A stretch of DNA of 64,000 bases from Pseudonocardia sp. T1-2H. GTDB taxonomy: Bacteria; Actinomycetota; Actinomycetes; Mycobacteriales; Pseudonocardiaceae. The notes beneath the pieces are model-generated. The model was not told the DNA's origin, ran no database searches, and worked only from the letters and a program-made list of their open reading frames with translations. How positions within the stretch are numbered: the first letter of the stretch is position 1; each line of letters starts with the position of its first letter. Of the stretch, positions 1 through 64,000 are shown in pieces. The stretch spans positions 5,766,001-5,830,000 of the forward strand of contig NZ_JBBPCL010000001.1 of the NCBI RefSeq assembly GCF_038039215.1. The letters run 5' to 3'. The translations under genes were made by a program, and so were the position numbers.

Positions 1-52
1 CGACCGCCTTCCGCCGCTCGTTGCGGGCGATCTTCGCGGACGTGGCGATCAG
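1..52 (-). CDS. rpsN: 30S ribosomal protein S14, zinc-independent paralog (runs off window)
   Basis: Only the N-terminus is present, reading ATSAKIARNERRKAV, which matches the SKIARNE start of the short S14 family of the small ribosomal subunit. It is the last visible gene of the leftward L33-S18-L28-S14 set. The start is odd: no ATG or GTG is available, so translation must begin at CTG (50-52) or ATC (47-49), overlapping the L28 stop codon, with AGAAGG just upstream as ribosome binding site. Whether it lacks zinc cysteines cannot be seen here; that is inferred from its neighbours. Confidence 0.72.
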   Translation of the reverse strand, partial: MIATSAKIARNERRKAV

Positions 53-285
53 ACCTTCTCCCCCTGGCTCCGGATCCGCCCGACCGCCGCCTCGACGCCG
101 ATCCGGTCCACGGTCCGGATCCCCTTGACCGAGAGCCGGAGCCGGACGAACCGGTTCTCCGACGCCAGCCAGTAGCGGCGGGACTGCACGTTCGGGTCGA
201 ACCGGCGCGGGGTGCGCCGGTTCGAGTGGGACACGTTCCGGCCGAAGCCGGGTTCGCGTCCCGTCAGCTGACACCTGCGGGCCAC
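49..285 (-). CDS. rpmB: 50S ribosomal protein L28, cysteine-pair-free paralog
   Basis: This 78-residue protein is a large-subunit L28: it has the GFGRNVSHSNRRTPRRFDPN core typical of the family. The zinc-binding form carries two CxxC pairs; here only a single Cys (residue 5) remains, so it is the zinc-independent paralog made when zinc is short. It lies 4 bases after rpsR and its stop overlaps the start of rpsN, so the set is one transcription unit reading away from the Zur box at 721-737. In Mycobacterium tuberculosis a homologous L28 paralog also sits beside the COG0523 gene Rv0106. Confidence 0.95.
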   Translation of the reverse strand: MARRCQLTGREPGFGRNVSHSNRRTPRRFDPNVQSRRYWLASENRFVRLRLSVKGIRTVDRIGVEAAVGRIRSQGEKV

Positions 286-289
286 GCCG

Positions 290-535
290 TCACCCCCGCC
301 CGGGGCGCGGGTACGGCAGCAGGGCCATCTCCCGCGCGTTCCGGATGGCGACGGCGACCCGCCGCTGCTGCTGCGGCGTCAGGCCCGTCACCCGGCGAGC
401 GCGGATCTTGCCGCGGTCGGAGATGAACGTGCGCAGCAGCGCGGTGTCCTTCCAGTCGACCTCGGTGATCCGGCGCTGGTGCAGGGGATTGACCTTGCGC
501 TTCAGCGGGCGGCCGGGGCGCTCCGGGCGCGCCAT
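290..535 (-). CDS. rpsR: 30S ribosomal protein S18, cysteine-free paralog
   Basis: The 81-residue protein has the S18 core ([20 protein letters not shown], then the [12 protein letters not shown] loop and a C-terminal helix). It contains no cysteine, so it is the zinc-independent paralog that can replace the zinc form in the small subunit. The ATG lies one base after the rpmG stop and rpmB follows after 4 bases, so the genes are co-transcribed. Expression is expected to be derepressed by Zur on zinc depletion. Confidence 0.95.
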
Positions 536-536
536 G

Positions 537-701
537 TCAGCGCTCCTCGCGGAAGTCGACGTGCCGGCGGACGACCGGGTCGTACTTGCGCAGGACCATC
601 CGGTCCGGGTCGTTGCGGCGGTTCTTGCGGGTCACGTACGTCGTGCCGGTCCCCGCGGTCGAGCGGATCCGCACGATCGGACGGAGCTGGTTGCGGGCCA
701 T
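537..701 (-). CDS. rpmG: 50S ribosomal protein L33, cysteine-free paralog
   Basis: The 54-residue product starts [20 protein letters not shown] and contains [20 protein letters not shown], the L33 signature, with none of the four zinc cysteines of the zinc-binding form. An upstream in-frame ATG at 737 would add 12 residues unlike L33 and would lie inside the Zur box, so 701 is preferred. It is the promoter-proximal gene of the leftward ribosomal set. Confidence 0.93.
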
Positions 702-720
702 GCCCACCCCTCCCAAACAA

Positions 721-737
721 ATGACATCGATTTTCAT
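721..737. promoter_or_regulatory. Zur box (zinc uptake regulator operator)
   Basis: ATGACATCGATTTTCAT is a near-perfect 17-bp palindrome with a single mismatched pair (its reverse complement is ATGAAAATCGATGTCAT). It matches the actinobacterial Zur operator pattern TGAAAATnnATTTTCA. It stands between the divergent rpmG and COG0523 genes, the two transcription units expected to be Zur-controlled. AT-rich sequence here also contrasts with the surrounding GC-rich DNA. Assignment is by motif and context; binding is not shown. Confidence 0.85.
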
Positions 738-787
738 TTACAGTAACAGCGCGACCGACCGCGTTGTTCCCTACCCGAGGAGTACCC

Positions 788-2029
788 GTGTCCCCACCCA
801 CCGAACTCATGGTGCTCGCCGGGTTGCCCCCCGTCGGCGTCGAGCAGGTGATCGCGCGGATCCGCGCGGCGGACCCCGAGGTCGTCGTGCTGCACCACGA
901 CCTGCGCGACGTCGCGTCCGGCACCGTCCACCGCCGGGTCCGCGGCCCCGGCACGGACACCTGGACCGACCTGCACCTCGCCCACGGCTGCGTCTCCTGC
1001 ACGCTCCGCGAGGACCTGCTGCCCCGGCTCCGGGCGCTGGCCGGGACGGTCCGCCGGGTGGTGCTGCACCTCGATCCGGTGCTCGAGCCCGAGCAGGTCT
1101 GCTGGGCGCTGCGGCACGTGCTCGTCGACGGGGTGGTGCTCACCGACCTCGTGGACCTGCGGGGCGTGCTCACGGTCGTCGATGCCGGGACCTGGCTCGA
1201 CGACGCGACGGGCGACGAGGCCGTCGAGGAGCGGGGGCTGGCGGAGCTGCCCGACGACGAGCGAACCCTCGCGCAGGTCGCCGTGGGCCAGGCCGAGTTC
1301 GCCGACGTGATCGTGCGGACCGGCACCGCCGAGGCCTGGGAGCTCGCCCGGCTCGACGCCGTCCTGGCCCGGCTCGCGCCCGCGGCCGGCCGGATCCCGC
1401 TCGCCGAGCTGGACGCGGGTGTCCTGGAGCTCGACGGCCTGCCCGCGGCCGCCCGTCGCGGCGTCCCGGACGACGTCCACGGGTCCCTGCTCCGCGGCAC
1501 GCCGCCGCTCACGCCGGACTGCGGGGTGCGGCTGCACGTCTTCTCCGCGCGCCGCCCGTTCCATCCCGAGCGGTTCCACGAGGCGATCGACCTGCTGCTC
1601 GACGGCGTGGTCCGGGCCCGCGGACGGATCTGGCTGGCCACCCGCCCCGGCGACGTCCTGTGGGTCGAGTCCGCCGGCGGCGGGCTGCGCGTCGGCCAGG
1701 TCGGCGAATGGCTCGCCGCGCAGGACGCGGACGCCTGGGAGCGCGTTCCCGAGGAGCGACGGGCGCTGGCCTCACTGGGCTGGCACCCGGACTTCGGCGA
1801 CCGCGCCCAGGACCTCGTCGTGCTCAGCCACGACGTCGACGCCGACGGGACCGACGCGCTCGACGCGGCCCTTCGCGGCGCCCTGCTCACCGACGACGAG
1901 CTGGCGGGCGGCCCGGCCGCCTGGCACCGGCTGCCGGACCCCTTCGGCTGGTGGCACACCGATCCCTGCGAGCCCACCCCCGGGGTCCCCGCCTCGACCG
2001 GCACCGATCACCACGAGGAGAACTCCTGA
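788..2029 (+). CDS. COG0523 (CobW/Rv0106-type) zinc-stress protein with degenerate P-loop
   Basis: The family are GTPase-type metallochaperones, several induced by zinc shortage. Seen here: the metal-site motif [11 protein letters not shown] (about residues 75-85), the conserved [20 protein letters not shown] block, ESAGGGLRV and a [12 protein letters not shown]-terminus, an overall pattern I recognise from M. tuberculosis Rv0106. The N-terminus reads LAGLPPVG where other COG0523 proteins have GxxGxGKT, so the Walker A lysine and threonine are missing and GTP hydrolysis is doubtful. GTG at 788 is preferred because GAGGAG precedes it by 5 bases; an ATG at 764 is possible. The stop overlaps the L32 start. 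Confidence 0.9.
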
Positions 2030-2196
2030 TGGCCGTCCCCAAGCGCCGCACGTCCCGCTCGAACACCCGCAGCCGCCGCGCGAACTGGAAGGCCGCGCGA
2101 CCGGACCTGCTCCCCGTCACGATCGACGGGCGACGCCACCTCGTCCCGAGACGCCTGGTGAAGGCCTACGAGCGGGGCATCCTGAGGCCCGAGTGA
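2029..2196 (+). CDS. rpmF: 50S ribosomal protein L32, cysteine-free paralog
   Basis: The 55-residue protein begins [20 protein letters not shown], the L32 signature, and lacks the four zinc cysteines of the zinc-binding form. Its ATG overlaps the COG0523 stop (TGATG), so it is translationally coupled and shares the Zur-controlled rightward promoter. A GAGGAG lies about 8 bases upstream, inside the preceding gene. Confidence 0.95.
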
Positions 2197-2288
2197 GGGC
2201 TCCTTACCCCCGGCCCGGGCCCGAGGCGTTCGCGGACGACGTGATCGTCCGATGCCGACGGGGCGGCCTCAGCACGACTCTCGACGCC

Positions 2289-2486
2289 ATGACGACCGAG
2301 TACTTCATCCAGTCCGAGATCGCCGTCCGTCGTCGGGACATGCTGGCCGCCGCCGCCGAGTCGCGCCTGAGGCGCCTCGCCCGCGCCGCGCGCGACGCCC
2401 TCCGGGAGGCCTCGGCCGCGGCGGCCCCGCACGAGCACACCGTCGCGCAACTCCCCCGACATCGTCGGGGGGTCGTGCAAACATGA
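2289..2486 (+). CDS. small hypothetical protein coupled to LAL regulator
   Basis: This 65-residue protein (MTTEYFIQSEIAVRRRDMLA at the N-terminus) is mostly one long basic helix followed by a His-rich tail; I cannot name a domain. Its TGA overlaps the ATG of the following LuxR-type regulator (ATGA), which suggests translational coupling and argues that it is a real gene. No clear ribosome binding site precedes the ATG. Small proteins of this look are frequent in actinobacteria, without known function. Confidence 0.5.
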   Translation: MTTEYFIQSEIAVRRRDMLAAAAESRLRRLARAARDALREASAAAAPHEHTVAQLPRHRRGVVQT

Positions 2487-5400
2487 CCCCCGTGCCGAGA
2501 CCGGGGGTGGGGATCGGCCTGGTCGGCCGCCACGCCGAGCGGGCCACGCTGGCCGCTGCGCCGGCCCGCGCCCGGTCCGGCACGGCCTGCGGCGTGCTCC
2601 TCGGCGGGGACGCCGGGGTGGGGAAGTCCCGGCTTGCCGGCGAGCTCGTCGAGGAGGCCCGCCCGGACGCCCTCGTGCTCGTCGGCCGCTGCATCGACGC
2701 CGCCGAGTCCGCGCTGCCCTACCTCCCGTTCACCGAGGTCGTCGGCACCCTGCTGGCGGCGCGGCCGGAGCTGCCCGAGAGCCATCCGGAGCTGCTGCGG
2801 CTGAGCCCGGCCGGGCATCAGGACGCGCGCGCCCGCGAGGAGCGGGAAGCGGGCAACTGCGGGTGTTCGACGCCGTGCTGTCCGCGCTCGCGGCGGTCTC
2901 GGTGCGGGCACCGGTGCTGCTCGTCCTCGAGGACCTGCACTGGGCGGACCGTTCCAGCCGGGACCTGTTGACCTTCCTGCTCTCCCGGCTCGGCGGGCAG
3001 CGGTTGCTCGTGCTCGCCACCTATCGCACGGACGACCTGCACCGACGCCATCCGCTGCGCCCGGTGCTCTCCGAGCTGGTGCGGCTGCCCGCGGTCGAGC
3101 GCCTCGAGCTGGGGCCGCTGCCGCCGGCGGACGCGGTCGCCCTCGTGGAGCGGCTGGGTGGGGACCTGCTGGGCGAGGCGGAGGCCCTCGAGCTGGCGCA
3201 GCGCAGTGAGGGGAACGCGTTCTTCGCCGAGGAACTGGTCACCGCGTGGAACGACTCAGGCTCGCCGGGCGAGCTCTCCGGCGCCCTGTCGGACGTGCTG
3301 CTCGCCCGCATCGAGCGGCTCCCGGCGCAGGCCCAGCAGGTGCTGCGGGTGGCGTCGGTGGCGGGCCGCCGCGTCCGGCACGACCGGTTGGGTGTGATCT
3401 GCGCCCAGGGACCGGACGCCCTGGACGTCGACGAACTCGAGACGGCGCTGCGCGAGGCCGTCGCCCGGCACGTGCTGGTGGCCGAGTCCGCGCCCGGCGC
3501 CGTCGAGGGCTACTCCTTCCGGCACGCACTGCTCCGGGAGGCCGTCTACCACGATCTTCTGCCCGGGGAGCGGAGCCGACTGCACGGCCGCTACGCCGCC
3601 CTGCTGGCCGCGGCACCGGACGAGCCCGGCACCGCCGCGGAGCTGGCCCGGCACGCGCTGGCCGCGCACGACCTGCCCCGGGCGCTCGACGCGTCGGTCC
3701 GGGCGGCGCAGGAGGCGGACCGGCAGGGCGCCCCCGCCGAGGTGCTCGTGCACGCCGAGCGGGCGGTCGAGCTGTGGCACGCGGTACCCGGTGCCGAGGA
3801 GCTGACCGGCACGGACGAGGTCCAGGTGACGCTGGCCGCGGCCTGGTCGGCGAGCGCCACCGGAGATCCTGACCGCGGGGTCGCGCTGGCCCGGCGGGCC
3901 GTGGAGCTGGTCGACGCCCGGCGGGATCCGCACCGCGCGGCGGACGTACGCGTCCGCCTCGCGATGCGGCTGCTGGACCGCAACGACTACGGGGCCGAAC
4001 CGCTCGCCGTCGCGCGGGAGGCCGTGGCCTTCCTCGCGGACGAGCCCCCATCCGCGGACCAGGCCTGGGCCCACGCCGTGCTGGCCCGGGCCTGCTGGCG
4101 CGAGGACGAGGTCGAGGAGATGCGCGCCGAGGCCGCGGAGGCCCTGCGGATCGCCCGCGCCGCCGCGGCCCGGCTCCGTGCCCGTTCCGGGGACCCGGAG
4201 GAGCCCGAACCCGACGACGACCCGCAGGACATCGCGGCGGCGGAGGCGGACGCGCTGATCACCCTCGCCGTCTCCGAGGAGCACGCCGGGCGCACCGGGC
4301 ACTCCCGCGCGCTGCTGTCCGAGGCGCTGCCGCTGGCCCGAGGCTCCGGGAACGTCGCCGTCGAGCTGCGGATCTTCTACAACCGCGGGATCTCGTTCCT
4401 GGAGGAGACCCTGCTCGCGGAGGCGTCGGCCGAGTTCGCGGCGGCCGAGCGGCGGACCGCGGAGACCGGGTCGACCTGGAGCGCCTACGGGATGGACCTG
4501 CGGGTGGCGCACGTCCTCACCCTCTTCACGGCCGGGGACTGGGCGGCGGCGGAACGTACGGCCCGGCTCGGGGGCGCCTCCGTCTCCGCGACGGTCGCGG
4601 GCCGGCTCGCGGCGGCCGGCCTGCTGGTAGAGATCGCGCGGGGCCGGGACGTCGAGGCGCGTTGGACCGAGCTCGTCGCCATGGACACCCACGACGACCA
4701 GGTGCTCCTGCTGCTCGGGCGGACCGGGGCGGAGTCCGCGCTCTGGCGGGGCGAGCCCGCCGAGGCGGTCCGGCGGATCGACCACGCCCTGGCCCACCTG
4801 CGCCGCGTCTTCACCCTGGACATGGCCGAGATCATGCTCTGCGCGCTGGGCCTCGCGGGCCGGGCGGAGCTGGGCACGAACCCGGAGAACCTGACCGCGG
4901 CGGACGCGCTCGCGGCGGCCGCCGAGCACGTCGCGGCGCACGGGCTGCCGAGGGCGGGCACGCTCGGGCCCGAGGGCCGGGCGTGGCTCGCGCAGGTCCG
5001 CGCCGAGCTCGGCCGGGTGCACGGCCGCTCGGATCCGCAGGAGTGGGCGGCGGTCGTCGAGGCCTTCGGCTACGACGCGTTCCGGCAGGGGATCGCCCGG
5101 CTGCGCCGCGCCGAGGCGTTGGTCGGTGCCGCCGTGGACGCCGGCCACGAGGGGGCGAACGGCCGATCGGGGGCCGCCGGTCTCCGGGACGAGGCGACCG
5201 CCGAGCTCCGGGCCGCGATCGGGACCGCGGAACGCCTCGGTGCCGTTCCCCTCGCCGCCGCGGTCCGGGAGTTCGCGGCCCGCTCCGGCCTCCGGCTCAC
5301 CACCGCGGGTCCTGCCGCCGAACCCTTCACCCCCCGGGAGCGGGCGGTGCTCGCGCTGGTGGCGGGCGGGCGGACGAACCGCCAGGTCGGCGAGGCGCTG

Positions 5401-5520
5401 TTCATCAGTGAGAAGACGGTCAGCGTCCACCTGTCCCGGGTGATGGCGAAGCTCGGCGCGGGCAACCGCACCGAGGCGGTCTCGATCGCGCACGAACGCG
5501 GCCTCCTCGCCGCGGACTGA
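2483..5520 (+). pseudogene. LAL-type LuxR transcriptional regulator, one-base frameshift
   Basis: The family are large ATP-binding regulators of about 900-1,000 residues. The first frame (2483 to about 2850) holds the Walker A motif GGDAGVGKS at residues 41-49; the second frame holds Walker B VLLVLEDLHWAD, a helical repeat region, and a C-terminal LuxR helix-turn-helix from FTPRERAVLALVAGG to the end. The two frames join near 2846-2853, where one base is missing; restoring it gives 1,012 residues. Everything downstream is well conserved, so a sequence error is as likely as real inactivation. A GTG at 2863 could start the second part alone, but it would lack the P-loop. No target can be inferred. 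Confidence 0.8.
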
Positions 5521-5579
5521 GCGTTCGCGTTCCCGCCGGGAACCCGCGCGCGGGAGCCTCGTCCGGCGGAAACCGTTCC

Positions 5580-5595
5580 CTGAATGACCGTTCAG
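5580..5595. promoter_or_regulatory. inverted repeat, possible operator of the P450 operon
   Basis: CTGAATGACCGTTCAG has arms CTGAA and TTCAG spaced by 6 bases, 55 bases before the P450 start. Its size suits a TetR-type operator, and ACTATG just downstream could be a -10 element. No matching regulator gene is adjacent, so this is a motif-level suggestion only. Confidence 0.35.
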
Positions 5596-5649
5596 TAACT
5601 ATGCTTCGGACGGGCCGGTCACCGAGGACCGGCGGGAGGGACGAAACCC

Positions 5650-6936
5650 ATGTCGACGACCGAACGGTCACCCGACGCCACCACCACCCCCCGACCGGAT
5701 CTCTCCGACGTCGAGGGTTTCTGGACCGCGCCGATCCCCCGGCGGGCAGCCGCGTTCGCCGGGCTGCGGATGAATGAGCCGATCCCCTTCTACGAGGAGC
5801 CGCTGCTCACCTACGTCCCACAGGGCCCCGGCTACCACGCCCTGACCCGGCTCGACGACGTCGTCGAGGCCAGCCGGAACCCGCAGATCTTCCGCTCGGG
5901 CAGTGGCTCGACCTCCGTGGCGGACATGCCGCCGGAGTTCAACGAGTTCTTCGGCTCGATGATCAACATGGACGACCCGCGGCACGCCCGGCTGCGCCGC
6001 ATCGTCTCCCGCGGCTTCACCCCGCGCCGCCTCGCCCAGCTCACCGAGGACGTCGAGCGCTCGGCCCGGCAGATCGTGGACGACGTGATCGACGCCGGCG
6101 AGTGCGACGCCGTCACCCAGATCTCGGCCCGGCTCCCGCTGAAGATCGTCTGCGACATGATGGGCGTCCCCGCGAGCCAGTACGAGTTCGTCTTCGACCG
6201 CTCGAACGTCATCCTCGGCGCGGCCGATCCGGAGTACGTGCCGGACGCGGGCAACATCGTCGCCGCGCTGCTCGGCGCCGGGGCGGACCTGGCCGGGCTG
6301 ATGAAGGAACTCGGCGAGGAGCGCACGAAGAACCCGACGGACGACGTCACGTCCGCGCTGGTCAACGCGGAGATCGACGGCGAGCGCCTGACCCCGGAGG
6401 AGCTGGCGAGCTTCTTCGTGCTGCTCGTCGTCGCCGGGAACGAGACCACCCGCAACGCGATCAGCTGGGGCATCAACCTGCTCACCGAGCACCCGGAGCA
6501 GCGCGACATCTGGCTCGCGGACCTCGACGGGGTCACTCCCACCGCCGTCGACGAGATCGTCCGCTGGGCCTCGCCGGTGATCTTCATGCGGCGGACCCTC
6601 GAGACGGATGCGGTGCTCGGCGGCAAGCAGCTCACCGCCGGGGAGAAGGTCCTGCTCTTCTACTGGGCCGCGAACCGCGACCCCGCGCATTTCACCGACC
6701 CGGAAGGCTTCGACGTCCGCCGCTCCCCGAACCCCCACGTCGGCTTCGGCGGAGCCGGGCCGCACTACTGCCTCGGCGCGCACCTCGCCCGCCGCGAGAT
6801 GTCGGTGATGTTCCGCGAGCTGCTCACCCGGATCCCGGACATCCACACGACCGGCGAGCCGCAGCGGCTGCGCTCGATGTTCATCAACGGGATCAAGCAC
6901 CTGCCGGTCGCCTTCACCCCCGGAGGGAAGAAGTGA
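5650..6936 (+). CDS. cytochrome P450 (CYP124/125/142-like)
   Basis: This 428-residue protein is a soluble bacterial P450. The I-helix oxygen-binding motif AGNETT is at residues 262-267, the ExxR pair at E302/R305, and the heme loop GFGGAGPHYCLG places the cysteine ligand at residue 374. The heme loop resembles the actinobacterial families that hydroxylate sterol or isoprenoid side chains; substrate is inferred. Translation starts at ATG 5650 after a GGGAGG. The next gene, an acyl-CoA synthetase, overlaps its stop (GTGA), so an oxidise-then-activate pathway for a hydrophobic side chain is plausible. No ferredoxin lies beside it. Confidence 0.9.
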   Translation: MSTTERSPDATTTPRPDLSDVEGFWTAPIPRRAAAFAGLRMNEPIPFYEEPLLTYVPQGPGYHALTRLDDVVEASRNPQIFRSGSGSTSVADMPPEFNEFFGSMINMDDPRHARLRRIVSRGFTPRRLAQLTEDVERSARQIVDDVIDAGECDAVTQISARLPLKIVCDMMGVPASQYEFVFDRSNVILGAADPEYVPDAGNIVAALLGAGADLAGLMKELGEERTKNPTDDVTSALVNAEIDGERLTPEELASFFVLLVVAGNETTRNAISWGINLLTEHPEQRDIWLADLDGVTPTAVDEIVRWASPVIFMRRTLETDAVLGGKQLTAGEKVLLFYWAANRDPAHFTDPEGFDVRRSPNPHVGFGGAGPHYCLGAHLARREMSVMFRELLTRIPDIHTTGEPQRLRSMFINGIKHLPVAFTPGGKK

Positions 6937-8594
6937 GGACGCTGGACTACCCCGAGGTCCCCGTCGGCGCGATCCTCGCCGGTGCCGCCCGCCGCTACAC
7001 CGACCGCACCGCACTGCACTACTACGGCCGCGAGCTGACGTTCGCGCAGCTCCACGCGCGGGCGAGCGCCTTCGCGAACGCGCTGACCGACGCCGGGATC
7101 GGGCGCGGCGACGTCGTCGCGATCCACCTGCCGAACTGCCCGCAGTACGCGATCGCCTACTACGGGATCATGCTGTCCGGCGCCACGTTCACCCCGGCGA
7201 ACCCCCTGCTCCCGCCCGCGGACCTGGCCGCGCAGCTCGCGGACTCCGGCGCCGTCGCGATCCTGAGCTGGGCGCCCGCGTACCCGGCGTTCGCCGCCGT
7301 CCGGGAGAAGACCGGGGTGCGGCTCGCGCTCGTCACGGACAAGGCACAGGCGCTCGACCCCGCGCACCGGCTCGCCCTCGACGGAGCGGAGGACTTCGAG
7401 GCCTTCCACGCGGACGGGCCGACCACGCCACCCTCCGTCGAGATCGACGTCCACAGGGACCTGGCCCATCTCGCCTACACCGGCGGGACCACCGGCCGGT
7501 CCAAGGGCGTGCAGCTGCCGCACCGCAACGTCGTCGTCAACGTCCTGCAGTACGCGTGCGTCGGCAGCGGCGCGCATCCCGCCCTCGACGAGGCGGGCGG
7601 CCTGATGCTGGCCGAGCAGGGCCCGCCCGAGGAGTACCCGACGCGCTTCGGGGAGGGAGCGGTCGTCAACCTCACGCCGTGGTTCCACGCGATGGGCACC
7701 ATCGGCGGCCTGAACATCCCGGCGCTGACCGGCACCACCGGCATCCTGCACGAACGTTTCGACCCGGCCGCCTACCTCGCGGACGCCGAGCGGTTCCGGG
7801 TGACGTCGATGGGTGGCGCGCCGCCGCTCTACGCCGCGCTGCTGCGGCACCCGGATCTCGTGACCCGGGACCTGTCGACGGTGCGGTCGATCAGCTCGGG
7901 CGCCGCGCCCCTGCCCGTCGAGATGATCGACGCGCTGCGCCGCCGCTTCGGTGCGGACGTCGTGATCACCGAGGGGTACGGCCTCACCGAGGTCACCATG
8001 GGGGCCACCCAGAACCCGTCCCACCGCTCGGGCGACCGCCGCATCGGCACGGTCGGGATCCCGGTGCCGGACACCGAGGTCCGCGTCGTCGGGCCCGACG
8101 GCGAGCCGCTGCCCACCGGGGAGGCCGGGGAGGTGTGCATCAAGGGCCCACAGGTGATGACGGGCTACAAGGACCGGTCCGAGGAGACCGCCGCCGCCCT
8201 GCGGGACGGCTGGCTGCACACCGGCGACGTCGGCGTGCTCGACGCGGACGGCTACCTGCGGATCGTGGACCGGCAGAAGGACATGCTGCTCTACAAGGGC
8301 TACAACGTGTACCCGCGGGAGCTGGAGGAGATCCTCTTCCGGATGCCGGGTGTCGTCGGGGCGGCCGTGGTCGGCCGGCCCGATCCGGACGTCGGGGAGC
8401 TCGCGGTGGCGTTCGTCGTCGCTCCCGGGCTGGACCGGGCCGGCGCCGAGGCGCTCATGACCGCGGTGAACGAGCAGGTCCTGCCCTACAAGCGGCTCCG
8501 GGAGATCCGGCTCGTGGACGAGATCCCGGTGTCCGCGGCGGGCAAGGTCCTCAAGCGCGAACTGCGCGAGCGGCTGACGACGGTCCCGGGCTGA
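6933..8594 (+). CDS. AMP-forming acyl-CoA synthetase
   Basis: This 553-residue enzyme of the ANL superfamily activates a carboxylic acid to its CoA thioester. The AMP-binding P-loop YTGGTTGRSKG starts at residue 182; GYGLTE and GWLHTGDVG (adenylate and hinge motifs) follow, and the catalytic lysine lies in the C-terminal AAGKVLKRELRERL. The GTG start overlaps the P450 stop, so the pair is translationally coupled. An insertion rich in Glu/Gly after the P-loop (roughly residues 210-235) is longer than in many relatives. Substrate probably the acid formed from the P450 product. Confidence 0.9.
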   Translation: MRTLDYPEVPVGAILAGAARRYTDRTALHYYGRELTFAQLHARASAFANALTDAGIGRGDVVAIHLPNCPQYAIAYYGIMLSGATFTPANPLLPPADLAAQLADSGAVAILSWAPAYPAFAAVREKTGVRLALVTDKAQALDPAHRLALDGAEDFEAFHADGPTTPPSVEIDVHRDLAHLAYTGGTTGRSKGVQLPHRNVVVNVLQYACVGSGAHPALDEAGGLMLAEQGPPEEYPTRFGEGAVVNLTPWFHAMGTIGGLNIPALTGTTGILHERFDPAAYLADAERFRVTSMGGAPPLYAALLRHPDLVTRDLSTVRSISSGAAPLPVEMIDALRRRFGADVVITEGYGLTEVTMGATQNPSHRSGDRRIGTVGIPVPDTEVRVVGPDGEPLPTGEAGEVCIKGPQVMTGYKDRSEETAAALRDGWLHTGDVGVLDADGYLRIVDRQKDMLLYKGYNVYPRELEEILFRMPGVVGAAVVGRPDPDVGELAVAFVVAPGLDRAGAEALMTAVNEQVLPYKRLREIRLVDEIPVSAAGKVLKRELRERLTTVPG

Positions 8595-8757
8595 CGCCCG
8601 TTCGTCGACCGGAGCGGCCCGGGAGGACCGACGGCTGCTAACGACGGCGCGTAGCCGAGCGATCACCAGAAGGTGCGGAACCCGGCAGGCGGTCCGGGGC
8701 CCGCACACCGGTCGCCGAGGAGGCGGTCGACGCTGCCTCGGGAGACGGTGATCAGAC
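8595..8757. other. intergenic region, nothing recognised
   Basis: The 163 bases between the acyl-CoA synthetase and the small membrane protein show no RNA gene, clear terminator or protein-like reading frame. Confidence 0.5.
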
Positions 8758-9042
8758 ATGTCGGTGCCGACGCAGCCGGCCGTTCCGGGCGCGCGCACCC
8801 TCCGGGGACCGCGGCACGTGCTGCGGCTCGAGCCGCCCGCCCCGGGCCGCGTCGCAGCACCGGTCCGGGCCGGGCGTCGGCCGCACACGGCGTTCGACGT
8901 GATCGGCCGCGCGGGCAGCCTCGTGACGCTCGCGGCGATGCTCGTGCTCGGGGCCGCAGCCGGCGGAGCCCTGGACGACACGCCGAGCACCCGGCCGACG
9001 TCCGGCATCTCCGGCCCGGCACCCGCCGGACCCGCGCACTGA
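8758..9042 (+). CDS. small hypothetical membrane protein
   Basis: This 94-residue protein has a basic N-terminal half, one hydrophobic segment (AGSLVTLAAMLVLGAAAGGA, about residues 52-71) and a short Pro/Gly/Thr tail. It looks like a single-pass protein, but I recognise no family. It stands alone between an acyl-CoA synthetase and a gene on the other strand. GC-rich DNA easily gives such frames, so confidence is moderate. Confidence 0.45.
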   Translation: MSVPTQPAVPGARTLRGPRHVLRLEPPAPGRVAAPVRAGRRPHTAFDVIGRAGSLVTLAAMLVLGAAAGGALDDTPSTRPTSGISGPAPAGPAH

Positions 9043-9087
9043 CCGGACGCGCGGACCCGAACAGGGGGCTGGAGCCAGGGTCCGGGC

Positions 9088-9306
9088 CTAGGCAGCCACG
9101 TCGGACTGGTTCAGCGGCGTCTTGAGGACGTGGTCCACCAGACGCATGACGAGCTGGCCGCCGCCGAGGCGGTAACCGAACTCCTCCCAGGTGAGCAGCT
9201 CGCGGGAGAGCATCTCGCCCACGGGGCCCGGATACAGCCGGGTCACGCGGAACGCCGCTGCTCGCAGGCGCATCTTCTCGTGGTGGTCCATGGGTACGGG
9301 ACTCAT
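9088..9306 (-). CDS. small conserved hypothetical protein
   Basis: The 72-residue product has a well-mixed, globular-looking sequence (VTRLYPGPVGEMLSRELLTW, then EEFGYRLGGGQLVMRLVDHVL). GGAGGT lies 6 bases before the ATG at 9306, an excellent ribosome binding site that fixes the start. I do not know a function. It diverges from tenA, with a perfect palindrome between them at 9435-9451. Confidence 0.7.
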   Translation of the reverse strand: MSPVPMDHHEKMRLRAAAFRVTRLYPGPVGEMLSRELLTWEEFGYRLGGGQLVMRLVDHVLKTPLNQSDVAA

Positions 9307-9434
9307 TCCGCTACCTCCGTGGGCGTTGGAACTGCGGTCCGGCGCGCGCGCTCAGCGCTGAGTCGCCCTCCGTAGGGCTCCATCGTGACGCACCACGTTG
9401 ACCACCCTGTTTTCTGGCACCCGGGAGTGACCAG

Positions 9435-9451
9435 TCTCTCACTGTGAGAGA
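9435..9451. promoter_or_regulatory. perfect palindromic operator between divergent genes
   Basis: TCTCTCACTGTGAGAGA is a perfect 8-bp inverted repeat around one base. It lies 129 bases before the small gene ending at 9088 and 99 bases before tenA. Symmetry and position suit a dimeric repressor; no regulator gene is adjacent, so the protein is unknown. Confidence 0.5.
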
Positions 9452-9550
9452 ACAGCGTGTACGTGATCCGCTACCGCCTGCAGCTCGGAACACGGCTGGG
9501 GATGACCCGCACCACAGCGCCCAAACCTCCACGGCCGCTAGCGTTCCTGC

Positions 9551-10231
9551 ATGACCATCGGCGCCCGCACCCGCACCACCGACGTCCTCTGGGCCGACAT
9601 CACCGACATCTACGCCGCCGTCCTGGCCCACCCGTTCGTCACCGGCCTCACCGACGGGACCCTGCCCCACGAGGCGTTCCGGCACTACATCGTCCAGGAC
9701 GCGCACTACCTGCGTGGCTACGCGAAGGCGTTGGCGGTCTGTGCGGCGAAGGCGCCCGACGAGCACGACCTGGCCATGTTCGCGGCGCACGCGGGCGGGG
9801 CGATCGCCGCGGAGCAGGAGCTGCACGCGGACCTGCTCGGCGGGCTCGGGCTGACCTCCGAGCAGGCCGCGGCGGAGCCCGTCGCGCCGGCGACCCGGGC
9901 CTACGTCAGCTACCTGCTGGCGACCGCGTACTCCGGCTCGTACGCCGAGGCCGTCGCCGCCGTGCTGCCCTGCTACTGGATCTACGCGCGGGTCGGCGAG
10001 CACCTGCTGGAGCAGGGGTCGCCGGACCCGCTGTACTCGCGCTGGATCGCCACGTACGGCGGCGGGGACTTCCAGGCCGTCGTCGACGCGGTGCTCGCCG
10101 CGACGGACCGGATCGGCGAGGGCCTCTCGGAGCGCGAGCTCGCCCGCATGCGGGAGCACTTCACGACGACCTCGCGCTACGAGTGGATGTTCTGGGACGC
10201 GGGCTACCGCCAGGAGCGCTGGCCCGTCTGA
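9551..10231 (+). CDS. tenA: TenA family thiaminase II / aminopyrimidine aminohydrolase
   Basis: TenA proteins hydrolyse amino-HMP or related pyrimidines in thiamin salvage. This 226-residue protein has the all-helical TenA sequence with the expected active-site residues: Asp50 and Tyr53 in QDAHYL, Cys141 in AVLPCYWIYA, and Glu211 in RYEWMFWDAGY. It is monocistronic, with no thi gene nearby, so it is a salvage enzyme standing alone. I looked for a TPP riboswitch upstream and saw none. Confidence 0.9.
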   Translation: MTIGARTRTTDVLWADITDIYAAVLAHPFVTGLTDGTLPHEAFRHYIVQDAHYLRGYAKALAVCAAKAPDEHDLAMFAAHAGGAIAAEQELHADLLGGLGLTSEQAAAEPVAPATRAYVSYLLATAYSGSYAEAVAAVLPCYWIYARVGEHLLEQGSPDPLYSRWIATYGGGDFQAVVDAVLAATDRIGEGLSERELARMREHFTTTSRYEWMFWDAGYRQERWPV

Positions 10232-10250
10232 GCGGCGCCGGCCCCGCGGC

Positions 10251-10667
10251 TCAGCGGCGGTCGAGGCTGTCCGGGATGACCAGGTGCAGCAGGAAGCCGA
10301 CGACCGCGACGATCACCGCACCCCAGAAGCCCGGCCAGAACCCGGCGATGTGGAAGGGCAGGCCGACGTTGCTGCTGAGCGTCCCGACGAGCCAGAACAG
10401 CAGCGCGTTGACCACCAGCCCGAACAGCCCGAGCGTCAGGACGTAGAGCGGGCAGCTCAGCACCTGGATCACCGGCTTGAGCACGGCGTTGACGATGCCG
10501 AAGATCAGGGCGACGACGACCAGCGTGCCCAGCCGGGCCTGGGTCGTCGCCCCGCCGAGGGAGATGCCGTCGACCAGGATCGTGGCGATCCAGAGGGCCA
10601 CCGCGACGACGACGACCCGGATGACGAAGGCCAGGATCGGGGATCCCGGCCGGTCCGTGTAGGTCAT
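10251..10667 (-). CDS. phage-holin family 4 (YvlD-like) membrane protein
   Basis: The 138-residue protein has four predicted membrane segments (FVIRVVVVAVALWIATILV; LGTLVVVALIFGIVNAVL; PLYVLTLGLFGLVVNALLFW; FWGAVIVAVVGFLLHLVI). The FGIVNAVLKPVIQVLSCPL stretch is typical of the PF04020 family. Despite the family name these are not proven holins. Its ATG overlaps the stop of the serine hydrolase gene (ATGA), so the two are co-translated. Confidence 0.85.
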   Translation of the reverse strand: MTYTDRPGSPILAFVIRVVVVAVALWIATILVDGISLGGATTQARLGTLVVVALIFGIVNAVLKPVIQVLSCPLYVLTLGLFGLVVNALLFWLVGTLSSNVGLPFHIAGFWPGFWGAVIVAVVGFLLHLVIPDSLDRR

Positions 10668-11899
10668 TCCACCACCGCCTGGTTGACGAGGACCCGCAGC
10701 TGCGAGCGGATCGGATAGGTACTGGAGGGCATCAGCTGGGTCATGAAGACCCCGGTGATCTCCTCGACCGGGTCGACGTAGAACGCGGTGCTGGCCAGGC
10801 CGCCCCAGGCGTACTCGCCCAGGCTGCCGAAGGCCTTGCCCGCGGCGGGGTCGACCACCACCGAGAAGCCGAGGCCGAACCCGACGCCCTGGAACGCGGA
10901 CTCGGCGAAGATGGGCCGGCCGAAGGCCTCGAGGTCCGCGTTGCCGGGCAGGTGGTTGCGGGTGGCGTAGGCCAGCGTGCGCGGGCCGAGGATCCGGACG
11001 CCGTCGAGCTCCCCGCCGCGGGCCAGCATCTGGGTGAAGCGGTGGTAGTCGTGCAGCGTCGACGCGAGACCCCCGCCGCCGGAGAGCAGCGTGGGCTCGC
11101 GGGTGATCGCGTCCCCCATCGCGCTGCTGCGGACGAGCCCGCCACCGGGCTTCGGGACGTAGAGGCCGGCCAGGCGCGACAGGTCGTCCGGCTCGCTGAC
11201 GTGGAAGGACGTGTCCGTCATCCCGAGCGGGCCGAGGATGCGCTGGGCGAAGAACGCGTCCAGGGACTGGCCGGAGGCGACCTCGACGACGCGGCCGAGC
11301 ACGTCCGTCGCGACCGAGTAGTTCCACTCGGTGCCCGGCTGGAACAACAGGGGGATGCTCGCGTAGCCCTCGCAGGCGGCGGCGAGGTCCTGGCCGCGCG
11401 GGGCGCCGAACTCGTAGCCCTTGCCGCGGTACATCTCGTCGACCGGGTGGGCGTGGTGGAAGCCGTAGGTGAGTCCGGCGGTGTGCGTGAGCAGGTGCCA
11501 GACGCGGATCGGCTCGGTGGCCGCCTCGGTGCCGGGGTTCAGCGCGGAGCCGGACCTGTAGACCCGCATGTCCGCGAACGCCGGGATGTAGCGGGAGATC
11601 GGGTCGGTGAGCTCGAGCGCGCCCTCCTCCCACAGCATCAGCGCCGCGACGGAGGTGATCGGCTTGGTCATCGAGTAGATGCGCCAGATCGTGTCGTCGG
11701 TGACGGGCAGGGCCGCGTCGATGTCGCGCAGGCCGTGGTGGCTCACGTGCACGACCTTGCCGCGGCGGGCGATCGCGACGGACCACCCCGCGAGCTTCGC
11801 CTCGTCCACGTAGCGCCGGAAGTGGGTGTCGATCCGGCCGAGCCGGGCGGCGTCCATCCCGACCTCGGCGGCCTCCGCCTCGATCTTCAGTGCGGTCAC
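10664..11899 (-). CDS. serine beta-lactamase-fold hydrolase/esterase
   Basis: This 411-residue protein belongs to the beta-lactamase/class C penicillin-binding fold, a group including esterases and lactonases. The nucleophile motif SMTK has Ser76 and Lys79, and the second motif is YSV at Tyr194, the tyrosine form seen in family VIII esterases, not the YxN of true AmpC. No signal peptide is visible, so it is probably cytoplasmic; antibiotic resistance is unlikely. It forms an operon with the YvlD-like membrane protein. Confidence 0.88.
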   Translation of the reverse strand: MTALKIEAEAAEVGMDAARLGRIDTHFRRYVDEAKLAGWSVAIARRGKVVHVSHHGLRDIDAALPVTDDTIWRIYSMTKPITSVAALMLWEEGALELTDPISRYIPAFADMRVYRSGSALNPGTEAATEPIRVWHLLTHTAGLTYGFHHAHPVDEMYRGKGYEFGAPRGQDLAAACEGYASIPLLFQPGTEWNYSVATDVLGRVVEVASGQSLDAFFAQRILGPLGMTDTSFHVSEPDDLSRLAGLYVPKPGGGLVRSSAMGDAITREPTLLSGGGGLASTLHDYHRFTQMLARGGELDGVRILGPRTLAYATRNHLPGNADLEAFGRPIFAESAFQGVGFGLGFSVVVDPAAGKAFGSLGEYAWGGLASTAFYVDPVEEITGVFMTQLMPSSTYPIRSQLRVLVNQAVVE

Positions 11900-11948
11900 C
11901 CGGCCGACCCTACCCGGGTATCAGCCCTAGGAAACGAGGACGCGCATC

Positions 11949-12006
11949 ATGGAGCCATAACGCGATTCCAGGGCCCGAAAAGTCGCATTGTGGCTCCATA
12001 ACGCGA
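11949..12006. repeat. intergenic palindromic repeat unit (three copies of one motif)
   Basis: ATGGAGCCATAACGCGATT (from 11949) is matched on the opposite strand by ATGGAGCCACAATGCGACT (ending at 11998), forming an imperfect inverted repeat with three mismatches in about 19 bases. A third partial copy, CCATAACGCGA, lies at 11996-12006 and repeats 11955-11965 directly at a 41-base step. The unit fills the gap between the hydrolase start and the end of the PucR-type gene. It looks like a dispersed intergenic palindrome more than an operator; copy number cannot be judged from one window. Confidence 0.6.
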
Positions 12007-12009
12007 AAA

Positions 12010-13290
12010 TCAGGGTGGGGTGAGGACGGCCCGGCCCAGCCATCTCGTGGCCAGGAGGGCGAGTTCGACGTCCAGGCGGCCGTCGGCCAGCGGCCGGCCG
12101 CGCTCCTGCTCCGCCCGGCTCACCCGGTACTTCACCGAGTTCTTGTGCATCGTCAGCCGCTCCGCGGCGGTCGTGTAGCTCCCGCCGCTCGTGAGGAAAA
12201 CCCGCAGCGTCTCGCGCAGCCGGGCGTGCTGCGGGTCGTCCAGGGCCAGCCCGCCGAGCGTGTCCGCGACCCAGGACCGGGCGGCCTCGAGGTCCCCGCA
12301 CAGCAGCGACACCGCGCCGACGTCGGCGAACGCGGTGGCGACGTCCGCCTCCGCCCCGGCGACGAGCGCGACGGACTGGGCGCGGACGGCTTGGCGGTGG
12401 CTCGCCCGGAAGCCCGCGATCCCGGCGCCGGGATCGCCGAACGCCAACCGGGCGGAGGGGTCCAGCTCGCGGACGACCGCCCCGACGGCGGCCGGGTCCG
12501 GCGGCGCGGAACGACCGACGGGCAGCCAGGCCCAGGCCGTCGCGTGGTCGTAGGCGACCGACAGCGGCCGGCTCCGGCAGCCGAGCTGCTCCGCCAGCGC
12601 CCCGGCCAGGCGTTCCGGCCCGGCCAGCTCCCCCTCCGTCGACCAGGCCACGACGGCCAGGTGCCGCCCGCGCAGCGCGTAGCCGAGGACCCCCTCCAGC
12701 GCGTCGACGTCCAGCGGCCCCGTCCCGTCGAGCGTGCCGTCGAGCAGGGCACGGATCCGTCCCGCGCGCAGCGTGTTGCGGTTGGCGAGCCAGCGCTCGC
12801 GCTCCTCCTCGTAGACCTCGGCGACCTGCTGGGAGATCCAGTCGACGTAGCCGAAGGTGTCCGCGACCATCCGGCGCACCACCCCGAGTGCGGTGGCCGG
12901 GTCCTCGTCGCGCCGGTCCAGCTCCTCGAACGTCCAGGCCAGCAGCCGGTCGTGACCGAGCCGGTAGGCGCGCAGCAGGGCGTTGACCGGGACCCCGCGC
13001 TGGGCGAGCCGGCGCGCGTACTCGAACGCGGCCGAGGGCGGTTCGACGTGCTCCGCGGGGATGTCGTGCTGGAGCATGTGCAGGATCGTGGCGACGTTTC
13101 CCTCGATGCTCGCGCCCAGCAGCTCGACGATCCGCGGGTCCCCGTCGAGCTCGGAGATCTCGGTCGACAGGACGTGCCGCAGGTCCATCGTCACCTCGAC
13201 GACCTGCGCGCCGAGCCGCGCCGCGATGGACACGACGCACTCCCCGACGCGCTCGGGCGCGCTGCGGAGGTCCGTCGACGATGGCGGCAC
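12010..13290 (-). CDS. PucR/CdaR-type transcriptional regulator
   Basis: The 426-residue protein has a helical N-terminal half (EISELDGDPRIVELLGASIE and following), a central GGDEF-like/CdaR region, and the PucR C-terminal helix-turn-helix: LRETLRVFLTSGGSYTTAAE, then LTMHKNSVKYRVSRAEQERG. Such regulators often control the neighbouring catabolic genes; here the monooxygenase/esterase operon lies directly upstream in the same direction, behind a strong terminator, so it is separately transcribed. Confidence 0.88.
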   Translation of the reverse strand: MPPSSTDLRSAPERVGECVVSIAARLGAQVVEVTMDLRHVLSTEISELDGDPRIVELLGASIEGNVATILHMLQHDIPAEHVEPPSAAFEYARRLAQRGVPVNALLRAYRLGHDRLLAWTFEELDRRDEDPATALGVVRRMVADTFGYVDWISQQVAEVYEEERERWLANRNTLRAGRIRALLDGTLDGTGPLDVDALEGVLGYALRGRHLAVVAWSTEGELAGPERLAGALAEQLGCRSRPLSVAYDHATAWAWLPVGRSAPPDPAAVGAVVRELDPSARLAFGDPGAGIAGFRASHRQAVRAQSVALVAGAEADVATAFADVGAVSLLCGDLEAARSWVADTLGGLALDDPQHARLRETLRVFLTSGGSYTTAAERLTMHKNSVKYRVSRAEQERGRPLADGRLDVELALLATRWLGRAVLTPP

Positions 13291-13344
13291 GGGCTCCAGA
13301 CTAGGGACTGACGATCGTTCGGCAAGGCCCGTCCGAGCGCAATC

Positions 13345-13394
13345 CCGGCCGGGGTCCCGCGTCGGCGACGCTGCCGACGCGGGACCCCGGCCGG
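13345..13394 (-). terminator. very strong hairpin terminator after the monooxygenase gene
   Basis: A perfect 22-bp stem (13345-13366 with 13373-13394) closes a 6-base loop, GACGCT. It begins 5 bases past the monooxygenase stop and ends the leftward operon before the PucR-type gene. There is no clear T-run, as is common in high-GC actinobacteria. Confidence 0.75.
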
Positions 13395-13398
13395 AGTC

Positions 13399-14868
13399 TC
13401 AGCTCCCGGTGGGGACCAGGTCGTAGGCGTCCACGTCGAGCCGGCGGGTCGCCGCCTTGTAGTCCTCGACGCTGCCCATCCAGTTGTTGGTGATCCGCCC
13501 GGCCGCGGTCTTGTACCAGCTGTTGCAGCTGCCCGCGAAGGAGCTGTCGCTCAGCTCGGCCTGCAGCTCGTCGTTGAACCGCCGCTGGACGTCCGCGCGG
13601 ACGTCGAGCGCCGCGTCCTTCTCCTGCGAGACCTCCAGACCCTGCAGCACGTAGTCGAACTGGCACTCGAGCATGGTGATGATCGAGTTGTGGCCGAGGT
13701 TCGTGTTCGGGCCGTAGAGCATGAACATGTTCGGGAAGCCGGACACGGTGACGCCGAGGTAGGCCTGGGGGCCGTCCCGCCACGCCTCGTTCAGCGAGAC
13801 GCCCCCGCGGCCGGTGATGTCCAGGGCGCTGTTGAAGGACAGCGTCTCGAACCCGGTCGCGTAGACGATCACGTCGAACTCGTGGAGGGTGCCGTCCGAG
13901 GTGCGGATCCCCGCCTCCTCGACGCCCTCGATCTTGTCGGTCACCAGTGAGACGTTGTCCCGCACCAGCGCGGGGTAGAACGTGTCCGCGATGATGATCC
14001 GCTTGCAGCCGATCGGGTAGTCCGGCCAGAGCACCTCGCGCAACGCCGGGTCCGGCACCTGCGCCTCCAGGTGGGCCCGGGCGGCCGCGGTGAACTCGGC
14101 GGCGACCTCCGTGCCCTGCTTCATCGCCCCCATCCAGCCCTCGTGCTCCCAGTAGAAGCCGTCGCGGCTCGCTCGGAGCTTGTCCGGCTGCTCGAGGAAC
14201 TCCTTGCGTTCGAGCTGCTCGTAGGGCCGGTCCTCGCGGGGCACGACGTAGTTGGGCGTCCGCTGGAACACCGTCAGCTCGCCCGCGACCTCGGCGACCT
14301 CCGGGATGAGCTGGGCCGCGCTGGCGCCGTTGCCGATGCACGCGACACGCTTGCCCGCGAGGTCGACGGCGTGGTTCCAGCGCGCCGAGTGCCACGACTC
14401 GCCGCGGAAGGTGTCCCGCCCGGGGATGTCCCGGTACGTCGGGCGGTTGAGCTGGCCCCACGCCGTGACCAGGGACTTCGCCCGGACCTCCGAGCCGTCG
14501 GCGGCCGTGATCCGCCAGACCCCGGCGGCCTCGTCCCAGTGCGCCGCGGCGACCTCGGTGTTCAGCCGGATGTGGCGGCGCAGGCCCATCCGGTCGACGA
14601 GCCGGTCGATGTTGGCCTTGATCTCCGGCTGGAACGCGAAGACACGGCTCCAGTCCGGCTGCTCGTCGAAGGAGAACCAGTAGAGGTGGGACTGCACGTC
14701 GCAGCTGGCGCCCGGGTAGGAGTTGTCCCGCCAGGTGCCGCCGACGTCCGACGCCTTCTCCAGGATGACGAACGAGTGCTCGCCGGATTGGGTGAGCTTC
14801 ATGCCCATCCCGAGCCCGCCGAGCCCCGCGCCGAGGATGGCGACGGAGAACTCCTGCTGCCGGCTCAT
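13399..14868 (-). CDS. flavin-dependent Baeyer-Villiger-type monooxygenase
   Basis: This 489-residue enzyme has the FAD Rossmann motif GAGLGG near residue 13, the VGGTWRDNSYPGASCDVQS block, and the fingerprint FRGESWHSARW that marks type I Baeyer-Villiger monooxygenases and their kin. A second dinucleotide (NADPH) site, CIGNGASAAQ, follows. The family inserts oxygen next to a ketone to give an ester. The preceding gene encodes an esterase whose stop overlaps this ATG, so ketone to ester to acid plus alcohol is the likely shared route. Start ATG 14868 is fixed by the overlap. Confidence 0.92.
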   Translation of the reverse strand: MSRQQEFSVAILGAGLGGLGMGMKLTQSGEHSFVILEKASDVGGTWRDNSYPGASCDVQSHLYWFSFDEQPDWSRVFAFQPEIKANIDRLVDRMGLRRHIRLNTEVAAAHWDEAAGVWRITAADGSEVRAKSLVTAWGQLNRPTYRDIPGRDTFRGESWHSARWNHAVDLAGKRVACIGNGASAAQLIPEVAEVAGELTVFQRTPNYVVPREDRPYEQLERKEFLEQPDKLRASRDGFYWEHEGWMGAMKQGTEVAAEFTAAARAHLEAQVPDPALREVLWPDYPIGCKRIIIADTFYPALVRDNVSLVTDKIEGVEEAGIRTSDGTLHEFDVIVYATGFETLSFNSALDITGRGGVSLNEAWRDGPQAYLGVTVSGFPNMFMLYGPNTNLGHNSIITMLECQFDYVLQGLEVSQEKDAALDVRADVQRRFNDELQAELSDSSFAGSCNSWYKTAAGRITNNWMGSVEDYKAATRRLDVDAYDLVPTGS

Positions 14869-15803
14869 CGGCCGACCGCCGCGGTCACGGCGGCCGCGAT
14901 GTCGTCGATGATCACCGCGCCGGACGGCGTGGCGCCGAGGGTCCACAGGAAGTCGTGCAACATCCCGTCGTAGCGCTTGGCCGTCACGGCGACGCCCGCC
15001 GCCTCCAGCTTCCGGGCGTAGGCCTCGCCCTCGTCCCGGAGCGGGTCGTACTCGGCGGTGGCGACGAACGCGGGCGGCAGGCCGGCGAGGTCCTCACGAC
15101 GCCCGGGCGTCAGGTAGTCGATGTCGACGTTCTGGGCCCCGAGGTAGTGGGCCCAGAACCACTCCATGGAGCCGCGGGTGAGCAGGTAGCCGTCCGCGTT
15201 CTCCTCGTAGGAGGGCGTGGAGAAGTCGAAGTCCGTGGCCGGGAAGAGCAGCAGCTGGGCCGCGATGGCCGGGCCGCCGCGGTCCGTGGCCGCCTGCGCG
15301 ACGGACGCGGCGAGATGCCCGCCCGCGGAGTCCCCGGCGACGATCAGCCGGGCCGGGTCCGCGCCCAGCTCCGCGGCGTGGGCGGCGGCCCATTCGGTGG
15401 CGGCGTAGCAGTCGTCGAATGCGGCGGGGGCGACGTGCTCGGGCGCGAGCCGGTAGTCCACGGAGACGATCACGGCGCCGGTCCGGTTCGCGATCGTGCG
15501 CAGCGGCCGGTCGACGATCTCCAGGTCACCGATGACCCAGCCGCCGCCGTGGTAATAGACGATCAGCGGCTTGGGGCCGGCCCCGTCCGGGGTGTAGACC
15601 CGGACGGGGATCTGGCTCGCCGGCCCGTCGATCCGCCGGTTGTCGACCGCGATCGGCTCGGGTTCGCCCTGCAGGTCGAGGAACCCCTTGGTGGCCGCGC
15701 GGGCCCCCGGGACGGTCATCTGCGGGAAGGGGGGCATTCCGGCCTCGGCCAGTGCTCCGAGCAGTGCCTGGGCTTCCGGGTGGACGGGCAACGTCGCCTC
15801 CAT
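14865..15803 (-). CDS. alpha/beta hydrolase, hormone-sensitive-lipase family esterase
   Basis: The 312-residue protein has the HSL oxyanion motif YYHGGGW, the nucleophile elbow GDSAGG, the acid in DPLRDEG and the histidine in GMLHDF. It hydrolyses short-chain esters, probably those made by the co-translated Baeyer-Villiger-type monooxygenase. ATG 15803 gives the full family length; a Crp-like palindrome at 15828-15841 and a hairpin lie just upstream. Confidence 0.92.
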   Translation of the reverse strand: MEATLPVHPEAQALLGALAEAGMPPFPQMTVPGARAATKGFLDLQGEPEPIAVDNRRIDGPASQIPVRVYTPDGAGPKPLIVYYHGGGWVIGDLEIVDRPLRTIANRTGAVIVSVDYRLAPEHVAPAAFDDCYAATEWAAAHAAELGADPARLIVAGDSAGGHLAASVAQAATDRGGPAIAAQLLLFPATDFDFSTPSYEENADGYLLTRGSMEWFWAHYLGAQNVDIDYLTPGRREDLAGLPPAFVATAEYDPLRDEGEAYARKLEAAGVAVTAKRYDGMLHDFLWTLGATPSGAVIIDDIAAAVTAAVGR

Positions 15804-15827
15804 CGGTGCGCGGGTGTCCCCCACACC

Positions 15828-15841
15828 GTGACACCCGTCAC
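15828..15841. promoter_or_regulatory. Crp-like (GTGA-N6-TCAC) site upstream of esterase/monooxygenase operon
   Basis: GTGACACCCGTCAC is a perfect GTGA-N6-TCAC palindrome, flanked by C and G that extend it to 16 bp. This is the consensus half-site spacing of actinobacterial Crp/GlxR proteins. It lies 24 bases before the esterase ATG, close enough to overlap the promoter, so repression or class II activation is possible. Confidence 0.5.
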
Positions 15842-15853
15842 GTCGAAACCGTT

Positions 15854-15900
15854 CGTGTCCGGGAGACGAAAGCGCGCCGGCTCTTCGTGCTCCGGACACG
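15854..15900 (-). terminator. hairpin between methyltransferase and esterase genes
   Basis: CGTGTCCGG (15854-15862) pairs perfectly with CCGGACACG (15892-15900); partial pairing of GAGACGAA with TTCGTGCTC extends the stem inward. It lies 10 bases beyond the methyltransferase stop and probably ends that leftward transcript. Confidence 0.5.
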
Positions 15901-15910
15901 GTGCGCCCGG

Positions 15911-16732
15911 CTAGCGCGCCAGAACCTCGTACCGGGCGAGCCGGTGGGCGCGCTCGGCCCTGGTCAGCCGCGCGCTCAGCGCACCCGCGCGGTGGCTGAA
16001 CCCGGCGCGCCGGGCCGTGGCCGGCGGCAGCTCGCCGGTGCGCCGGGACTCCTGCAGGCGCAGCCCCCACGGCTCCAGCTCGACGGGGTCCTCGCAGGTC
16101 CAGTCGAAGGTGAGGCCGAGCGGGCCGAGAGGGGCGCTGCTCTCCAGCCGCTCCGCCGCGGCCCGGCCGACCGTGTCCGTCACCAGCACCGCGCCGGGGA
16201 GCACGCGGCCGATCATGTCGACCAGCCGCTGCACGCCCTGCTCGGGCAGGTGCACCAGGACGGACTCGGAGACCAGCAGGTACGGGCCGGGGTGCCGGCG
16301 GGCGACGTCGAGCCAGTCCTCGTCGAGCACGGACCCCGCGAACGTGGTGCGGCTGCCGGCGTCCGGCAGCAGGTCCCGGCGCAGCCCGGCGACCTCCGGG
16401 AGGTCGATGTCCAGCCAGTGCGCGCGTTCGCCCACGGCGCTGCCGCCGAGGCGTTCGGACCGCGTGTCCAGCCCGCAGCCCAGCTCGACCACCGTGCCGC
16501 CGCGGTGGGCGGCCAGGAAGTCCCCGACCCACTGGTCGATCACGGCGGCGCGGAGAACCGGCACCAGCGACCCGCCTGCGGCGAGGCCGAGCGCGGCGAC
16601 GAGCTCGGAGGCGCGACGGTCCGCGAGTAGGGGCCGGCGACGGCTCGCGTCCCGTGCCCGCGCGCGCAGCGGCGTCAGCAGCGTCCGCTGCACGGCCTCC
16701 AGCTCTGTTCCGCCCACCTCGGCGTCCCCCAC
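15911..16732 (-). CDS. class I SAM-dependent methyltransferase (LCM/Tcmp family)
   Basis: The protein, about 273 residues, carries the SAM motif VVELGCGLDTR and the DIDLPEV acidic loop, both typical of the leucine carboxyl methyltransferase-like family that is abundant in actinobacteria. Substrates are mostly unknown. GTG at 16732 gives a normal N-terminus; GTG at 16792, two bases after the crotonase stop, would add 20 low-complexity residues but would allow translational coupling, so the start is uncertain. Confidence 0.82.
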   Translation of the reverse strand: MGDAEVGGTELEAVQRTLLTPLRARARDASRRRPLLADRRASELVAALGLAAGGSLVPVLRAAVIDQWVGDFLAAHRGGTVVELGCGLDTRSERLGGSAVGERAHWLDIDLPEVAGLRRDLLPDAGSRTTFAGSVLDEDWLDVARRHPGPYLLVSESVLVHLPEQGVQRLVDMIGRVLPGAVLVTDTVGRAAAERLESSAPLGPLGLTFDWTCEDPVELEPWGLRLQESRRTGELPPATARRAGFSHRAGALSARLTRAERAHRLARYEVLAR

Positions 16733-16794
16733 GTACCCACCCCCGGCCGCGGAAGCTAACAGTGGCCCGGCACCCGGTGGGAGCGGCCCCACCG

Positions 16795-17547
16795 TCAGCG
16801 GCGGCTGCCGAGCGCCGCGCGGTAGCCCGCCAGCTGTTCGCGGGTCTCCGGCGCCGCGAACGTCCTGGCGAACTCGTCGACGCTGGCGACCGCGCCGTCG
16901 GCCAGGCCGGTGTTCTGCCAGGTCTCGAAGAGCCGTTTCTGCGCCGCCAGCACCGTCCGCGTGTGGCCGGTGACCTTCGCCAGGAGCTCGTCGACGCGTG
17001 GGCCCAGCTCCCCGGGTTCGACGACCGCGGTGCAGATGCCCGCGAGGCTCGCGGCCGGGTACGGGTCCCCGGTCAGGATGATCTCCTTGGCCGACGAGAG
17101 CCCGACGTACTGCTGCAGCAGCGCCGCGTCGACGACCGACGGGATGCCGAGCTTGATCTCCGGCAGCCCGAACGCGGCACGGGTGGTGGCGACCCGGAGG
17201 TCGCAGGCCAGGACGAGCTCGAACGCGGCGCCGAGGCAGTAGCCGTCGATCGCGCAGACCGTGGTGACCGGCGCTGTCCGCACCGTGTGCAGCAGCTCGC
17301 GCAGGCCGTCGATGAAGGTCCGGGCCTCGGCCTCGGAATCCAGCGCGAGGAAGACGTCGACGTTCATGCCGGCGCAGAACGCGCGCTCCCCGGCGGCGTC
17401 GAGGACGACCGCACGGACGTCCTCGCCGACGGTGAAGGCCTCGCGGAGATCGCGCAGGTCGTCGAGGGTGAGGGCGTTGCGGGTCTCCGGCCGGTCCAGC
17501 GTGACCCGCCGGACCGGGCCGTCCTCACGCACCTGGACACCGTTCAC
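16795..17547 (-). CDS. enoyl-CoA hydratase/isomerase family protein
   Basis: This 250-residue crotonase-fold protein has the oxyanion-hole segments ERAFCAGMNVDVF and AIDGYCLGAAFELVLACD, and AFGLPEIKLGIPS. The Glu in AAFELVL and the one in LPEIKLG fit positions used by family members, but the reaction (hydration, isomerisation or other) cannot be fixed. It is transcribed leftward just before the methyltransferase, with divergent patatin on the other side. Confidence 0.88.
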   Translation of the reverse strand: MNGVQVREDGPVRRVTLDRPETRNALTLDDLRDLREAFTVGEDVRAVVLDAAGERAFCAGMNVDVFLALDSEAEARTFIDGLRELLHTVRTAPVTTVCAIDGYCLGAAFELVLACDLRVATTRAAFGLPEIKLGIPSVVDAALLQQYVGLSSAKEIILTGDPYPAASLAGICTAVVEPGELGPRVDELLAKVTGHTRTVLAAQKRLFETWQNTGLADGAVASVDEFARTFAAPETREQLAGYRAALGSRR

Positions 17548-17588
17548 GTCGTCTCTCCTCCTCCGTCGCGGCGGGCGATGATGACCCC

Positions 17589-18575
17589 ATGCGCCCGGAG
17601 ATCCACGAGAACACGGAGGAGCCCGCCCCGCTACAGGGGGACGCCGAGGTGCTGCGGCTCCTGCTGCGCCGCCGGGACGAGGGCAGCACCCCGCTGAACC
17701 GGAGCGATCCCCATCGCGTGGCGCTCGTCGTCGGCGGGGGCGGGATGCGCGGCGCGTACGCGGGGGGCATGGTGCACGCCCTGCAGGAGGCCGGCCTGAA
17801 CAGCGGTTTCGACGTCGTCTACGGGGCCTCCGCCGGCGCGTTCGTCGGGACGGCGCTGCTGCTGGGACACGGCTACGAGGCCGCCCGGATCTTCCCGGAC
17901 GACATGGCGAACCGGGCCTTCATCGATCGCCGGCGGTTCGGCGGGCGACGGCCGATGGTCTCCCTCTCGCATCTGATCGACGAGGTGCTCGTGCGCTCGA
18001 AGCCGACGGACTGGGACGCGCTGCGGGACTCCCCCGCGCCGCTGCGGGTGATGGTCACCGACGCCGCGGACCTGCGCCCGCACGTGCTCACCGGCCTGGC
18101 GACGGCCGCGGAGTGGCGGCTCGCGATGCGGGCCACGGCGGCGATCCCGCTGCTCACCGGGCCGCCGGTGGAGCTGCACGGGCGGCGCTGGGTCGACGGT
18201 TCGATCGGCGACCCGCTGCCCGTCGTGCGCGCGCTGCGGGACGGCGCGACGCACGTCCTCACGCTGCTCACGCGGACCGTGCCGGAGCTGCGGCGGGCGG
18301 ATCCGGCGCAGCGGGTGCCGTGGTGGGTCCGGTCGCTCAACCTGCTCGCGCCCGGCCTCGGGTCCATGACCCAGGACGGCCGGCGCTACGCCGAGACCAT
18401 CGCGTTGCTCTCCGACGCCGCGCATCCGGACCGCGCGGGCCTCCACCTCTTCGCGATCACGCCGCTGCGCTCCTCCGGGATCGGCGGGCTGACGACGGAC
18501 GTGCCGCGGGTCGAGCGGGCCTCGGAGCTGGGGTTCGAGGCGGCCCGGGCGGCGCTGCACGCCGCCGCGGGGTAG
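17589..18575 (+). CDS. patatin-like phospholipase
   Basis: The 328-residue protein has the patatin catalytic dyad context: glycine-rich oxyanion loop GGGGMRGAYAGGM, nucleophile elbow GASAG, and the DGS motif in RWVDGSIGDPLPV supplying the aspartate. It hydrolyses acyl esters of lipids; a cytoplasmic place is likely since no signal peptide is seen. A terminator-like hairpin follows the stop. Confidence 0.9.
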   Translation: MRPEIHENTEEPAPLQGDAEVLRLLLRRRDEGSTPLNRSDPHRVALVVGGGGMRGAYAGGMVHALQEAGLNSGFDVVYGASAGAFVGTALLLGHGYEAARIFPDDMANRAFIDRRRFGGRRPMVSLSHLIDEVLVRSKPTDWDALRDSPAPLRVMVTDAADLRPHVLTGLATAAEWRLAMRATAAIPLLTGPPVELHGRRWVDGSIGDPLPVVRALRDGATHVLTLLTRTVPELRRADPAQRVPWWVRSLNLLAPGLGSMTQDGRRYAETIALLSDAAHPDRAGLHLFAITPLRSSGIGGLTTDVPRVERASELGFEAARAALHAAAG

Positions 18576-18576
18576 T

Positions 18577-18605
18577 CCACCGATGACTTTCCGGTCGTCG
18601 GGTGG
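18577..18605 (+). terminator. imperfect hairpin after patatin gene
   Basis: CCACCGATGAC pairs with GTCGTCGGGTGG around TTTCCG, with one bulge and one mismatch, immediately after the patatin stop. Confidence 0.45.
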
Positions 18606-18659
18606 TCCCTAGCTGTGTGGGCCGCACGCCGGCTCTTCGAACGAGGGGTGGGAGTCGCC

Positions 18660-18959
18660 GTGAGCGGTACCGGCGCGGGCCGGGGTGAGCCTACGGGCGG
18701 CCCCGGCCCTGCCGCGTTCTCGCGGCGGACCTTCGTGATCGAACCCGGCGGGTGCCGGCCGCACGTCGAGGAGGAGTGGATCGGCGTCCTGGTGGTCGTG
18801 AAGGCCGGGGAGATCGAGCTGCAGTGCCGGCACGGGGGTGCCCGCCGGTTCGTCGAGGGGCACGTCCTGTGGTTCACGGGCCTGGACCTGCGGACCGTCC
18901 ACAACCCGCGATCCGAGCCCGCGGTGTTCCTCGCGGTGTCCCGCCTCCGCCCGGCCTGA
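18660..18959 (+). CDS. cupin-like small protein
   Basis: The 99-residue product reads as a double-stranded beta-helix: FVIEPGGCRPHVEEEWIGVL, VVKAGEIELQC, a HVLWF turn and RTVHNPRSEPAVFLAV. The motif is reduced, and the usual metal histidines are only partly present. GTG 18660 is preferred because GGGTGGGAG precedes it; an ATG at 18615 would add 15 residues. The frame stays open-looking after its stop (see 18960-19257). Confidence 0.6.
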   Translation: MSGTGAGRGEPTGGPGPAAFSRRTFVIEPGGCRPHVEEEWIGVLVVVKAGEIELQCRHGGARRFVEGHVLWFTGLDLRTVHNPRSEPAVFLAVSRLRPA

Positions 18960-19257
18960 CTCAGCGGGCTCGCCTGGCTCGTGGACCGGGACGGCGCCGC
19001 CGCCCGCACCGCCCTCGACGCCTTCGCGGACCAGCTGGCGAGCTACGCCCGCTGAGCGCGGAGGAACTCCGCGAGGACCGGCGCGAGCACGTAGGCCGCG
19101 ATCCTCGTGATCGGCAGGTCCTGCCCCGCCACCGCGACCCGCGTCCGTACGAAGGGACTACCCGCCGCCGGTCGGCTGTACGCGGGTCGAGGACGGTGCG
19201 ACACTCTTCCGGCCCCGATGCGCGGGCGGGCGGCGGCACGAGACGAGCGGGGTACCG
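18960..19257. other. intergenic stretch with two short protein-like relics
   Basis: Directly after the cupin stop, the same frame reads LSGLAWLVDRDGAAARTALD and on to a stop near 19055, which looks like a helical protein tail. On the other strand, 19043 to about 19150 reads PFVRTRV then DLPITRIAAYVLAPVLAEFL to a TAG, also like a C-terminus. Neither has a start or an identifiable family. I see no RNA gene or repeat. Confidence 0.35.
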
Positions 19258-21120
19258 GTGATCGACGAGCCAGGCCGCGAGCCGTTCGCGTACCCGTCGC
19301 TCTGCGATCCCGAGCGGCTGCGCGCCCTGGCCCGGACCGGGCTGACGGCGGATCCGGACCCGGAGATGGACGACATCGCCGAACGGGTGCGGCGGTGGCT
19401 GCACGTCCCGATCGGCCTGGTCTCCCTGGTGCAGGCGGAGCAGCAGATCCTCCCGGGCATGTCCGGGCTGCCGGAGCCGTGGGCCACGAAACGCGCCACG
19501 CCGCTGAGCCACTCGTTCTGCCGGGAGGTCGTCGTGGCCGCCGCGCCGCTGGCCGTCACCGACGCCCGGGCCGATCCCGTGCTGCGGGCCAACCCGGCGA
19601 TTCCCGAGCTGGGGATCGTCGCCTACGTCGGCGTGCCGCTGACGGACGAGGACGGCGGCGTCCTCGGCGCGCTGTGCGCCATCGACACCGCGCCCCGCCG
19701 GTGGACGCCGACCCATCTCGACGTCCTGCGGGACCTCGCGCGGGCCTGCTCGACGGAGCTCCGGCTGCGCCTGTCCCGCCACGACGCGGACAGGGAACGC
19801 ACCCGGCGGGACGAGCTGGAGCACGCCCTGCGCCGGTCGCTGGAGCGCAGCCGCACCCTGCTGACCGCGTCGCAGCGGTTCACGGACACGTCCACCGTCG
19901 CCGACGTCCGGGACCGGGTCGGCGAGCTGGTGTCCACCGAGCTGGCGCCGTCCTACGTCGGGATCTCCCTGCTCGGCCCCAACCGGCGGATGCAGCGCGT
20001 GGACGATCCGGCGTTCCCGCTCGGCGCCGAGGGACTCCGGCCGTGGGCGAACTACGACCTCTCCGCCGTGCTGCCGACGGCGACGGCGACCCGCGAGCAG
20101 CGCCTGGTCCACTATCCGGACCTCAGGAGCTTCGACGCCGACCACCCGCCCGGCGCACGCCGGCTGGTCCGGGACCTCGGTCTGCAGGCGGTCGTCGCCG
20201 CGCCGTTGCCCGGTGACACGCATGCCGTCGGCGCGGTCGTGCTGGGCTGGGCCGAGCCGCGCACCTTCGCGCCCTCGGACCTGCTGATGATCACGACGAT
20301 CGCCGGGTACGCCGCGCAGGCCCTCGGCCGGGCCGAGCTCCTGCAGCACCGCACGACCGTCGCCGAGCAGCTCCAGCAGGCGATGCTGACGAACCTGCCG
20401 GAGGTTCCCGGCCTGCGGATGGCCGCGCGCTACCAGCCCGCGGACTCCCGCGAGCACGTCGGCGGGGACTGGTACGACGCCGCGGCGCTCCCCTCCCGGG
20501 ACGGCCGCGGCACCCCCGTGCTCGCGGTGTCGGTGGGCGACATCATCGGCCACACCCTCCAGGCAGCGACGATCATGGGCCAGGTCCGGGCCATGGTGCG
20601 ACAGGCCGCCTGGGACCTCCCGGACGCCCCGCCGTCCCGGACCCTGACCGCGTTCGAGACCGCGAGCGCGGGGCTCCACCTGGACGCGGCGGGGACCGCC
20701 GTCCTCGCCCACCTGCACCGCACGGCGGGCCCGGGCTGGACCATGACCTGGAGCAACGCCGGGCACCCGCCCCCGATCGTGATCGCCCCGGACGGGCGCG
20801 CGCGCCTGCTGGCCGAGCACGACTTCCTCTTCGGGTTCCCCTCGGTCTCCTCACTGTTGCGGCGGGACCACCGGACGGAGATCGAGCCCGGTTCGCTGCT
20901 GTTCCTCTACTCGGACGGCCTGGTCGAGCACCGGGACCGGGACCTGGACGTCGGGACGGACCGGCTGCTGGCCCTGCTCGGCCGGATCCACGAGCGGGAG
21001 CCGGCGGAGATCGTGGACCTCGCGGTCGACGGCCTGGCCCCGGACTCGCCGGACGACGTCGTCGCGTTCGCCGTCAGGTTCCTGCCGGACCGAGGCGCCG
21101 GCGCAGTCCCTCGACGATGA
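19258..21120 (+). CDS. GAF-domain SpoIIE-type (PP2C) serine phosphatase
   Basis: The 620-residue protein has two GAF sensor domains (about 20-165, with PLSHSFCREV and GVPLTDEDGGVLGALCAID; and about 195-345), a linker helix EQLQQAMLTNLPE, then a SpoIIE phosphatase domain (375-610) with metal sites in HVGGDWYDAA, VSVGDIIGHTLQAA and SPDDVVAFAVRF. Such proteins usually dephosphorylate anti-anti-sigma factors in partner-switching stress systems. The usual GHG of the second motif is GHT. A sigma factor gene lies 0.8 kb away. Start GTG 19258. The 3' end overlaps the convergent TetR gene by 47 bases. Confidence 0.9.
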   Translation: MIDEPGREPFAYPSLCDPERLRALARTGLTADPDPEMDDIAERVRRWLHVPIGLVSLVQAEQQILPGMSGLPEPWATKRATPLSHSFCREVVVAAAPLAVTDARADPVLRANPAIPELGIVAYVGVPLTDEDGGVLGALCAIDTAPRRWTPTHLDVLRDLARACSTELRLRLSRHDADRERTRRDELEHALRRSLERSRTLLTASQRFTDTSTVADVRDRVGELVSTELAPSYVGISLLGPNRRMQRVDDPAFPLGAEGLRPWANYDLSAVLPTATATREQRLVHYPDLRSFDADHPPGARRLVRDLGLQAVVAAPLPGDTHAVGAVVLGWAEPRTFAPSDLLMITTIAGYAAQALGRAELLQHRTTVAEQLQQAMLTNLPEVPGLRMAARYQPADSREHVGGDWYDAAALPSRDGRGTPVLAVSVGDIIGHTLQAATIMGQVRAMVRQAAWDLPDAPPSRTLTAFETASAGLHLDAAGTAVLAHLHRTAGPGWTMTWSNAGHPPPIVIAPDGRARLLAEHDFLFGFPSVSSLLRRDHRTEIEPGSLLFLYSDGLVEHRDRDLDVGTDRLLALLGRIHEREPAEIVDLAVDGLAPDSPDDVVAFAVRFLPDRGAGAVPRR

Positions 21121-21772
21121 TCTCCAGGCCCTCGTCGAGCTCGCGTTCGCCGTCGAAGGACGCGAGCTCGGTCGCGAGGCTGCGCAGCCGCGGGAACTCG
21201 CGCGCGGGCAGCCGGTGGAGGCCGAGCCGCAGCAGCGCGTCGGTCTCGTCCGGTGCACTCACGCGCTCCTGCAGCTCGGTGAGTACGAAGCCGTAGAGGA
21301 AGCCCGTGTAGAGGCGGTAGCCGTGCAGCGCCGCACGCTCGTCGAAACCGGCGCCGATCAGCAGCTCGAGCAGGCTCTCCAGGGGGCGCAGCGTGCCGGC
21401 CGGGCGCAGCCCCAGCGGGGTGGCCAGCGGCCGCGTGATCAGCAGCGGCACGACGTTGGGGTGCGCGAGGGCCAGCCTGCGGAAGCCGTGCGCAGCGCCG
21501 CGCAGCACGTCCTGCCAGTCCCCGCCCGCGGCCTCGGGCACGCAGAGCTCCTCGAGCACGAGCTCCACGACGCCGTCGAGCAGGGCGTCCTTGCTGTCCG
21601 CGAAGCGGTAGAGGCGCATCGGGTCCCGGTCCAGCGCCTTGCCGAGGCGGCGCATGGACAGCGCCTCCACGCCGTCGGAGTCGATGAGCCGCAGAGCCAC
21701 GGTGAGGACCTCCCGGCGGCTGAGCGCGGGCCGGCGACGAACGGCTCTCGGCTCGACGGACTCGACGGTCAC
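21074..21772 (-). CDS. TetR family transcriptional regulator
   Basis: The 232-residue protein has the TetR helix-turn-helix (LTVALRLIDSDGVEALSMRR then LGKALDRDPMRLYRFADSKD) and a TetR_C-type ligand domain resembling the tetracycline repressor class. GTG 21772 is the only reasonable start. It diverges from the sigma gene, with two CTACAnCGTAG boxes between them, which it may bind. Its last 47 bases overlap the end of the phosphatase gene on the other strand. Confidence 0.9.
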   Translation of the reverse strand: MTVESVEPRAVRRRPALSRREVLTVALRLIDSDGVEALSMRRLGKALDRDPMRLYRFADSKDALLDGVVELVLEELCVPEAAGGDWQDVLRGAAHGFRRLALAHPNVVPLLITRPLATPLGLRPAGTLRPLESLLELLIGAGFDERAALHGYRLYTGFLYGFVLTELQERVSAPDETDALLRLGLHRLPAREFPRLRSLATELASFDGERELDEGLEIIVEGLRRRLGPAGT

Positions 21773-21813
21773 GGGCGCGTTCCCCCAGGTAGATGGGCCG
21801 GTGGAGAAAGATT

Positions 21814-21844
21814 GCGCTACAGCGTAGCTTCTACACCGTAGCGC
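21814..21844. promoter_or_regulatory. tandem TetR-type operators between tetR and sigma gene
   Basis: CTACAGCGTAG (21817-21827) and CTACACCGTAG (21831-21841) are two 11-bp palindromes at a 14-base step, and GCGCTAC/GTAGCGC frame the whole block. TAC/GTA-rich repeats of this sort are typical for TetR repressors acting on their own promoter. The block is 42 bases from the tetR start and 61 bases from the sigma-factor start. Confidence 0.65.
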
Positions 21845-21904
21845 TATGGCTGCCCACACCCCGAGAGGCTCCGGATCCCGACCGCGACAGTGAGGAGCAC
21901 GTTC

Positions 21905-22882
21905 ATGGCACCGACGGCCACCGCCACCCGACCGGCGAGCGGGACGGCCGCCGGCCAGGACGTCGGCGCCCCCGCGGACTCGGTCCGCGCGTACCTCCGC
22001 GAGATCGGCCGGGTCGCCCTGCTCAGCGCCCAGGACGAGGTCGATCTCGCCACGCGGATCGAGGCCGGGCTGTTCGCCGGTGAACGGCTGCGGATCGCCG
22101 CGGAGAACGGCGAGACCCTGGACCAGGCCCGCGACCTGCGCTGGCTCGTCCGCGACGGGGCCCGCGCCCGGGATCGCCTGGTCACCGCGAACCTGCGGCT
22201 CGTCGTGTCCGTGGCGAAGCGGTACACCGGCCACAACGTGCCCTTCCTCGACCTCATCCAGGAGGGGAACCTCGGGCTGCTGCGCGCCGTCGAGAAGTTC
22301 GACCACCGCACCGGCTACAAGTTCTCCACCTACGCGACCTGGTGGATCCGGCAGTCCGTCGGCCGGGCGCTGTCGGACCAGTCGCGCACCATCCGGATCC
22401 CCGCGCACAAGGCGGAGCTGCTGAACAAGCTGCGCCGCGCCCGCCGCGAGCTGGTCATGGAGACCGGGGACGAGCCCGGTGCCGCGGCCCTCGCCGCGCG
22501 GCTCGGGGTGACCGAGGAGCAGGTCGTCGAGATCCTGGACCGGTCCCGCGTCCCGATCTCGCTGGACGCGACCCTCGGCGACGACGGCACCGGCGCCCTG
22601 GGCGACCTGCTGGAGGACCCGCACGCGCCCGTCGCCGCGGACATCGTCGGCTTCGGCCTGCTGCAGGACGAGCTCGACGCGGTCCTCGCGACGCTGACGG
22701 ACCGGGAGTCCCACATCGTCCGGCTACGGTTCGGCTTCGACGACGGCCGCCCGCACACCCTCGACGAGATCAGCCAGGTCTACGGCGTGAGCCGGGAACG
22801 GATCCGGCAGATCGAGTCCCGCACGATGACGAAGCTGCGCCACCCCGCACGGTCGCGCTCGCTGCGCGACTACCTCGACTAG
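21905..22882 (+). CDS. RNA polymerase sigma factor, RpoD/SigB-like group 2
   Basis: The 325-residue protein has region 1.2 ([20 protein letters not shown]), region 2 with [20 protein letters not shown] and [14 protein letters not shown], region 3 and region 4.2 ([20 protein letters not shown]), but no long N-terminal region 1.1, so it is a non-essential group 2 factor of the HrdA/SigB type. GAGGAG, 7 bases before ATG 21905, fixes the start. The tandem TetR-type boxes upstream suggest control by the divergent regulator. Confidence 0.92.
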
Positions 22883-22990
22883 CCCGCCTGCGGCGCCCGT
22901 GCGCGCTTCTCGTTGTCAGGGCGACGGCTACCGCGCACGAGCAGCGGAAGCGCCTCCGGCGTCCCTCTCGGGTGTACCGTCCCGACCCTT

Positions 22991-23770
22991 GTGACCTCCC
23001 CCTCGCTCGTCGCCGTCGTCGATCGACTCCGCGCTGCCGGCTGCGTCTTCGCCGAGGACGAGGCGAAGCTGCTGGCCGGCGCGGCGTCGTCACCGGCGGA
23101 GCTGGCGGCCATGGTCGAGCGGCGGGTGGCCGGGCTGCCGCTCGAGCAGGTCGTCGGCTGGGCGGAGTTCTGCGGGTTGCGCCTCGTCGTCGAGCCCGGG
23201 GTGTTCGTGCCGCGGCGCCGCACGGAGTTCCTCGCGGAGCAGGCGATCGCGCTCGCCCGGCCGGGCGCCGTCGCCGTCGACCTGTGCTGCGGCGTGGGGG
23301 CCGTGGCCGCCGCGCTGGTCGACGCCGTCGAGCGGATGGAGGTCTACGCCGCGGACCTCGACCCGGCCGCGGTCCGGTGCGCCCGCCGCAACGTCGCGGC
23401 GGACCGGGTCTTCGAGGGCGATCTCTACGAGCCCCTGCCCGGCGGGCTGCAGGGACGCGTCGACGTCCTCGCGGTCAACGCGCCGTACGTCCCCACCGGC
23501 GAGATCCGGCTGATGCCGCCGGAGGCCCGGGACCACGAGCACCACGTCGCCCTGGACGGCGGCCCGGACGGGCTCGACGTCCAGCGCCGGGTCGCGGCCG
23601 CGGCGCCGCGGTGGCTGGCGCCGGGCGGGCACCTGCTGATCGAGACGAGCGAGCGTCAGGCGCCGCTGACGGTCGCCGCGTTCGAGCGGAGCGGGCTGAC
23701 CACGCAGGTCCTGCACCTCGAGGACCTGGGCGCGACCGTCGCCGTCGGAACCCTTCCGGTCCATCGCTGA
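22991..23770 (+). CDS. PrmC/HemK-like protein methyltransferase
   Basis: The 259-residue protein has the PrmC layout: a helical N-terminus, PLEQVVGWAEFCGLRL, SAM motif VDLCCGVGAVAAAL, AADLDPAAVRCARRN, and VNAPYVP where the catalytic motif of PrmC is NPPY. The NAPY change suggests a paralog with a different target from release-factor glutamine. GTG 22991 sets a normal N-terminus. It is a stand-alone gene after the sigma factor. Confidence 0.82.
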   Translation: MTSPSLVAVVDRLRAAGCVFAEDEAKLLAGAASSPAELAAMVERRVAGLPLEQVVGWAEFCGLRLVVEPGVFVPRRRTEFLAEQAIALARPGAVAVDLCCGVGAVAAALVDAVERMEVYAADLDPAAVRCARRNVAADRVFEGDLYEPLPGGLQGRVDVLAVNAPYVPTGEIRLMPPEARDHEHHVALDGGPDGLDVQRRVAAAAPRWLAPGGHLLIETSERQAPLTVAAFERSGLTTQVLHLEDLGATVAVGTLPVHR

Positions 23771-23893
23771 TCCGGGCTAGCATCGTGTTGTGGGGGCTGA
23801 CCGACCTGCTGCGCAGGGCGGAGTTGCTGCTGGCCGAGACCGGGAACGCGGTCGCGCTGTGCCCTGCGTACGCGGACGCGGCGGCGACCGATC

Positions 23894-24577
23894 ATGACCC
23901 TGGACCGTCGAGCCGTGCTCCACCACCGGATCCGGCTGCTCGTCGCCGCGACCATCACCTACAACGTGATCGAGGCCGTTGTCGCGATCACGGCGGGGAC
24001 CGTGGCGTCGTCGGTGGCGCTCGTCGGGTTCGGGCTGGACTCGGTGATCGAGGTCGGCTCGGCCGCTGCGGTCGCCTGGCAGTTCGCGGGGCCGGACCCG
24101 GAACGCCGCGAACGGACCGCGCTGCGCGTGATCTCCTGGACGTTCTTCGCACTCGCCGCGTACGTGGCCGTCGAGTCGCTGCGGGCCCTGCTCGGCGGGG
24201 GCGAGGCGGACCGTTCGGTCGTCGGCATCGCGCTCGTGGCGCTCAGCGTGGCCGTGATGCCGGTCCTGTCGCTGGCCCAACGCCGCGCAGGCCGCGAGCT
24301 CGGCTCCGCCACCGCGGTCGCGGACTCCAAGCAGACCCTGCTCTGCACCTACCTGTCCGCGGCGGTGCTCGTCGGCCTCACCCTGAACGCGACGCTCGGC
24401 TGGTGGTGGGCGGACCCGGCCGCCGGTCTCGTCCTGGCGGCGCTCGCGGTGCGGGAGGGCCTCGCCGCGCGGCGCGGGGACGCCTGCTGCACCCCCGTCC
24501 GGCCGGACACCGAGGAGGGCCCGGTCGACGCCTGCTCGCCGAGAACGCTCACGCCCGCACCGTTCCGCGCGCGATAG
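23894..24577 (+). CDS. cation diffusion facilitator-like membrane transporter
   Basis: The 227-residue protein has five to six membrane segments and the CDF motif GFGLDSVIEVGSA, in which the Asp is a metal ligand, plus a second metal site ATAVADSKQTLLC. The C-terminal cytoplasmic domain is nearly absent, replaced by a short tail with CC and CS, as in minimal CDF relatives. It probably exports a divalent metal. The 123 bases upstream encode no convincing gene. Its end overlaps the convergent nitrilase relic by 29 bases. Confidence 0.82.
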   Translation: MTLDRRAVLHHRIRLLVAATITYNVIEAVVAITAGTVASSVALVGFGLDSVIEVGSAAAVAWQFAGPDPERRERTALRVISWTFFALAAYVAVESLRALLGGGEADRSVVGIALVALSVAVMPVLSLAQRRAGRELGSATAVADSKQTLLCTYLSAAVLVGLTLNATLGWWWADPAAGLVLAALAVREGLAARRGDACCTPVRPDTEEGPVDACSPRTLTPAPFRAR

Positions 24578-24939
24578 CCCCGACCTCCGGCCCCGCCTCC
24601 GCGACGACGGCCCCGTCCGGCACCCAGATGCCGGAACGCCCCGCGGCCTCGTCGAAGCCGCCGCCCGCCGCGCCGGCGTAGCTCGCCGTCACCACCCAGA
24701 GGCCATGCGCGGCGGCGACCCGGCGGGCGCGCTCGTCCGGCACGGCCGAGTCCTCCCTCGTCTCCAGCACCCCGGCGACGCAGGCGTCGACGCCCAGCGC
24801 GGCCGTGTCCGCGGCGTGCTGCGGGATGCCGGTGTCCCGGCAGACGGCGAGCCCGAGCCGCCAGCCGTCGACGGCCAGGATCGCGATGTGGTCGCCGGAT
24901 CCGGGGCTGGGCGGCGGCGATCGTCAGGGGCTCGCGCAT
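24549..24939 (-). pseudogene. carbon-nitrogen hydrolase (nitrilase family) relic with internal deletion
   Basis: The start MREPLTIAAAQP is a nitrilase-family N-terminus. About a dozen codons later the sequence jumps, in another frame, to DHIAILAVDGWRLGLAVCRD and then GVDACVAGVLETREDSAVPD, the middle and end of the same family including the catalytic Cys in VCRDTGIP. The catalytic Glu and Lys region is missing. The 3' part then stays open to a normal end (GAIARGTVRA). It is an internally deleted, frame-broken gene. Original substrate unknown. Confidence 0.7.
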
Positions 24940-25021
24940 CCGGCTACTGCCCCACCGCGCCGTCGATCCATTGTCGCCGGGCCCGCGAGGGGATTTCACT
25001 CGCGCAGGGAACCGGCCGGCG

Positions 25022-25564
25022 TCACCGGACGACGCGGAACCAGACGTTGGTCCCGCCCGGCGCCTGGCTCAGGCCGATGCGGTCGAGCCTGACGTTCGCC
25101 CCACCCGGGTGGGCGAAGAGCCGCACGCCGTCGCCCAGCAGGACGGGCACGATGCAGGTGAGGATCTCGTCCAGGTATCCGGCTTCCAGGCACTGCCGGG
25201 CGACGTCCGCGCCGAGGACGTTGACGTACCTGTCCCCGGCGGCGTCCTTCGCCGCCGCCACCGCGGTCTCCAGATCGCCGGCGAACGTGACGCCGGGGAC
25301 CGGCTTCTCCGGGGCGTGGTGGGTGAGCACGACCTGCGGCCCGCTCCACTCCCCGCCGAACGGCTCGCCCTCCTGGGGTGTGCCCTTGTACGGGTCGTCG
25401 CCGCCGAAGGTGCGGTTGCCGACGAGGAGCGAGCCGACGTCGTCGACCAGCTCGTCGACCGTCGGGTTGGGGCCGAGATGGTCGCTCAGCCAGGACATGT
25501 CGCCGCCGGGACCGGCGATGAAACCGTCCAGGGACATGCAGGCCGAGTAGAGCAACCTCGCCAC
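25022..25564 (-). CDS. RibD C-terminal/dihydrofolate reductase-like protein
   Basis: The 180-residue protein has the RibD_C/DHFR fold pattern of actinobacterial small reductases: LLYSACMSLDGFIAG at the N-terminus, SLLVGNRTFGG, VNVLGADVARQCLEAGYLDE and LLGDGVRLF. Members bind NADPH; true substrates are unknown. GTG 25564 is fixed by GGAGGT 5 bases upstream. It diverges from the YunG relic. Confidence 0.88.
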   Translation of the reverse strand: MARLLYSACMSLDGFIAGPGGDMSWLSDHLGPNPTVDELVDDVGSLLVGNRTFGGDDPYKGTPQEGEPFGGEWSGPQVVLTHHAPEKPVPGVTFAGDLETAVAAAKDAAGDRYVNVLGADVARQCLEAGYLDEILTCIVPVLLGDGVRLFAHPGGANVRLDRIGLSQAPGGTNVWFRVVR

Positions 25565-25603
25565 GGGCCACCTCCGTCGGCTGCACCGTACCGAAAACGT
25601 CGG

Positions 25604-25741
25604 TGCACGGAGTGCGGCGTCACCGCGCTGGTGGTCAACGACCTGCTCGGCCGAGACCTCGTGCGCGGGGAGGTCCACGTCGACGGCGAGCGGGTGGACT
25701 TCCACTGATGGAACCGTCTCGGTCTCGGCGTGGAGGTCGAT
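25604..25741 (+). pseudogene. YunG-family protein relic with in-frame stop
   Basis: The frame reads CTECGVTALVVNDLLGRDL and VRGEVHVDGERVDFH, then TGA, then WNRLGLGVEVD. YunG-family proteins of actinobacteria have a C..TALVV..D..G block followed by HWWNRLPSGVE. The TGA therefore replaces the first Trp of WWNRL. No start or N-terminal domain remains upstream and the frame loses similarity after about 25741. It is a decayed fragment. Confidence 0.5.
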
Positions 25742-26355
25742 GGCTGCCACCACGCCGGGCCACAGCGCCGCCGCCACGGCTCCGATGTCCCGGTCGGTGT
25801 GCCGTTTGCCAGCTCAAGGCCCCCCGAGGGCGGCCGAGCCGGATCGTCGGTGAAGCCCTTCGGCTCACCGCCGGTCGTCGACACCGGTCGGGCGAAGGAT
25901 GCTTCGCCCAGCCGGTGCAGCCCAGGGGGAGCGGGCCGTCGGTTTGGTCGAACCGTGTCCGAGGTGTGCCACCACCACCGGAGAGCGTCCATGATGGCTC
26001 CTATCGATTCCTACCCGGGAGGAGGACTCCCAGGTTCGGTACCGGCGGCTCCGGCGTGACTCACTACGGACCGCCCGCTTCGGCTCGATCTTCTTCTGAC
26101 CTGTCCGTTGTGGTTGCCGCACCGGCCTGGCCCACGCCCCACGCGCTACCTGCCGGCATGAGCCCGAGGACTCCGGTCACCCCCGGGCATGTCAGCCGCT
26201 GGCGGTGATGCGCACGGTCTGCATCACCGCAACGCTGGTTCGGTGAAGCACATACCGATCACGCTCCTCGCCCGTGGCGGAATCGGTCGGTGATGGCCGG
26301 GAGGGCGGCATGACCAGCGGGAACCGCAGGGTCAGGGGTCGGGAGGGACGTCCAC
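25742..26355. other. non-coding gap before the ferredoxin-reductase fusion
   Basis: No convincing gene is seen. Frames here are short or have arbitrary composition; one (25800-25900, reading GRPSRIVGEALRLTAGRR) could be more YunG debris in another frame. The last 80 bases hold the promoter region of the next gene, with GGGAGG about 8 bases before its ATG. Confidence 0.4.
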
Positions 26356-27968
26356 ATGAAGATCGTCGTGGATCTCACGCGGTGCCAGGGGTACGCGCAG
26401 TGCGCCTTCGCCGCGCCGGACGTGTTCGCCATGCGGGGGGACGAGGCGCTGCTCTACGACCCCGCTCCGGACGACGCGCAGCGGGAGAAGATCACGCGGG
26501 CCGCGGCGGCCTGCCCGGTCCAGGCCATCGTCCTCGACCGGGAGGACGCCCGGCATCGGCAGCCGGGGGCCGGGGCGCAGGTGGCCACCTCAGGCGCTGA
26601 GGAGGCGTTCGAGCGCACCGGGCGCATCGTCATCGTCGGGGCCTCCCTGGCTGGGCTGCGGGCTGGTTGGGCGCTGCGCCAGGAGGGCTTCACCGGCTCG
26701 CTGACCGTGATCGGGGACGAGCCTTACCCCCTTACGACCGGCCGCCGCTGTCCAAACAGGCGCTCCTGGGCCAGGTTCCGGCGCGGCGGACCACCCTGCC
26801 CCGCTACGACGCGTTGGACGCGGACTGGCGGCTCGGAGTCGCGGCCACGGGGCTCGACCTGCGCGGCAAGCAGGTGCTCCTGGCCGACGGCGAGCAGGTG
26901 GGATTCGACCGGTTGCTCATCGCGACCGGGGTGCGGGCCCGCCCGGGACCGAACGAGGCAGAAGCCGGGCTCGATGGGCTCTTTGCGCTGCGCACCCCGG
27001 ACGACGCGGACGGGCTGCGCCGACGGCTGGCCGCCGGACCCGGCCGGGTGCTGGTCATCGGCGCCGGGTTCACCGGCTCCGAGGTCGCCTCCGCCTGCCG
27101 CGAGCTGGACGTGCCGGTGACCGTGGCCGAGCGGGGCCCGGCCCCGCTGGTCGGCGCACTGGGCGCGGTGATCGGCGGTGTCGCGGCCCAGATGCAGCGC
27201 GACCACGGGGTCGACCTGCGGTGCGGCGTTCAGGTCGAGGCGCTGGAAGGCGATGGGAGCGGGCGGCTGCGGCGCGCCCGGCTCTCCGACGGCAGCACGC
27301 TGGACGTCGAGGTGGCGGTGGCCGCGCTCGGCAGCATCCGCAACGTCGAATGGCTGGAAGGCTCGGGGCTGGCGGCCGGGGTCTGGGGGGTGGCGTGCGA
27401 TGCGGGGTGCCGCGCTGTCGACGCCAACGGCGTCGTCACCGACGATGTGTTCGTCGCAGGCGACGTGGCCCGATTCCCACACCCGGTCTACGACTACCAG
27501 TATCTCGCCCTGGAGCACTGGGGCAACGCCGTCGCCCAGGCGGAGATCGCCGCCCACAACATGATCAGCGCCCAGAGCGGGCGCTGGCCGCACCTGGCGC
27601 TACCGGAGTTCTGGTCCACCCAGTTCGACACCGAGATCAAGTCCGTCGGCGTCCCGACCCACGCCGACCAGGTCGTCATCGCCCAGGGATCGGTGCCCGA
27701 GCGCCGCTTCGTCGCCGCCTACGGCTGCCGCGGGCGCATCACCGCGGCGGTCGCCTTCAACCAGTCCAAGTGGCTGGAGTTCTATGCGGGGTTGATCGAC
27801 CGGGCGGCGCCGTTCCCGCCGTCCTTCCGCACCGTCGACCAGCCCACCGACGGGCACCCGGTCGCGGCCGAGGTCCCGGACCGGCCCACCCCGCAGGCCA
27901 CCGTCGTGGTGACCGGCCACCGACCCAGCGAACGGCGGGCCACGTTCGTCCGCAGAACGTACTTGTGA
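26356..27968 (+). pseudogene. ferredoxin-ferredoxin reductase fusion, one-base frameshift
   Basis: Residues 1-65 are a small ferredoxin with C10, C16 and C53 (CQGYAQC ... ACPVQAI), a CxxYxxC form with Tyr where a fourth ligand would be. A linker leads to an FAD/NAD(P)H reductase: FAD motif IVGASLAGLRAGWAL, NAD motif VIGAGFTGSEVASA, and the VFVAGDVARFPHPVYDYQ C-terminal FAD motif. The frame breaks at a C-run (26727-26731), where one more C restores PYDRPPLSKQ and 537 residues. The product would pass electrons from NAD(P)H to the P450 encoded 52 bases downstream. The break may be a sequencing error. Confidence 0.82.
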
Positions 27969-28020
27969 CCCTGCCCGAGGCGGCACAGTCCAGATCCCCG
28001 AGTTGCGGGAGACGCCCACC

Positions 28021-29295
28021 ATGGCCCAGACCAGCATCTGGCAGCAGATCCTCGACCACTCCCACCGGGCCGACCCCTACCCGCTCTACGCCGAGCTGCG
28101 GAAGACCCCCGTGGTACGGACGGAGGACGGGAGCTATGTCGTGAGCACCTACCGGGAGATCGTTGCCCTGCTCCACGACCCACGGCTCAGCTCGGATGTG
28201 CGCAACCTCCCCGAGCTGGGCGCCGACGCGCCGATGCAGGCGTCCGAAGAGGTCCCTGCCGGGCTCCCGCCCAATGTCATTGCCATCGATCCGCCCGAGC
28301 ACGACCGAGTCCGGCGCCTGCTGACGCGGAACTTCGGGCCGCCGCACCGCCCCGGTCGCGTCGACAGCATGATTCCCGACATGGTCGAGATCGTGACGAG
28401 CGAGATCGACGACTTCGCAGGAAAGGACCGGTCGGGCACAACCCGGGTCGACATCGTCGACGATTTCGCCTATCCGTTCCCGGTCACGGTGATCTGTCGA
28501 CTGCTGGGAGTGCCCCGCGAGGACGAACCGCGATTCCAGGCATTGTCCGACGCGGTCGTCAAGGCCGTCGACCCGACCACCGGACGGATCGCGGAGCGGC
28601 AGCGCCGACGCGCCGAAGCCATCGCCGACCTCGGTCGGTACTTCGCCCAGCTCCTCGATGCGCGCCATGGCCGTCCGGGCGACGACCTGCTCTCCGGGCT
28701 CGTCGGCGGCGACGGCCCCGAGACGCCGATGTCACGGGAGGAGGTGCTGAGCAACGCGGCCCTGCTGCTCGTCGCCGGGCACGAGACGACCGTCAACCTC
28801 ATCACCAACGGCATGCTCACCCTTCTGCGGCACCCCGAGGTGCTCGACCGGCTACGCCGCGGCGACGAACCCGATCTGGCCGCCCGGGTGATCGAGGAAC
28901 TCCTGCGCTTCGAACCACCGGTGCAGTTCCTGCCGAACCGGAACGCCCTCGACGACATCGAGGTCGCCGGCACCACCATCCCCAGGGGCTCACCGGTCAC
29001 ACTCGTGCTGGCTGCCGGCAGCCGTGACCCGGACGTCGTCCCGGACCCCGACCGCTTCGATCCCGACCGCGAGCACAACGAACACATGGGCTTCGGCGGC
29101 GGCGTCCACTACTGCTTCGGTGCGCCATTGGCCCGTCCCGAGGCCCGGATCGCGCTCACCGAGCTGGCCCGCCGGTTGGAGAACCCCCGACTCGCCGATC
29201 CGCCGCCCTACCGCCCGAATCCGGTCCTGCGCGGCCCCCTCCACCTCCTCGTCGAGATCGACGGCGTCAACCCCGCGCAACACCGCCCATCGTGA
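28021..29295 (+). CDS. cytochrome P450 with dedicated redox partner
   Basis: This 424-residue soluble P450 has AGHETT at residues 252-257, EELLRFEP for ExxR, and GFGGGVHYCFGAPLAR with heme Cys365. ATG 28021 is preferred over ATG 28003 because GGGAG precedes it at a good distance. It follows a ferredoxin-reductase fusion in the same direction, so the pair forms a complete class I monooxygenase. Sequence is closest in style to CYP107-like families of secondary metabolism and xenobiotic oxidation; the substrate is not deducible. Confidence 0.92.
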   Translation: MAQTSIWQQILDHSHRADPYPLYAELRKTPVVRTEDGSYVVSTYREIVALLHDPRLSSDVRNLPELGADAPMQASEEVPAGLPPNVIAIDPPEHDRVRRLLTRNFGPPHRPGRVDSMIPDMVEIVTSEIDDFAGKDRSGTTRVDIVDDFAYPFPVTVICRLLGVPREDEPRFQALSDAVVKAVDPTTGRIAERQRRRAEAIADLGRYFAQLLDARHGRPGDDLLSGLVGGDGPETPMSREEVLSNAALLLVAGHETTVNLITNGMLTLLRHPEVLDRLRRGDEPDLAARVIEELLRFEPPVQFLPNRNALDDIEVAGTTIPRGSPVTLVLAAGSRDPDVVPDPDRFDPDREHNEHMGFGGGVHYCFGAPLARPEARIALTELARRLENPRLADPPPYRPNPVLRGPLHLLVEIDGVNPAQHRPS

Positions 29296-29412
29296 CCATG
29301 CGCCGTACCCGCTCGACCGCCCAGCGGCACGGGATCACCGCCGACTTCGACCACACCAGCGACTCATGCCTTTCGGGCGCCTTTCGGCGAGCCTGCGTCT
29401 ACGCCCCGCGGC

Positions 29413-29916
29413 TCAGGCGGTTTGGTTCTCGGCGCTCACCATCCATGCGTACTTCTCGAGACTGTCGATGATGGCGTGGAGCAGGTCGGCGGTAGACGGG
29501 TCTTCCCGGTCGACCTCATCGTGGACCTCCCTCGCGGTCGCCGCCGCGCGACGCAGCCGCTCGGTGATCAGGTCGACGACGGTAGAGGTTGCCTGCTCTC
29601 CCGAAGGGAAGCGGGCCAGGCTGGTGCTTGCGGCGATGGTGTCTGCGCGTCCGTCGGGGACGGCGTTGAGCGCGCGCATGCGTTCGGCGATGGTGTCGGC
29701 GAACTCCCGCGCAGCGTCGACGATCTCATCGAGCTGCAGGTGAAGATCCCGAAAGTTGCGCCCTACGACGTTCCAATGCGCCTGCTTGCCCTGGAGATGC
29801 AGCGCTATGAGATCGACCAGGACCCGTTGGAGGTCACCGGCCAAAGCCGTGGAGGCGGTGAAGCCAGCTGCGAGGTTCTCAGTGGCTGTGGTCTGTTGGC
29901 TCGTGGGAGGTGACAT
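29413..29916 (-). CDS. dps: Dps family DNA-binding ferritin-like protein
   Basis: The 167-residue protein has the Dps ferroxidase signature KQAHWNVVGRNFRDLHLQLD followed by EIVDAAREFADTIAERM, giving the inter-subunit His, Asp and Glu ligands. A 12-mer that stores iron and shields DNA under peroxide stress or starvation is expected. It is monocistronic and convergent with the P450 gene. Next to a P450 module it may limit iron/peroxide damage, but that is inference. Confidence 0.92.
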   Translation of the reverse strand: MSPPTSQQTTATENLAAGFTASTALAGDLQRVLVDLIALHLQGKQAHWNVVGRNFRDLHLQLDEIVDAAREFADTIAERMRALNAVPDGRADTIAASTSLARFPSGEQATSTVVDLITERLRRAAATAREVHDEVDREDPSTADLLHAIIDSLEKYAWMVSAENQTA

Positions 29917-30359
29917 TCGCTTGAGCCTCTCTGGATCGTGGTCGTGTGGGCTTCCACCGAGGAGGCTTCCTCAGTGCCGCACCGGCAGACCTGAATCGGT
30001 CAGACGGTGCGTGCGGCCCCTGGCGCAGGTATCCCGCTGTTGCTGGCCCAGGGACTTGCGCCAAGGCCGCTTGTGCAAGTGTGTCCGGCGGGCCCGGCCT
30101 CGGAAAGGGTGCACACTGACGTCGATCTCGGGCCCGAATGCTGGTCACGGCCTGCGGCAGCCGGAGGAGGCGTACAGCCGGGAGCGACGCACGTCTTCCC
30201 GCCTTGTGCCCCACCCCTCGGTCTGGCAGCCGTCTCGGCGCGCCGTGAGGAGATCACCACCCCGCCGCACTCCCCCTGATCTCTGAGCGGTGCCGGGTTC
30301 GGGCAGAGCCCGGAATTTCGGATATTGGCCTTAAAGTGGCGCAGTCCCATACTTCCGTT
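29917..30359. other. non-coding gap with no clear content
   Basis: The 440 bases contain only short frames with arbitrary composition and a weak hairpin (CGGGCAGAGCCCG near 30310). Promoters for dps and the cupin-like gene must lie here. Confidence 0.4.
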
Positions 30360-30701
30360 ATGGACATGGATCCGGTCACGACGAACCCCGACCTCTACAA
30401 GGTCGTCTTCGAGAACAAACGGGTGCGAGTGCTGGAGTACAGGGACCGTCCGGGAGACAAGACCACGCCCCATGAGCATCCGGACAGCGTGATGCACACG
30501 CTGAGTTCCTTCCGGCGACGCCTGGGTGCGGACGGGGGCGAGCGGGAGGTAGAGCTGCCGGCCGGAATGACTGGCTGGCTACCGGCGCAGCGCCACTACG
30601 GCGAGAACATCGGCGAGACGGATACTCATGTTCTGTTCGTTGAGTTGAAGGAGAACGCGGCAGAGCCGTCATCTGACGTCGTGGGGCCATCCGAGGCCTG
30701 A
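30360..30701 (+). CDS. cupin-like small protein
   Basis: The 113-residue protein shows a single cupin-type barrel: VVFENKRVRVLEYRDRPGDK, then TTPHEHPDSVMHTLSSFRRR and GMTGWLPAQRHYGENIGETD, with His in HEHP and QRH as possible metal ligands. Members of this look include DUF-type and lyase-like cupins; the reaction is unknown. GTG 30336 is an alternative start. A GC hairpin follows at 30810. Confidence 0.75.
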   Translation: MDMDPVTTNPDLYKVVFENKRVRVLEYRDRPGDKTTPHEHPDSVMHTLSSFRRRLGADGGEREVELPAGMTGWLPAQRHYGENIGETDTHVLFVELKENAAEPSSDVVGPSEA

Positions 30702-30809
30702 GCTTGCGGATCATCTTCGGAGCGCCAAGTGGGCCGGCTGAGGCCCGCCGGCTGCGCCCGGGCCGGAGGCAGGAGGGCGCGAGCCGAGCGATGCCGGCGT
30801 AGCCGGCCC

Positions 30810-30828
30810 GCGCCGCCGGAGGCGGCGC
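30810..30828 (+). terminator. GC-rich hairpin downstream of cupin gene
   Basis: GCGCCGCC-GGA-GGCGGCGC forms a perfect 8-bp stem with a 3-base loop, about 110 bases after the cupin stop and before the next weak frame. A short CCTTG follows. Confidence 0.45.
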
Positions 30829-30949
30829 CTTGATCCGGTAGAGGCAGATTCGGCAGCAACGTGGCCTGTTACGTGGACTGGACGCGGGAGGCCGCCCTTA
30901 TGAGTTCCGGGCAGTTGGGTGCTTCGTCCCCCTAATACAGCAGTAGGGG

Positions 30950-31219
30950 ATGCGAACCGTCCCGGTGCAGGCTCACCACCGGCGCCGGTCCGCCTCGACA
31001 CATGACCAGCCCGCCTGGGCGCCCGCGGTCAAGGCGACCTCGACACGCCCTCACGCCGCAGCCTGGTTGCTGGCGGCGGTCGTCGTCGCGCTCGTCCTCG
31101 GCCTGCTCATCGCCGGCGCTCTGTCGATGCTGCCGACAGGGTTGTGCTCAGCTGCTGCTCTCATCGGCAGCGAGTTCGGCTACGGCCGAGGACGAACACG
31201 GCCCGCTCGGCGGGCATGA
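30950..31219 (+). CDS. possible small single-pass membrane protein
   Basis: The 89-residue frame has one strong hydrophobic segment (AAAWLLAAVVVALVLGLLIA) between basic ends. There is no family match that I recognise and no ribosome binding site; a small hairpin CCCCTA/TAGGGG (30929-30949) touches the ATG. It may be chance in GC-rich DNA. Confidence 0.25.
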   Translation: MRTVPVQAHHRRRSASTHDQPAWAPAVKATSTRPHAAAWLLAAVVVALVLGLLIAGALSMLPTGLCSAAALIGSEFGYGRGRTRPARRA

Positions 31220-31364
31220 CCAAACGACCGGATCACCTCCTTGCCTGTCTCCGGCGCCTGCGCACGACAGGACATCTCCGAGGTGCTCATCGACAGCCGG
31301 TCCGCCTAGACGCCGAGGAACTCGGAGCAACCTTCAGCGGCGATGTTCAGACCCGCACGCGGCG

Positions 31365-32090
31365 CTAACCGATCGGCGGGCTCTGCCAGCGGTCGGTGAC
31401 ATCCCAGGTCAGCCCGCGCATCCGCGCGGGCTCCCCGTCCTCCCCGACGAAGACCCGGCCCGTCGAGTACAGCCACCGGACCGCGCCGTCCGGCCGCACG
31501 ATCCGATGGCTGGCCGCATAGGACTCCTTGGCCGCCAGAGCCCAGCCGATCGCCTCGGTCACGGCCGCCCGGTCGTCTTCGTGAATGCGCTGCAGGGCGA
31601 TGTCCAGGTTGTGCCCCGTCCCCGGCTCGAGCCCGTAGATCTCGTACATGCCTTCCGACCATGTCGCGAAGTCCCGGCTGATGTCCCAGTCCCAGGACCC
31701 GACGAGGAACCGCTCTCCGCGAACCTGCGGTGGGTGGTCGGTGACGTCCTCACCGCAGAGGTAGATGCGTTCCTCCTCCGGGTTGGCCCGCATCCCGCAG
31801 GCGATGAAGCGGTGCGTGCCGTCCCGGCACAGCATCCGCACCCGCCGGGCGGGCATCCGACCCGGCCCGCGCAGCACCAGCCGCTCCCGGTCCTCCATCA
31901 ACCGCTGCTGGTCGTCGGGGTGCACCAGCTCCCAGAACGGCACCGCCGACAGCTCGTCCAACGACCACCCCAACACCGCCCGGTGCGCGGCGTTGATCGA
32001 CAAGGTGTAACCGTCGAAGTCCTGGACCCACACCAAGACCGAATCACCGGACGAGCCCTCGGGCGGTGGTGCCTCCTCGCCTCCGGCCAT
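31365..32090 (-). CDS. PAS-domain protein without output domain
   Basis: The 241-residue protein has two PAS folds: the first around VQDFDGYTLSINAAHRAVLG and FWELVHPDDQQRLMEDRERL, the second around SWDWDISRDFATWSEGMYEI and IHEDDRAAVTEAI, ending in WDVTDRW. No kinase, GGDEF, EAL or ANTAR domain follows. It may act as a sensor subunit that binds a partner, or be the N-terminal remainder of a longer protein. It lies between the cupin region and the integrase relic. Confidence 0.82.
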   Translation of the reverse strand: MAGGEEAPPPEGSSGDSVLVWVQDFDGYTLSINAAHRAVLGWSLDELSAVPFWELVHPDDQQRLMEDRERLVLRGPGRMPARRVRMLCRDGTHRFIACGMRANPEEERIYLCGEDVTDHPPQVRGERFLVGSWDWDISRDFATWSEGMYEIYGLEPGTGHNLDIALQRIHEDDRAAVTEAIGWALAAKESYAASHRIVRPDGAVRWLYSTGRVFVGEDGEPARMRGLTWDVTDRWQSPPIG

Positions 32091-32203
32091 CGCGCAGCTC
32101 CCCTAGCCGCCTGAACGGCCGATACCTGAGTTGGTGCGAGCGTGACTATCCCGCAGAGCCTCGGCATAAACCGGCATAACCGGCATGGGGCGGCACCTCA
32201 CTC

Positions 32204-32547
32204 GGCACGCTCCTCCGTGAGCACCTCGACGAGCACGGCACGACCCCCGATGGCCGGTGTTCCGCGGGGTGCGTGGCGGTCCGCTCTCCGAGAGCCTCCA
32301 CGGCCGCTTGTGGGCCGCTGCGCTCTCCGACGAGGAAACCGCCTCGCCGCTCGCCCGGCGGCCATACGACCTGCGGCATGCGGCCGTGTCGACGTGGCTC
32401 AACAGTGGGGTCCCCGCGCCGCAGGTCGCGCAGTGGGCCGGCCACAGCGTCGACGTCCTCCTCCGGGTCTACGCGAAGTGCATCGCCGGCCAGGAGCACG
32501 AGGCGCGCCGTCGGATCGAGAACGCCCTCCGGGATCCCGGTTCATGA
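32204..32547 (+). pseudogene. tyrosine recombinase (integrase) C-terminal relic
   Basis: The frame from 32257 reads RPYDLRHAAVSTWLNSGVPA, QVAQWAGHSVDVLLRVYAK, giving the R-H, G-H and final Tyr of the phage integrase active site. Upstream in another frame, GTLLREHLDEHGTTPDGR is the preceding part of the same domain; one missing base near 32252-32258 separates them. The N-terminal domain is absent. Its 3' end lies 123 bases from the 3' end of tRNA-Tyr, the usual integration target, so it marks a decayed integrative element. Confidence 0.78.
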
Positions 32548-32616
32548 TCGCGACCGCGTAGCGACCGCGAACACCCGTGGAGAGCCGGACGGAGTCGAAC
32601 ACCACTGGACACCAAC

Positions 32617-32661
32617 GAAAACGGCCCCTGACCGGCTTCTCGCTGGTCAGGGGCCGTTTTC
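32617..32661. terminator. bidirectional terminator between integrase relic and tRNA-Tyr
   Basis: A perfect 17-bp stem (32617-32633 with 32645-32661) closes an 11-base loop. The arms begin AAAACGG and end CCGTTTT, so a T-run is present in both directions. It ends the tRNA-Tyr transcript 8 bases after its 3' end. Confidence 0.88.
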
Positions 32662-32669
32662 ACGGGGTG

Positions 32670-32751
32670 TGGCAGGTGAAGGATTCGAACCTTCGTAGGC
32701 TAAGCCGACGGATTTACAGTCCGCTCCCTTTGGCCACTCGGGCAACCTGCC
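32670..32751 (-). tRNA. tRNA-Tyr (GTA)
   Basis: The 82-base leftward gene folds as a class II tRNA: acceptor GGCAGGT/ACCTGCC, anticodon loop CTGTAAA with anticodon GTA, a long variable arm (GTCGGCTTAGCCTAC region) and T-loop GTTCGAATCC. The discriminator base is A; CCA is not fully encoded. Its 3' end faces an integrase relic. Confidence 0.95.
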
Positions 32752-32843
32752 GGGTGCTTGTCGGCGTGCCGACGTGCGGGAGAAGGATACGACAGACCGA
32801 ATGCGGGCCCTGAAGAGGGGGCCCGCTTGCACGAGGAGGACCC

Positions 32844-33335
32844 ATGGCCGACCCGTCGTTCGACGTGGTGAGCAAGGTCGACCGGCAGGAGGTCGACAAC
32901 GCGCTGAACCAGGCGTCGAAGGAGCTCTCGCAGCGCTTCGACTTCCGGGGGACGGGCACGTCGATCTCCTGGGCGGGCGAGGAGGCCATCACGATCGAGT
33001 CCGAGACCGAGGAGCGTGCGAAGGCCGCCGTCGACGTCTTCAAGGAGAAATTGATCAAGCGCAACATCTCCATGAAGGCCTTCGAGGCCGGTGAGCCGGC
33101 CGTCTCCGGCAAGACCTACAAGGTCGCCGGCAAGATCCTGCAGGGCATCGAGCAGGACAAGGCCAAGGAGATCAGCAAGGCCATCCGGGACGAGAAGTTC
33201 AAGGGCGTCCAGGCCCAGATCCAGGGTGACCAGCTGCGGGTCACGGGCAAGAAGAAGGACGACCTGCAGGCCGTGATCGCCCTGCTCAAGGGCAAGGACT
33301 TCGGGATCGCGCTGCAGTTCACGAACTACCGGTAG
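32844..33335 (+). CDS. yajQ: YajQ family nucleotide-binding protein
   Basis: The 163-residue protein matches the UPF0234/YajQ family over its full length: [20 protein letters not shown] at the start, [20 protein letters not shown], then [20 protein letters not shown] and [14 protein letters not shown] at the end. Some members bind c-di-GMP or RNA. An ATG at 32844 follows GAGGAGGA closely. It is a single gene just outside the tRNA-Tyr locus. Confidence 0.93.
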
Positions 33336-33431
33336 CACCGCTCCGAGCTGTGAAGACAGCTTCTCGAGGGGTGTTGGCAGATCACCGGAACAGCTGAGCG
33401 CAGAGCCCCTCAGCGTCTGCGTCTGGTCCGT

Positions 33432-33509
33432 GCCGAGCAGATCCAGCAGGAACGCTCGGTCGGACTCGGCGCCGGCGCTGTACACGATCACGTGCGCGCC
33501 AGCGATCAT
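33432..33509 (-). pseudogene. VOC/glyoxalase-family N-terminal relic
   Basis: The frame MIAGAHVIVYSAGAESDRAF LLDLLG is the first strand and helix of a vicinal-oxygen-chelate protein, then similarity stops (TDQTQTLRGS and arbitrary sequence). Only about 26 residues remain. It lies in the debris field between yajQ and rfbA. Confidence 0.45.
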
Positions 33510-33599
33510 CGAGGCTCCCGTCCGGCGGTGGGCACCGCCCACCTTCCCGTCGCCGGCGCGAGGGCGTGTCGCGCGGCACGCCGAGGGGGCGGCACACCC

Positions 33600-33634
33600 G
33601 ACCCCGCGAAGCCCACCGCGTGGTGAGCGGGGTC
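33600..33634 (-). terminator. hairpin after ABM relic
   Basis: GACCCCGC (33600-33607) pairs with GCGGGGTC (33627-33634), and CCACC/GGTGG forms an inner stem. It begins 3 bases beyond the ABM stop codon. Confidence 0.5.
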
Positions 33635-33637
33635 CGG

Positions 33638-33921
33638 TCAGGGTGCCTCGACCGCCGAGATCCGGTACTTCTTCACGTCCGCGTCCAGGTTCCGGGCCGA
33701 GGTCTCGTCGTCCGGCCCGGATCCCGGGAACGCCACCAGCTCCCCGTCGGACTCCCAGCCCTCGTGGACGATGATCCGGGCGGGGTCCGTCGCGTCGGCC
33801 GTCGGCGCGAAGTCGAGGCACCGGCAGAAGCGCGGGCAGCCTCCACGACCTCGACACCGTCAGCGACGTAGCCGTCCCGGTCGATGGGATCGACGACGAG
33901 ATGTCCGGCGATGATGAACAT
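33638..33921 (-). pseudogene. antibiotic biosynthesis monooxygenase (ABM) domain protein, one-base frameshift
   Basis: The first frame reads [20 protein letters not shown] and EVVEAARA; the second continues [20 protein letters not shown] and GWESDGELVAFPGSGPDD to a normal end. These are the two halves of the ABM ferredoxin-like fold (cofactor-free monooxygenases and related heme or quinone enzymes). One base is missing near 33818-33828; restoring it gives a 94-residue protein. Sequence error or recent decay both fit. Confidence 0.75.
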
Positions 33922-33999
33922 GCCCCTACGCCCGGTACCGGACCCGGAACTCATCGCCGCCGAACCCGGCCACCCGTCGCGAGCGGCCACCCGAAACCC

Positions 34000-34494
34000 T
34001 CAGCGGAGCAGCAGACAGGACGACGTCGCCTCGCCCAGCAGCTTCCCCGCCTCGTTCCGCAGCTCGGCGCGCGCCAGCACGGTGCTGCGACCCGCGTGCA
34101 CGACCCAGCCCTCGCAGCGCACGAGCCCGGTGTCCGTGGTCATCCGGCCCAGGAACTTCACGTCGAGGTCCAGGCTCGTGTACCGCACGCCGGCCGGCAG
34201 CGTGCTGTGCACCGCACAGCCGCACGCCGAGTCCAGCAGGGTCGCGTAGACGCCGCCGTGGACCGAGCCGATCGGGTTGTAGTGGTACTCGGCGGGCGTC
34301 AGCACGAAGACCGCGCGGCCGTTCTCGACGGACTCGAGATCGAAGCCCATGGTGTGCGCGATCGGCGGCGCCGGGAGCGAACCGTCCGCGACCCTGCGGA
34401 GCAGGGTCAGCCCGTCGAGCCCGGCCCCGGCGGCCATGCCGCGCGGGTCGGCCCAGGTGTAGGCGCGTTCCCGGTCCAGCTGCACGTTCGTCAT
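34000..34494 (-). CDS. PaaI-type hot-dog thioesterase
   Basis: The 164-residue protein has a single hot-dog domain with the PaaI motif [20 protein letters not shown], containing the catalytic HGG and Asp, followed by [12 protein letters not shown]. Members hydrolyse aryl- or acyl-CoA. ATG 34494 is chosen; the frame is open further upstream into the AraC relic, but those residues are unrelated. It is probably free-standing. Confidence 0.88.
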
Positions 34495-34539
34495 GCAGCC
34501 GAGACTAGCTGGATAGCGATAAGAAACCCAGACTCGGGC

Positions 34540-34783
34540 GTAGGCGAACCGCTCCCGCCCGACACCGGCGACGGCGAGGTTCCCGCGGTCCAGAACCAGG
34601 TCGACGCACGGGTGCGGCAACAGCGTGACCGACGCCCGCCGGCCTCGGCAGTGCCCAGCTCACCACCCGGTGCCGCTCGACGAGCTCGGCGAGATCGGGC
34701 GGCGGCGGCAGCCGCTCGAGGGCGAAGTCCACGTCCCGCACGCCGAGGACGCCGTGCTCGCTGGTGGTGGACAGCTCGGTCAC
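34540..34783 (-). pseudogene. AraC-family regulator N-terminal relic
   Basis: One frame reads [26 protein letters not shown]; a second reads [28 protein letters not shown]. Together they form the N-terminal sensor segment seen in AraC proteins that start with a PxxL..Y/RHWVV..W and HPCVNLV pattern. The frame switch is of the opposite sense from the single-base losses elsewhere, and the helix-turn-helix domain is missing, replaced by the thioesterase gene. It is a true relic. Confidence 0.5.
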
Positions 34784-34836
34784 CGGTGCAGCACGGCCTG
34801 AGGGTTCGACGGTTTCGCGTGGGAGGATTCCCGGCA

Positions 34837-35751
34837 ATGAAGGGGATCATCCTGGCCGGTGGCACCGGCACGCGTCTGCATCCGATCACCCGGGGCGTGT
34901 CGAAGCAGCTCCTGCCGGTCTACGACAAACCGATGATCTACTACCCGCTCTCGGTGCTGATGCTGGCCGGGATCCGCGAGATCCTGGTGATCACCACACC
35001 CGAGGAGCAGGACCTGTTCCGCAGGCTCCTCGGCGACGGTTCGGAGCTCGGCCTCTCGCTGAGCTACGCCGCGCAGCCCAGGCCGGAGGGGATCGCGCAG
35101 GCGTTCCTGATCGGCGAGGAGCACATCGGCGGGGACTCGTGCGCGCTCGTCCTGGGGGACAACATCTTCCACGGCCAGCGCTTCGCCGAGACGCTGCGCG
35201 AGTGCTCGGCCCGGATCGCCCGGGGCGCCCACGAGCCCGACGGCGCGGGCGCGGTCCTGTTCGGCTACCCGGTGCGCGACCCCGAGCGCTACGGCGTCGG
35301 CGTCGCGGACGACGACGGCCGGCTCGTCGACATCGAGGAGAAGCCCGCCCGTCCCCGCTCCAACCGGGCGATCACCGGGTTGTACCTCTACGACTCCCAG
35401 GTCGTCGAGATCGCGGCCGGGCTGAAGCCGTCACCGCGGGGCGAGCTGGAGATCACCGACGTCAACCGCGCGTACGTCGACGCCGGCGAGGCCCGGCTCG
35501 TCGACCTCGGGCGCGGTTTCGCCTGGCTGGACACCGGCACCCACGACTCGCTGCTCGAGGCGGGCCAGTACGTCCAGGTGCTCGAGCACCGCACCGGCGT
35601 GCGGATCGCGTGCGTCGAGGAGATCGCCCTGCAGCGCGGCTTCATCGACGCGGACGCCTGCTACAAGCTGGGCGAGGCCCAGGCCAAGTCCGGCTACGGC
35701 GAGTACGTGATGTCCGTCGCGGCGGCGCACGGGGCGGCCGCACCCGCCTAG
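34837..35751 (+). CDS. rfbA: glucose-1-phosphate thymidylyltransferase
   Basis: This 304-residue enzyme makes dTDP-glucose, the first step to dTDP-rhamnose. It has the nucleotide-binding start [46 protein letters not shown], and the [17 protein letters not shown] block. Length and motifs are complete. GGGAGGA lies about 10 bases before the ATG. In mycobacteria rfbA is essential for the cell-wall rhamnose linker; other rml genes are not in this window. Confidence 0.95.
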
Positions 35752-35757
35752 GAAAGT

Positions 35758-35773
35758 CGTGACAGCGGTCACG
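35758..35773. promoter_or_regulatory. Crp-like palindrome upstream of acyl-CoA synthetase
   Basis: CGTGACAGCGGTCACG is a perfect 6-bp inverted repeat and contains GTGA-N6-TCAC, the Crp/GlxR pattern. It lies between the rfbA stop and the ATG at 35795, 21 bases before the start, so it should affect transcription of the acyl-CoA synthetase. Confidence 0.55.
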
Positions 35774-35794
35774 TCTGCCGTTTGACTGGGACGC

Positions 35795-37447
35795 ATGAGC
35801 GTCTACGACGACCGACCCTGGCTCGCCCGCTACGACGCCGGGGTCGCGCCCGAGACCGCGCTCGAGCACCCGTCGGCCCTGGCGATGTTCCGCGCGGCCA
35901 CCGTGGCCCGTCCGGACCGGCCGCTCCTGCACTACTTCCACGCCACCCGGACCGTCGGCCAGGTGGACGCGGACTCCGACGCGCTCGCCGCCGGTCTCGC
36001 GGGCCTCGGGGTGCAGCCGGGCGACCGGGTGGCGGTGTACCTGCAGAACGTGCCGCAGTGGCCGGTCGTGATGCTCGGCGTGTGGAAGGCCGGCGGGGTC
36101 GTCGTGCCGGTGAACCCGATGCTGCGCGAACGCGAGCTCCAGGTGATCCTCGCCGACTCCGGCGCGACGGTGCTGGTCGCCCTGGAGTCCCTGTACCCGG
36201 TGGCGCACAGCGTGCAGGCCTCGACCCCGGTCCGGACGATCATCACGACGTCGGAGCTGGAGTACCTCGGCGGCGAGGTGCCCAAGCTGCTGGCCGGCAG
36301 CGCCCGGATGCGGCCGGCCTCGGCCGTCGACCTGCTGGAGCTGATCGACGAGCACGCGGGCGCGGCCCCGCCGGCGGTCCCGGAGCCCGGTCCCGACGAC
36401 GTGGCGTTCCTGACCTACACCTCCGGCACGACGGGGCCGCCGAAGGGCGCGATGAACACCCACCGCAACGTCGTGTTCAACGCGCAGACCTACCGCGACT
36501 GGATCCGCCTCGGCCCGGACGACGTGATCTTCGGCGTCGCCCCGCTGTTCCACATCACCGGCCTGATCGGCCATCTCGCGCTCGGGCTGCTCCTCCCGGC
36601 ACCTGTCGTGCTCGGCTTCCGGTTCGACACCGGGACCGCGCTGGAACTGGTCGAACGCTGGCGCGCGACGTTCGTCGTCGGGGCGATCCCCGTCTTCATC
36701 GCGATGATGAACCATCCCGACGCCGACGAGCGGGACCTGTCGTCGCTGGTCAAGGTCTACAGCGGGGGCGCGCCGGTGGCCCCCGCCGTCGTCGACGCGT
36801 ACGAGCGCAAGTTCGGGCCGTACATCCACAACGCCTACGGGCTGACGGAGACGACGTCGCCGTCGCACGTCGGGCCGTTCGGGGAGCGGGCACCGGTGGA
36901 CCCGGTGTCCGGTGCGCTGTCGGTCGGGGTGCCGGTGTCGAACACGATGGTCCGGATCGTCGGCGAGGACGGGCAGGACCTGCCGGCGGGCGAGGTCGGC
37001 GAGATCGTGACGAGCGGTCCGCAGGTCGTGCCGGGCTACTGGAACCGCCCGGACGAGACGGCGAACGCGCTGCCTGGCGGGGTGCTGCACACCGGCGACG
37101 TCGGGTTCATGGACCCCGACGGGTGGTTCTACATCGTCGACCGCAAGAAGGACCAGATCAACGCCGGCGGCTACAAGATCTGGCCGCGGGAGGTCGAGGA
37201 CGTGCTCTACGGCCACGACGCCGTCCGCGAGGCCGCCGTGATCGGGGTCCCGGACGACTACCGGGGCGAGACGGTCAAGGCGTTCGTCTCGCTCAAGCCC
37301 GGACACGCCGTGGAACCCTCGGAGCTGATCGCGTTCGCGAAGGAACGGATGGCGGCCTACAAGTACCCGCGACAGGTCGAGATCGTCGACGAGCTGCCCA
37401 AGACGGTCAGCGGCAAGATCCTGCGCCGGGAGCTGCGCGGACGTTGA
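35795..37447 (+). CDS. AMP-forming acyl-CoA synthetase (long-chain type)
   Basis: The 550-residue ANL enzyme has LTYTSGTTGPPKG as the ATP/AMP loop, NAYGLTETTSP, HTGDVGFMDPDGWFYIVDRK, and the catalytic Lys in KTVSGKILRRELRGR. It activates a fatty or aromatic acid as CoA ester. It follows rfbA but has its own Crp-like site, suggesting catabolite control and not cell-wall function. It ends one base from the convergent htpX stop. Confidence 0.92.
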   Translation: MSVYDDRPWLARYDAGVAPETALEHPSALAMFRAATVARPDRPLLHYFHATRTVGQVDADSDALAAGLAGLGVQPGDRVAVYLQNVPQWPVVMLGVWKAGGVVVPVNPMLRERELQVILADSGATVLVALESLYPVAHSVQASTPVRTIITTSELEYLGGEVPKLLAGSARMRPASAVDLLELIDEHAGAAPPAVPEPGPDDVAFLTYTSGTTGPPKGAMNTHRNVVFNAQTYRDWIRLGPDDVIFGVAPLFHITGLIGHLALGLLLPAPVVLGFRFDTGTALELVERWRATFVVGAIPVFIAMMNHPDADERDLSSLVKVYSGGAPVAPAVVDAYERKFGPYIHNAYGLTETTSPSHVGPFGERAPVDPVSGALSVGVPVSNTMVRIVGEDGQDLPAGEVGEIVTSGPQVVPGYWNRPDETANALPGGVLHTGDVGFMDPDGWFYIVDRKKDQINAGGYKIWPREVEDVLYGHDAVREAAVIGVPDDYRGETVKAFVSLKPGHAVEPSELIAFAKERMAAYKYPRQVEIVDELPKTVSGKILRRELRGR

Positions 37448-37448
37448 G

Positions 37449-38309
37449 TCAGCGCCACGCCATCTCCTCGAGGCGCCGGATCCGGTCCGCCATCGGCGGG
37501 TGGGTGGAGAAGAGCTTCACCCTCTGCTCCCCCGGGCGGAACGGGCTCGCGATCATCAGGTGCGACTGCGAGACGAGGCTCGGCTCCGGCGGCAGCGGGG
37601 CCCGGGCGACGCCGTACTCGAGCTTGCGCAGCGCCGAGGCCAGGGCCAGCGGATCCCCGGTGAGCTCCGCGCCGGAGGCGTCGGCCTGGTACTCGCGGGA
37701 GCGGCTCACCGCCATCTGCACGACCCCCGCCGCGACCGGGCCGAGGATCGCGATCAGGATCATCGCTATCGGGTTGGGCCGGTCCTCGTCGCCCCCGCCC
37801 AAGAGGCCCGTGAACATCGCCAGATTCGCCAGGAAGCCGATCATGGTGGCCATCGCCCCGGCGACGCAGGAGATCAGGATGTCGCGGTTGTAGACGTGGC
37901 TGAGCTCGTGTCCGAGGACGGCGCGCAGCTCACGCTCGTCGAGCAGGTCCAGCAGGCCGGTGGTGGCGCAGACCGCGGCGTGCCGGGCGTCCCGGCCGGT
38001 GGCGAAGGCGTTGGGCGCGTTGGTCGGGCTGAGGTAGAGCTGCGGCATGGGCTGACGGGCGCGCTGGCTGAGCTCACGGACGATCCGGTACATGCCCGGG
38101 TGCTCGGCCTCGGTGATCGGGCGCGCGTGCATCGCGCGCAGCGAGAGCTTCGCGGAGTTGAAGTAGGCGTAGCCGTTCATGCCGAGCGCGACGACGAACG
38201 CGAGGACCACACCGGTCCGCCCGGCGATCAGCCCGCCGACCAGCAGCACCAGGGCGCTCATTGCGCCCAGGAGGACCGCCGTCTTCAGCCCGTTCATGTG
38301 CCTGTGCAC
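37449..38309 (-). CDS. htpX: membrane zinc metalloprotease HtpX
   Basis: The 286-residue protein has the M48 zinc motif GHELSHV, a third ligand in [15 protein letters not shown], two N-terminal membrane segments and two more after the HExxH motif. HtpX degrades damaged membrane proteins under stress. GTG 38309 begins [15 protein letters not shown], the usual actinobacterial start; an ATG at 38348 is less likely. In M. tuberculosis htpX is also near grcC1 and menG. Confidence 0.95.
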
Positions 38310-38387
38310 GCCGCTCTCGCCTCTCCGCTCGGGTGTCTGCAGAGTCAACGAGTCGTGCCCGACCGGTGTTCCGGGCCGGCCCGTGGT

Positions 38388-38966
38388 CTAGGGATTCACC
38401 GCGATCTGGTCCGGGAGCGCGGATCCGTGGTCGACGAAGTGGCTCGGCGGGACGATCAGGAACAGCGCGGACGCCTCCGCCGCCAGCGGGCCGTCCGGCG
38501 CGTCGAGACGTCCGCTCGCGCGCATCCAGAGCTTGCGCCCCTCCCGGCCCTCGAGCCGCGCCCACAGGTGCACCGTCGACCCGACCGGCACCGGCTTGCG
38601 GTAGCTGGTGTTCAGCTGCCCGGTCACCGACGCCTCCCCGACGTAGGCGTTCAGCGCGCCGAACGTCTCGTCGAAGGCCGCCGCCAGCACGCCGCCGTGG
38701 ATGAGCCCGGGAGCGCCCTGGTGGGCCTCCCGGACCTGCAGCTCGGCGGTCACGCTGAGGTCCTCCCCCGCCGTGAACCGCAGGTGCAGCCCGTCCGGGC
38801 CGTCGCCGCAGGCGAAGCATCGGTCGTAGTGCCGCGGGACCGGCGCTCCGGGCGCCGGAGCTTCCCCGGACGGGGGCCGGCCGCGCCGCGGCCGCCGGTA
38901 CTTCGAGGGGCCTTGCCGACAACGGTGAGGGGTGGGACACGACCGGACGGTAACCGAGGTCGCCAC
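38388..38966 (-). CDS. PaaI-family hot-dog thioesterase
   Basis: The protein has HYDRCFACGDGPDGLHLRF, then LIHGGVLAAAFDETFGALNA, a hot-dog helix with the HGG active-site motif and catalytic Asp, and TGQLNTSYRKPVPVGSTVHL. It hydrolyses acyl-CoA. The start is unclear: GTG 38966 is the closest start in frame and gives 192 residues, with about 50 N-terminal residues unlike the family. It faces the divergent crotonase gene. Confidence 0.82.
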   Translation of the reverse strand: MATSVTVRSCPTPHRCRQGPSKYRRPRRGRPPSGEAPAPGAPVPRHYDRCFACGDGPDGLHLRFTAGEDLSVTAELQVREAHQGAPGLIHGGVLAAAFDETFGALNAYVGEASVTGQLNTSYRKPVPVGSTVHLWARLEGREGRKLWMRASGRLDAPDGPLAAEASALFLIVPPSHFVDHGSALPDQIAVNP

Positions 38967-39008
38967 ACCGGGCACCCACGAGCGGCCCGGCGGTGTCAGG
39001 ATCACAGC

Positions 39009-39767
39009 ATGAGTACCGAAGTCCGCACGAAGGTCGACGACGGCGTCGCCCTGCTCACGGTGGCCAACCCGGAGCGGCGCAACGCGATGAACCTGGATCT
39101 CGCGGGGAAGCTCGTGAGCGCGCTCGACGAGGCGGTGGCCGACCCGTCGGTCGGCGCGATCGTCATCACCGGTGAACCGCCCGCGTTCTGCGCCGGCGGC
39201 GACCTCGCCGAGCTGCAGAGCGCGGACCCCGCGACGTTGCGCCGGGTGTACTCCGGTTTCCTCGCCGTCGCGAACTGCCCGCTGCCCACCCTCGCCGCGG
39301 TGAACGGCGCCGCCGTCGGCGCGGGCCTCAACCTCGCCCTGGCGTGCGACGTCCGCCTCGCCGGGCCCGGCGCCAAGTTCGACGCCCGGTTCATGCAGCT
39401 CGGCCTGCACCCCGGCGGCGGCTACACCTGGATGGCGCAGCGCGCGATCGGCGCCCAGGCCGCGGCCGCGCTGACCCTGTTCTGCGACGTCCTGGACGCG
39501 ACCGAGGCCGAACGCGTCGGCCTGGTCTACCGCCGGTACGACGACGACGAGGCCCTGCTCGCCGGGGCGCACGAGCTGGCCTCCCGGGCCGCGTCCGCGT
39601 CGCGGAGCCTCATCGAGACCACCAAGGCCACCATGCGGATCACCTCCGGCACCGTCTCGCACGCCGAGGCCACCGAGATCGAGGTCCGCGCCCAGGCCGC
39701 GTCCGTCCACTCCGAGGACTTCAAGCAGCGGGTCACCGCCCTGCAGAAGCGGATCAGCAAGCGATGA
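39009..39767 (+). CDS. enoyl-CoA hydratase/isomerase family protein
   Basis: The 252-residue crotonase has PERRNAMNLDLAGKLVSALD, the oxyanion segment PAFCAGGDLAEL, and AVNGAAVGAGLNLALACDVR, but the usual catalytic Glu after GAGLNLA is not obvious, so an isomerase or thioesterase role is possible. It is upstream of korAB, in the same direction, after a 126-base gap with its own promoter space. Confidence 0.88.
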   Translation: MSTEVRTKVDDGVALLTVANPERRNAMNLDLAGKLVSALDEAVADPSVGAIVITGEPPAFCAGGDLAELQSADPATLRRVYSGFLAVANCPLPTLAAVNGAAVGAGLNLALACDVRLAGPGAKFDARFMQLGLHPGGGYTWMAQRAIGAQAAAALTLFCDVLDATEAERVGLVYRRYDDDEALLAGAHELASRAASASRSLIETTKATMRITSGTVSHAEATEIEVRAQAASVHSEDFKQRVTALQKRISKR

Positions 39768-39893
39768 CGCGTTCGCCTCAGCGGAACGAAACCGGTGTGA
39801 CATCGGGCAGGGTCGACGGACACTCGTCGACACCGGGAGTTAACCTCGACCGGACATGCGTATACCCGACCGGAACCGGGGACTGACCTCGAT

Positions 39894-41840
39894 ATGACGA
39901 CCAGCGACACCGCCGTCGATCGCGCCTCCGAGGGTGACCCCGAGGTGGTTCAACGTGACCGGGTGGTCATTCGATTCGCCGGGGACTCCGGCGACGGGAT
40001 GCAGCTCACCGGTGACAGGTTCACCTCGGAGACCGCGACCTTCGGCAATGACCTGTCGACGTTGCCGAACTTCCCGGCCGAGATCCGGGCGCCTGCCGGG
40101 ACGCTGCCGGGGGTGTCGTCGTTTCAGCTGCATTTCGCGAACTACGACATCTTGACCCCCGGGGACCGGCCGGACGTGCTGGTGGCGATGAACCCGGCCG
40201 CGTTGAAGGCGAACATCGCGGACCTGCCCAAGGGTGGGGTGCTCATCGTCAACACCGACGAGTTCACCAAGCGGAACCTGACCAAGGTCGGGTACGAGGC
40301 CAACCCGCTCGAGGATGACTCCCTCGCGGACTTCGCGGTGCATCAGGTCGCCATGGCCACCCTGACCCGGGGGGCGCTGGAGGAGACCGGGCTGTCGAAG
40401 AAGGACGCCGAGCGCAGCAAGAACATGTTCGCGCTCGGGTTGTTGTCGTGGATGTATCACCGGCCGCACGAGGGCACCGAGCGGTTCCTGCGGGAGAAGT
40501 TCGCCAAGCGCCCGGATCTGGCCGAGGCCAACATCTTGGCGTTCAAGGCCGGGCACGCCTACGGGGAGACCACCGAGGCGTTCGCGGTGACCTACGAGGT
40601 CGCCCCGGCCAAGCTGGAGACCGGGACGTACCGGCAGATCACCGGGAACACCGCGCTGTCCTACGGCCTGGTCGCGGCCGGGCAGACCACCGGGCTGCCG
40701 GTCTTCCTGGGCTCGTACCCGATCACCCCGGCCTCGGACATCCTGCACGAGCTCTCCAAGCACAAGGCCTACGGCGTGACCACGTTCCAGGCCGAGGACG
40801 AGATCGCCGGTGTCGGTGCCGCGCTGGGGGCCAGCTTCGGTGGCGCGCTCGGGGTGACCACCACCTCCGGGCCGGGGGTGTCGCTGAAGTCGGAGACCAT
40901 CGGGCTGGCGGTGGCCCTGGAGCTGCCGCTGCTGGTGATCGACGTGCAGCGCGGCGGGCCCTCGACCGGGTTGCCGACCAAGACCGAGCAGGCCGACCTG
41001 TTGCAGGCGATGTTCGGGCGCAACGGCGAAGCGCCGTTGCCGATCATCGCGCCGCAGTCGCCGGGGGACTGCTTCCACGCCGCGGTCGAGGCCGCCGAGA
41101 TCGCCGTGCGCTACCGCACCCCGGTGATGATCCTGTCCGACGGTGCGCTGGCCAACGGGTCGGAGCCGTGGAAGGTCCCCGACGCCTCCACCCTGACCCG
41201 GGTGGACCCGCAGTTCGCGACCGAGCCGAACGCCCCGGACGGGTCCGGGGAGTTCTGGCCCTACCTGCGCGACGCCGACACCCTGGCCCGGCCCTGGGCC
41301 GTGCCCGGCACGGCGGGGCTCGAGCACCGGATCGGTGGTTTGGAGAAGGCCGACGGCCGGGGCTCGATCTCCTACGACCCGGACAACCACGACCGGATGG
41401 TGCGGCTGCGCCAGGCCAAGATCGACGGGATCCCGGTGCCGGACCTGACCGTGGACGACCCGACCGGGGATGCGGAGGTCCTGGTCATCGGCTGGGGCTC
41501 CACCTACGGCCCGATCGGGGCCGGGGCGCGGCGGGTCCGGAACAAGGGCAAGAGCATCGCCACCGCGCACCTGCGCAACCTCAACCCGCTGCCGGCCAAC
41601 CTCGGGGAGGTCCTGGGCCGCTACCGCACCGTGCTGGTGCCCGAGATGAACCTCGGGCAGCTCTCCCTGCTGCTGCGCGCCCGGTTCCTGGTCGACGCGA
41701 AGTCCTACACCAAGGTCTCCGGGCTGCCGTTCAAGGCCGAGGAACTGCAGGACGTGTTCCTCGGCTACGTCAGCGGGGACTACCTGACGGGGTCGCACCC
41801 CACCACGAGCACCGACGTCTCCTCCGGAGTTCTGGCATGA
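39894..41840 (+). CDS. korA: 2-oxoglutarate:ferredoxin oxidoreductase, alpha (gamma-alpha fused) subunit
   Basis: The 648-residue protein starts with the gamma domain (VVIRFAGDSGDGMQLTGDRF ... PAEIRAPAGTLPGVSSFQLH) and continues with the alpha pyrimidine-binding domain with SYPITPASDILHELS and GTTGPGVSLKSE-like sequence, then a C-terminal domain (VLVIGWGSTYGPIG). With KorB it converts 2-oxoglutarate and CoA to succinyl-CoA, reducing ferredoxin. Its stop overlaps korB (ATGA). The homologous M. tuberculosis complex (Rv2455c-Rv2454c) works in aerobic conditions. Confidence 0.95.
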   Translation: MTTSDTAVDRASEGDPEVVQRDRVVIRFAGDSGDGMQLTGDRFTSETATFGNDLSTLPNFPAEIRAPAGTLPGVSSFQLHFANYDILTPGDRPDVLVAMNPAALKANIADLPKGGVLIVNTDEFTKRNLTKVGYEANPLEDDSLADFAVHQVAMATLTRGALEETGLSKKDAERSKNMFALGLLSWMYHRPHEGTERFLREKFAKRPDLAEANILAFKAGHAYGETTEAFAVTYEVAPAKLETGTYRQITGNTALSYGLVAAGQTTGLPVFLGSYPITPASDILHELSKHKAYGVTTFQAEDEIAGVGAALGASFGGALGVTTTSGPGVSLKSETIGLAVALELPLLVIDVQRGGPSTGLPTKTEQADLLQAMFGRNGEAPLPIIAPQSPGDCFHAAVEAAEIAVRYRTPVMILSDGALANGSEPWKVPDASTLTRVDPQFATEPNAPDGSGEFWPYLRDADTLARPWAVPGTAGLEHRIGGLEKADGRGSISYDPDNHDRMVRLRQAKIDGIPVPDLTVDDPTGDAEVLVIGWGSTYGPIGAGARRVRNKGKSIATAHLRNLNPLPANLGEVLGRYRTVLVPEMNLGQLSLLLRARFLVDAKSYTKVSGLPFKAEELQDVFLGYVSGDYLTGSHPTTSTDVSSGVLA

Positions 41841-42907
41841 GCACTGATCTGGGACTGCCCGTGATCGGGGGTCTGGACCTGGTCCCGACCACCGAGGCGA
41901 AGCAGACCGCGAAGGACTTCACCTCCGATCAGGAGGTGCGCTGGTGCCCCGGCTGCGGGGACTACGCCGTCCTCGCCGCCGTCCGCCAGTTCCTCCCCAC
42001 CCTGGGGATCAAGCGCGAGAACACGGTGTTCGTGTCCGGGATCGGCTGCTCGAGCCGGTTCCCGTACTACCTCAACACCTACGGGATGCACTCCATCCAC
42101 GGCCGCGCCCCGACCATCGCCACCGGCCTGGCCGTCTCCCGCCCGGACCTGTCGGTGTGGGTGGTCACCGGCGACGGCGACGCGCTCTCCATCGGCGGCA
42201 ACCACCTGATCCACGCGCTGCGCCGGAACGTGAACCTGAAGATCCTGCTGTTCAACAACCGGATCTACGGGCTCACCAAGGGCCAGTACTCGCCCACCTC
42301 GGAGGTCGGGAAGGTCACCAAGTCCACCCCCATGGGCTCGCTCGACCACCCGTTCAACCCGATCTCCCTGGCCCTGGGCGCCGAGGCGTCCTTCGTCGGC
42401 CGCGCCCTGGACAGCGACCGCAAGGGCCTGACCGAGGTCCTCGGGGCCGCCGCCGCGCACCGCGGCAGCGCCCTGGTGGAGATCTTCCAGGACTGCCCGA
42501 TCTTCAACGACGGCAGCTTCGACATCCTGCGCAAGCCCGAGACCAAGGAGCAGCGCCTGGTCCCGATCCGCCACGGCGAGCCGATCCGGTTCGGGCCCGC
42601 CGACGCCGACGGCCTGGGCAGCTACGCCGTCGTCCAGAACGGGTTCCGACTCGAAGTGGTCGAGGCCGCCGGCGTGGACCCGGCACAGATCGTGGTGCAC
42701 GACGCGGGTAACCACGAACTCGCGTTCGCGCTCTCCCGGCTCTCGGACCAGGACCTGAACCACACCGTCACCGGGATCTTCCGCAACATCGACCGCGGAA
42801 CCTACGACGACGCGGTCCGCGCCCAGGTCCAGGAGGCCAAGAACCAGGCCGGCACCCCCGACCTGCAGGCCCTGCTCAACGGCCGCGACACCTGGACCGT
42901 CGTCTGA
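41837..42907 (+). CDS. korB: 2-oxoglutarate:ferredoxin oxidoreductase, beta subunit
   Basis: The 356-residue subunit binds thiamin diphosphate (VVTGDGDALSIGGNHLIHAL and NNRIYGLTKGQYSPTS) and a 4Fe-4S cluster through cysteines in VRWCPGCGDYA and IGCSSR, with a further Cys in IFQDCPIFND. It is co-translated with korA and followed by a strong hairpin terminator. No dedicated ferredoxin is adjacent. Confidence 0.95.
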   Translation: MSTDLGLPVIGGLDLVPTTEAKQTAKDFTSDQEVRWCPGCGDYAVLAAVRQFLPTLGIKRENTVFVSGIGCSSRFPYYLNTYGMHSIHGRAPTIATGLAVSRPDLSVWVVTGDGDALSIGGNHLIHALRRNVNLKILLFNNRIYGLTKGQYSPTSEVGKVTKSTPMGSLDHPFNPISLALGAEASFVGRALDSDRKGLTEVLGAAAAHRGSALVEIFQDCPIFNDGSFDILRKPETKEQRLVPIRHGEPIRFGPADADGLGSYAVVQNGFRLEVVEAAGVDPAQIVVHDAGNHELAFALSRLSDQDLNHTVTGIFRNIDRGTYDDAVRAQVQEAKNQAGTPDLQALLNGRDTWTVV

Positions 42908-42929
42908 GGGCCCCAGCCCCACGATCGAC

Positions 42930-42958
42930 GACCGCCGGCCCCCTCGGGGCCGGCGGTC
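42930..42958 (+). terminator. korAB terminator
   Basis: GACCGCCGGCCCC pairs perfectly with GGGGCCGGCGGTC around CTC, 22 bases after the korB stop. Confidence 0.8.
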
Positions 42959-42983
42959 TCCTCGTTTCGAGGGTCGGCGGCTC

Positions 42984-43030
42984 GGCGGTCCTCACCGCCC
43001 GGCGGTCCTCACCGCCCGGCGGTCCTCACG
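42984..43030. repeat. 17-bp tandem repeat of small hairpins
   Basis: GGCGGTCCTCACCGCCC occurs at 42984-43000 and 43001-43017, and its first 12 bases again at 43018-43029. Each unit is itself a perfect hairpin (GGCGGT, loop CCTC, ACCGCC). The third unit supplies the stop codon of the leftward membrane protein gene. Confidence 0.75.
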
Positions 43031-43415
43031 CCTGGTCCGGGCGGGTCTGTCGCGGGATGTCCGGGCCGTCGTCGCCGTCGGCGAGGCCCTCGAGCGCACC
43101 GGCGGCGGCCGCCCCGGCCGAGCGGCGCCGGGCCGAGATCCGGCGCTGGTCGAGCTCGGCCAGGGCCGGGTCCGCCGGGGCCGGGATCCTGGGCGGCTCC
43201 GGAGCCCGGGTGCGGGGCGGCTCGGGAACCGGCGCCTGCGGCGTCGAGGCCCGGCCCGCCGGGAACCACGGGGGCGGTGACCACACGGCGTCGGAACCGG
43301 GGGCGCGCCGGGCCGCACGCCGCAACGGGACGGCGAACGCAACCCAGGTCAGCAGCGCCCCCAGCAGGAACGCGACCAGGAGCAGCACCCACACCTGCCC
43401 GAACAGCCAGACCAT
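43026..43415 (-). CDS. small membrane protein next to OmpA/BON protein (ArfB-like position)
   Basis: The 129-residue protein has one N-terminal membrane segment (VWVLLLVAFLLGALLTWVAF), then a basic stretch, a Pro-rich linker and a charged C-terminus in the cytoplasm. AGGAG stands 5 bases before ATG 43415. It follows the OmpA-family gene by 8 bases, as small membrane genes follow arfA in mycobacteria; I infer an accessory role for that protein but the sequence alone does not show it. Confidence 0.72.
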   Translation of the reverse strand: MVWLFGQVWVLLLVAFLLGALLTWVAFAVPLRRAARRAPGSDAVWSPPPWFPAGRASTPQAPVPEPPRTRAPEPPRIPAPADPALAELDQRRISARRRSAGAAAAGALEGLADGDDGPDIPRQTRPDQA

Positions 43416-43423
43416 GACGACTC

Positions 43424-44173
43424 CTATCCGAGGATGAGCTCGACGCGCCGGCTCGCGGCCTGCGACGCCAGCGGGTTGGTGGTCCCGGCACCGCGGGCGC
43501 GGATCCGGACGGGATCGACGCCGGCGGCCACCAGGGCATCCCCGACCGCCGCCGCGCGCCGCTCGGACAGGGCCTGCGCGTCGACCGTCGAGTCCGGGGA
43601 GTCCGCGGTGTGGCCGACCAGCTCGATCGGCGCCGCCGGGAGCTGCGCGAGCAGCGCGCCGAGCTCCTGGACGGCCCGGGCGGTGGACGGGGTGAGGGAC
43701 GCGCTGTCGCCGGTGAACAGCAGCGGAGAGCGCGCGAGCAGGGCGGCCACGCGTTGCCGGTCCGCGTCCGTCGTCCCCGGGGCCGGCGGCCCGCCGGGCA
43801 GGGCCGCGGTAGGCGCGGGCTCGGGTTCGTCGGTGCGGGACGCCGTGCCGGATGTACCGGGCCGCACCCGCACCTCCCGCACGCCCTCGACCCCCTGGAC
43901 GATCCGCGTCGCTTCGGACTCCCGCCCGTTCGGGACGCCCGCCAGCACCGCGTCCCGGCCGCTCAGATCCACCGTCACGCCCCGGAGCCCCGCCGAGCCG
44001 AGCGCCGCCACCGCCCGGCCGTGCAGGTCGTCCGCGATGCCGGGACCGGGCCAGACGAGGGCCAGGCCGGCCAGCACCACCGGGATCGCGAGCGCACCGA
44101 CGAGCCAGACGCCGGTTCGCCGGGAGCGTCCCGGCCCGGCGGCGTGCGCCGGCGTGGGCGAACCTCGAGCCAC
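43424..44173 (-). CDS. BON-OmpA family membrane protein (ArfA/OmpATb-like)
   Basis: The 249-residue protein has a cytoplasmic basic tail, one membrane segment (GVWLVGALAIPVVLAGLALVW), a BON-like region (GLRGVTVDLSGRDAVLAGVP ... VEGVREVRV), a Pro/Ala linker and a C-terminal OmpA/MotB domain with ELVGHTADSPD, ERRAAAVGDALVAAGVDP and RRVELIL. OmpA domains bind peptidoglycan. In M. tuberculosis the similar OmpATb is linked to acid adaptation. Start GTG 44173. Confidence 0.85.
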   Translation of the reverse strand: MARGSPTPAHAAGPGRSRRTGVWLVGALAIPVVLAGLALVWPGPGIADDLHGRAVAALGSAGLRGVTVDLSGRDAVLAGVPNGRESEATRIVQGVEGVREVRVRPGTSGTASRTDEPEPAPTAALPGGPPAPGTTDADRQRVAALLARSPLLFTGDSASLTPSTARAVQELGALLAQLPAAPIELVGHTADSPDSTVDAQALSERRAAAVGDALVAAGVDPVRIRARGAGTTNPLASQAASRRVELILG

Positions 44174-44361
44174 AGTCGTCTCTCGCCTTCGCTCGACCCG
44201 CGCGTTCGGCGAGAACGCCTCCCCCGAGCAGGTGGTCGCCGCATCACGGGTGACGGTGACCGAACCGCATCACGTTCGAGTCTCGTTCCGATCACGGCTC
44301 GTGACCTGAGTGTGTGCTGGACCGTTTCGCCGCGAACGGGTCGGGATGTTCTGATGACGGG

Positions 44362-45300
44362 GTGACGAGCACGGCGGTGGAGGTGGACCGGCGGGGCCTC
44401 GGCCTCGGCGTCGGCGCGCACGTGGTCTGGGGGTTGTTCCCCGCATTCTGGCCGCTGCTGGATCCGGCGCCGCCGCTGGAGGTGCTCGCCCACCGCATCC
44501 TGTGGACGGCCGTCCTGATGGCCGGGGTGCTCTCGCTGCTGCGCGGATGGGGCGCGCTGCGGGCGCTGCGCCTGCGCGGCTGGCTGACGGTCGCCGCCGC
44601 GGCCGCGTTCATCACCGTCAACTGGGGCATGTTCATCTACGGCGTCGCGATCGACCACGTCGTCGAGATCGCCCTGGGGTACTACATGAGCCCGCTGGTC
44701 AGCGTGCTGCTCGGCGTCGTCGTGCTCCGGGAGCGGCTGCGGGTGACGCAGTGGGCCGCCCTGGGCATCGCCACGACGGCGGTCGTCGTGCTGAGCGTCG
44801 AGAACGGCGCGCCGCCCTGGCTGGGCCTGGTGCTGGCGACGTCGTTCGGGATCTACGGGCTGCTGAAGAAGACCGTGCCGTTGCCCGCGACGGCGAGCCT
44901 CACCGCCGAGGGGCTCGTGCTGGGCCCGTTCGCGCTCGCCGCCGTCGTCTGGTTCGGGGTGAGCGGTGCGGGAACCGTCCTCGGCCACGGCGCCCTGCAC
45001 GACGTCCTGCTGGTCCTGGCCGGCCCGGCCACGGCCGTCCCGCTGCTGCTGTACGGGGCCGCGGCGCGCCGGATCCCGCTCACGACCCTCGGCACCCTGA
45101 CCTACATCACGCCGACCCTGCAGTTCCTCTGGGGCGTGCTCGTCAACCACGAGGACATGCCGCTCACCCGCTGGATCGGCTTCGGCCTCGTGTGGGTCGC
45201 GCTGATCCTCTTCACGGTCGACCTCCTCCGCCACTCCCGATCCCCGCGGGTCGGCACTTCCGGTCGCCCGAGGAGCACATCCCGGGTGGTCCCGGGTTAG
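44362..45300 (+). CDS. rarD: EamA-family transporter RarD
   Basis: The 312-residue protein has ten membrane segments and RarD signatures: GLGLGVGAHVVWGLFPAFWP, INWGMFIYGVAIDHVVEIALGY-like sequence, LGYYMSPLVSVLLGVVVLRE, and PLLLYGAAARRIPL with YITPTLQFLWGV. RarD relatives export unknown small molecules. GTG 44362 is chosen since it gives the normal N-terminus; the upstream GTG or TTG extensions are unlike the family. It diverges from the OmpA gene. Confidence 0.92.
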   Translation: MTSTAVEVDRRGLGLGVGAHVVWGLFPAFWPLLDPAPPLEVLAHRILWTAVLMAGVLSLLRGWGALRALRLRGWLTVAAAAAFITVNWGMFIYGVAIDHVVEIALGYYMSPLVSVLLGVVVLRERLRVTQWAALGIATTAVVVLSVENGAPPWLGLVLATSFGIYGLLKKTVPLPATASLTAEGLVLGPFALAAVVWFGVSGAGTVLGHGALHDVLLVLAGPATAVPLLLYGAAARRIPLTTLGTLTYITPTLQFLWGVLVNHEDMPLTRWIGFGLVWVALILFTVDLLRHSRSPRVGTSGRPRSTSRVVPG

Positions 45301-45360
45301 CGGACTCGGACGACCGGACGTGCCGCCTCGCGCGACGGGGAGGTACCGACTCGCGGGGGA

Positions 45361-46362
45361 TCAGCCGGTGCGGTCGATGGTGTAGCCGGTGAGGGTGCCC
45401 AGGGCGTCGACGGCGGGGCAGGCGGGGAGCTTGCCCAGCTCGGCCCGGGCCTCCTCGGCGTAGCCCGCGAGGGTGTCCTTGGCGCGCCGGATGCCGTTGC
45501 CTGCGCGGAGCAGGGCCAGGGCCTCGGCCACCTCGGCGTCGTCCGTGATCGGGCGGGCCAGGAGCGCGCGCAGGCGCTCGGACCCGGGCTCCTGCATCGC
45601 GTAGAGCATCGGCAGCGTGTGCACGCCCTCGCGCAGGTCCGTGCCCGGCGTCTTGCCGGAGTCCCCGGACGGTGACGCGATGTCGATGATGTCGTCCGAG
45701 ATCTGGAACGCGGTGCCGATGGTCGCCCCGAAGCGCTGCAACGAGTCCACCTGCTCCGGGGTGCAGCCGGAGAACATGCCGCCGTAGCGGCCGGCCGTCG
45801 CGATGAGCGACCCCGTCTTCTCCGCGATCACCTGCAGGTAGTGCTCGACCGGGTCGTCGCCCTCGCGCGGGCCGCGGGTCTCCCGCATCTGCCCCGTGAC
45901 GAGCTCGGCGAACGTCTCGGCGATGATCCGCACCGCGTCCGGCCCGAGGTCCGCCACCAGCCGGGAGGCGTGGGCGAACAGGAAGTCCCCGGTCAGGATC
46001 GCGACCGTGTTGTCCCAGCGGTGGTTCGCGCTCTCCGCCCCACGACGCATCGTGGCGGAGTCCATGACGTCGTCGTGGTAGAGCGTGGCGAGGTGCACCA
46101 GCTCCACCACCGCCGCGGCCCGGACCACGTCGTCGCTCTCCGGCTCGGTCCCCACGTGCGCGCTGAGCAGTGTGAACAGGGGCCGGAACCGCTTGCCACC
46201 GGCGTCGATCAGGTGCAGCGAGGTCTCGGTGACGAACCGGTACCCGCTCTCCACCTCGCGGTGCAGGAGGTCCTCCACCCGCTCCAGCCCGGCCTCGGTC
46301 GATGCGGCCAGGGCCGGGTCGGCGAGCTCCACACCCGCCACGCTCTGCGTCTCCACGCCCAT
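45361..46362 (-). CDS. trans-polyprenyl diphosphate synthase (menaquinone side chain)
   Basis: The 333-residue enzyme has both aspartate-rich motifs, LYHDDVMD and ISDDIIDIA, and GGKRFRPLFTLLSAH. It condenses isopentenyl units into a long chain; the grcC1-like sequence and the position right after nuoN, near menG, suggest the menaquinone tail. It lies 50 bases beyond the nuoN stop with no terminator seen, so it may be the last gene of the nuo transcript. ATG 46362 is preferred over longer frames. Confidence 0.92.
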   Translation of the reverse strand: MGVETQSVAGVELADPALAASTEAGLERVEDLLHREVESGYRFVTETSLHLIDAGGKRFRPLFTLLSAHVGTEPESDDVVRAAAVVELVHLATLYHDDVMDSATMRRGAESANHRWDNTVAILTGDFLFAHASRLVADLGPDAVRIIAETFAELVTGQMRETRGPREGDDPVEHYLQVIAEKTGSLIATAGRYGGMFSGCTPEQVDSLQRFGATIGTAFQISDDIIDIASPSGDSGKTPGTDLREGVHTLPMLYAMQEPGSERLRALLARPITDDAEVAEALALLRAGNGIRRAKDTLAGYAEEARAELGKLPACPAVDALGTLTGYTIDRTG

Positions 46363-46412
46363 CAGCCTACGAGGCCCCGTCGGAGGATGCGCCCGGCACC
46401 GACACGCCGGGC

Positions 46413-48044
46413 TCAGCCCGCGAGGACACCGGCTCCCGCCCAGTTCAGCGCCAGGGTCGGGACGATGCCCAGCAGCAGCGTCAGGATCACGCCGAGGGTG
46501 ATGGCGACCGTGGTGAACGCACCCGGGACGGTGACCGTCGGGCCGTCCGCGGGGGTCTCGCTGAAGTACATCAGCACCACCACACGCAGGTAGAAGAACG
46601 CCGTGACGGCGCTCGCGACCAGGGCGATCACCACCAGCGGGGCCATCCCGTCCTGCAGCGCGGCCGAGAACACCGCGAACTTCGCGGTGAACCCGCTCGT
46701 GAGCGGGATGCCGGCGAGCGCGAGCAGCAGGAACGTCATCACCCCGGCGAGGATCGGCGAGCGCTTCGCCAGACCCGCCCACTGGGAGAGGTGAGTAGCC
46801 TCACCATCCGAATCCCGGACCAGCGAGATCACGCCGAACACCGCGAGCGTCGTCAACCCGTAGGCCAGGAGGTAGAACAGCGTCCCGGAGACGCCCTCGC
46901 GGGTGATGGCCATGGCGCCGAGGAGCAGGAAGCCCGCGTGCGCGATCGAGGAGTACGCGACCATCCGCTTCACGTCGGTCTGGGTGAGGCCCAGGATCGC
47001 GCCGATGAACATCGACGCGATCGCCACCGCCCACATGATCCCGCGCCACTCCCAGTGGGTGGAGCCGAAGGCGACATGGAGCACCCGCAGGATGGCACCG
47101 AAGGCCGCGACCTTGGTGCAGGCCGCCATGAACGCCGTGACCGGCGTCGGGGCGCCCTGGTAGACGTCCGGGGTCCAGGTGTGGAACGGGCCCACGGAGC
47201 CCTTGAACATCAGCCCGACGATCAGCAGCGCGAGCCCGCCGAACAGCAGTGCGTCGGACTTCAGGGAGCCCGCCGCGGCGTTGGCGATGTCCGTCAGCCG
47301 CACCGAGCCCGCGTAGCCGTAGAGCAGCGCGAGGCCGTAGAGGAAGAACGCCGACGCGAAGGCGCCGAGCAGGAAGTACTTGACCGCCGCCTCCTGGGAC
47401 AGCAGCCGGCGGCGCCGCGCGAGCCCGCACATCAGGTAGAGCGGCAGCGACAGCACCTCGAGCGCCACGAACATGGTGAGCAGGTCGTTCGCCGCGACGA
47501 AGGCCATCATCCCGCCGAGCGCGAACAGCGCGAACGGGAAGACCTCGGTCTGCATGGTCGGGGCGTCGCCCGGGGCGCCGTAGGAGCGGTCGACGTGCTC
47601 GGGCTCGATCCCCGGCTCGGAGGTCCCGACGGACCCCACGGTCGCGCCGACGGCCGCCCGTTCCTCGGCGGACGCGATGAACGCGCCGCCGGGCTCCACG
47701 GACCGGTCCGCGATCAGGAGGAGGCTGCCCAGCCCGAGGAGCAGCAGCGTGCCCCACAGGAACAGCGTCGGGACGTCGATCGCCAGGGCGTCGGACAGGG
47801 TGGTGACGCCGGCGACCGGCGCGTCCCCGGCGTAGATCCCCAGCGAGACGCCCGCGACCGCGATGACCAGCACGGACAGCGCGACCTGGGCGGGCCAGCG
47901 CTGGTGCCGCGGGAGGAACGCCTCCAGCAGCACCGAGACGCAGGCGCCGCCGAGCACGACGAGCAGCGGCATGACGGCCGCGTAGTCCACGGCCGGTGCG
48001 CTGATCGGCGCCACCGGCGCCTGGGCGAGTATCGAGCTGATCAT
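46413..48044 (-). CDS. nuoN: NADH-quinone oxidoreductase subunit N
   Basis: The 543-residue subunit is one of three antiporter-like proton channels of complex I. It has about fourteen membrane segments and the core VTAFMAACTKVAAFGAILRV and LGLTQTDVKRMVAYSSIAHA with the conserved Lys. A hydrophilic insertion (about residues 95-150, with SERGAFIASAEERAAVGATV-like sequence and EPGIEPEHVDRSYG) is longer than in E. coli. The ATG overlaps the nuoM stop. Confidence 0.95.
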   Translation of the reverse strand: MISSILAQAPVAPISAPAVDYAAVMPLLVVLGGACVSVLLEAFLPRHQRWPAQVALSVLVIAVAGVSLGIYAGDAPVAGVTTLSDALAIDVPTLFLWGTLLLLGLGSLLLIADRSVEPGGAFIASAEERAAVGATVGSVGTSEPGIEPEHVDRSYGAPGDAPTMQTEVFPFALFALGGMMAFVAANDLLTMFVALEVLSLPLYLMCGLARRRRLLSQEAAVKYFLLGAFASAFFLYGLALLYGYAGSVRLTDIANAAAGSLKSDALLFGGLALLIVGLMFKGSVGPFHTWTPDVYQGAPTPVTAFMAACTKVAAFGAILRVLHVAFGSTHWEWRGIMWAVAIASMFIGAILGLTQTDVKRMVAYSSIAHAGFLLLGAMAITREGVSGTLFYLLAYGLTTLAVFGVISLVRDSDGEATHLSQWAGLAKRSPILAGVMTFLLLALAGIPLTSGFTAKFAVFSAALQDGMAPLVVIALVASAVTAFFYLRVVVLMYFSETPADGPTVTVPGAFTTVAITLGVILTLLLGIVPTLALNWAGAGVLAG

Positions 48045-49678
48045 CGGGCGATCCCTCCCAGGGGCACCGGGTCGGGCAGGCCGACCTCCTGCATCGTCGC
48101 GGCCACCGACGGGTTGATCACATCGAGCAGCGGGCCGGGGAAGAACCCGAGCACCACGATCACGACGATCAGCGGGGCGAGCACCCCGATCTCCCGCTTC
48201 GTCAGGTCCGGGAACCCGCTGCCGCGCTTCGCGGCGACGTTCGGGTCGATCATCGCGCCCGGACCACCGGCCCCGGCCCGCTCCAGCGCCCCGATCACCG
48301 CGTTGCCGCGGACCGGCCCCTGCATCGTCTGCTGGTAGAACCAGAGGATGTAGAGGGCGGCGAAGACGATCCCGACCGTCGCCAGGATCGTGTAGACGGG
48401 TTCGCGCGGGTACGAGCCGACGAGCACCAGGAACTCGCTGACGAACGAGTTCGTGCCCGGCAGCGCGAGCGAGGACATCCCCGCGAGCAGCAGGCACCCG
48501 GCGAGCACCGGCGCGAGCTTCGAGACACCCCCGTAGTCCGAGATCAGGCGCGAGCCGCCGCGGGCGACCAGCAGGCCCACCATCACGAAGAGCATGCCGG
48601 TGGAGAGCCCGTGGTTGACCATGTAGAGCGCCGCGCCGGCGAAGGCCTGGCTGGAGAACGCGAACGTCCCGAGCGCGATGAAGCCGAAGTGCGCGATCGA
48701 GGTGTACGCGACGAACCGGCTCATGTCCTTCTGTCCCACGGCCAGCAGCGCGCCGTAGAGGATCCCGATCACGGCCAGGATCAGCACCAGCGGCGCGAGC
48801 GTCTTGGACGCCTCGGGGAACAGCGGCAGGCAGTAGCGCAGGAAGCCGTACGTGCCCACCTTGTCCAGCACGCCGACGAGCAGGACCGCGGCCACGATCG
48901 GCGCCTCGGCGCTGGCGTCGGGCAGCCAGGTGTGGAACGGCACCAGCGGCGCCTTGATCGCGAACGCGACGAAGAAGCCCAGGAACAGCCAGATCTGGGT
49001 CGACGTGGGGGTGTGCGCGGCGATCGCCTGCAGGTCCGTCCAGGTGAACGTGCCCTGGCCCAGCTGCTCGGCGCTCGTCGCGTACAGCCCGATCAGCGAC
49101 GCGAGCATGATCAGTCCGCCGAGCAGCGAGTAGAGGAAGAACTTCACCGAGGCGTACTGCCGGTTCGGGCCGCCGAAGCGCCCGATCAGGAAGTACATCG
49201 GGATGAGCATCGCCTCGAAGAAGACGTAGAACAGGAAGACGTCCGTGGCCGCGAAGACGCCGATCAGCGTCGCCTCGGTGGCCAGCAGCAGCGCGAAGTA
49301 GCCGGACGTCGTCCGGCCCTCGGGCAGCTTCTCCGCCCAGGCGAAGAGCATCAGGCCGGGGACCAGGAACGCGGTGAGCGCGATGAGGACCAGCGCGATG
49401 CCGTCGATGCCGAAGGCGAAGTGGGTGCCGAACGCCGGGATCCAGGGCGCCGAGAACTCGAGCTGGAACCGGGTGCCCGAGGCCGCGGCCTGCGTGGAGT
49501 AGCTGAGGTACACGACGACGACGAGGACGAACTCGAGCAGCGCCGTCCCCATCGCGACGCCCTTGGCAGCTGAGATGTTGCGCCGCAGCGGGTACATCGC
49601 CAGGGCGCCCAGGACCGGCAGGGCCAGCAGGACGAGCAGCAGCACGTTGCCGCCGGAGTCGGGTGCGATCGTGTTCAC
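48041..49678 (-). CDS. nuoM: NADH-quinone oxidoreductase subunit M
   Basis: The 545-residue antiporter-like subunit has VPFHTWLPDASAEAPIVAAV, LLVGVLDKVGTYGFLRYCLP and GALLAVGQKDMSRFVAYTSI, with the conserved Glu in the FFEAMLIPMYFLIG helix. Start is GTG 49678, which overlaps the restored nuoL stop (GTGA). The length and all helices are normal. Confidence 0.95.
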   Translation of the reverse strand: MNTIAPDSGGNVLLLVLLALPVLGALAMYPLRRNISAAKGVAMGTALLEFVLVVVVYLSYSTQAAASGTRFQLEFSAPWIPAFGTHFAFGIDGIALVLIALTAFLVPGLMLFAWAEKLPEGRTTSGYFALLLATEATLIGVFAATDVFLFYVFFEAMLIPMYFLIGRFGGPNRQYASVKFFLYSLLGGLIMLASLIGLYATSAEQLGQGTFTWTDLQAIAAHTPTSTQIWLFLGFFVAFAIKAPLVPFHTWLPDASAEAPIVAAVLLVGVLDKVGTYGFLRYCLPLFPEASKTLAPLVLILAVIGILYGALLAVGQKDMSRFVAYTSIAHFGFIALGTFAFSSQAFAGAALYMVNHGLSTGMLFVMVGLLVARGGSRLISDYGGVSKLAPVLAGCLLLAGMSSLALPGTNSFVSEFLVLVGSYPREPVYTILATVGIVFAALYILWFYQQTMQGPVRGNAVIGALERAGAGGPGAMIDPNVAAKRGSGFPDLTKREIGVLAPLIVVIVVLGFFPGPLLDVINPSVAATMQEVGLPDPVPLGGIAR

Positions 49679-51626
49679 GCGAACCTCACCGCCAACAGGG
49701 CCGCCACGACGAACACCGAGCCGCCGAGGATCGAAAGCGCATAACTTCGGACGAATCCCGTCTGGAGCCTTCGTAGCCTCGACGAGCTCCGCCGAGCCCG
49801 GCTGCGATGCCGTTGACCAGGCCGTCGACGCCGCGGTTGTCCACGAACACCAGCGCGCGGGTGAGCCAGACGCCCGGCCGGGCGATGAGGGTCTCGTTGA
49901 CCGCGTTGGCGTAGAGGTCCGCGCGGGCGGCCCGCACGGGGAGCGACACGCGCAGCGGACGCTCGACCGGCGTCGGACGGCGCCCGACGACGAGGTAGGC
50001 GACCAGCACGCCCAGCGCCGAGAACAGCAGGACCAGCCACGGGACCAGCGCGTGCGGCAGGACGCCGCCCTCGAGTTCCACGAGCGGGCCCAGGGACGGT
50101 TCGAGCCACTGGTTGAGGCCGAGTGCCGAGAGCGTGAACCCGCCGAAGACCGAGCCGACCGCCAGCACCATCATCGGGATCGTCATGGTCGGCGGGGCCT
50201 CGTGCGGGTGGTAGCTCTCGCCGTCCGGGGCCTTGAGGTGCTTCCAGCGTTCCTCGCCGAAGAAGGTCATGATCATGAGCCGGGTCATGTAGAACGCCGT
50301 GAGCCCGGCGGCCAGCGTCGCCGTGAGCCCGAACACCCAGCCCTGCCAGCCCGGCTGCGCGAACGCGGCCTCGATGATCGCGTCCTTGGAGAAGTAGCCG
50401 GACAGGAACGGGAAGCCGATCAGCGCCAGGTAGCCGAGGCCGAAGGTGATGAACGTGATGGGCATGTACCGGGCGAGGCCGCCGTAGCGCCGCATGTTCA
50501 CGTCGTCGTTCATGGCGTGCATGACCGACCCGGCCCCGAGGAACAGCCCGGCCTTGAAGAAGCCGTGCGTGAGCAGGTGGAAGATGCCCAGCGCGTACCC
50601 GGCCGGGCCGAGCCCGACGGCCAGGAACATGTAGCCGATCTGGCTGACGGTGGAGTACGCGAGGACCTTCTTGATGTCGTCGTAGGCGCAGCCGATGATC
50701 GCCCCGATCAACAGGGTGATCACACCGATGACCGCGACGACCAGGCGTCCGGTCTCGGTGAGGTCGTAGATCGGGTTCGTGCGGGCGATCAGGTAGACGC
50801 CCGCGGTGACCATCGTGGCCGCGTGGATCAGGGCCGAGACCGGGGTCGGGCCCTCCATCGCGTCCGGCAGCCAGGACTGCAGCGGGAACTGGCCGGACTT
50901 GCCGCAGGCCCCGAGCAGCAGCAGGAGCGTGATCGCCAGGACGGTGCCGGGCGGGACCTCGCCGATCCGGGCGAAGACCTCGTCGTACCGCAGGGTGCCG
51001 AGGTTGAGCCAGATCAGGAAGATCGCGAGGGCCAGCCCGACGTCGCCGACGCGGTTCATCAGGAATGCCTTCTTCGCGGCGGTCGCCGCGGACGGACGGT
51101 CCTGGTAGAAGCCGATCAGCAGGTAGGACGCCAGGCCGACGCCCTCCCAGCCGAGGTAGAGCATCACGAAGTTGTTGCCGAGGACGAGCACGAGCATCGC
51201 CGCGACGAACAGGTTGAGCTGCGCGAAGAACCGCCGGCGCCCCGGGTCCTCCTTCATGTAGCCCACCGAGTAGAGGTGGATCAGCGAGCCGACCCCGGTG
51301 ATGAGCAGCACGAACGTCAGCGAGAGGGGTCTCAGCCGGAGCCCGAACGTGACGTCGAGGGACCCGGAGGTGATCCAGTGGTACAGGTCCACCTCACGGG
51401 TGCGCTGCTCCGGGGCCAGGCCCAGCGTCTCGAAGAAGATCACCAGGCCGAGCACGAACGACGCGGCGACGGTCGCGACGCCGAGCCAGTGTCCGGTGGC
51501 GTTCGCGCGCCGCCCGGCCAGGAAGAGGATCACGGCACCCGCCGCGGGCAGCACGAACAGCAGCCACGCGAGGGAGGCGGCCCCGCCGGCGGGGAGCACC
51601 TCGGGGAGTTCGGTCACGGCGTGCAC
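49675..51626 (-). CDS. nuoL: NADH-quinone oxidoreductase subunit L (C-terminal frameshift, likely sequence error)
   Basis: The largest antiporter-like subunit. Conserved blocks include [60 protein letters not shown] and [20 protein letters not shown]. Near 49784-49793 one base is missing: the frame as given ends at 49686 with an unrelated tail, but the neighbouring frame reads [20 protein letters not shown] to a TGA at 49675 that overlaps the nuoM GTG, as elsewhere in the operon. Restoring one base gives 650 residues. The helix HL arm may otherwise be affected. Confidence 0.93.
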
Positions 51627-51645
51627 TCCAGGCCTTTCGGGGGTG

Positions 51646-51666
51646 CACGGGGGCGCAGCCCCCGTG
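51646..51666 (-). promoter_or_regulatory. perfect hairpin between nuoK and nuoL
   Basis: CACGGGGGC-GCA-GCCCCCGTG forms a perfect 9-bp GC stem in the 43-base gap before nuoL, the largest spacing in the operon. It may act on mRNA processing, decay or partial termination, separating nuoA-K from nuoL-N. No T-run follows. Confidence 0.5.
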
Positions 51667-51669
51667 GGT

Positions 51670-51969
51670 CTAGTACTTCAGAAGGTTCGCGTCGTCCACG
51701 GAGGACGAACGACGGGTGCGGAAGATCGACATGATGATGGCGAGCCCCACCACGACCTCGGCCGCGGCGACGACCATGACGAAGAACGCCATGACCTGGC
51801 CGTCGAGCGAGCCGTTGATGCGGGCGAAGGTCACCAGCGAGAGGTTCACCGCGTTCAGCATCAGCTCGATGCACATGAACACGACGATCGCGTTGCGGCG
51901 CACCAGCACGCCGACCGCGCCGATGGAGAACAGCAGCGCGGAGAGCAGCAGGTAGTACGTCGGGGTCAT
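51670..51969 (-). CDS. nuoK: NADH-quinone oxidoreductase subunit K
   Basis: The 99-residue subunit has three membrane segments with the conserved glutamates in [17 protein letters not shown] and [18 protein letters not shown], part of the central proton path. ATG 51969 overlaps the nuoJ stop. A gap with a hairpin follows. Confidence 0.95.
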
Positions 51970-52781
51970 TCGTCGATCACCTTCGTGGAGGCCCGACCGT
52001 CGGTGAGGGCGTGGGCGTCCGGCTCGCGCCGGGGCTTCTCGTCCACCGGCGTCCCCTCGATGATCTCCGAGAGCGACTCGGGGGCGATCGAGCCGTCCGG
52101 CAGCAGCGCGGGCACGGCGACCGAGTCCGCCGTGGCGAAGACACCGGGGCCGGGCAGCGGGGAGACCCGGTCCCCACGCAGCCGCTGGATCACGGTGCCG
52201 CGTTGGCCCTGCTTCGCGCTCTGCCGGCGCTGGGCGAAGGTCAGCACCATCGCGCCGAGCGCGGCGGTGATGAGCAGCGCGGACGTCAGCTCGAACGAGA
52301 ACAGGTACTTGGTGAAGACCAGCTGACCGATGCCCGGCAGGTTGCCGTTCGAGCCCGCCACACCGAGGCCCGCGGGCGTGACCTCGCTGAACGCCCGTCC
52401 GACGCCCGCGACCAGGAGCAGCGCGAACGCGACCCCGAGCAGCAACGCCGCGACACGCTGACCGCGGAGCACCTCGACCACGGAGTCCGAGCTGTCCCGG
52501 CCGACGAGCATCAGCACGAACAGGAACAGCATCATCACGGCGCCGGTGTAGACGATGATCTGCACGAAGCCGAGGAACGGCGCCTGCTGGATCATGTAGA
52601 GCACCGCGAGCGAGAGCATCGTCGCGGCCAGGAACAGCGCGGAGTGCACCGCGTTCCGGGCGAAGACCATGGCCAGCGCGGACGCCAGCGCCACCGGGCC
52701 GAGGATCCAGAAGACGACCGCCTCGCCGGTGCTGACGAGCCCCCCGCCCTGGTCCGCGGCCTGGGCCAGTACCGAGATCAT
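51966..52781 (-). CDS. nuoJ: NADH-quinone oxidoreductase subunit J
   Basis: The 271-residue subunit has the five NuoJ helices, including [40 protein letters not shown] and [18 protein letters not shown]. An extra C-terminal hydrophilic tail of about 90 residues, with [20 protein letters not shown], is normal for actinobacteria. ATG 52781 overlaps the nuoI stop. Confidence 0.95.
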
Positions 52782-53349
52782 CGGACCTGCTCCCCCACGG
52801 GATCGTTCTCCACGCCCGGCTCGCCCGCGGCGGTGCGCTGCGCCGATGTCCGGGCGAGCGTGGGGCCCTGCACGTAGTAGTCCTGCTCGTCGTTCCCGAG
52901 CCGCATCGGGTGCGGCGGCTGCTCCATGCCGGGCAGCAGCGGGGCGAGGAGCTGTTCCTTCGTGTAGATCAGGTCCTGCCGGTTGTCGTCCGCCAGCTCG
53001 TAGAAGTTCGTCATCGTGAGCGAGCGGGTGGGGCAGGCCTCGATGCACAGGCCGCAGCCGATGCAGCGCAGGTAGTTGATCTGGTAGATCGCGCCGTAGC
53101 GCTCCCCCGGGAGTAGCGCTCCTCCTCGGTGTTGTCCCCGCCCTCGACGTAGATCGCGTCGGCCGGGCAGGCCCAGGCGCACAGCTCGCAGCCGACGCAC
53201 TTCTCCAGCCCGTCCGGATGCCGGTTGAGCTGGTGGCGGCCGTGGTAGCGGGGTGCGGCGGGCGGGAAGTCCTCGGGGTACTCCTCGGTGACGACCTTCT
53301 TGAACATCGTCGAGAAGGTGACGCCGAAGCCCTTGAAGAAATCGAACAT
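52778..53349 (-). CDS. nuoI: NADH-quinone oxidoreductase subunit I (frameshift, likely sequence error)
   Basis: This subunit carries two 4Fe-4S clusters (N6a, N6b): [12 protein letters not shown] in the first frame and [12 protein letters not shown] in the second. The frame breaks at 53104-53111, within a CCC/GGGGG run, between EEERYS and [15 protein letters not shown]; one more base restores it. The total is 572 bases, one short of 191 codons, giving 190 residues. Complex I cannot work without it, so an error in the sequence is the best explanation. ATG 53349 abuts the nuoH stop. Confidence 0.92.
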
Positions 53350-54642
53350 CTACTCGGTCTCCTTCCCCGGGTCGCCGGTGAGGGCCCCGGCGGGCTCGCG
53401 CCGCTTCTCGCGCGCGACGGCCTTGCGCTTCGCCGTCCGCCTGGGCGTGTCCGGGACGGCCAGGTCCAGCGGCGGCACCGGGTAGTCCGACGCCGGGTCG
53501 ACGGCCGCCTCGGGACGCCGGCGCTCGGGCACCAGGAACGCGATGGCGAGCACGGCGACCAGCACGATGCCCAACGTGATGAGCAGGACCGCGACGCTGC
53601 CGCCGGAGCTGTTCCGGTAGGTGCGGATCGCGAAGATCACCAGAATCCACAACAGGCTGACCGGGACCAGGGCCTTCCAGCCGAGCCGCATGAACTGGTC
53701 GTAGCGGAAGCGGGGCAGCGTGCCGCGCAGCCAGATGAAGACGAACAGGAAGATCAGCGTCTTGACCAGGAACGCGACGAACATCAGCCAGCCGTTGTCG
53801 TTGAACGACGACAGCGGCCACGGCCAGCGCCCGCCCCCCAGGAACAGCGTGGTGGCCATCGCCGAGACGGTGACCATGTTGACGTACTCGGCGAGGAAGA
53901 AGAGCGCGAACTTCAGCGACGAGTACTCGGTGTGGAAGCCGCCGACCAGCTCGGACTCGGCCTCCGGGAGGTCGAACGGGGCCCGGTTCGTCTCGCCGAC
54001 CATCGCGATCACGAAGACCACGAAGCTCGGGACGAGCAGCCAGAAGTACCAGCCGCCGCCCTGGGCCGCGACGATGTCCGCGGTCGACATGGAGCGGGAG
54101 TAGAGGACCACCGCGACGATCGAGAGGCCGAGCGCGATCTCGTAGGAGATGACCTGCGCGGCGCTGCGCAGCGCGCCGAGCAGCGCGTACGGCGAGCCGG
54201 AGGCCCAGCCGCCGAGCACGATCCCGTAGACGCCGATCGAGGAGCAGGCCAGCACGACCAGCACGCCGACGGGGAGGTCCACGAGCTGCAGCACGGTGCG
54301 CTCACCGAAGATCGAGACCTCGCCGCCGAACGGGATGACGGAGAAGGCCACGAACGCCGGGATCGTCGAGACGACGGGCGCGATGAAGAAGACCTTCTTG
54401 TCCGCGTGCGTCGGCATGATGTCCTCTTTGAACGCCAGCTTGAGCCCGTCCGCGAGGGACTGCAGCCAGCCGCCGGGACCGGTCCGGTTCGGGCCCGGAC
54501 GCTGCTGCATCCGGCCGACGACCTTCCGTTCCCAGTTGATCATGAAGAGGGTCAGCACGACGCCGACGCCGAACAGCACGACGACCTTGAGGACGATCAG
54601 CCAGAACGGGTCGTCGGCGAGGAGCTGCTGGGTGCGCGTCAT
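53350..54642 (-). CDS. nuoH: NADH-quinone oxidoreductase subunit H
   Basis: The 430-residue subunit anchors the quinone site. It has eight helices, with [38 protein letters not shown] and [20 protein letters not shown], the loops next to the quinone cavity. A hydrophilic C-terminal extension (last 60 residues, Arg/Lys/Pro-rich) is typical of actinobacteria. Start ATG 54642 overlaps nuoG. Confidence 0.95.
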
Positions 54643-57101
54643 GCCGCACCACCGGCACTGACGCGGACCAGCGAGCCGTGGCCGGCGCCGAGCGTGGCGC
54701 GTACCGCCGAGCCCGGTGAGTTGGCCGGGAGCCAGACGACGCCGTCCGGGAGGTCCGTGAACTCGACCGGCAGCGTGATCGCACCCCGGTCCGTCGCGAC
54801 GCTCGCCTCGAGGCCCTCGACGAGCCCGAGGCGCTCCGCGGTGGCCGCGTTGACCCGGACCCGGGCCGGGCGGGCGGTGCCGGCCAGGGCCGGCTCGTCG
54901 ATGCTCAGGGAACCGTCGTCGACGAGCTGGCGCCAGGTCGCGAGGACCGCCTGCCCGTACTCGGCGGGGCGCGGCGCGGCGCCGGCCTCGGCGGTCGGCC
55001 CGGCGGGCGCGGCGCCGGTGTGGGCACCGAGCCGCTGCAGGTCCCCCATCGCCGCGGCCGGGGTCTGCGTGAACAGGTCCGCGTCCATCTCGACCGCGAG
55101 CGTGTCCAGCACCCGGCAGTCCGGCAGGACGCCGCTGGAATCCAGCGTGCTGGGGAACTCCCGCAGCCGGCCCTCCCAGTTCAGGTAGCTGCCGGCGCGC
55201 TGGGCGTCCGGGGCCACCGGCAGCACGACGTCCGCCAGCTCGGTGACCGCGGAGTGGTGCATCTCGAGGCTGACCAGGTAGCCGACCTCGCGCAGCGCCC
55301 GCCGGGCGAGTCCCGGGTCCGCCAGGTCGTCCGGATCCACCCCGCCGACGACGAGCCCGGAGAGCTCGCCGCGCGCGGCGGCCGCGAGGATCTCGTCCGT
55401 GCTGCGGCCGGGGGTGGCGGGCAGCTCGTGCATGCCCCAGGCCTGCGCGACCTCGGCCCGCGCCGCGGCGTCCGAGACGGGACGGCCCCCGGGCAGCAGG
55501 GTCGGGACCGCGCCCGCGTCGAGCGCTCCCCGGTCGCCGGCCCGGCGCGGGATCCAGGCGACCTTCGCGCCGGTGCGCGTCGCCAGCGCGGTGACGGCGG
55601 AGTAGAGGCCGGGGACCTCGGCGGCCCGGTCGCCGACGAGGACCACCGCACCCGGCCCGCTGAGGGCGTCGATCAGCTCGGAGGCCCGCGCGTCCTTCTC
55701 CCCGGCCGCGGAGATCAGCTCGCGGAGCACGGCGGCCTCGGCCCCCGGAACGGCCTTGATAAGCGTCGCCTCGGTCTTGCGGGCGCCCGGCGTCGTCCAC
55801 TGGCCGAGCTGGAAGACGCGCTGCCCGCGCTTGCGGACGGCCTTGCGGAGGCGGAGGAAGACGATGCCCGCCTCGTCCTCCGGGTCCAGGGCGACGGTCA
55901 GCACCGCCGGAGCCGCCTCGACCGCGGTGAAGGTGACCCCGGTGTCAGGTGTGGTCCCGACGGCGTGGGCGGCGAGGAACTCCAGCTCCTCGGCGCTGTG
56001 CGGCCGGGCCCGGAAGTCGACGTCGTTGGTGTGGGCCGCGACCCGGGCGAACTTCGCGTAGGAGTAGGCGTCCTCGACGGTCAGCCGGCCGCCGGTCAGC
56101 ACCCCGATCCCGTTGTGCCCGCGCGCCGCCAGCAGCCCGTGCGCCGCGGCCCGCAGGGCCTCGGTCCAGGACGTCTCGACGAGCTCGCCGTTCTCCTCGC
56201 GGATCAACGGCCGGGTGATCCGGCCCTTGGACTGCAGGTAGCGGAACGCGAAGCGGCCCTTGTCGCAGTTCCACTCCTCGTTGACCTCGGGGTCGTTGCC
56301 CGCGAGGCGCCGCATGACCGAGCCGCGGCGGGCGTCCGTGCGCTGCGCGCAGCCGGAGCTGCAGTGCTCGCACACCGACGGCGTCGAGACGAGGTCGAAC
56401 GGCCGGGAGCGGAACCGGTAGGCCGCGCTGGTGAGTGCGCCGACCGGGCAGATCTGGATGGTGTTGCCGGAGAAGTAGGACTGGAAGGGCTTGTCCTCCG
56501 CCGTGCCGATCTGCTGGTTCGCGCCGCGCTCCAGCAGGTCGATGAACGGGTCCCCGGCGATCTCCTCGGAGAAGCGGGTGCAGCGCTGGCAGAGCACGCA
56601 ACGCTCACGGTCGAGCAGCACCTGCGAGCTGATCGGCAGCGGCTTCGGGAACGTCCGCTTGGTCTCCACGAACCGCGAGTCCGTGCGGCCGCTGCTCATC
56701 GCCTGGTTCTGCAGGGGGCACTCCCCGCCCTTGTCGCAGATCGGGCAGTCCAGCGGGTGGTTGATGAGCAGCAGCTCCATCACGCCCTGCTGCGCCTTGT
56801 CCGCGACGGGCGAGGTGTGCTGGGTCTTGACGACCATCCCGTCGGCCACCGTCATGGTGCAGCTGGCCTGCGGCTTCGGCATCGGCCGGCCGCCCATCTC
56901 CACCTCGACGAGGCACTGCCGGCAGGCGCCGGCCGGCTCCAGCAGCGGGTGGTCGCAGAACCGCGGGACGATGATCCCGAGCCGCTCGCAGGTGCGGATC
57001 AGGATCTCGCCCTTGGGGGCGTCGACCTCGATCCCGTCGATGGTCAGGCGCACGTACCCGTCGGGTACGGGCTTGGTGTCCTTGTCAGGAGCGATCGTCA
57101 T
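54639..57101 (-). CDS. nuoG: NADH-quinone oxidoreductase subunit G
   Basis: The 820-residue iron-sulfur subunit has the N-terminal 2Fe-2S motif ([20 protein letters not shown]), the C-x2-C-x5-C pattern in [21 protein letters not shown], and the CEHCSSGC cluster, followed by a molybdopterin-oxidoreductase-like domain with no cofactor. It passes electrons from NuoF/E to NuoI. The C-terminal part (from about residue 260) is less conserved. ATG 57101 overlaps the nuoF stop. Confidence 0.95.
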
Positions 57102-58510
57102 GCGGGGGCTCCGGTCAGCTCGGCCAGCTGCTCCGGACGCGCGACCGCAGGCTGCTGCGCGACGAGGTCCAGGAACTCCTGGCGGAAGTACTTGATGCCA
57201 CTGGTGATCGGGCTCGTCGCACCGTCGCCGAGCGCGCAGAAGGAGCGGCCGAGGATGTTGTCGCAGATGTCGAGCATCGTCTCGACGTCCTCCGCGGTGC
57301 CCTCGCCGTGCACCATCCGCTCCAGGATCTGCACCAGCCAGTAGGTGCCCTCCCGGCACGGCGTGCACTTGCCGCAGCTCTCGTGCTTGTAGAACTCGGT
57401 CCACTTCATGACCGCCCACGGCACGGAGACGGTCTCGTTGAAGACCTGCACCGCGGTGGTGCCGAGCATCGAACCGGCCGCGGCGGCGCCCTCGAAGTCG
57501 AGCGGAACGTCGAGGTGCTCGGCGGTGAAGATCGGGGTGGACGACCCGCCCGGGGTCCAGAACTTGAGCGGGATCCCGTCCTTCATGCCGCCGGCGAGCT
57601 CGAGCAGCTGCCGCAGCGTGATCCCGAGCGGGGCCTCGTACTGGCCGGGGCGCTCGACGTGCCCGGACACCGAGTAGATCTTCGGGCCGGGGCTCTTCTC
57701 GCTGCCCATGGTGCGGAACCAGCCGCTGCCCCCGGCGACGATCGCCGGGACGCTCGCGATGGTCTCGACGTTGTTGACGACCGTCGGCGACGCGTACAGC
57801 CCGGCCGTCGCGGGGAACGGCGGCTTGAGCCGCGGCTGGCCGCGCCGGCCCTCGAGGGAATCCAGCAGCGCCGTCTCCTCGCCGCAGATGTAGGCGCCCG
57901 CGCCGGCGTGCACCACGATGTCCAGGTCGAACCCGGAGCCGAGGATGTCCTTGCCCAGGTAGCCCGCGGCGTAGGCCTCCGCGACCGCGGCACGCAGCCG
58001 GCGGATCGGGTGCAGGGCCTCCCCGCGCACGTAGATCGCGCAGAACTTCGCGCGGATCGCGTAGCTGGTGATGACGCAGCCCTCGATCAGCGAGTGCGGG
58101 TCCGCCATCATCGTCGGGATGTCCTTGCAGGTCCCGGGCTCGCCCTCGTCCGCGTTGACCACGAGGTACTTGGGCTTGGCGCCCGGGCCGGTGGAGCCCT
58201 GCGGGATGAAGGACCACTTCATGCCGGTCGGGAAGCCCGCGCCGCCGCGGCCGCGCAGCCCGGAGTCCTTCACCAGCGTGATCAGCTGGTCCGGGTGGGC
58301 GGTCAGCGCGGTGCGCAGGGCCCGGTAGCCATCGAGCTGCTCGTAGGACTCGAGGGTCCAGGAGCGCTCGGCCGTCCAGCGCCGGGTGAGGACCGGGGTC
58401 AACGGGGCCGGGCCCTCGGGGCCGGGACCGGTGTCCGCGGGGCCGGCGGTGTCCAGGCCGGCCACCTTCTCGGCGGCACCGGCCTTCTCCGGCTTGTCGG
58501 GAGTGCTCAT
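57098..58510 (-). CDS. nuoF: NADH-quinone oxidoreductase subunit F (NADH-binding)
   Basis: The 470-residue protein binds NADH and FMN ([38 protein letters not shown]) and cluster N3 ([13 protein letters not shown], with a further Cys in [11 protein letters not shown]). A 40-residue low-complexity N-terminus precedes the fold, as in relatives. It is followed after 7 bases upstream by nuoE in the same operon. ATG 58510. Confidence 0.96.
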
Positions 58511-58517
58511 CGGCTCC

Positions 58518-59324
58518 TCACTTCTCCGGGAGGGGCGGGAGGGCGGGGTGCTCGTCGGGCATCGCCGGGGCGATCCAGCCGCGCTCGGCGGCCATCTGCA
58601 CCCCGCGCAGCGTCTCCGGGGCGGCCGACGGGCCGGCGACCGCGGCCGCGGCGAGCGCCGGGTCGTCCGTGAAGCCGGCGAGCTCCAGCTCGACGGTCCG
58701 CAGGTCCGTCAGCGGCGCCCCGCGCGTCGGCGGGGGCTTCTCCCCGCGGCGCAACGCGTCCACCAGCGCCTCGGCCGAGGCCACGCTCTGGTTGTCGTAG
58801 TACTCGTAGTTGACCTGCAGCACGGGTGCGAGGTCGCAGGCCGCGAGGCACTCGGCGTGTTCGAGGGTGATCGAGCCGGTCGTGCCGGGCTCCCCCACCG
58901 TCTCCTCGTGGCCGATCCCGAGCCGGGCCTTCAGTGCCGCGTAGATGTCGTCCCCGCCGAGCGCCGCGCACAGGGTGTTGGTGCAGACGCTCACCAGGTG
59001 CTCGCCGCAGGGCGTGCGCTTGTACATCGTGTAGAACGTCGCCACCGCGCTGACCTCGGCGGTCGTGAGCTCCAGCGCCTCCGCGCAGAACCGGATGCCG
59101 TCCTGGCTGACGTGGCCCTCCACCGACTGCACGAGGTGCAGCAGCGGGAGCAGCGCGGAGCGGGCCACCGGGTAGCGGGCGATGATCTCCTCGGCCCGCC
59201 GGCGGGTGAGCTCGTCGAACGTCGGGGAAACGGGGCCCTGGTCCGGCCGGGCCGTCCACGTCCGCTCCGCCGGCGCGACGGCCAGGCGGCTGTTGGTCTC
59301 CGGGTTCCCCTCGGGCAACGTCAT
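58518..59324 (-). CDS. nuoE: NADH-quinone oxidoreductase subunit E
   Basis: The 268-residue thioredoxin-like subunit carries a 2Fe-2S cluster with ligands in [13 protein letters not shown] and [15 protein letters not shown]. It has the [20 protein letters not shown] helix region. The C-terminal tail, ending [13 protein letters not shown], is longer than in E. coli. ATG 59324 overlaps the nuoD stop. Confidence 0.95.
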
Positions 59325-60673
59325 CGGTCGACACCTCCCATGACCGGGTCGATGCTGGCGACGGCGGCGATGACGTCGGCGACCATGCCGCCCTCGCTCA
59401 TCGCCGGCATGCACTGCAGGTTCACGAAGCTGGGGTCCCGGACGTGCACGCGCACCGGGCGCGTCCCGCCGTCGGACACGAGGTGATAGCCCAGCTCGCC
59501 GCGCGGGGACTCGACGGACGAGTACACCTGCCCGGGCGGGACGTGGAAGCCCTCGGTGACCAGCTTGAAGTGGTGGATCAGGGACTCCATGGACTGCCCC
59601 ATGATCTTGCGGACGTGCTCGAGCGTGTTGCCCATGCCGTCGCTGCCGATGGACAGCTGCGCGGGCCAGGCGATCTTGCGGTCGGAGACCATCACCGGCC
59701 CGGGCTCGAGCTTCCGCACGGCCTGCTCGACGATCTTGAGCGACTCGTGGATCTCGGCGACCCGCAGCCGGTAGCGGGCGTAGCAGTCCGCCTCGGTGGC
59801 CGTCGGGACCTCGAAGTCGTACTCCTCGTAGCCCGAGTACGGCTCGACCTTGCGTTGGTCCCAGGGCAGGCCTGCGCTGCGCAGGATCGGGCCGGTGGCG
59901 CCGAGCGCCAGGCAGCCGTCGACGGGCAGGTACCCGACGCCCTCGAGGCGCTGCCGCCAGATCGGCTGGGCGGTGAGCAGCTTGTCGTAGTCGGGAAGGC
60001 GCGATTTCATCACCTTGACGAAATCGGTGACCTTCTCCTTCCAGTCCTCGGGGAGGTCCTGGGCCAGGCCGCCGGGCCGGATGAAGGCGTGGTTCATCCG
60101 CAGGCCGGTCAGGTGCTCCAGCAGGTGGAGCACCTCCTCGCGCTCGCGGAAGCCGGCCGTCATGCCGGTGAGCGCGCCGAGCTCCATGCCGCCGGTGGCC
60201 AGGCAGACCAGGTGCGAGCCGATCCGGTTGAGCTCCATCAGGAGCACCCGGATGTGCTGCGCCCGACGCGGCACCTCGACACCGAGCAGCTTCTCGACGC
60301 CCAGGCAGTACGCGGCCTCGTTGAACAGCGGCGCCAGGTAGTCCATGCGCGTCACGAACGTGACGCCCTGGGTCCAGGTCCGGTACTCGCAGTTCTTCTC
60401 GATGCCGGTGTGCAGGTAGCCGATCACGGTGCGGCCCTGGGTGACCGTCTCGCCCTCGAGCTCGAGGACCAGCCGGAGCACCCCGTGCGTCGACGGGTGC
60501 TGCGGGCCCATGTTGATGACGATCCGGTCGTCGTGCTCCGAGTCGAGCAACGTGTCCCAGTCGCCACCGGTGACCGTGTAGACGGTGCCCTCGGTGGTCT
60601 CGCGCTGCTGCGCCGCGTACGCGTCCCGGGCCGCCTGGGCCTCGCGCGCGTCGAGGTCGTCGGTCGTGCTCAT
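59321..60673 (-). CDS. nuoD: NADH-quinone oxidoreductase subunit D
   Basis: The 450-residue subunit lines the quinone-binding site. It has [36 protein letters not shown], and the C-terminal [20 protein letters not shown]. An N-terminal extension of some 35 residues is usual in actinobacteria. ATG 60673 overlaps the restored nuoC stop (TCATGA). Confidence 0.96.
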
Positions 60674-61520
60674 GAGTACGCCCTCCGCTGGTCGGGGGAG
60701 GGATCTCCGCGCCCTTGTACTCCACGGGGATCCCGCCGAGCGGGTAGCTCTTGCGCTGGGGGTGGCCCTCCCAGTCGTCCGGCATGAGGATCCGGGTCAG
60801 CGCCGGGTGACCGTCGAAGATCACGCCGAACATGTCCCAGGTCTCGCGCTCGTGCCAGTCCGCCGTCGGGTAGACCTCGACGACGCTCGGCACGTGCGGA
60901 TCGGCGAAGTCCAGGGCGACCTCGAGGCGGATCCGGCGCCGGTACGTCATCGACAGCAGGTGGTAGACGACGTGCATCGGCTTCACCACCGACGCGTCGT
61001 CCGGGGCGCTGTAGTCCACTCCCGACACGCTGGAGCAGAGCTCGAAACGCAGGTTCGGGTCGTCCCGGAAGATCCGTGCGAGCTCCAGGACCCGTTCCCG
61101 CGCAACGTAGAACGTGATCTCCCCGCGGTCCACGGTGATCTGCTCGATCGCCGCGCGCGGGATGTCGCGCTCGTCGAGGGCCGCGGCCAGGTCGTCCGCG
61201 AGGTCGTCGAACCAGCCGCCGTAGGGCCGCTCCGCCGGGGCGGGCGCGTAGCCGGGCAGCCGCAGGCCGCCGAAGCCGGAGGTGTCCCCGCTGCCGCGGA
61301 CGCCGAACATGCCGGAGCGCTCGCGGGTGGCCGCGGGCCGGGTGCCGCCCTCGGGGGCGAGACCCGCCTCGTCGCTCGCCTGCTCGACCTCGCCGGCCTC
61401 GGGTCGCTCGCCGCCGCGGGCGCGCTGCTCGGCCGTCGCCCCGCCGCTGGCCTCCGCGGAGGACTGCTCGCCGCCGGTGCGCTCCTCCCGGTCCTTGGAG
61501 GTGCCTGTGGGTTCCGTCAT
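60670..61520 (-). CDS. nuoC: NADH-quinone oxidoreductase subunit C (frameshift near end, likely sequence error)
   Basis: The conserved core covers residues about 100-275: [21 protein letters not shown] sequence, [40 protein letters not shown] and [20 protein letters not shown]. The final GAEIPPP is followed by a frame break in the C-run near 60694-60698 (sense strand C's); one more C restores DQRRAYS and a TGA that overlaps nuoD. The N-terminal 95 residues are a low-complexity, Glu/Gly/Ala-rich extension. ATG 61520 follows nuoB by 7 bases. Confidence 0.92.
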
Positions 61521-61527
61521 CGCCGCA

Positions 61528-62076
<549 letters not shown>

Positions 62077-62103
62077 GTCGGCTCCTCCTCTAGTCCCGTC
62101 GAC

Positions 62104-62469
62104 TCAGTTCCAGTCGAGTCCGCCGCGTCGCCACACGTACATGTAGGCGAAGCCGACGGTGATGATGAACAGCACGATCTCCACCAGCCCGAACACGCCC
62201 AGCGCGTCCGCGGTCACCGCGAAGGGGTAGAGGAAGACCATCTCGATGTCGAAGAGGATGAACAGCATCGCCGTGAGGTAGTAGGCGACGGGCATCCGGC
62301 CGCCGCCCACGACGGGCTGCGGCGAGGGCTCGATCCCGCACTCGTAGGCGTCCAGCTTCGCGCGGTTGTACCGCCGCGGGCCGATGTAGGGCGCCGCGGT
62401 CACGGAGAAGAGCGCGAAAGCCCCCGCGAGGGCGAACATCAGCACCAAGGGGAGATAGGGATCGAGCAT
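62104..62469 (-). CDS. nuoA: NADH-quinone oxidoreductase subunit A
   Basis: The 121-residue protein has three membrane segments and the conserved KLDAYECGIEPSPQPV loop, with FILFDIEMVFLYPFAV. It begins the nuo operon. The upstream 90 bases show no strong promoter, so transcription may start farther upstream at the menJ relic. Confidence 0.96.
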   Translation of the reverse strand: MLDPYLPLVLMFALAGAFALFSVTAAPYIGPRRYNRAKLDAYECGIEPSPQPVVGGGRMPVAYYLTAMLFILFDIEMVFLYPFAVTADALGVFGLVEIVLFIITVGFAYMYVWRRGGLDWN

Positions 62470-62558
62470 CGTGCACCTTCGTCGTCTGCACTGCTACGTG
62501 TGTGGATCGATACCGAGCGTGGTGGGGACCATAAGTGCCGCTCGTCACCCCGCCGAGG

Positions 62559-62753
62559 TCAGGACAGGCTTACCCGGCGATCTTGCGGCCGGTGCGCGCC
62601 TGGTCGTGGCGGGTCCTTCTCGAGCAGCAGCACGTCGAGGCCGGCGCGGGCCTGGGAGTCCGCGGCGGTGGGCCCCGCCGGACCGGCACCGACCAGGATG
62701 ACGTCGGCCTCGGATCCGGTCGGGGCGCCAGTGGTGGGTTCGGGCGCGTCCAT
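62559..62753 (-). pseudogene. geranylgeranyl reductase (menJ-like) N-terminal relic
   Basis: The frame starts with a ribosome binding site AAGGAG and ATG 62753 and reads SEADVILVGAGPAGPTAADS then RAGLDVLLLEKDPPRPG, the FAD-binding start of the family that saturates the menaquinone tail. It then becomes unrelated and stops after 64 residues; the family is about 400 long. In the next frame, RHDQARTGRKIAG ends at a TAA, a likely C-terminal remainder, so an internal deletion is suspected. Mycobacterial menJ sits in the same neighbourhood of grcC1 and menG. Two Rex-like operators lie directly upstream. Confidence 0.65.
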
Positions 62754-62760
62754 TCGGCTC

Positions 62761-62802
62761 CTTGTGAACTGGTTCACGAGGTACTTGTGAACTGTTTCAC
62801 GA
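62761..62802. promoter_or_regulatory. tandem Rex-type redox operators
   Basis: CTTGTGAACTGGTTCACGA (62761-62779) and CTTGTGAACTGTTTCACGA (62784-62802) are two near-identical palindromes at a 23-base step. The first contains the perfect repeat GTGAAC-TG-GTTCAC. Both fit the Rex operator TTGTGAAnnnnTTCACAA with one mismatch at the right end (two in the second). They lie just before the menJ relic and 290 bases before nuoA, so Rex is expected to repress this transcript when NAD+ is high. Two full turns and two bases separate the sites, allowing paired binding. Confidence 0.78.
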
Positions 62803-62858
62803 AGTCCGGCGATAAGTCCAGAGAACCCCCGCACCACCGGCGGGCGAACCTCAGGGGG

Positions 62859-63563
62859 TCAGCTTTCGTCCGGTTTGCGGGCCCGGTGCAGGGCGACCGC
62901 ACCGCCCGTCAGGTCCCGCCACGCGGCGTCGGTCCAGCCCGCCCCGATGATCCGCCGCGCGAGCTCCGGCTGGGTGGGCCAGGCGAGGATCGAGTCCGCG
63001 AGATAGGTGTAGGCCTCGGGGTTCGACGACACCCGCCGGGCGACGGCCGGGAGCACCCGGCGGAGCATCCCTTCCTGGTAGACCGCCCGGAACGGGGTCC
63101 ACGTGGGGGTGGAGAACTCGCACACGACGAGCCGTCCGCCCGGCCGCGTCACCCGGGCCAGCTCGCGCAGCGCGAGGTCCGTGTCCGCGACGTTGCGCAG
63201 CCCGAAGGAGATCGTGACGGCGTCGAACACGCCGTCCGCGAAGGGCAGGTGCAGCGCGTCCGCGGCGACCTTCGGGACCGGGCGGGCCGCGCCGGCCTTC
63301 AGCATCCCGAGCGAGAAGTCCGCGGCGACGCACCATGCGCCCGAACGGCCGAGCTCGACGGTGGAGACCGCGGTACCGGCCGCGAGGTCCAGGACCCTCT
63401 CCCCGGGGCGCAGGTCGAGCGCGCGCCGGGTCATGACCCGCCAGCGCCGGTCCTGCCCGCCGGAGAGGACGGTGTTGGTGACGTCGTACCGCCGCGCGAC
63501 GCCGTCGAACATCGACGCGACGTCGCGGGGGTCCTTGTCGAGATCGGCCCTGGCCACGGACAC
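62859..63563 (-). CDS. menG: demethylmenaquinone methyltransferase
   Basis: The 234-residue class I methyltransferase has the UbiE/MenG signatures [55 protein letters not shown] and [16 protein letters not shown]. It methylates demethylmenaquinone to menaquinone with SAM, the last step of the pathway. GTG 63563 gives the family N-terminus; an in-frame GTG at 63557 is also possible. Confidence 0.93.
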
Positions 63564-63607
63564 GACCCTACGGGGCGGCCCGTTCCCCGCGCCTGCGGAC
63601 GTGAGAT

Positions 63608-63650
63608 GAACACCAGCGCTCTTCGATCTGGGGCCGGCCCACTGGTGTTC
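63608..63650. repeat. intergenic inverted repeat
   Basis: GAACACCAG (63608-63616) pairs with CTGGTGTTC (63642-63650) across 25 bases that contain the palindrome GGGCCGGCCC. It lies between the end of the glycosyltransferase gene and the start of menG, and might end transcription of the former, though it lacks a T-run. Confidence 0.5.
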
Positions 63651-63716
63651 CTCATGAACGCGCCCATGCCGTGCAGGGCGATCCAACGGTGGTCGTAGGC
63701 GCACACATCCGTATCG

Positions 63717-64000
63717 CTACGGAGCCAGGGTCGCCAGCATCCGGTCGACCGACGCCGGCCAGCCGAACTCCTCCGCCCGGGACCGCGCGGCGCCCCGGCG
63801 GACCGCCTCGTCCGCGGCCAGCAGCGTCGTCACCCCGGCGGCGAACGCGGCCGGCGAGTCCTCCGCGGCGGCCCCGCTCCCGGCCACGATCTCGGGCAGG
63901 GCCGACGACCGGGACACCACCACCGGCGTCCCGCTGGCGAGCGCCTCGAGAGCCGAGAGCCCGAACGTCTCGTGCGGCCCGGGCGCGAGCGACACGTCCG
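63717..64000 (-). CDS. glycosyltransferase family 4, C-terminal part (runs off window)
   Basis: The C-terminal 94 residues carry the GT-B signature SLAPGPHETFGLSALEALAS, with the conserved E-x7-E pair, and GTPVVVSRSSALPEIV. The order next to menG matches M. tuberculosis mgtA (a GDP-mannose-dependent mannosyltransferase), so that assignment is likely but only from context. The upstream part of the gene lies outside the window. Confidence 0.82.
   Translation of the reverse strand, partial: DVSLAPGPHETFGLSALEALASGTPVVVSRSSALPEIVAGSGAAAEDSPAAFAAGVTTLLAADEAVRRGAARSRAEEFGWPASVDRMLATLAP

Follow-up and report, generated by a model that had tools for sequence, protein, structure and literature searches.

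Putative tandem Rex operators ahead of the nuo genes in Pseudonocardia sp. T1-2H: a doubled site beside an altered promoter hexamer

Two near-identical palindromes stand in tandem ahead of the complex I (nuo) genes in the window, that is, the whole stretch of 64,000 nucleotides of Pseudonocardia sp. T1-2H analysed here, and judging from their sequence they are very likely bound by Rex. In our assessment, it is highly probable that they are genuine Rex operators which originated by local duplication, Rex lowering the nuo transcript at a low NADH/NAD+ ratio and being released by NADH. According to the mechanism proposed, Rex dimers seated on both palindromes when NADH/NAD+ is low would hinder RNA polymerase in starting, leaving or passing, and less transcript would run through a menJ remnant into nuo; as NADH rises, Rex would be released, complex I would be made and NADH consumed.

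All the genes concerned lie on the minus strand, where the order is the end of menG, 56 nt, the two operators, the sequence AAGGAG, the ATG of a truncated menJ frame, nuoA, nuoB and more nuo genes, the operators being placed between menG and the truncated menJ frame and upstream of both nuoA and nuoB. The upstream neighbour menG (demethylmenaquinone methyltransferase, 62859-63572) was recognised on the frame 62859-63704 (NF001241, 384.5 bits, cut-off 327), with its stop codon at 62861-62859 and a start codon that is not fixed. On the other side, nuoA (62104-62469; NF005922, 181.8 bits, cut-off 155) and nuoB (61528-62076; NF005012, 258.2 bits, cut-off 116), together with nuoD, confirmed with NCBIfam among the further nuo genes, make this a respiratory, NADH-oxidising target. 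The closest named relatives of NuoB are four Pseudonocardia records (93-97%).

The operators belong to a direct repeat of 22 nt (62761-62782 and 62784-62805, 91% identity, 23 from start to start), within which the operator-like cores, of 18 bp each and spaced by 23 bp, share 17 of their 18 bases. Copy 1, which RNA polymerase reaches first, occupies 62785-62802 on the minus strand and reads TCGTGAAACAGTTCACAA on the nuo strand (TTGTGAACTGTTTCACGA in forward-strand letters), while copy 2, at 62762-62779 on the same strand, reads TCGTGAACCAGTTCACAA (forward TTGTGAACTGGTTCACGA); by position, copy 2 overlaps the AAGGAG ahead of the menJ remnant, its final base serving as the second base of that hexamer. 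The earlier note had described two near-identical palindromes of 19 bp matching the Rex consensus, and the match holds, each core having a single mismatch to the Rex operator TTGTGAANNNNTTCACAA, but the length is 18 bp and the symmetry is imperfect: as read from the sequence, the second base is asymmetric in both copies and so is an inner pair in copy 2. Allowing up to two mismatches, both copies were the only matches within the window, the mean over 100 dinucleotide-preserving shuffles of it being 0.00, and the 7.0-Mb genome contained four distinct places, compared with 0 for the reversed control pattern. A looser genome scan (16-bp core, up to three mismatches) gave, among the matches listed, 350 per strand where the control had 172; since half of this is background, only the tight matches are informative, and the looser scan was kept out of the regulon calls.

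The genome also encodes the regulator. A rex gene, whose absence had been named in advance as fatal to the proposal, is present (G000:C1 5872442-5873269; NCBIfam NF003992, 343.8 bits, cut-off 226), so that the proposal survives on this count, and the frames which follow it carry hemA, hemC and hemD domains. Solved Rex chains align to its product over about 200 residues, including the stretch RKDLSY, which we take to be the recognition region of Rex. Besides the two copies at nuo, the tight places comprise one before rex-hemA (G000:C1:5873441-5873458, two mismatches), 171 nt upstream of the called rex start, and one (L002:1501-1518, one mismatch) that precedes by 66 nt the ATG of a gene of the WhiB family, presumably wblE-like by resemblance.

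This set matches what has been described in Streptomyces avermitilis. There, rex-hem, wblE and nuoA1-N1 are among the genes bound and repressed by Rex, cyd and atp likewise being targets, and the consensus is backed by gel shifts (PMC5355995). Moreover, the nuoA1-N1 operator was documented there by gel shift, footprint and ChIP, as well as by a rise of nuoA1 RNA in the absence of rex (PMC5355995). Therefore, with rex-hem, wblE and nuo all being Rex targets in S. avermitilis, this kind of control is already known. The two systems have in common a Rex operator upstream of the nuo operon, but that of S. avermitilis is single and extends from -42 to -16, over the -35 side, whereas the window has two copies, and the rex operator is at 77 nt there, as against 171 nt from the called start here, a greater distance that, like its two mismatches, counts against the proposal. 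The same source tempers the suggestion that oxygen limitation would reveal the regulation: loss of rex raised nuoA1, yet under limited oxygen both strains followed a similar time course of nuoA1 (PMC5355995), which weakens the oxygen-limitation part of the earlier claim.

Conservation of the site was followed first within the genus, where a MenG search of 62 genomes gave matches in 60; the 60 stretches obtained, plus the window, amount to 61 loci from 60 genomes (G015 being counted twice). An operator was found upstream of menJ/nuo in all 54 loci with nuoA in reach and in two more, the five loci without operator having no nuoA in the stretch either. All 64 copies, which were selected at up to one mismatch, read TCGTGAANNNNTTCACAA on the nuo strand, and none with two or three mismatches occurred in the same stretches. 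The single operator is the common form (48 of the 56 operator-bearing loci), the tandem being present in 8/61; an exact pattern search for the tandem in a smaller, overlapping set retrieved it from 4/60 genomes. Among 80 named actinobacterial loci, which overlap in part with the genus set (three Pseudonocardia in both), 68 had, in the 2.6 kb ahead of nuoA, an operator with up to two mismatches; of the 12 others, L038 and L047 are truncated where the contig ends, close to menJ or within it, and L060 covers only about 1 kb upstream. A rex gene was found in 37/37 searched operator-bearing genomes and in 6/12 operator-free ones (4/10 without L038 and L047), an association with a Fisher p of 2e-5 (37/37 versus 4/10), to be read with the rows being not independent, since related species recur, and with some incomplete metagenome bins in the survey. 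Since four operator-free genomes have rex, the gene does not require an operator upstream of nuo. Three loci from Antrihabitans, Rhodococcus and Gordonia (L065, L084 and L087) carry rex, with no operator in the 2.6 kb ahead of nuoA. Among the papers listed in the literature searches, none dealt with Rex operators in Pseudonocardia or with a joint control of nuo by Rex and IdeR.

These surveys also bear on the identity of the binding protein, which could in principle be a regulator of the Crp/GlxR type. The site pattern of Crp-type proteins is TGTGAN6TCACA, and TGTGAACTGGTTCACG, as read from the sequence, fits this looser pattern with one outer mismatch. Nevertheless, the inner GAA/TTC, unneeded by Crp, is kept in 64/64 genus copies (chosen at up to one mismatch), the remaining tight matches in the genome belong to rex and the WhiB-family gene, and rex accompanies the operator in every genome searched, all of which make a Crp/GlxR-type regulator in place of Rex hardly credible.

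As to the origin of the doubling, the flank before copy 1 resembles the bases before the single operator of relatives, the flank after copy 2 resembles those after it, and the spacer GAGCC of one tandem locus (G031) resembles the GGAGC after copy 2. The simplest account would be a 23-bp tandem duplication of an ancestral operator plus a few following bases. Copy 1 is identical in 8/8 tandem loci and copy 2 in 7/8, and the 14 specified bases are intact in either copy of all eight, with spacers gtacc in four, gaacc in three and gagcc in one; since the middle bases are conserved too, the conserved specified bases are no strong sign of selection. In a quick tree based on MenG and NuoA together, the tandem state needs two changes, and a constraint holding the eight tandem loci together was not rejected (AU p 0.474). 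The tandem would thus have arisen once or twice, the shared middle bases favouring one origin.

It is possible, if rather unlikely, that just one copy matters and that the other is a neutral product of slippage: 48/56 operator-bearing genus loci manage with a single copy, the middle bases are conserved between the copies as in recent common descent, and the 23-bp spacing is out of helical phase. The earlier idea that this spacing would put two dimers on nearly the same face of the helix is not borne out, the calculated angle between dimers being about 69 degrees at 10.5 bp per turn. Retention of the 14 specified bases by both copies while the spacer varies argues against a neutral copy, as does the occurrence of operator pairs elsewhere, namely at 31-33 bp in 8/80 named loci (Amycolatopsis, Prauserella and kin), with dimers -17 to +51 degrees apart. 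In the pairs found before nuoA in Amycolatopsis, Prauserella, Saccharomonospora, Actinokineospora and Actinophytocola, the two operators follow a TACACT hexamer; they differ from the window in their spacing of 31-33 bp, in the intact TACACT and in middle bases which are not the same in both copies, menJ being either upstream of the pair or undetected in the stretch. The locus of Actinokineospora inagensis (L013) is compact: the stretch ahead of nuoA carries TACACT, an operator pair spaced by 31 bp, TTAGGGCCACCTAA and then TAGGGT.

The frame that follows the operators is a remnant. It spans 62559-62753 on the minus strand (64 codons plus stop, ATG 62753-62751) and represents an N-terminal FAD-binding piece of the geranylgeranyl reductase MenJ, 34 residues from the N-terminal part matching at 82%; its start and its ribosome site (AAGGAG, 62758-62763, minus strand, read from the sequence) are intact. 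Between the last codon of menG and nuoA there are 393 nt in the window, 392 in G026 and 366 in G082. In the genus, menJ is kept at this place in 26/54 loci, and 28/54 have no full menJ. When the window was compared with the menJ-bearing loci G033, G013, G069 and G025, only the last 17-26 nt before nuoA aligned; the fifth such locus, G020, matched over 11 nt at another place. Elsewhere in the genome, a full-length reductase 36% identical to MenJ was observed (L152, G000:C1:2367041-2368237).

Ahead of the operators, a candidate distal promoter, P1, could be recognised by comparison, since TAGACT or TACACT ends 9-13 nt upstream of the operator in 48/48 single-operator genus loci, letter shuffles giving an expectation of 0.36 of 56 loci for the hexamer, and TACACT is similarly placed in Amycolatopsis, Actinokineospora and others. 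If this hexamer is a -10, the operator spans about +4 to +25, and such would be the ancestral state, an operator just within the transcript of a promoter with a TA[GC]ACT -10. This arrangement is much like the cydA1 footprint of S. avermitilis (-3 to +25; PMC5355995) and unlike nuoA1-N1, since the genus operator lies downstream of the -10-like hexamer and not on the -35 side. In the window, however, the place of the putative ancestral -10, where relatives with a single operator have TAGACT or TACACT, is taken by TGGACT (62815-62820, minus strand); the hexamer is TGGACT or TGGACA in 8/8 tandem loci, none of which has a TANNNT between -70 and +90 relative to the first operator. A start at P1 in the clade of the window is therefore putative, with no canonical -10 by the operators. 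The earlier placement of the operators at the start of a menJ'-nuo transcript is thus consistent with the hexamer of the 48 single-operator loci and called into question by its alteration in all eight tandem loci and by a second module before nuoA.

In accordance with the altered hexamer, the sites might be Rex operators and P1 be dead in this clade, in which case Rex on its two sites would be a double roadblock to transcription reading through from menG, and a proximal promoter, P2, would mainly drive nuo; we regard this as a tentative alternative, with the odds against it. The contrast between 8/8 tandem and 48/48 single loci speaks for it, as do the conservation of the P2 pair in all eight tandem loci and the S. 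avermitilis wblE operator, which lies at +108 to +135 (PMC5355995). A scan of 62470-62920 for sigma-70 promoters and terminators found nothing, neither P1 nor P2, so that its lack of a P1, which would agree with a dead promoter, is paralleled by the lack of a P2. Moreover, the eight loci share one or two histories and include two near-copies (G025 and G065), so the loss of P1 counts as few events, and P1 may still work through other sigma factors or weak -10s.

The proximal module consists of an IdeR half-site-like box (TAAGCCTGTCCT, 62561-62572, minus strand, with the core change AGG to AGC) and, 27 nt after it, the candidate -10 TATGGT (62528-62533, minus strand). AAGG/TTAGG-N4-CCT stands directly before nuoA in 51/54 genus loci (0.85 with shuffled letters). 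Once the AAGC variant of the window is admitted, 52/54 have the box with TANNGTC 26-28 nt behind it (0.0 in shuffles), a pattern drawn up after the sequences were seen. The window copy, TAAGCCTGTCCTGA, departs from the 14-bp IdeR half-site TTAGGNNNNCCTAA by lacking the AGG core, and taken alone it is no better than chance. A gene for an iron-dependent DtxR/IdeR protein was found (L161:1492-2223; NF053665, 313.9 bits, cut-off 290), and the full iron-box search of the genome gave two matches at one mismatch and 0 in the control. The Pseudonocardia form of the P2 box had three matches in the same genome, the nuo box included, against four in the control, so that its own genome cannot tell what binds it. 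In the nuo promoter of Saccharopolyspora erythraea, IdeR binding to a half site is reported as confirmed (PMC8464063), and the named Saccharopolyspora loci show TTAGGTTCGCCT; the core AGGN4CCT before nuoA is common to that species and the genus, the window having one change in it and binding there being putative. Crossiella (L012) has an operator at either place, before menJ and before nuoA, with an IdeR-like box following the one at nuoA.

A start at P2, directly before nuoA, would place the box at about -51 to -40 and probably provides part of the nuo transcript. According to PMC10317159, genes repressed by IdeR have the box over the start or the -10, and activation at bfrB proceeds through upstream boxes, by analogy with which the position of the P2 box suggests activation. 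A more far-reaching proposal would combine both modules for the nuo genes of Pseudonocardiaceae, namely a distal promoter repressed by Rex in response to NADH/NAD+ and a proximal one activated by IdeR and iron, with the -10 lost and the operator doubled in the clade of the window, where Rex would be a double roadblock on menG transcripts; taken as a whole, this is improbable and is put forward as speculation.

Rex control of nuo being known, the doubled site, the altered promoter and the nearby iron-sensor-like site are the new details. The role of IdeR at half sites is called open in PMC10317159, and the fixed place of the box before a second -10-like hexamer bears on that question. Furthermore, these loci form a natural series for the evolution of a switch, with one or two operators, spacings of 23 versus 31-33 bp, the hexamer kept or altered and menJ kept or lost, each state of which has sequenced relatives.
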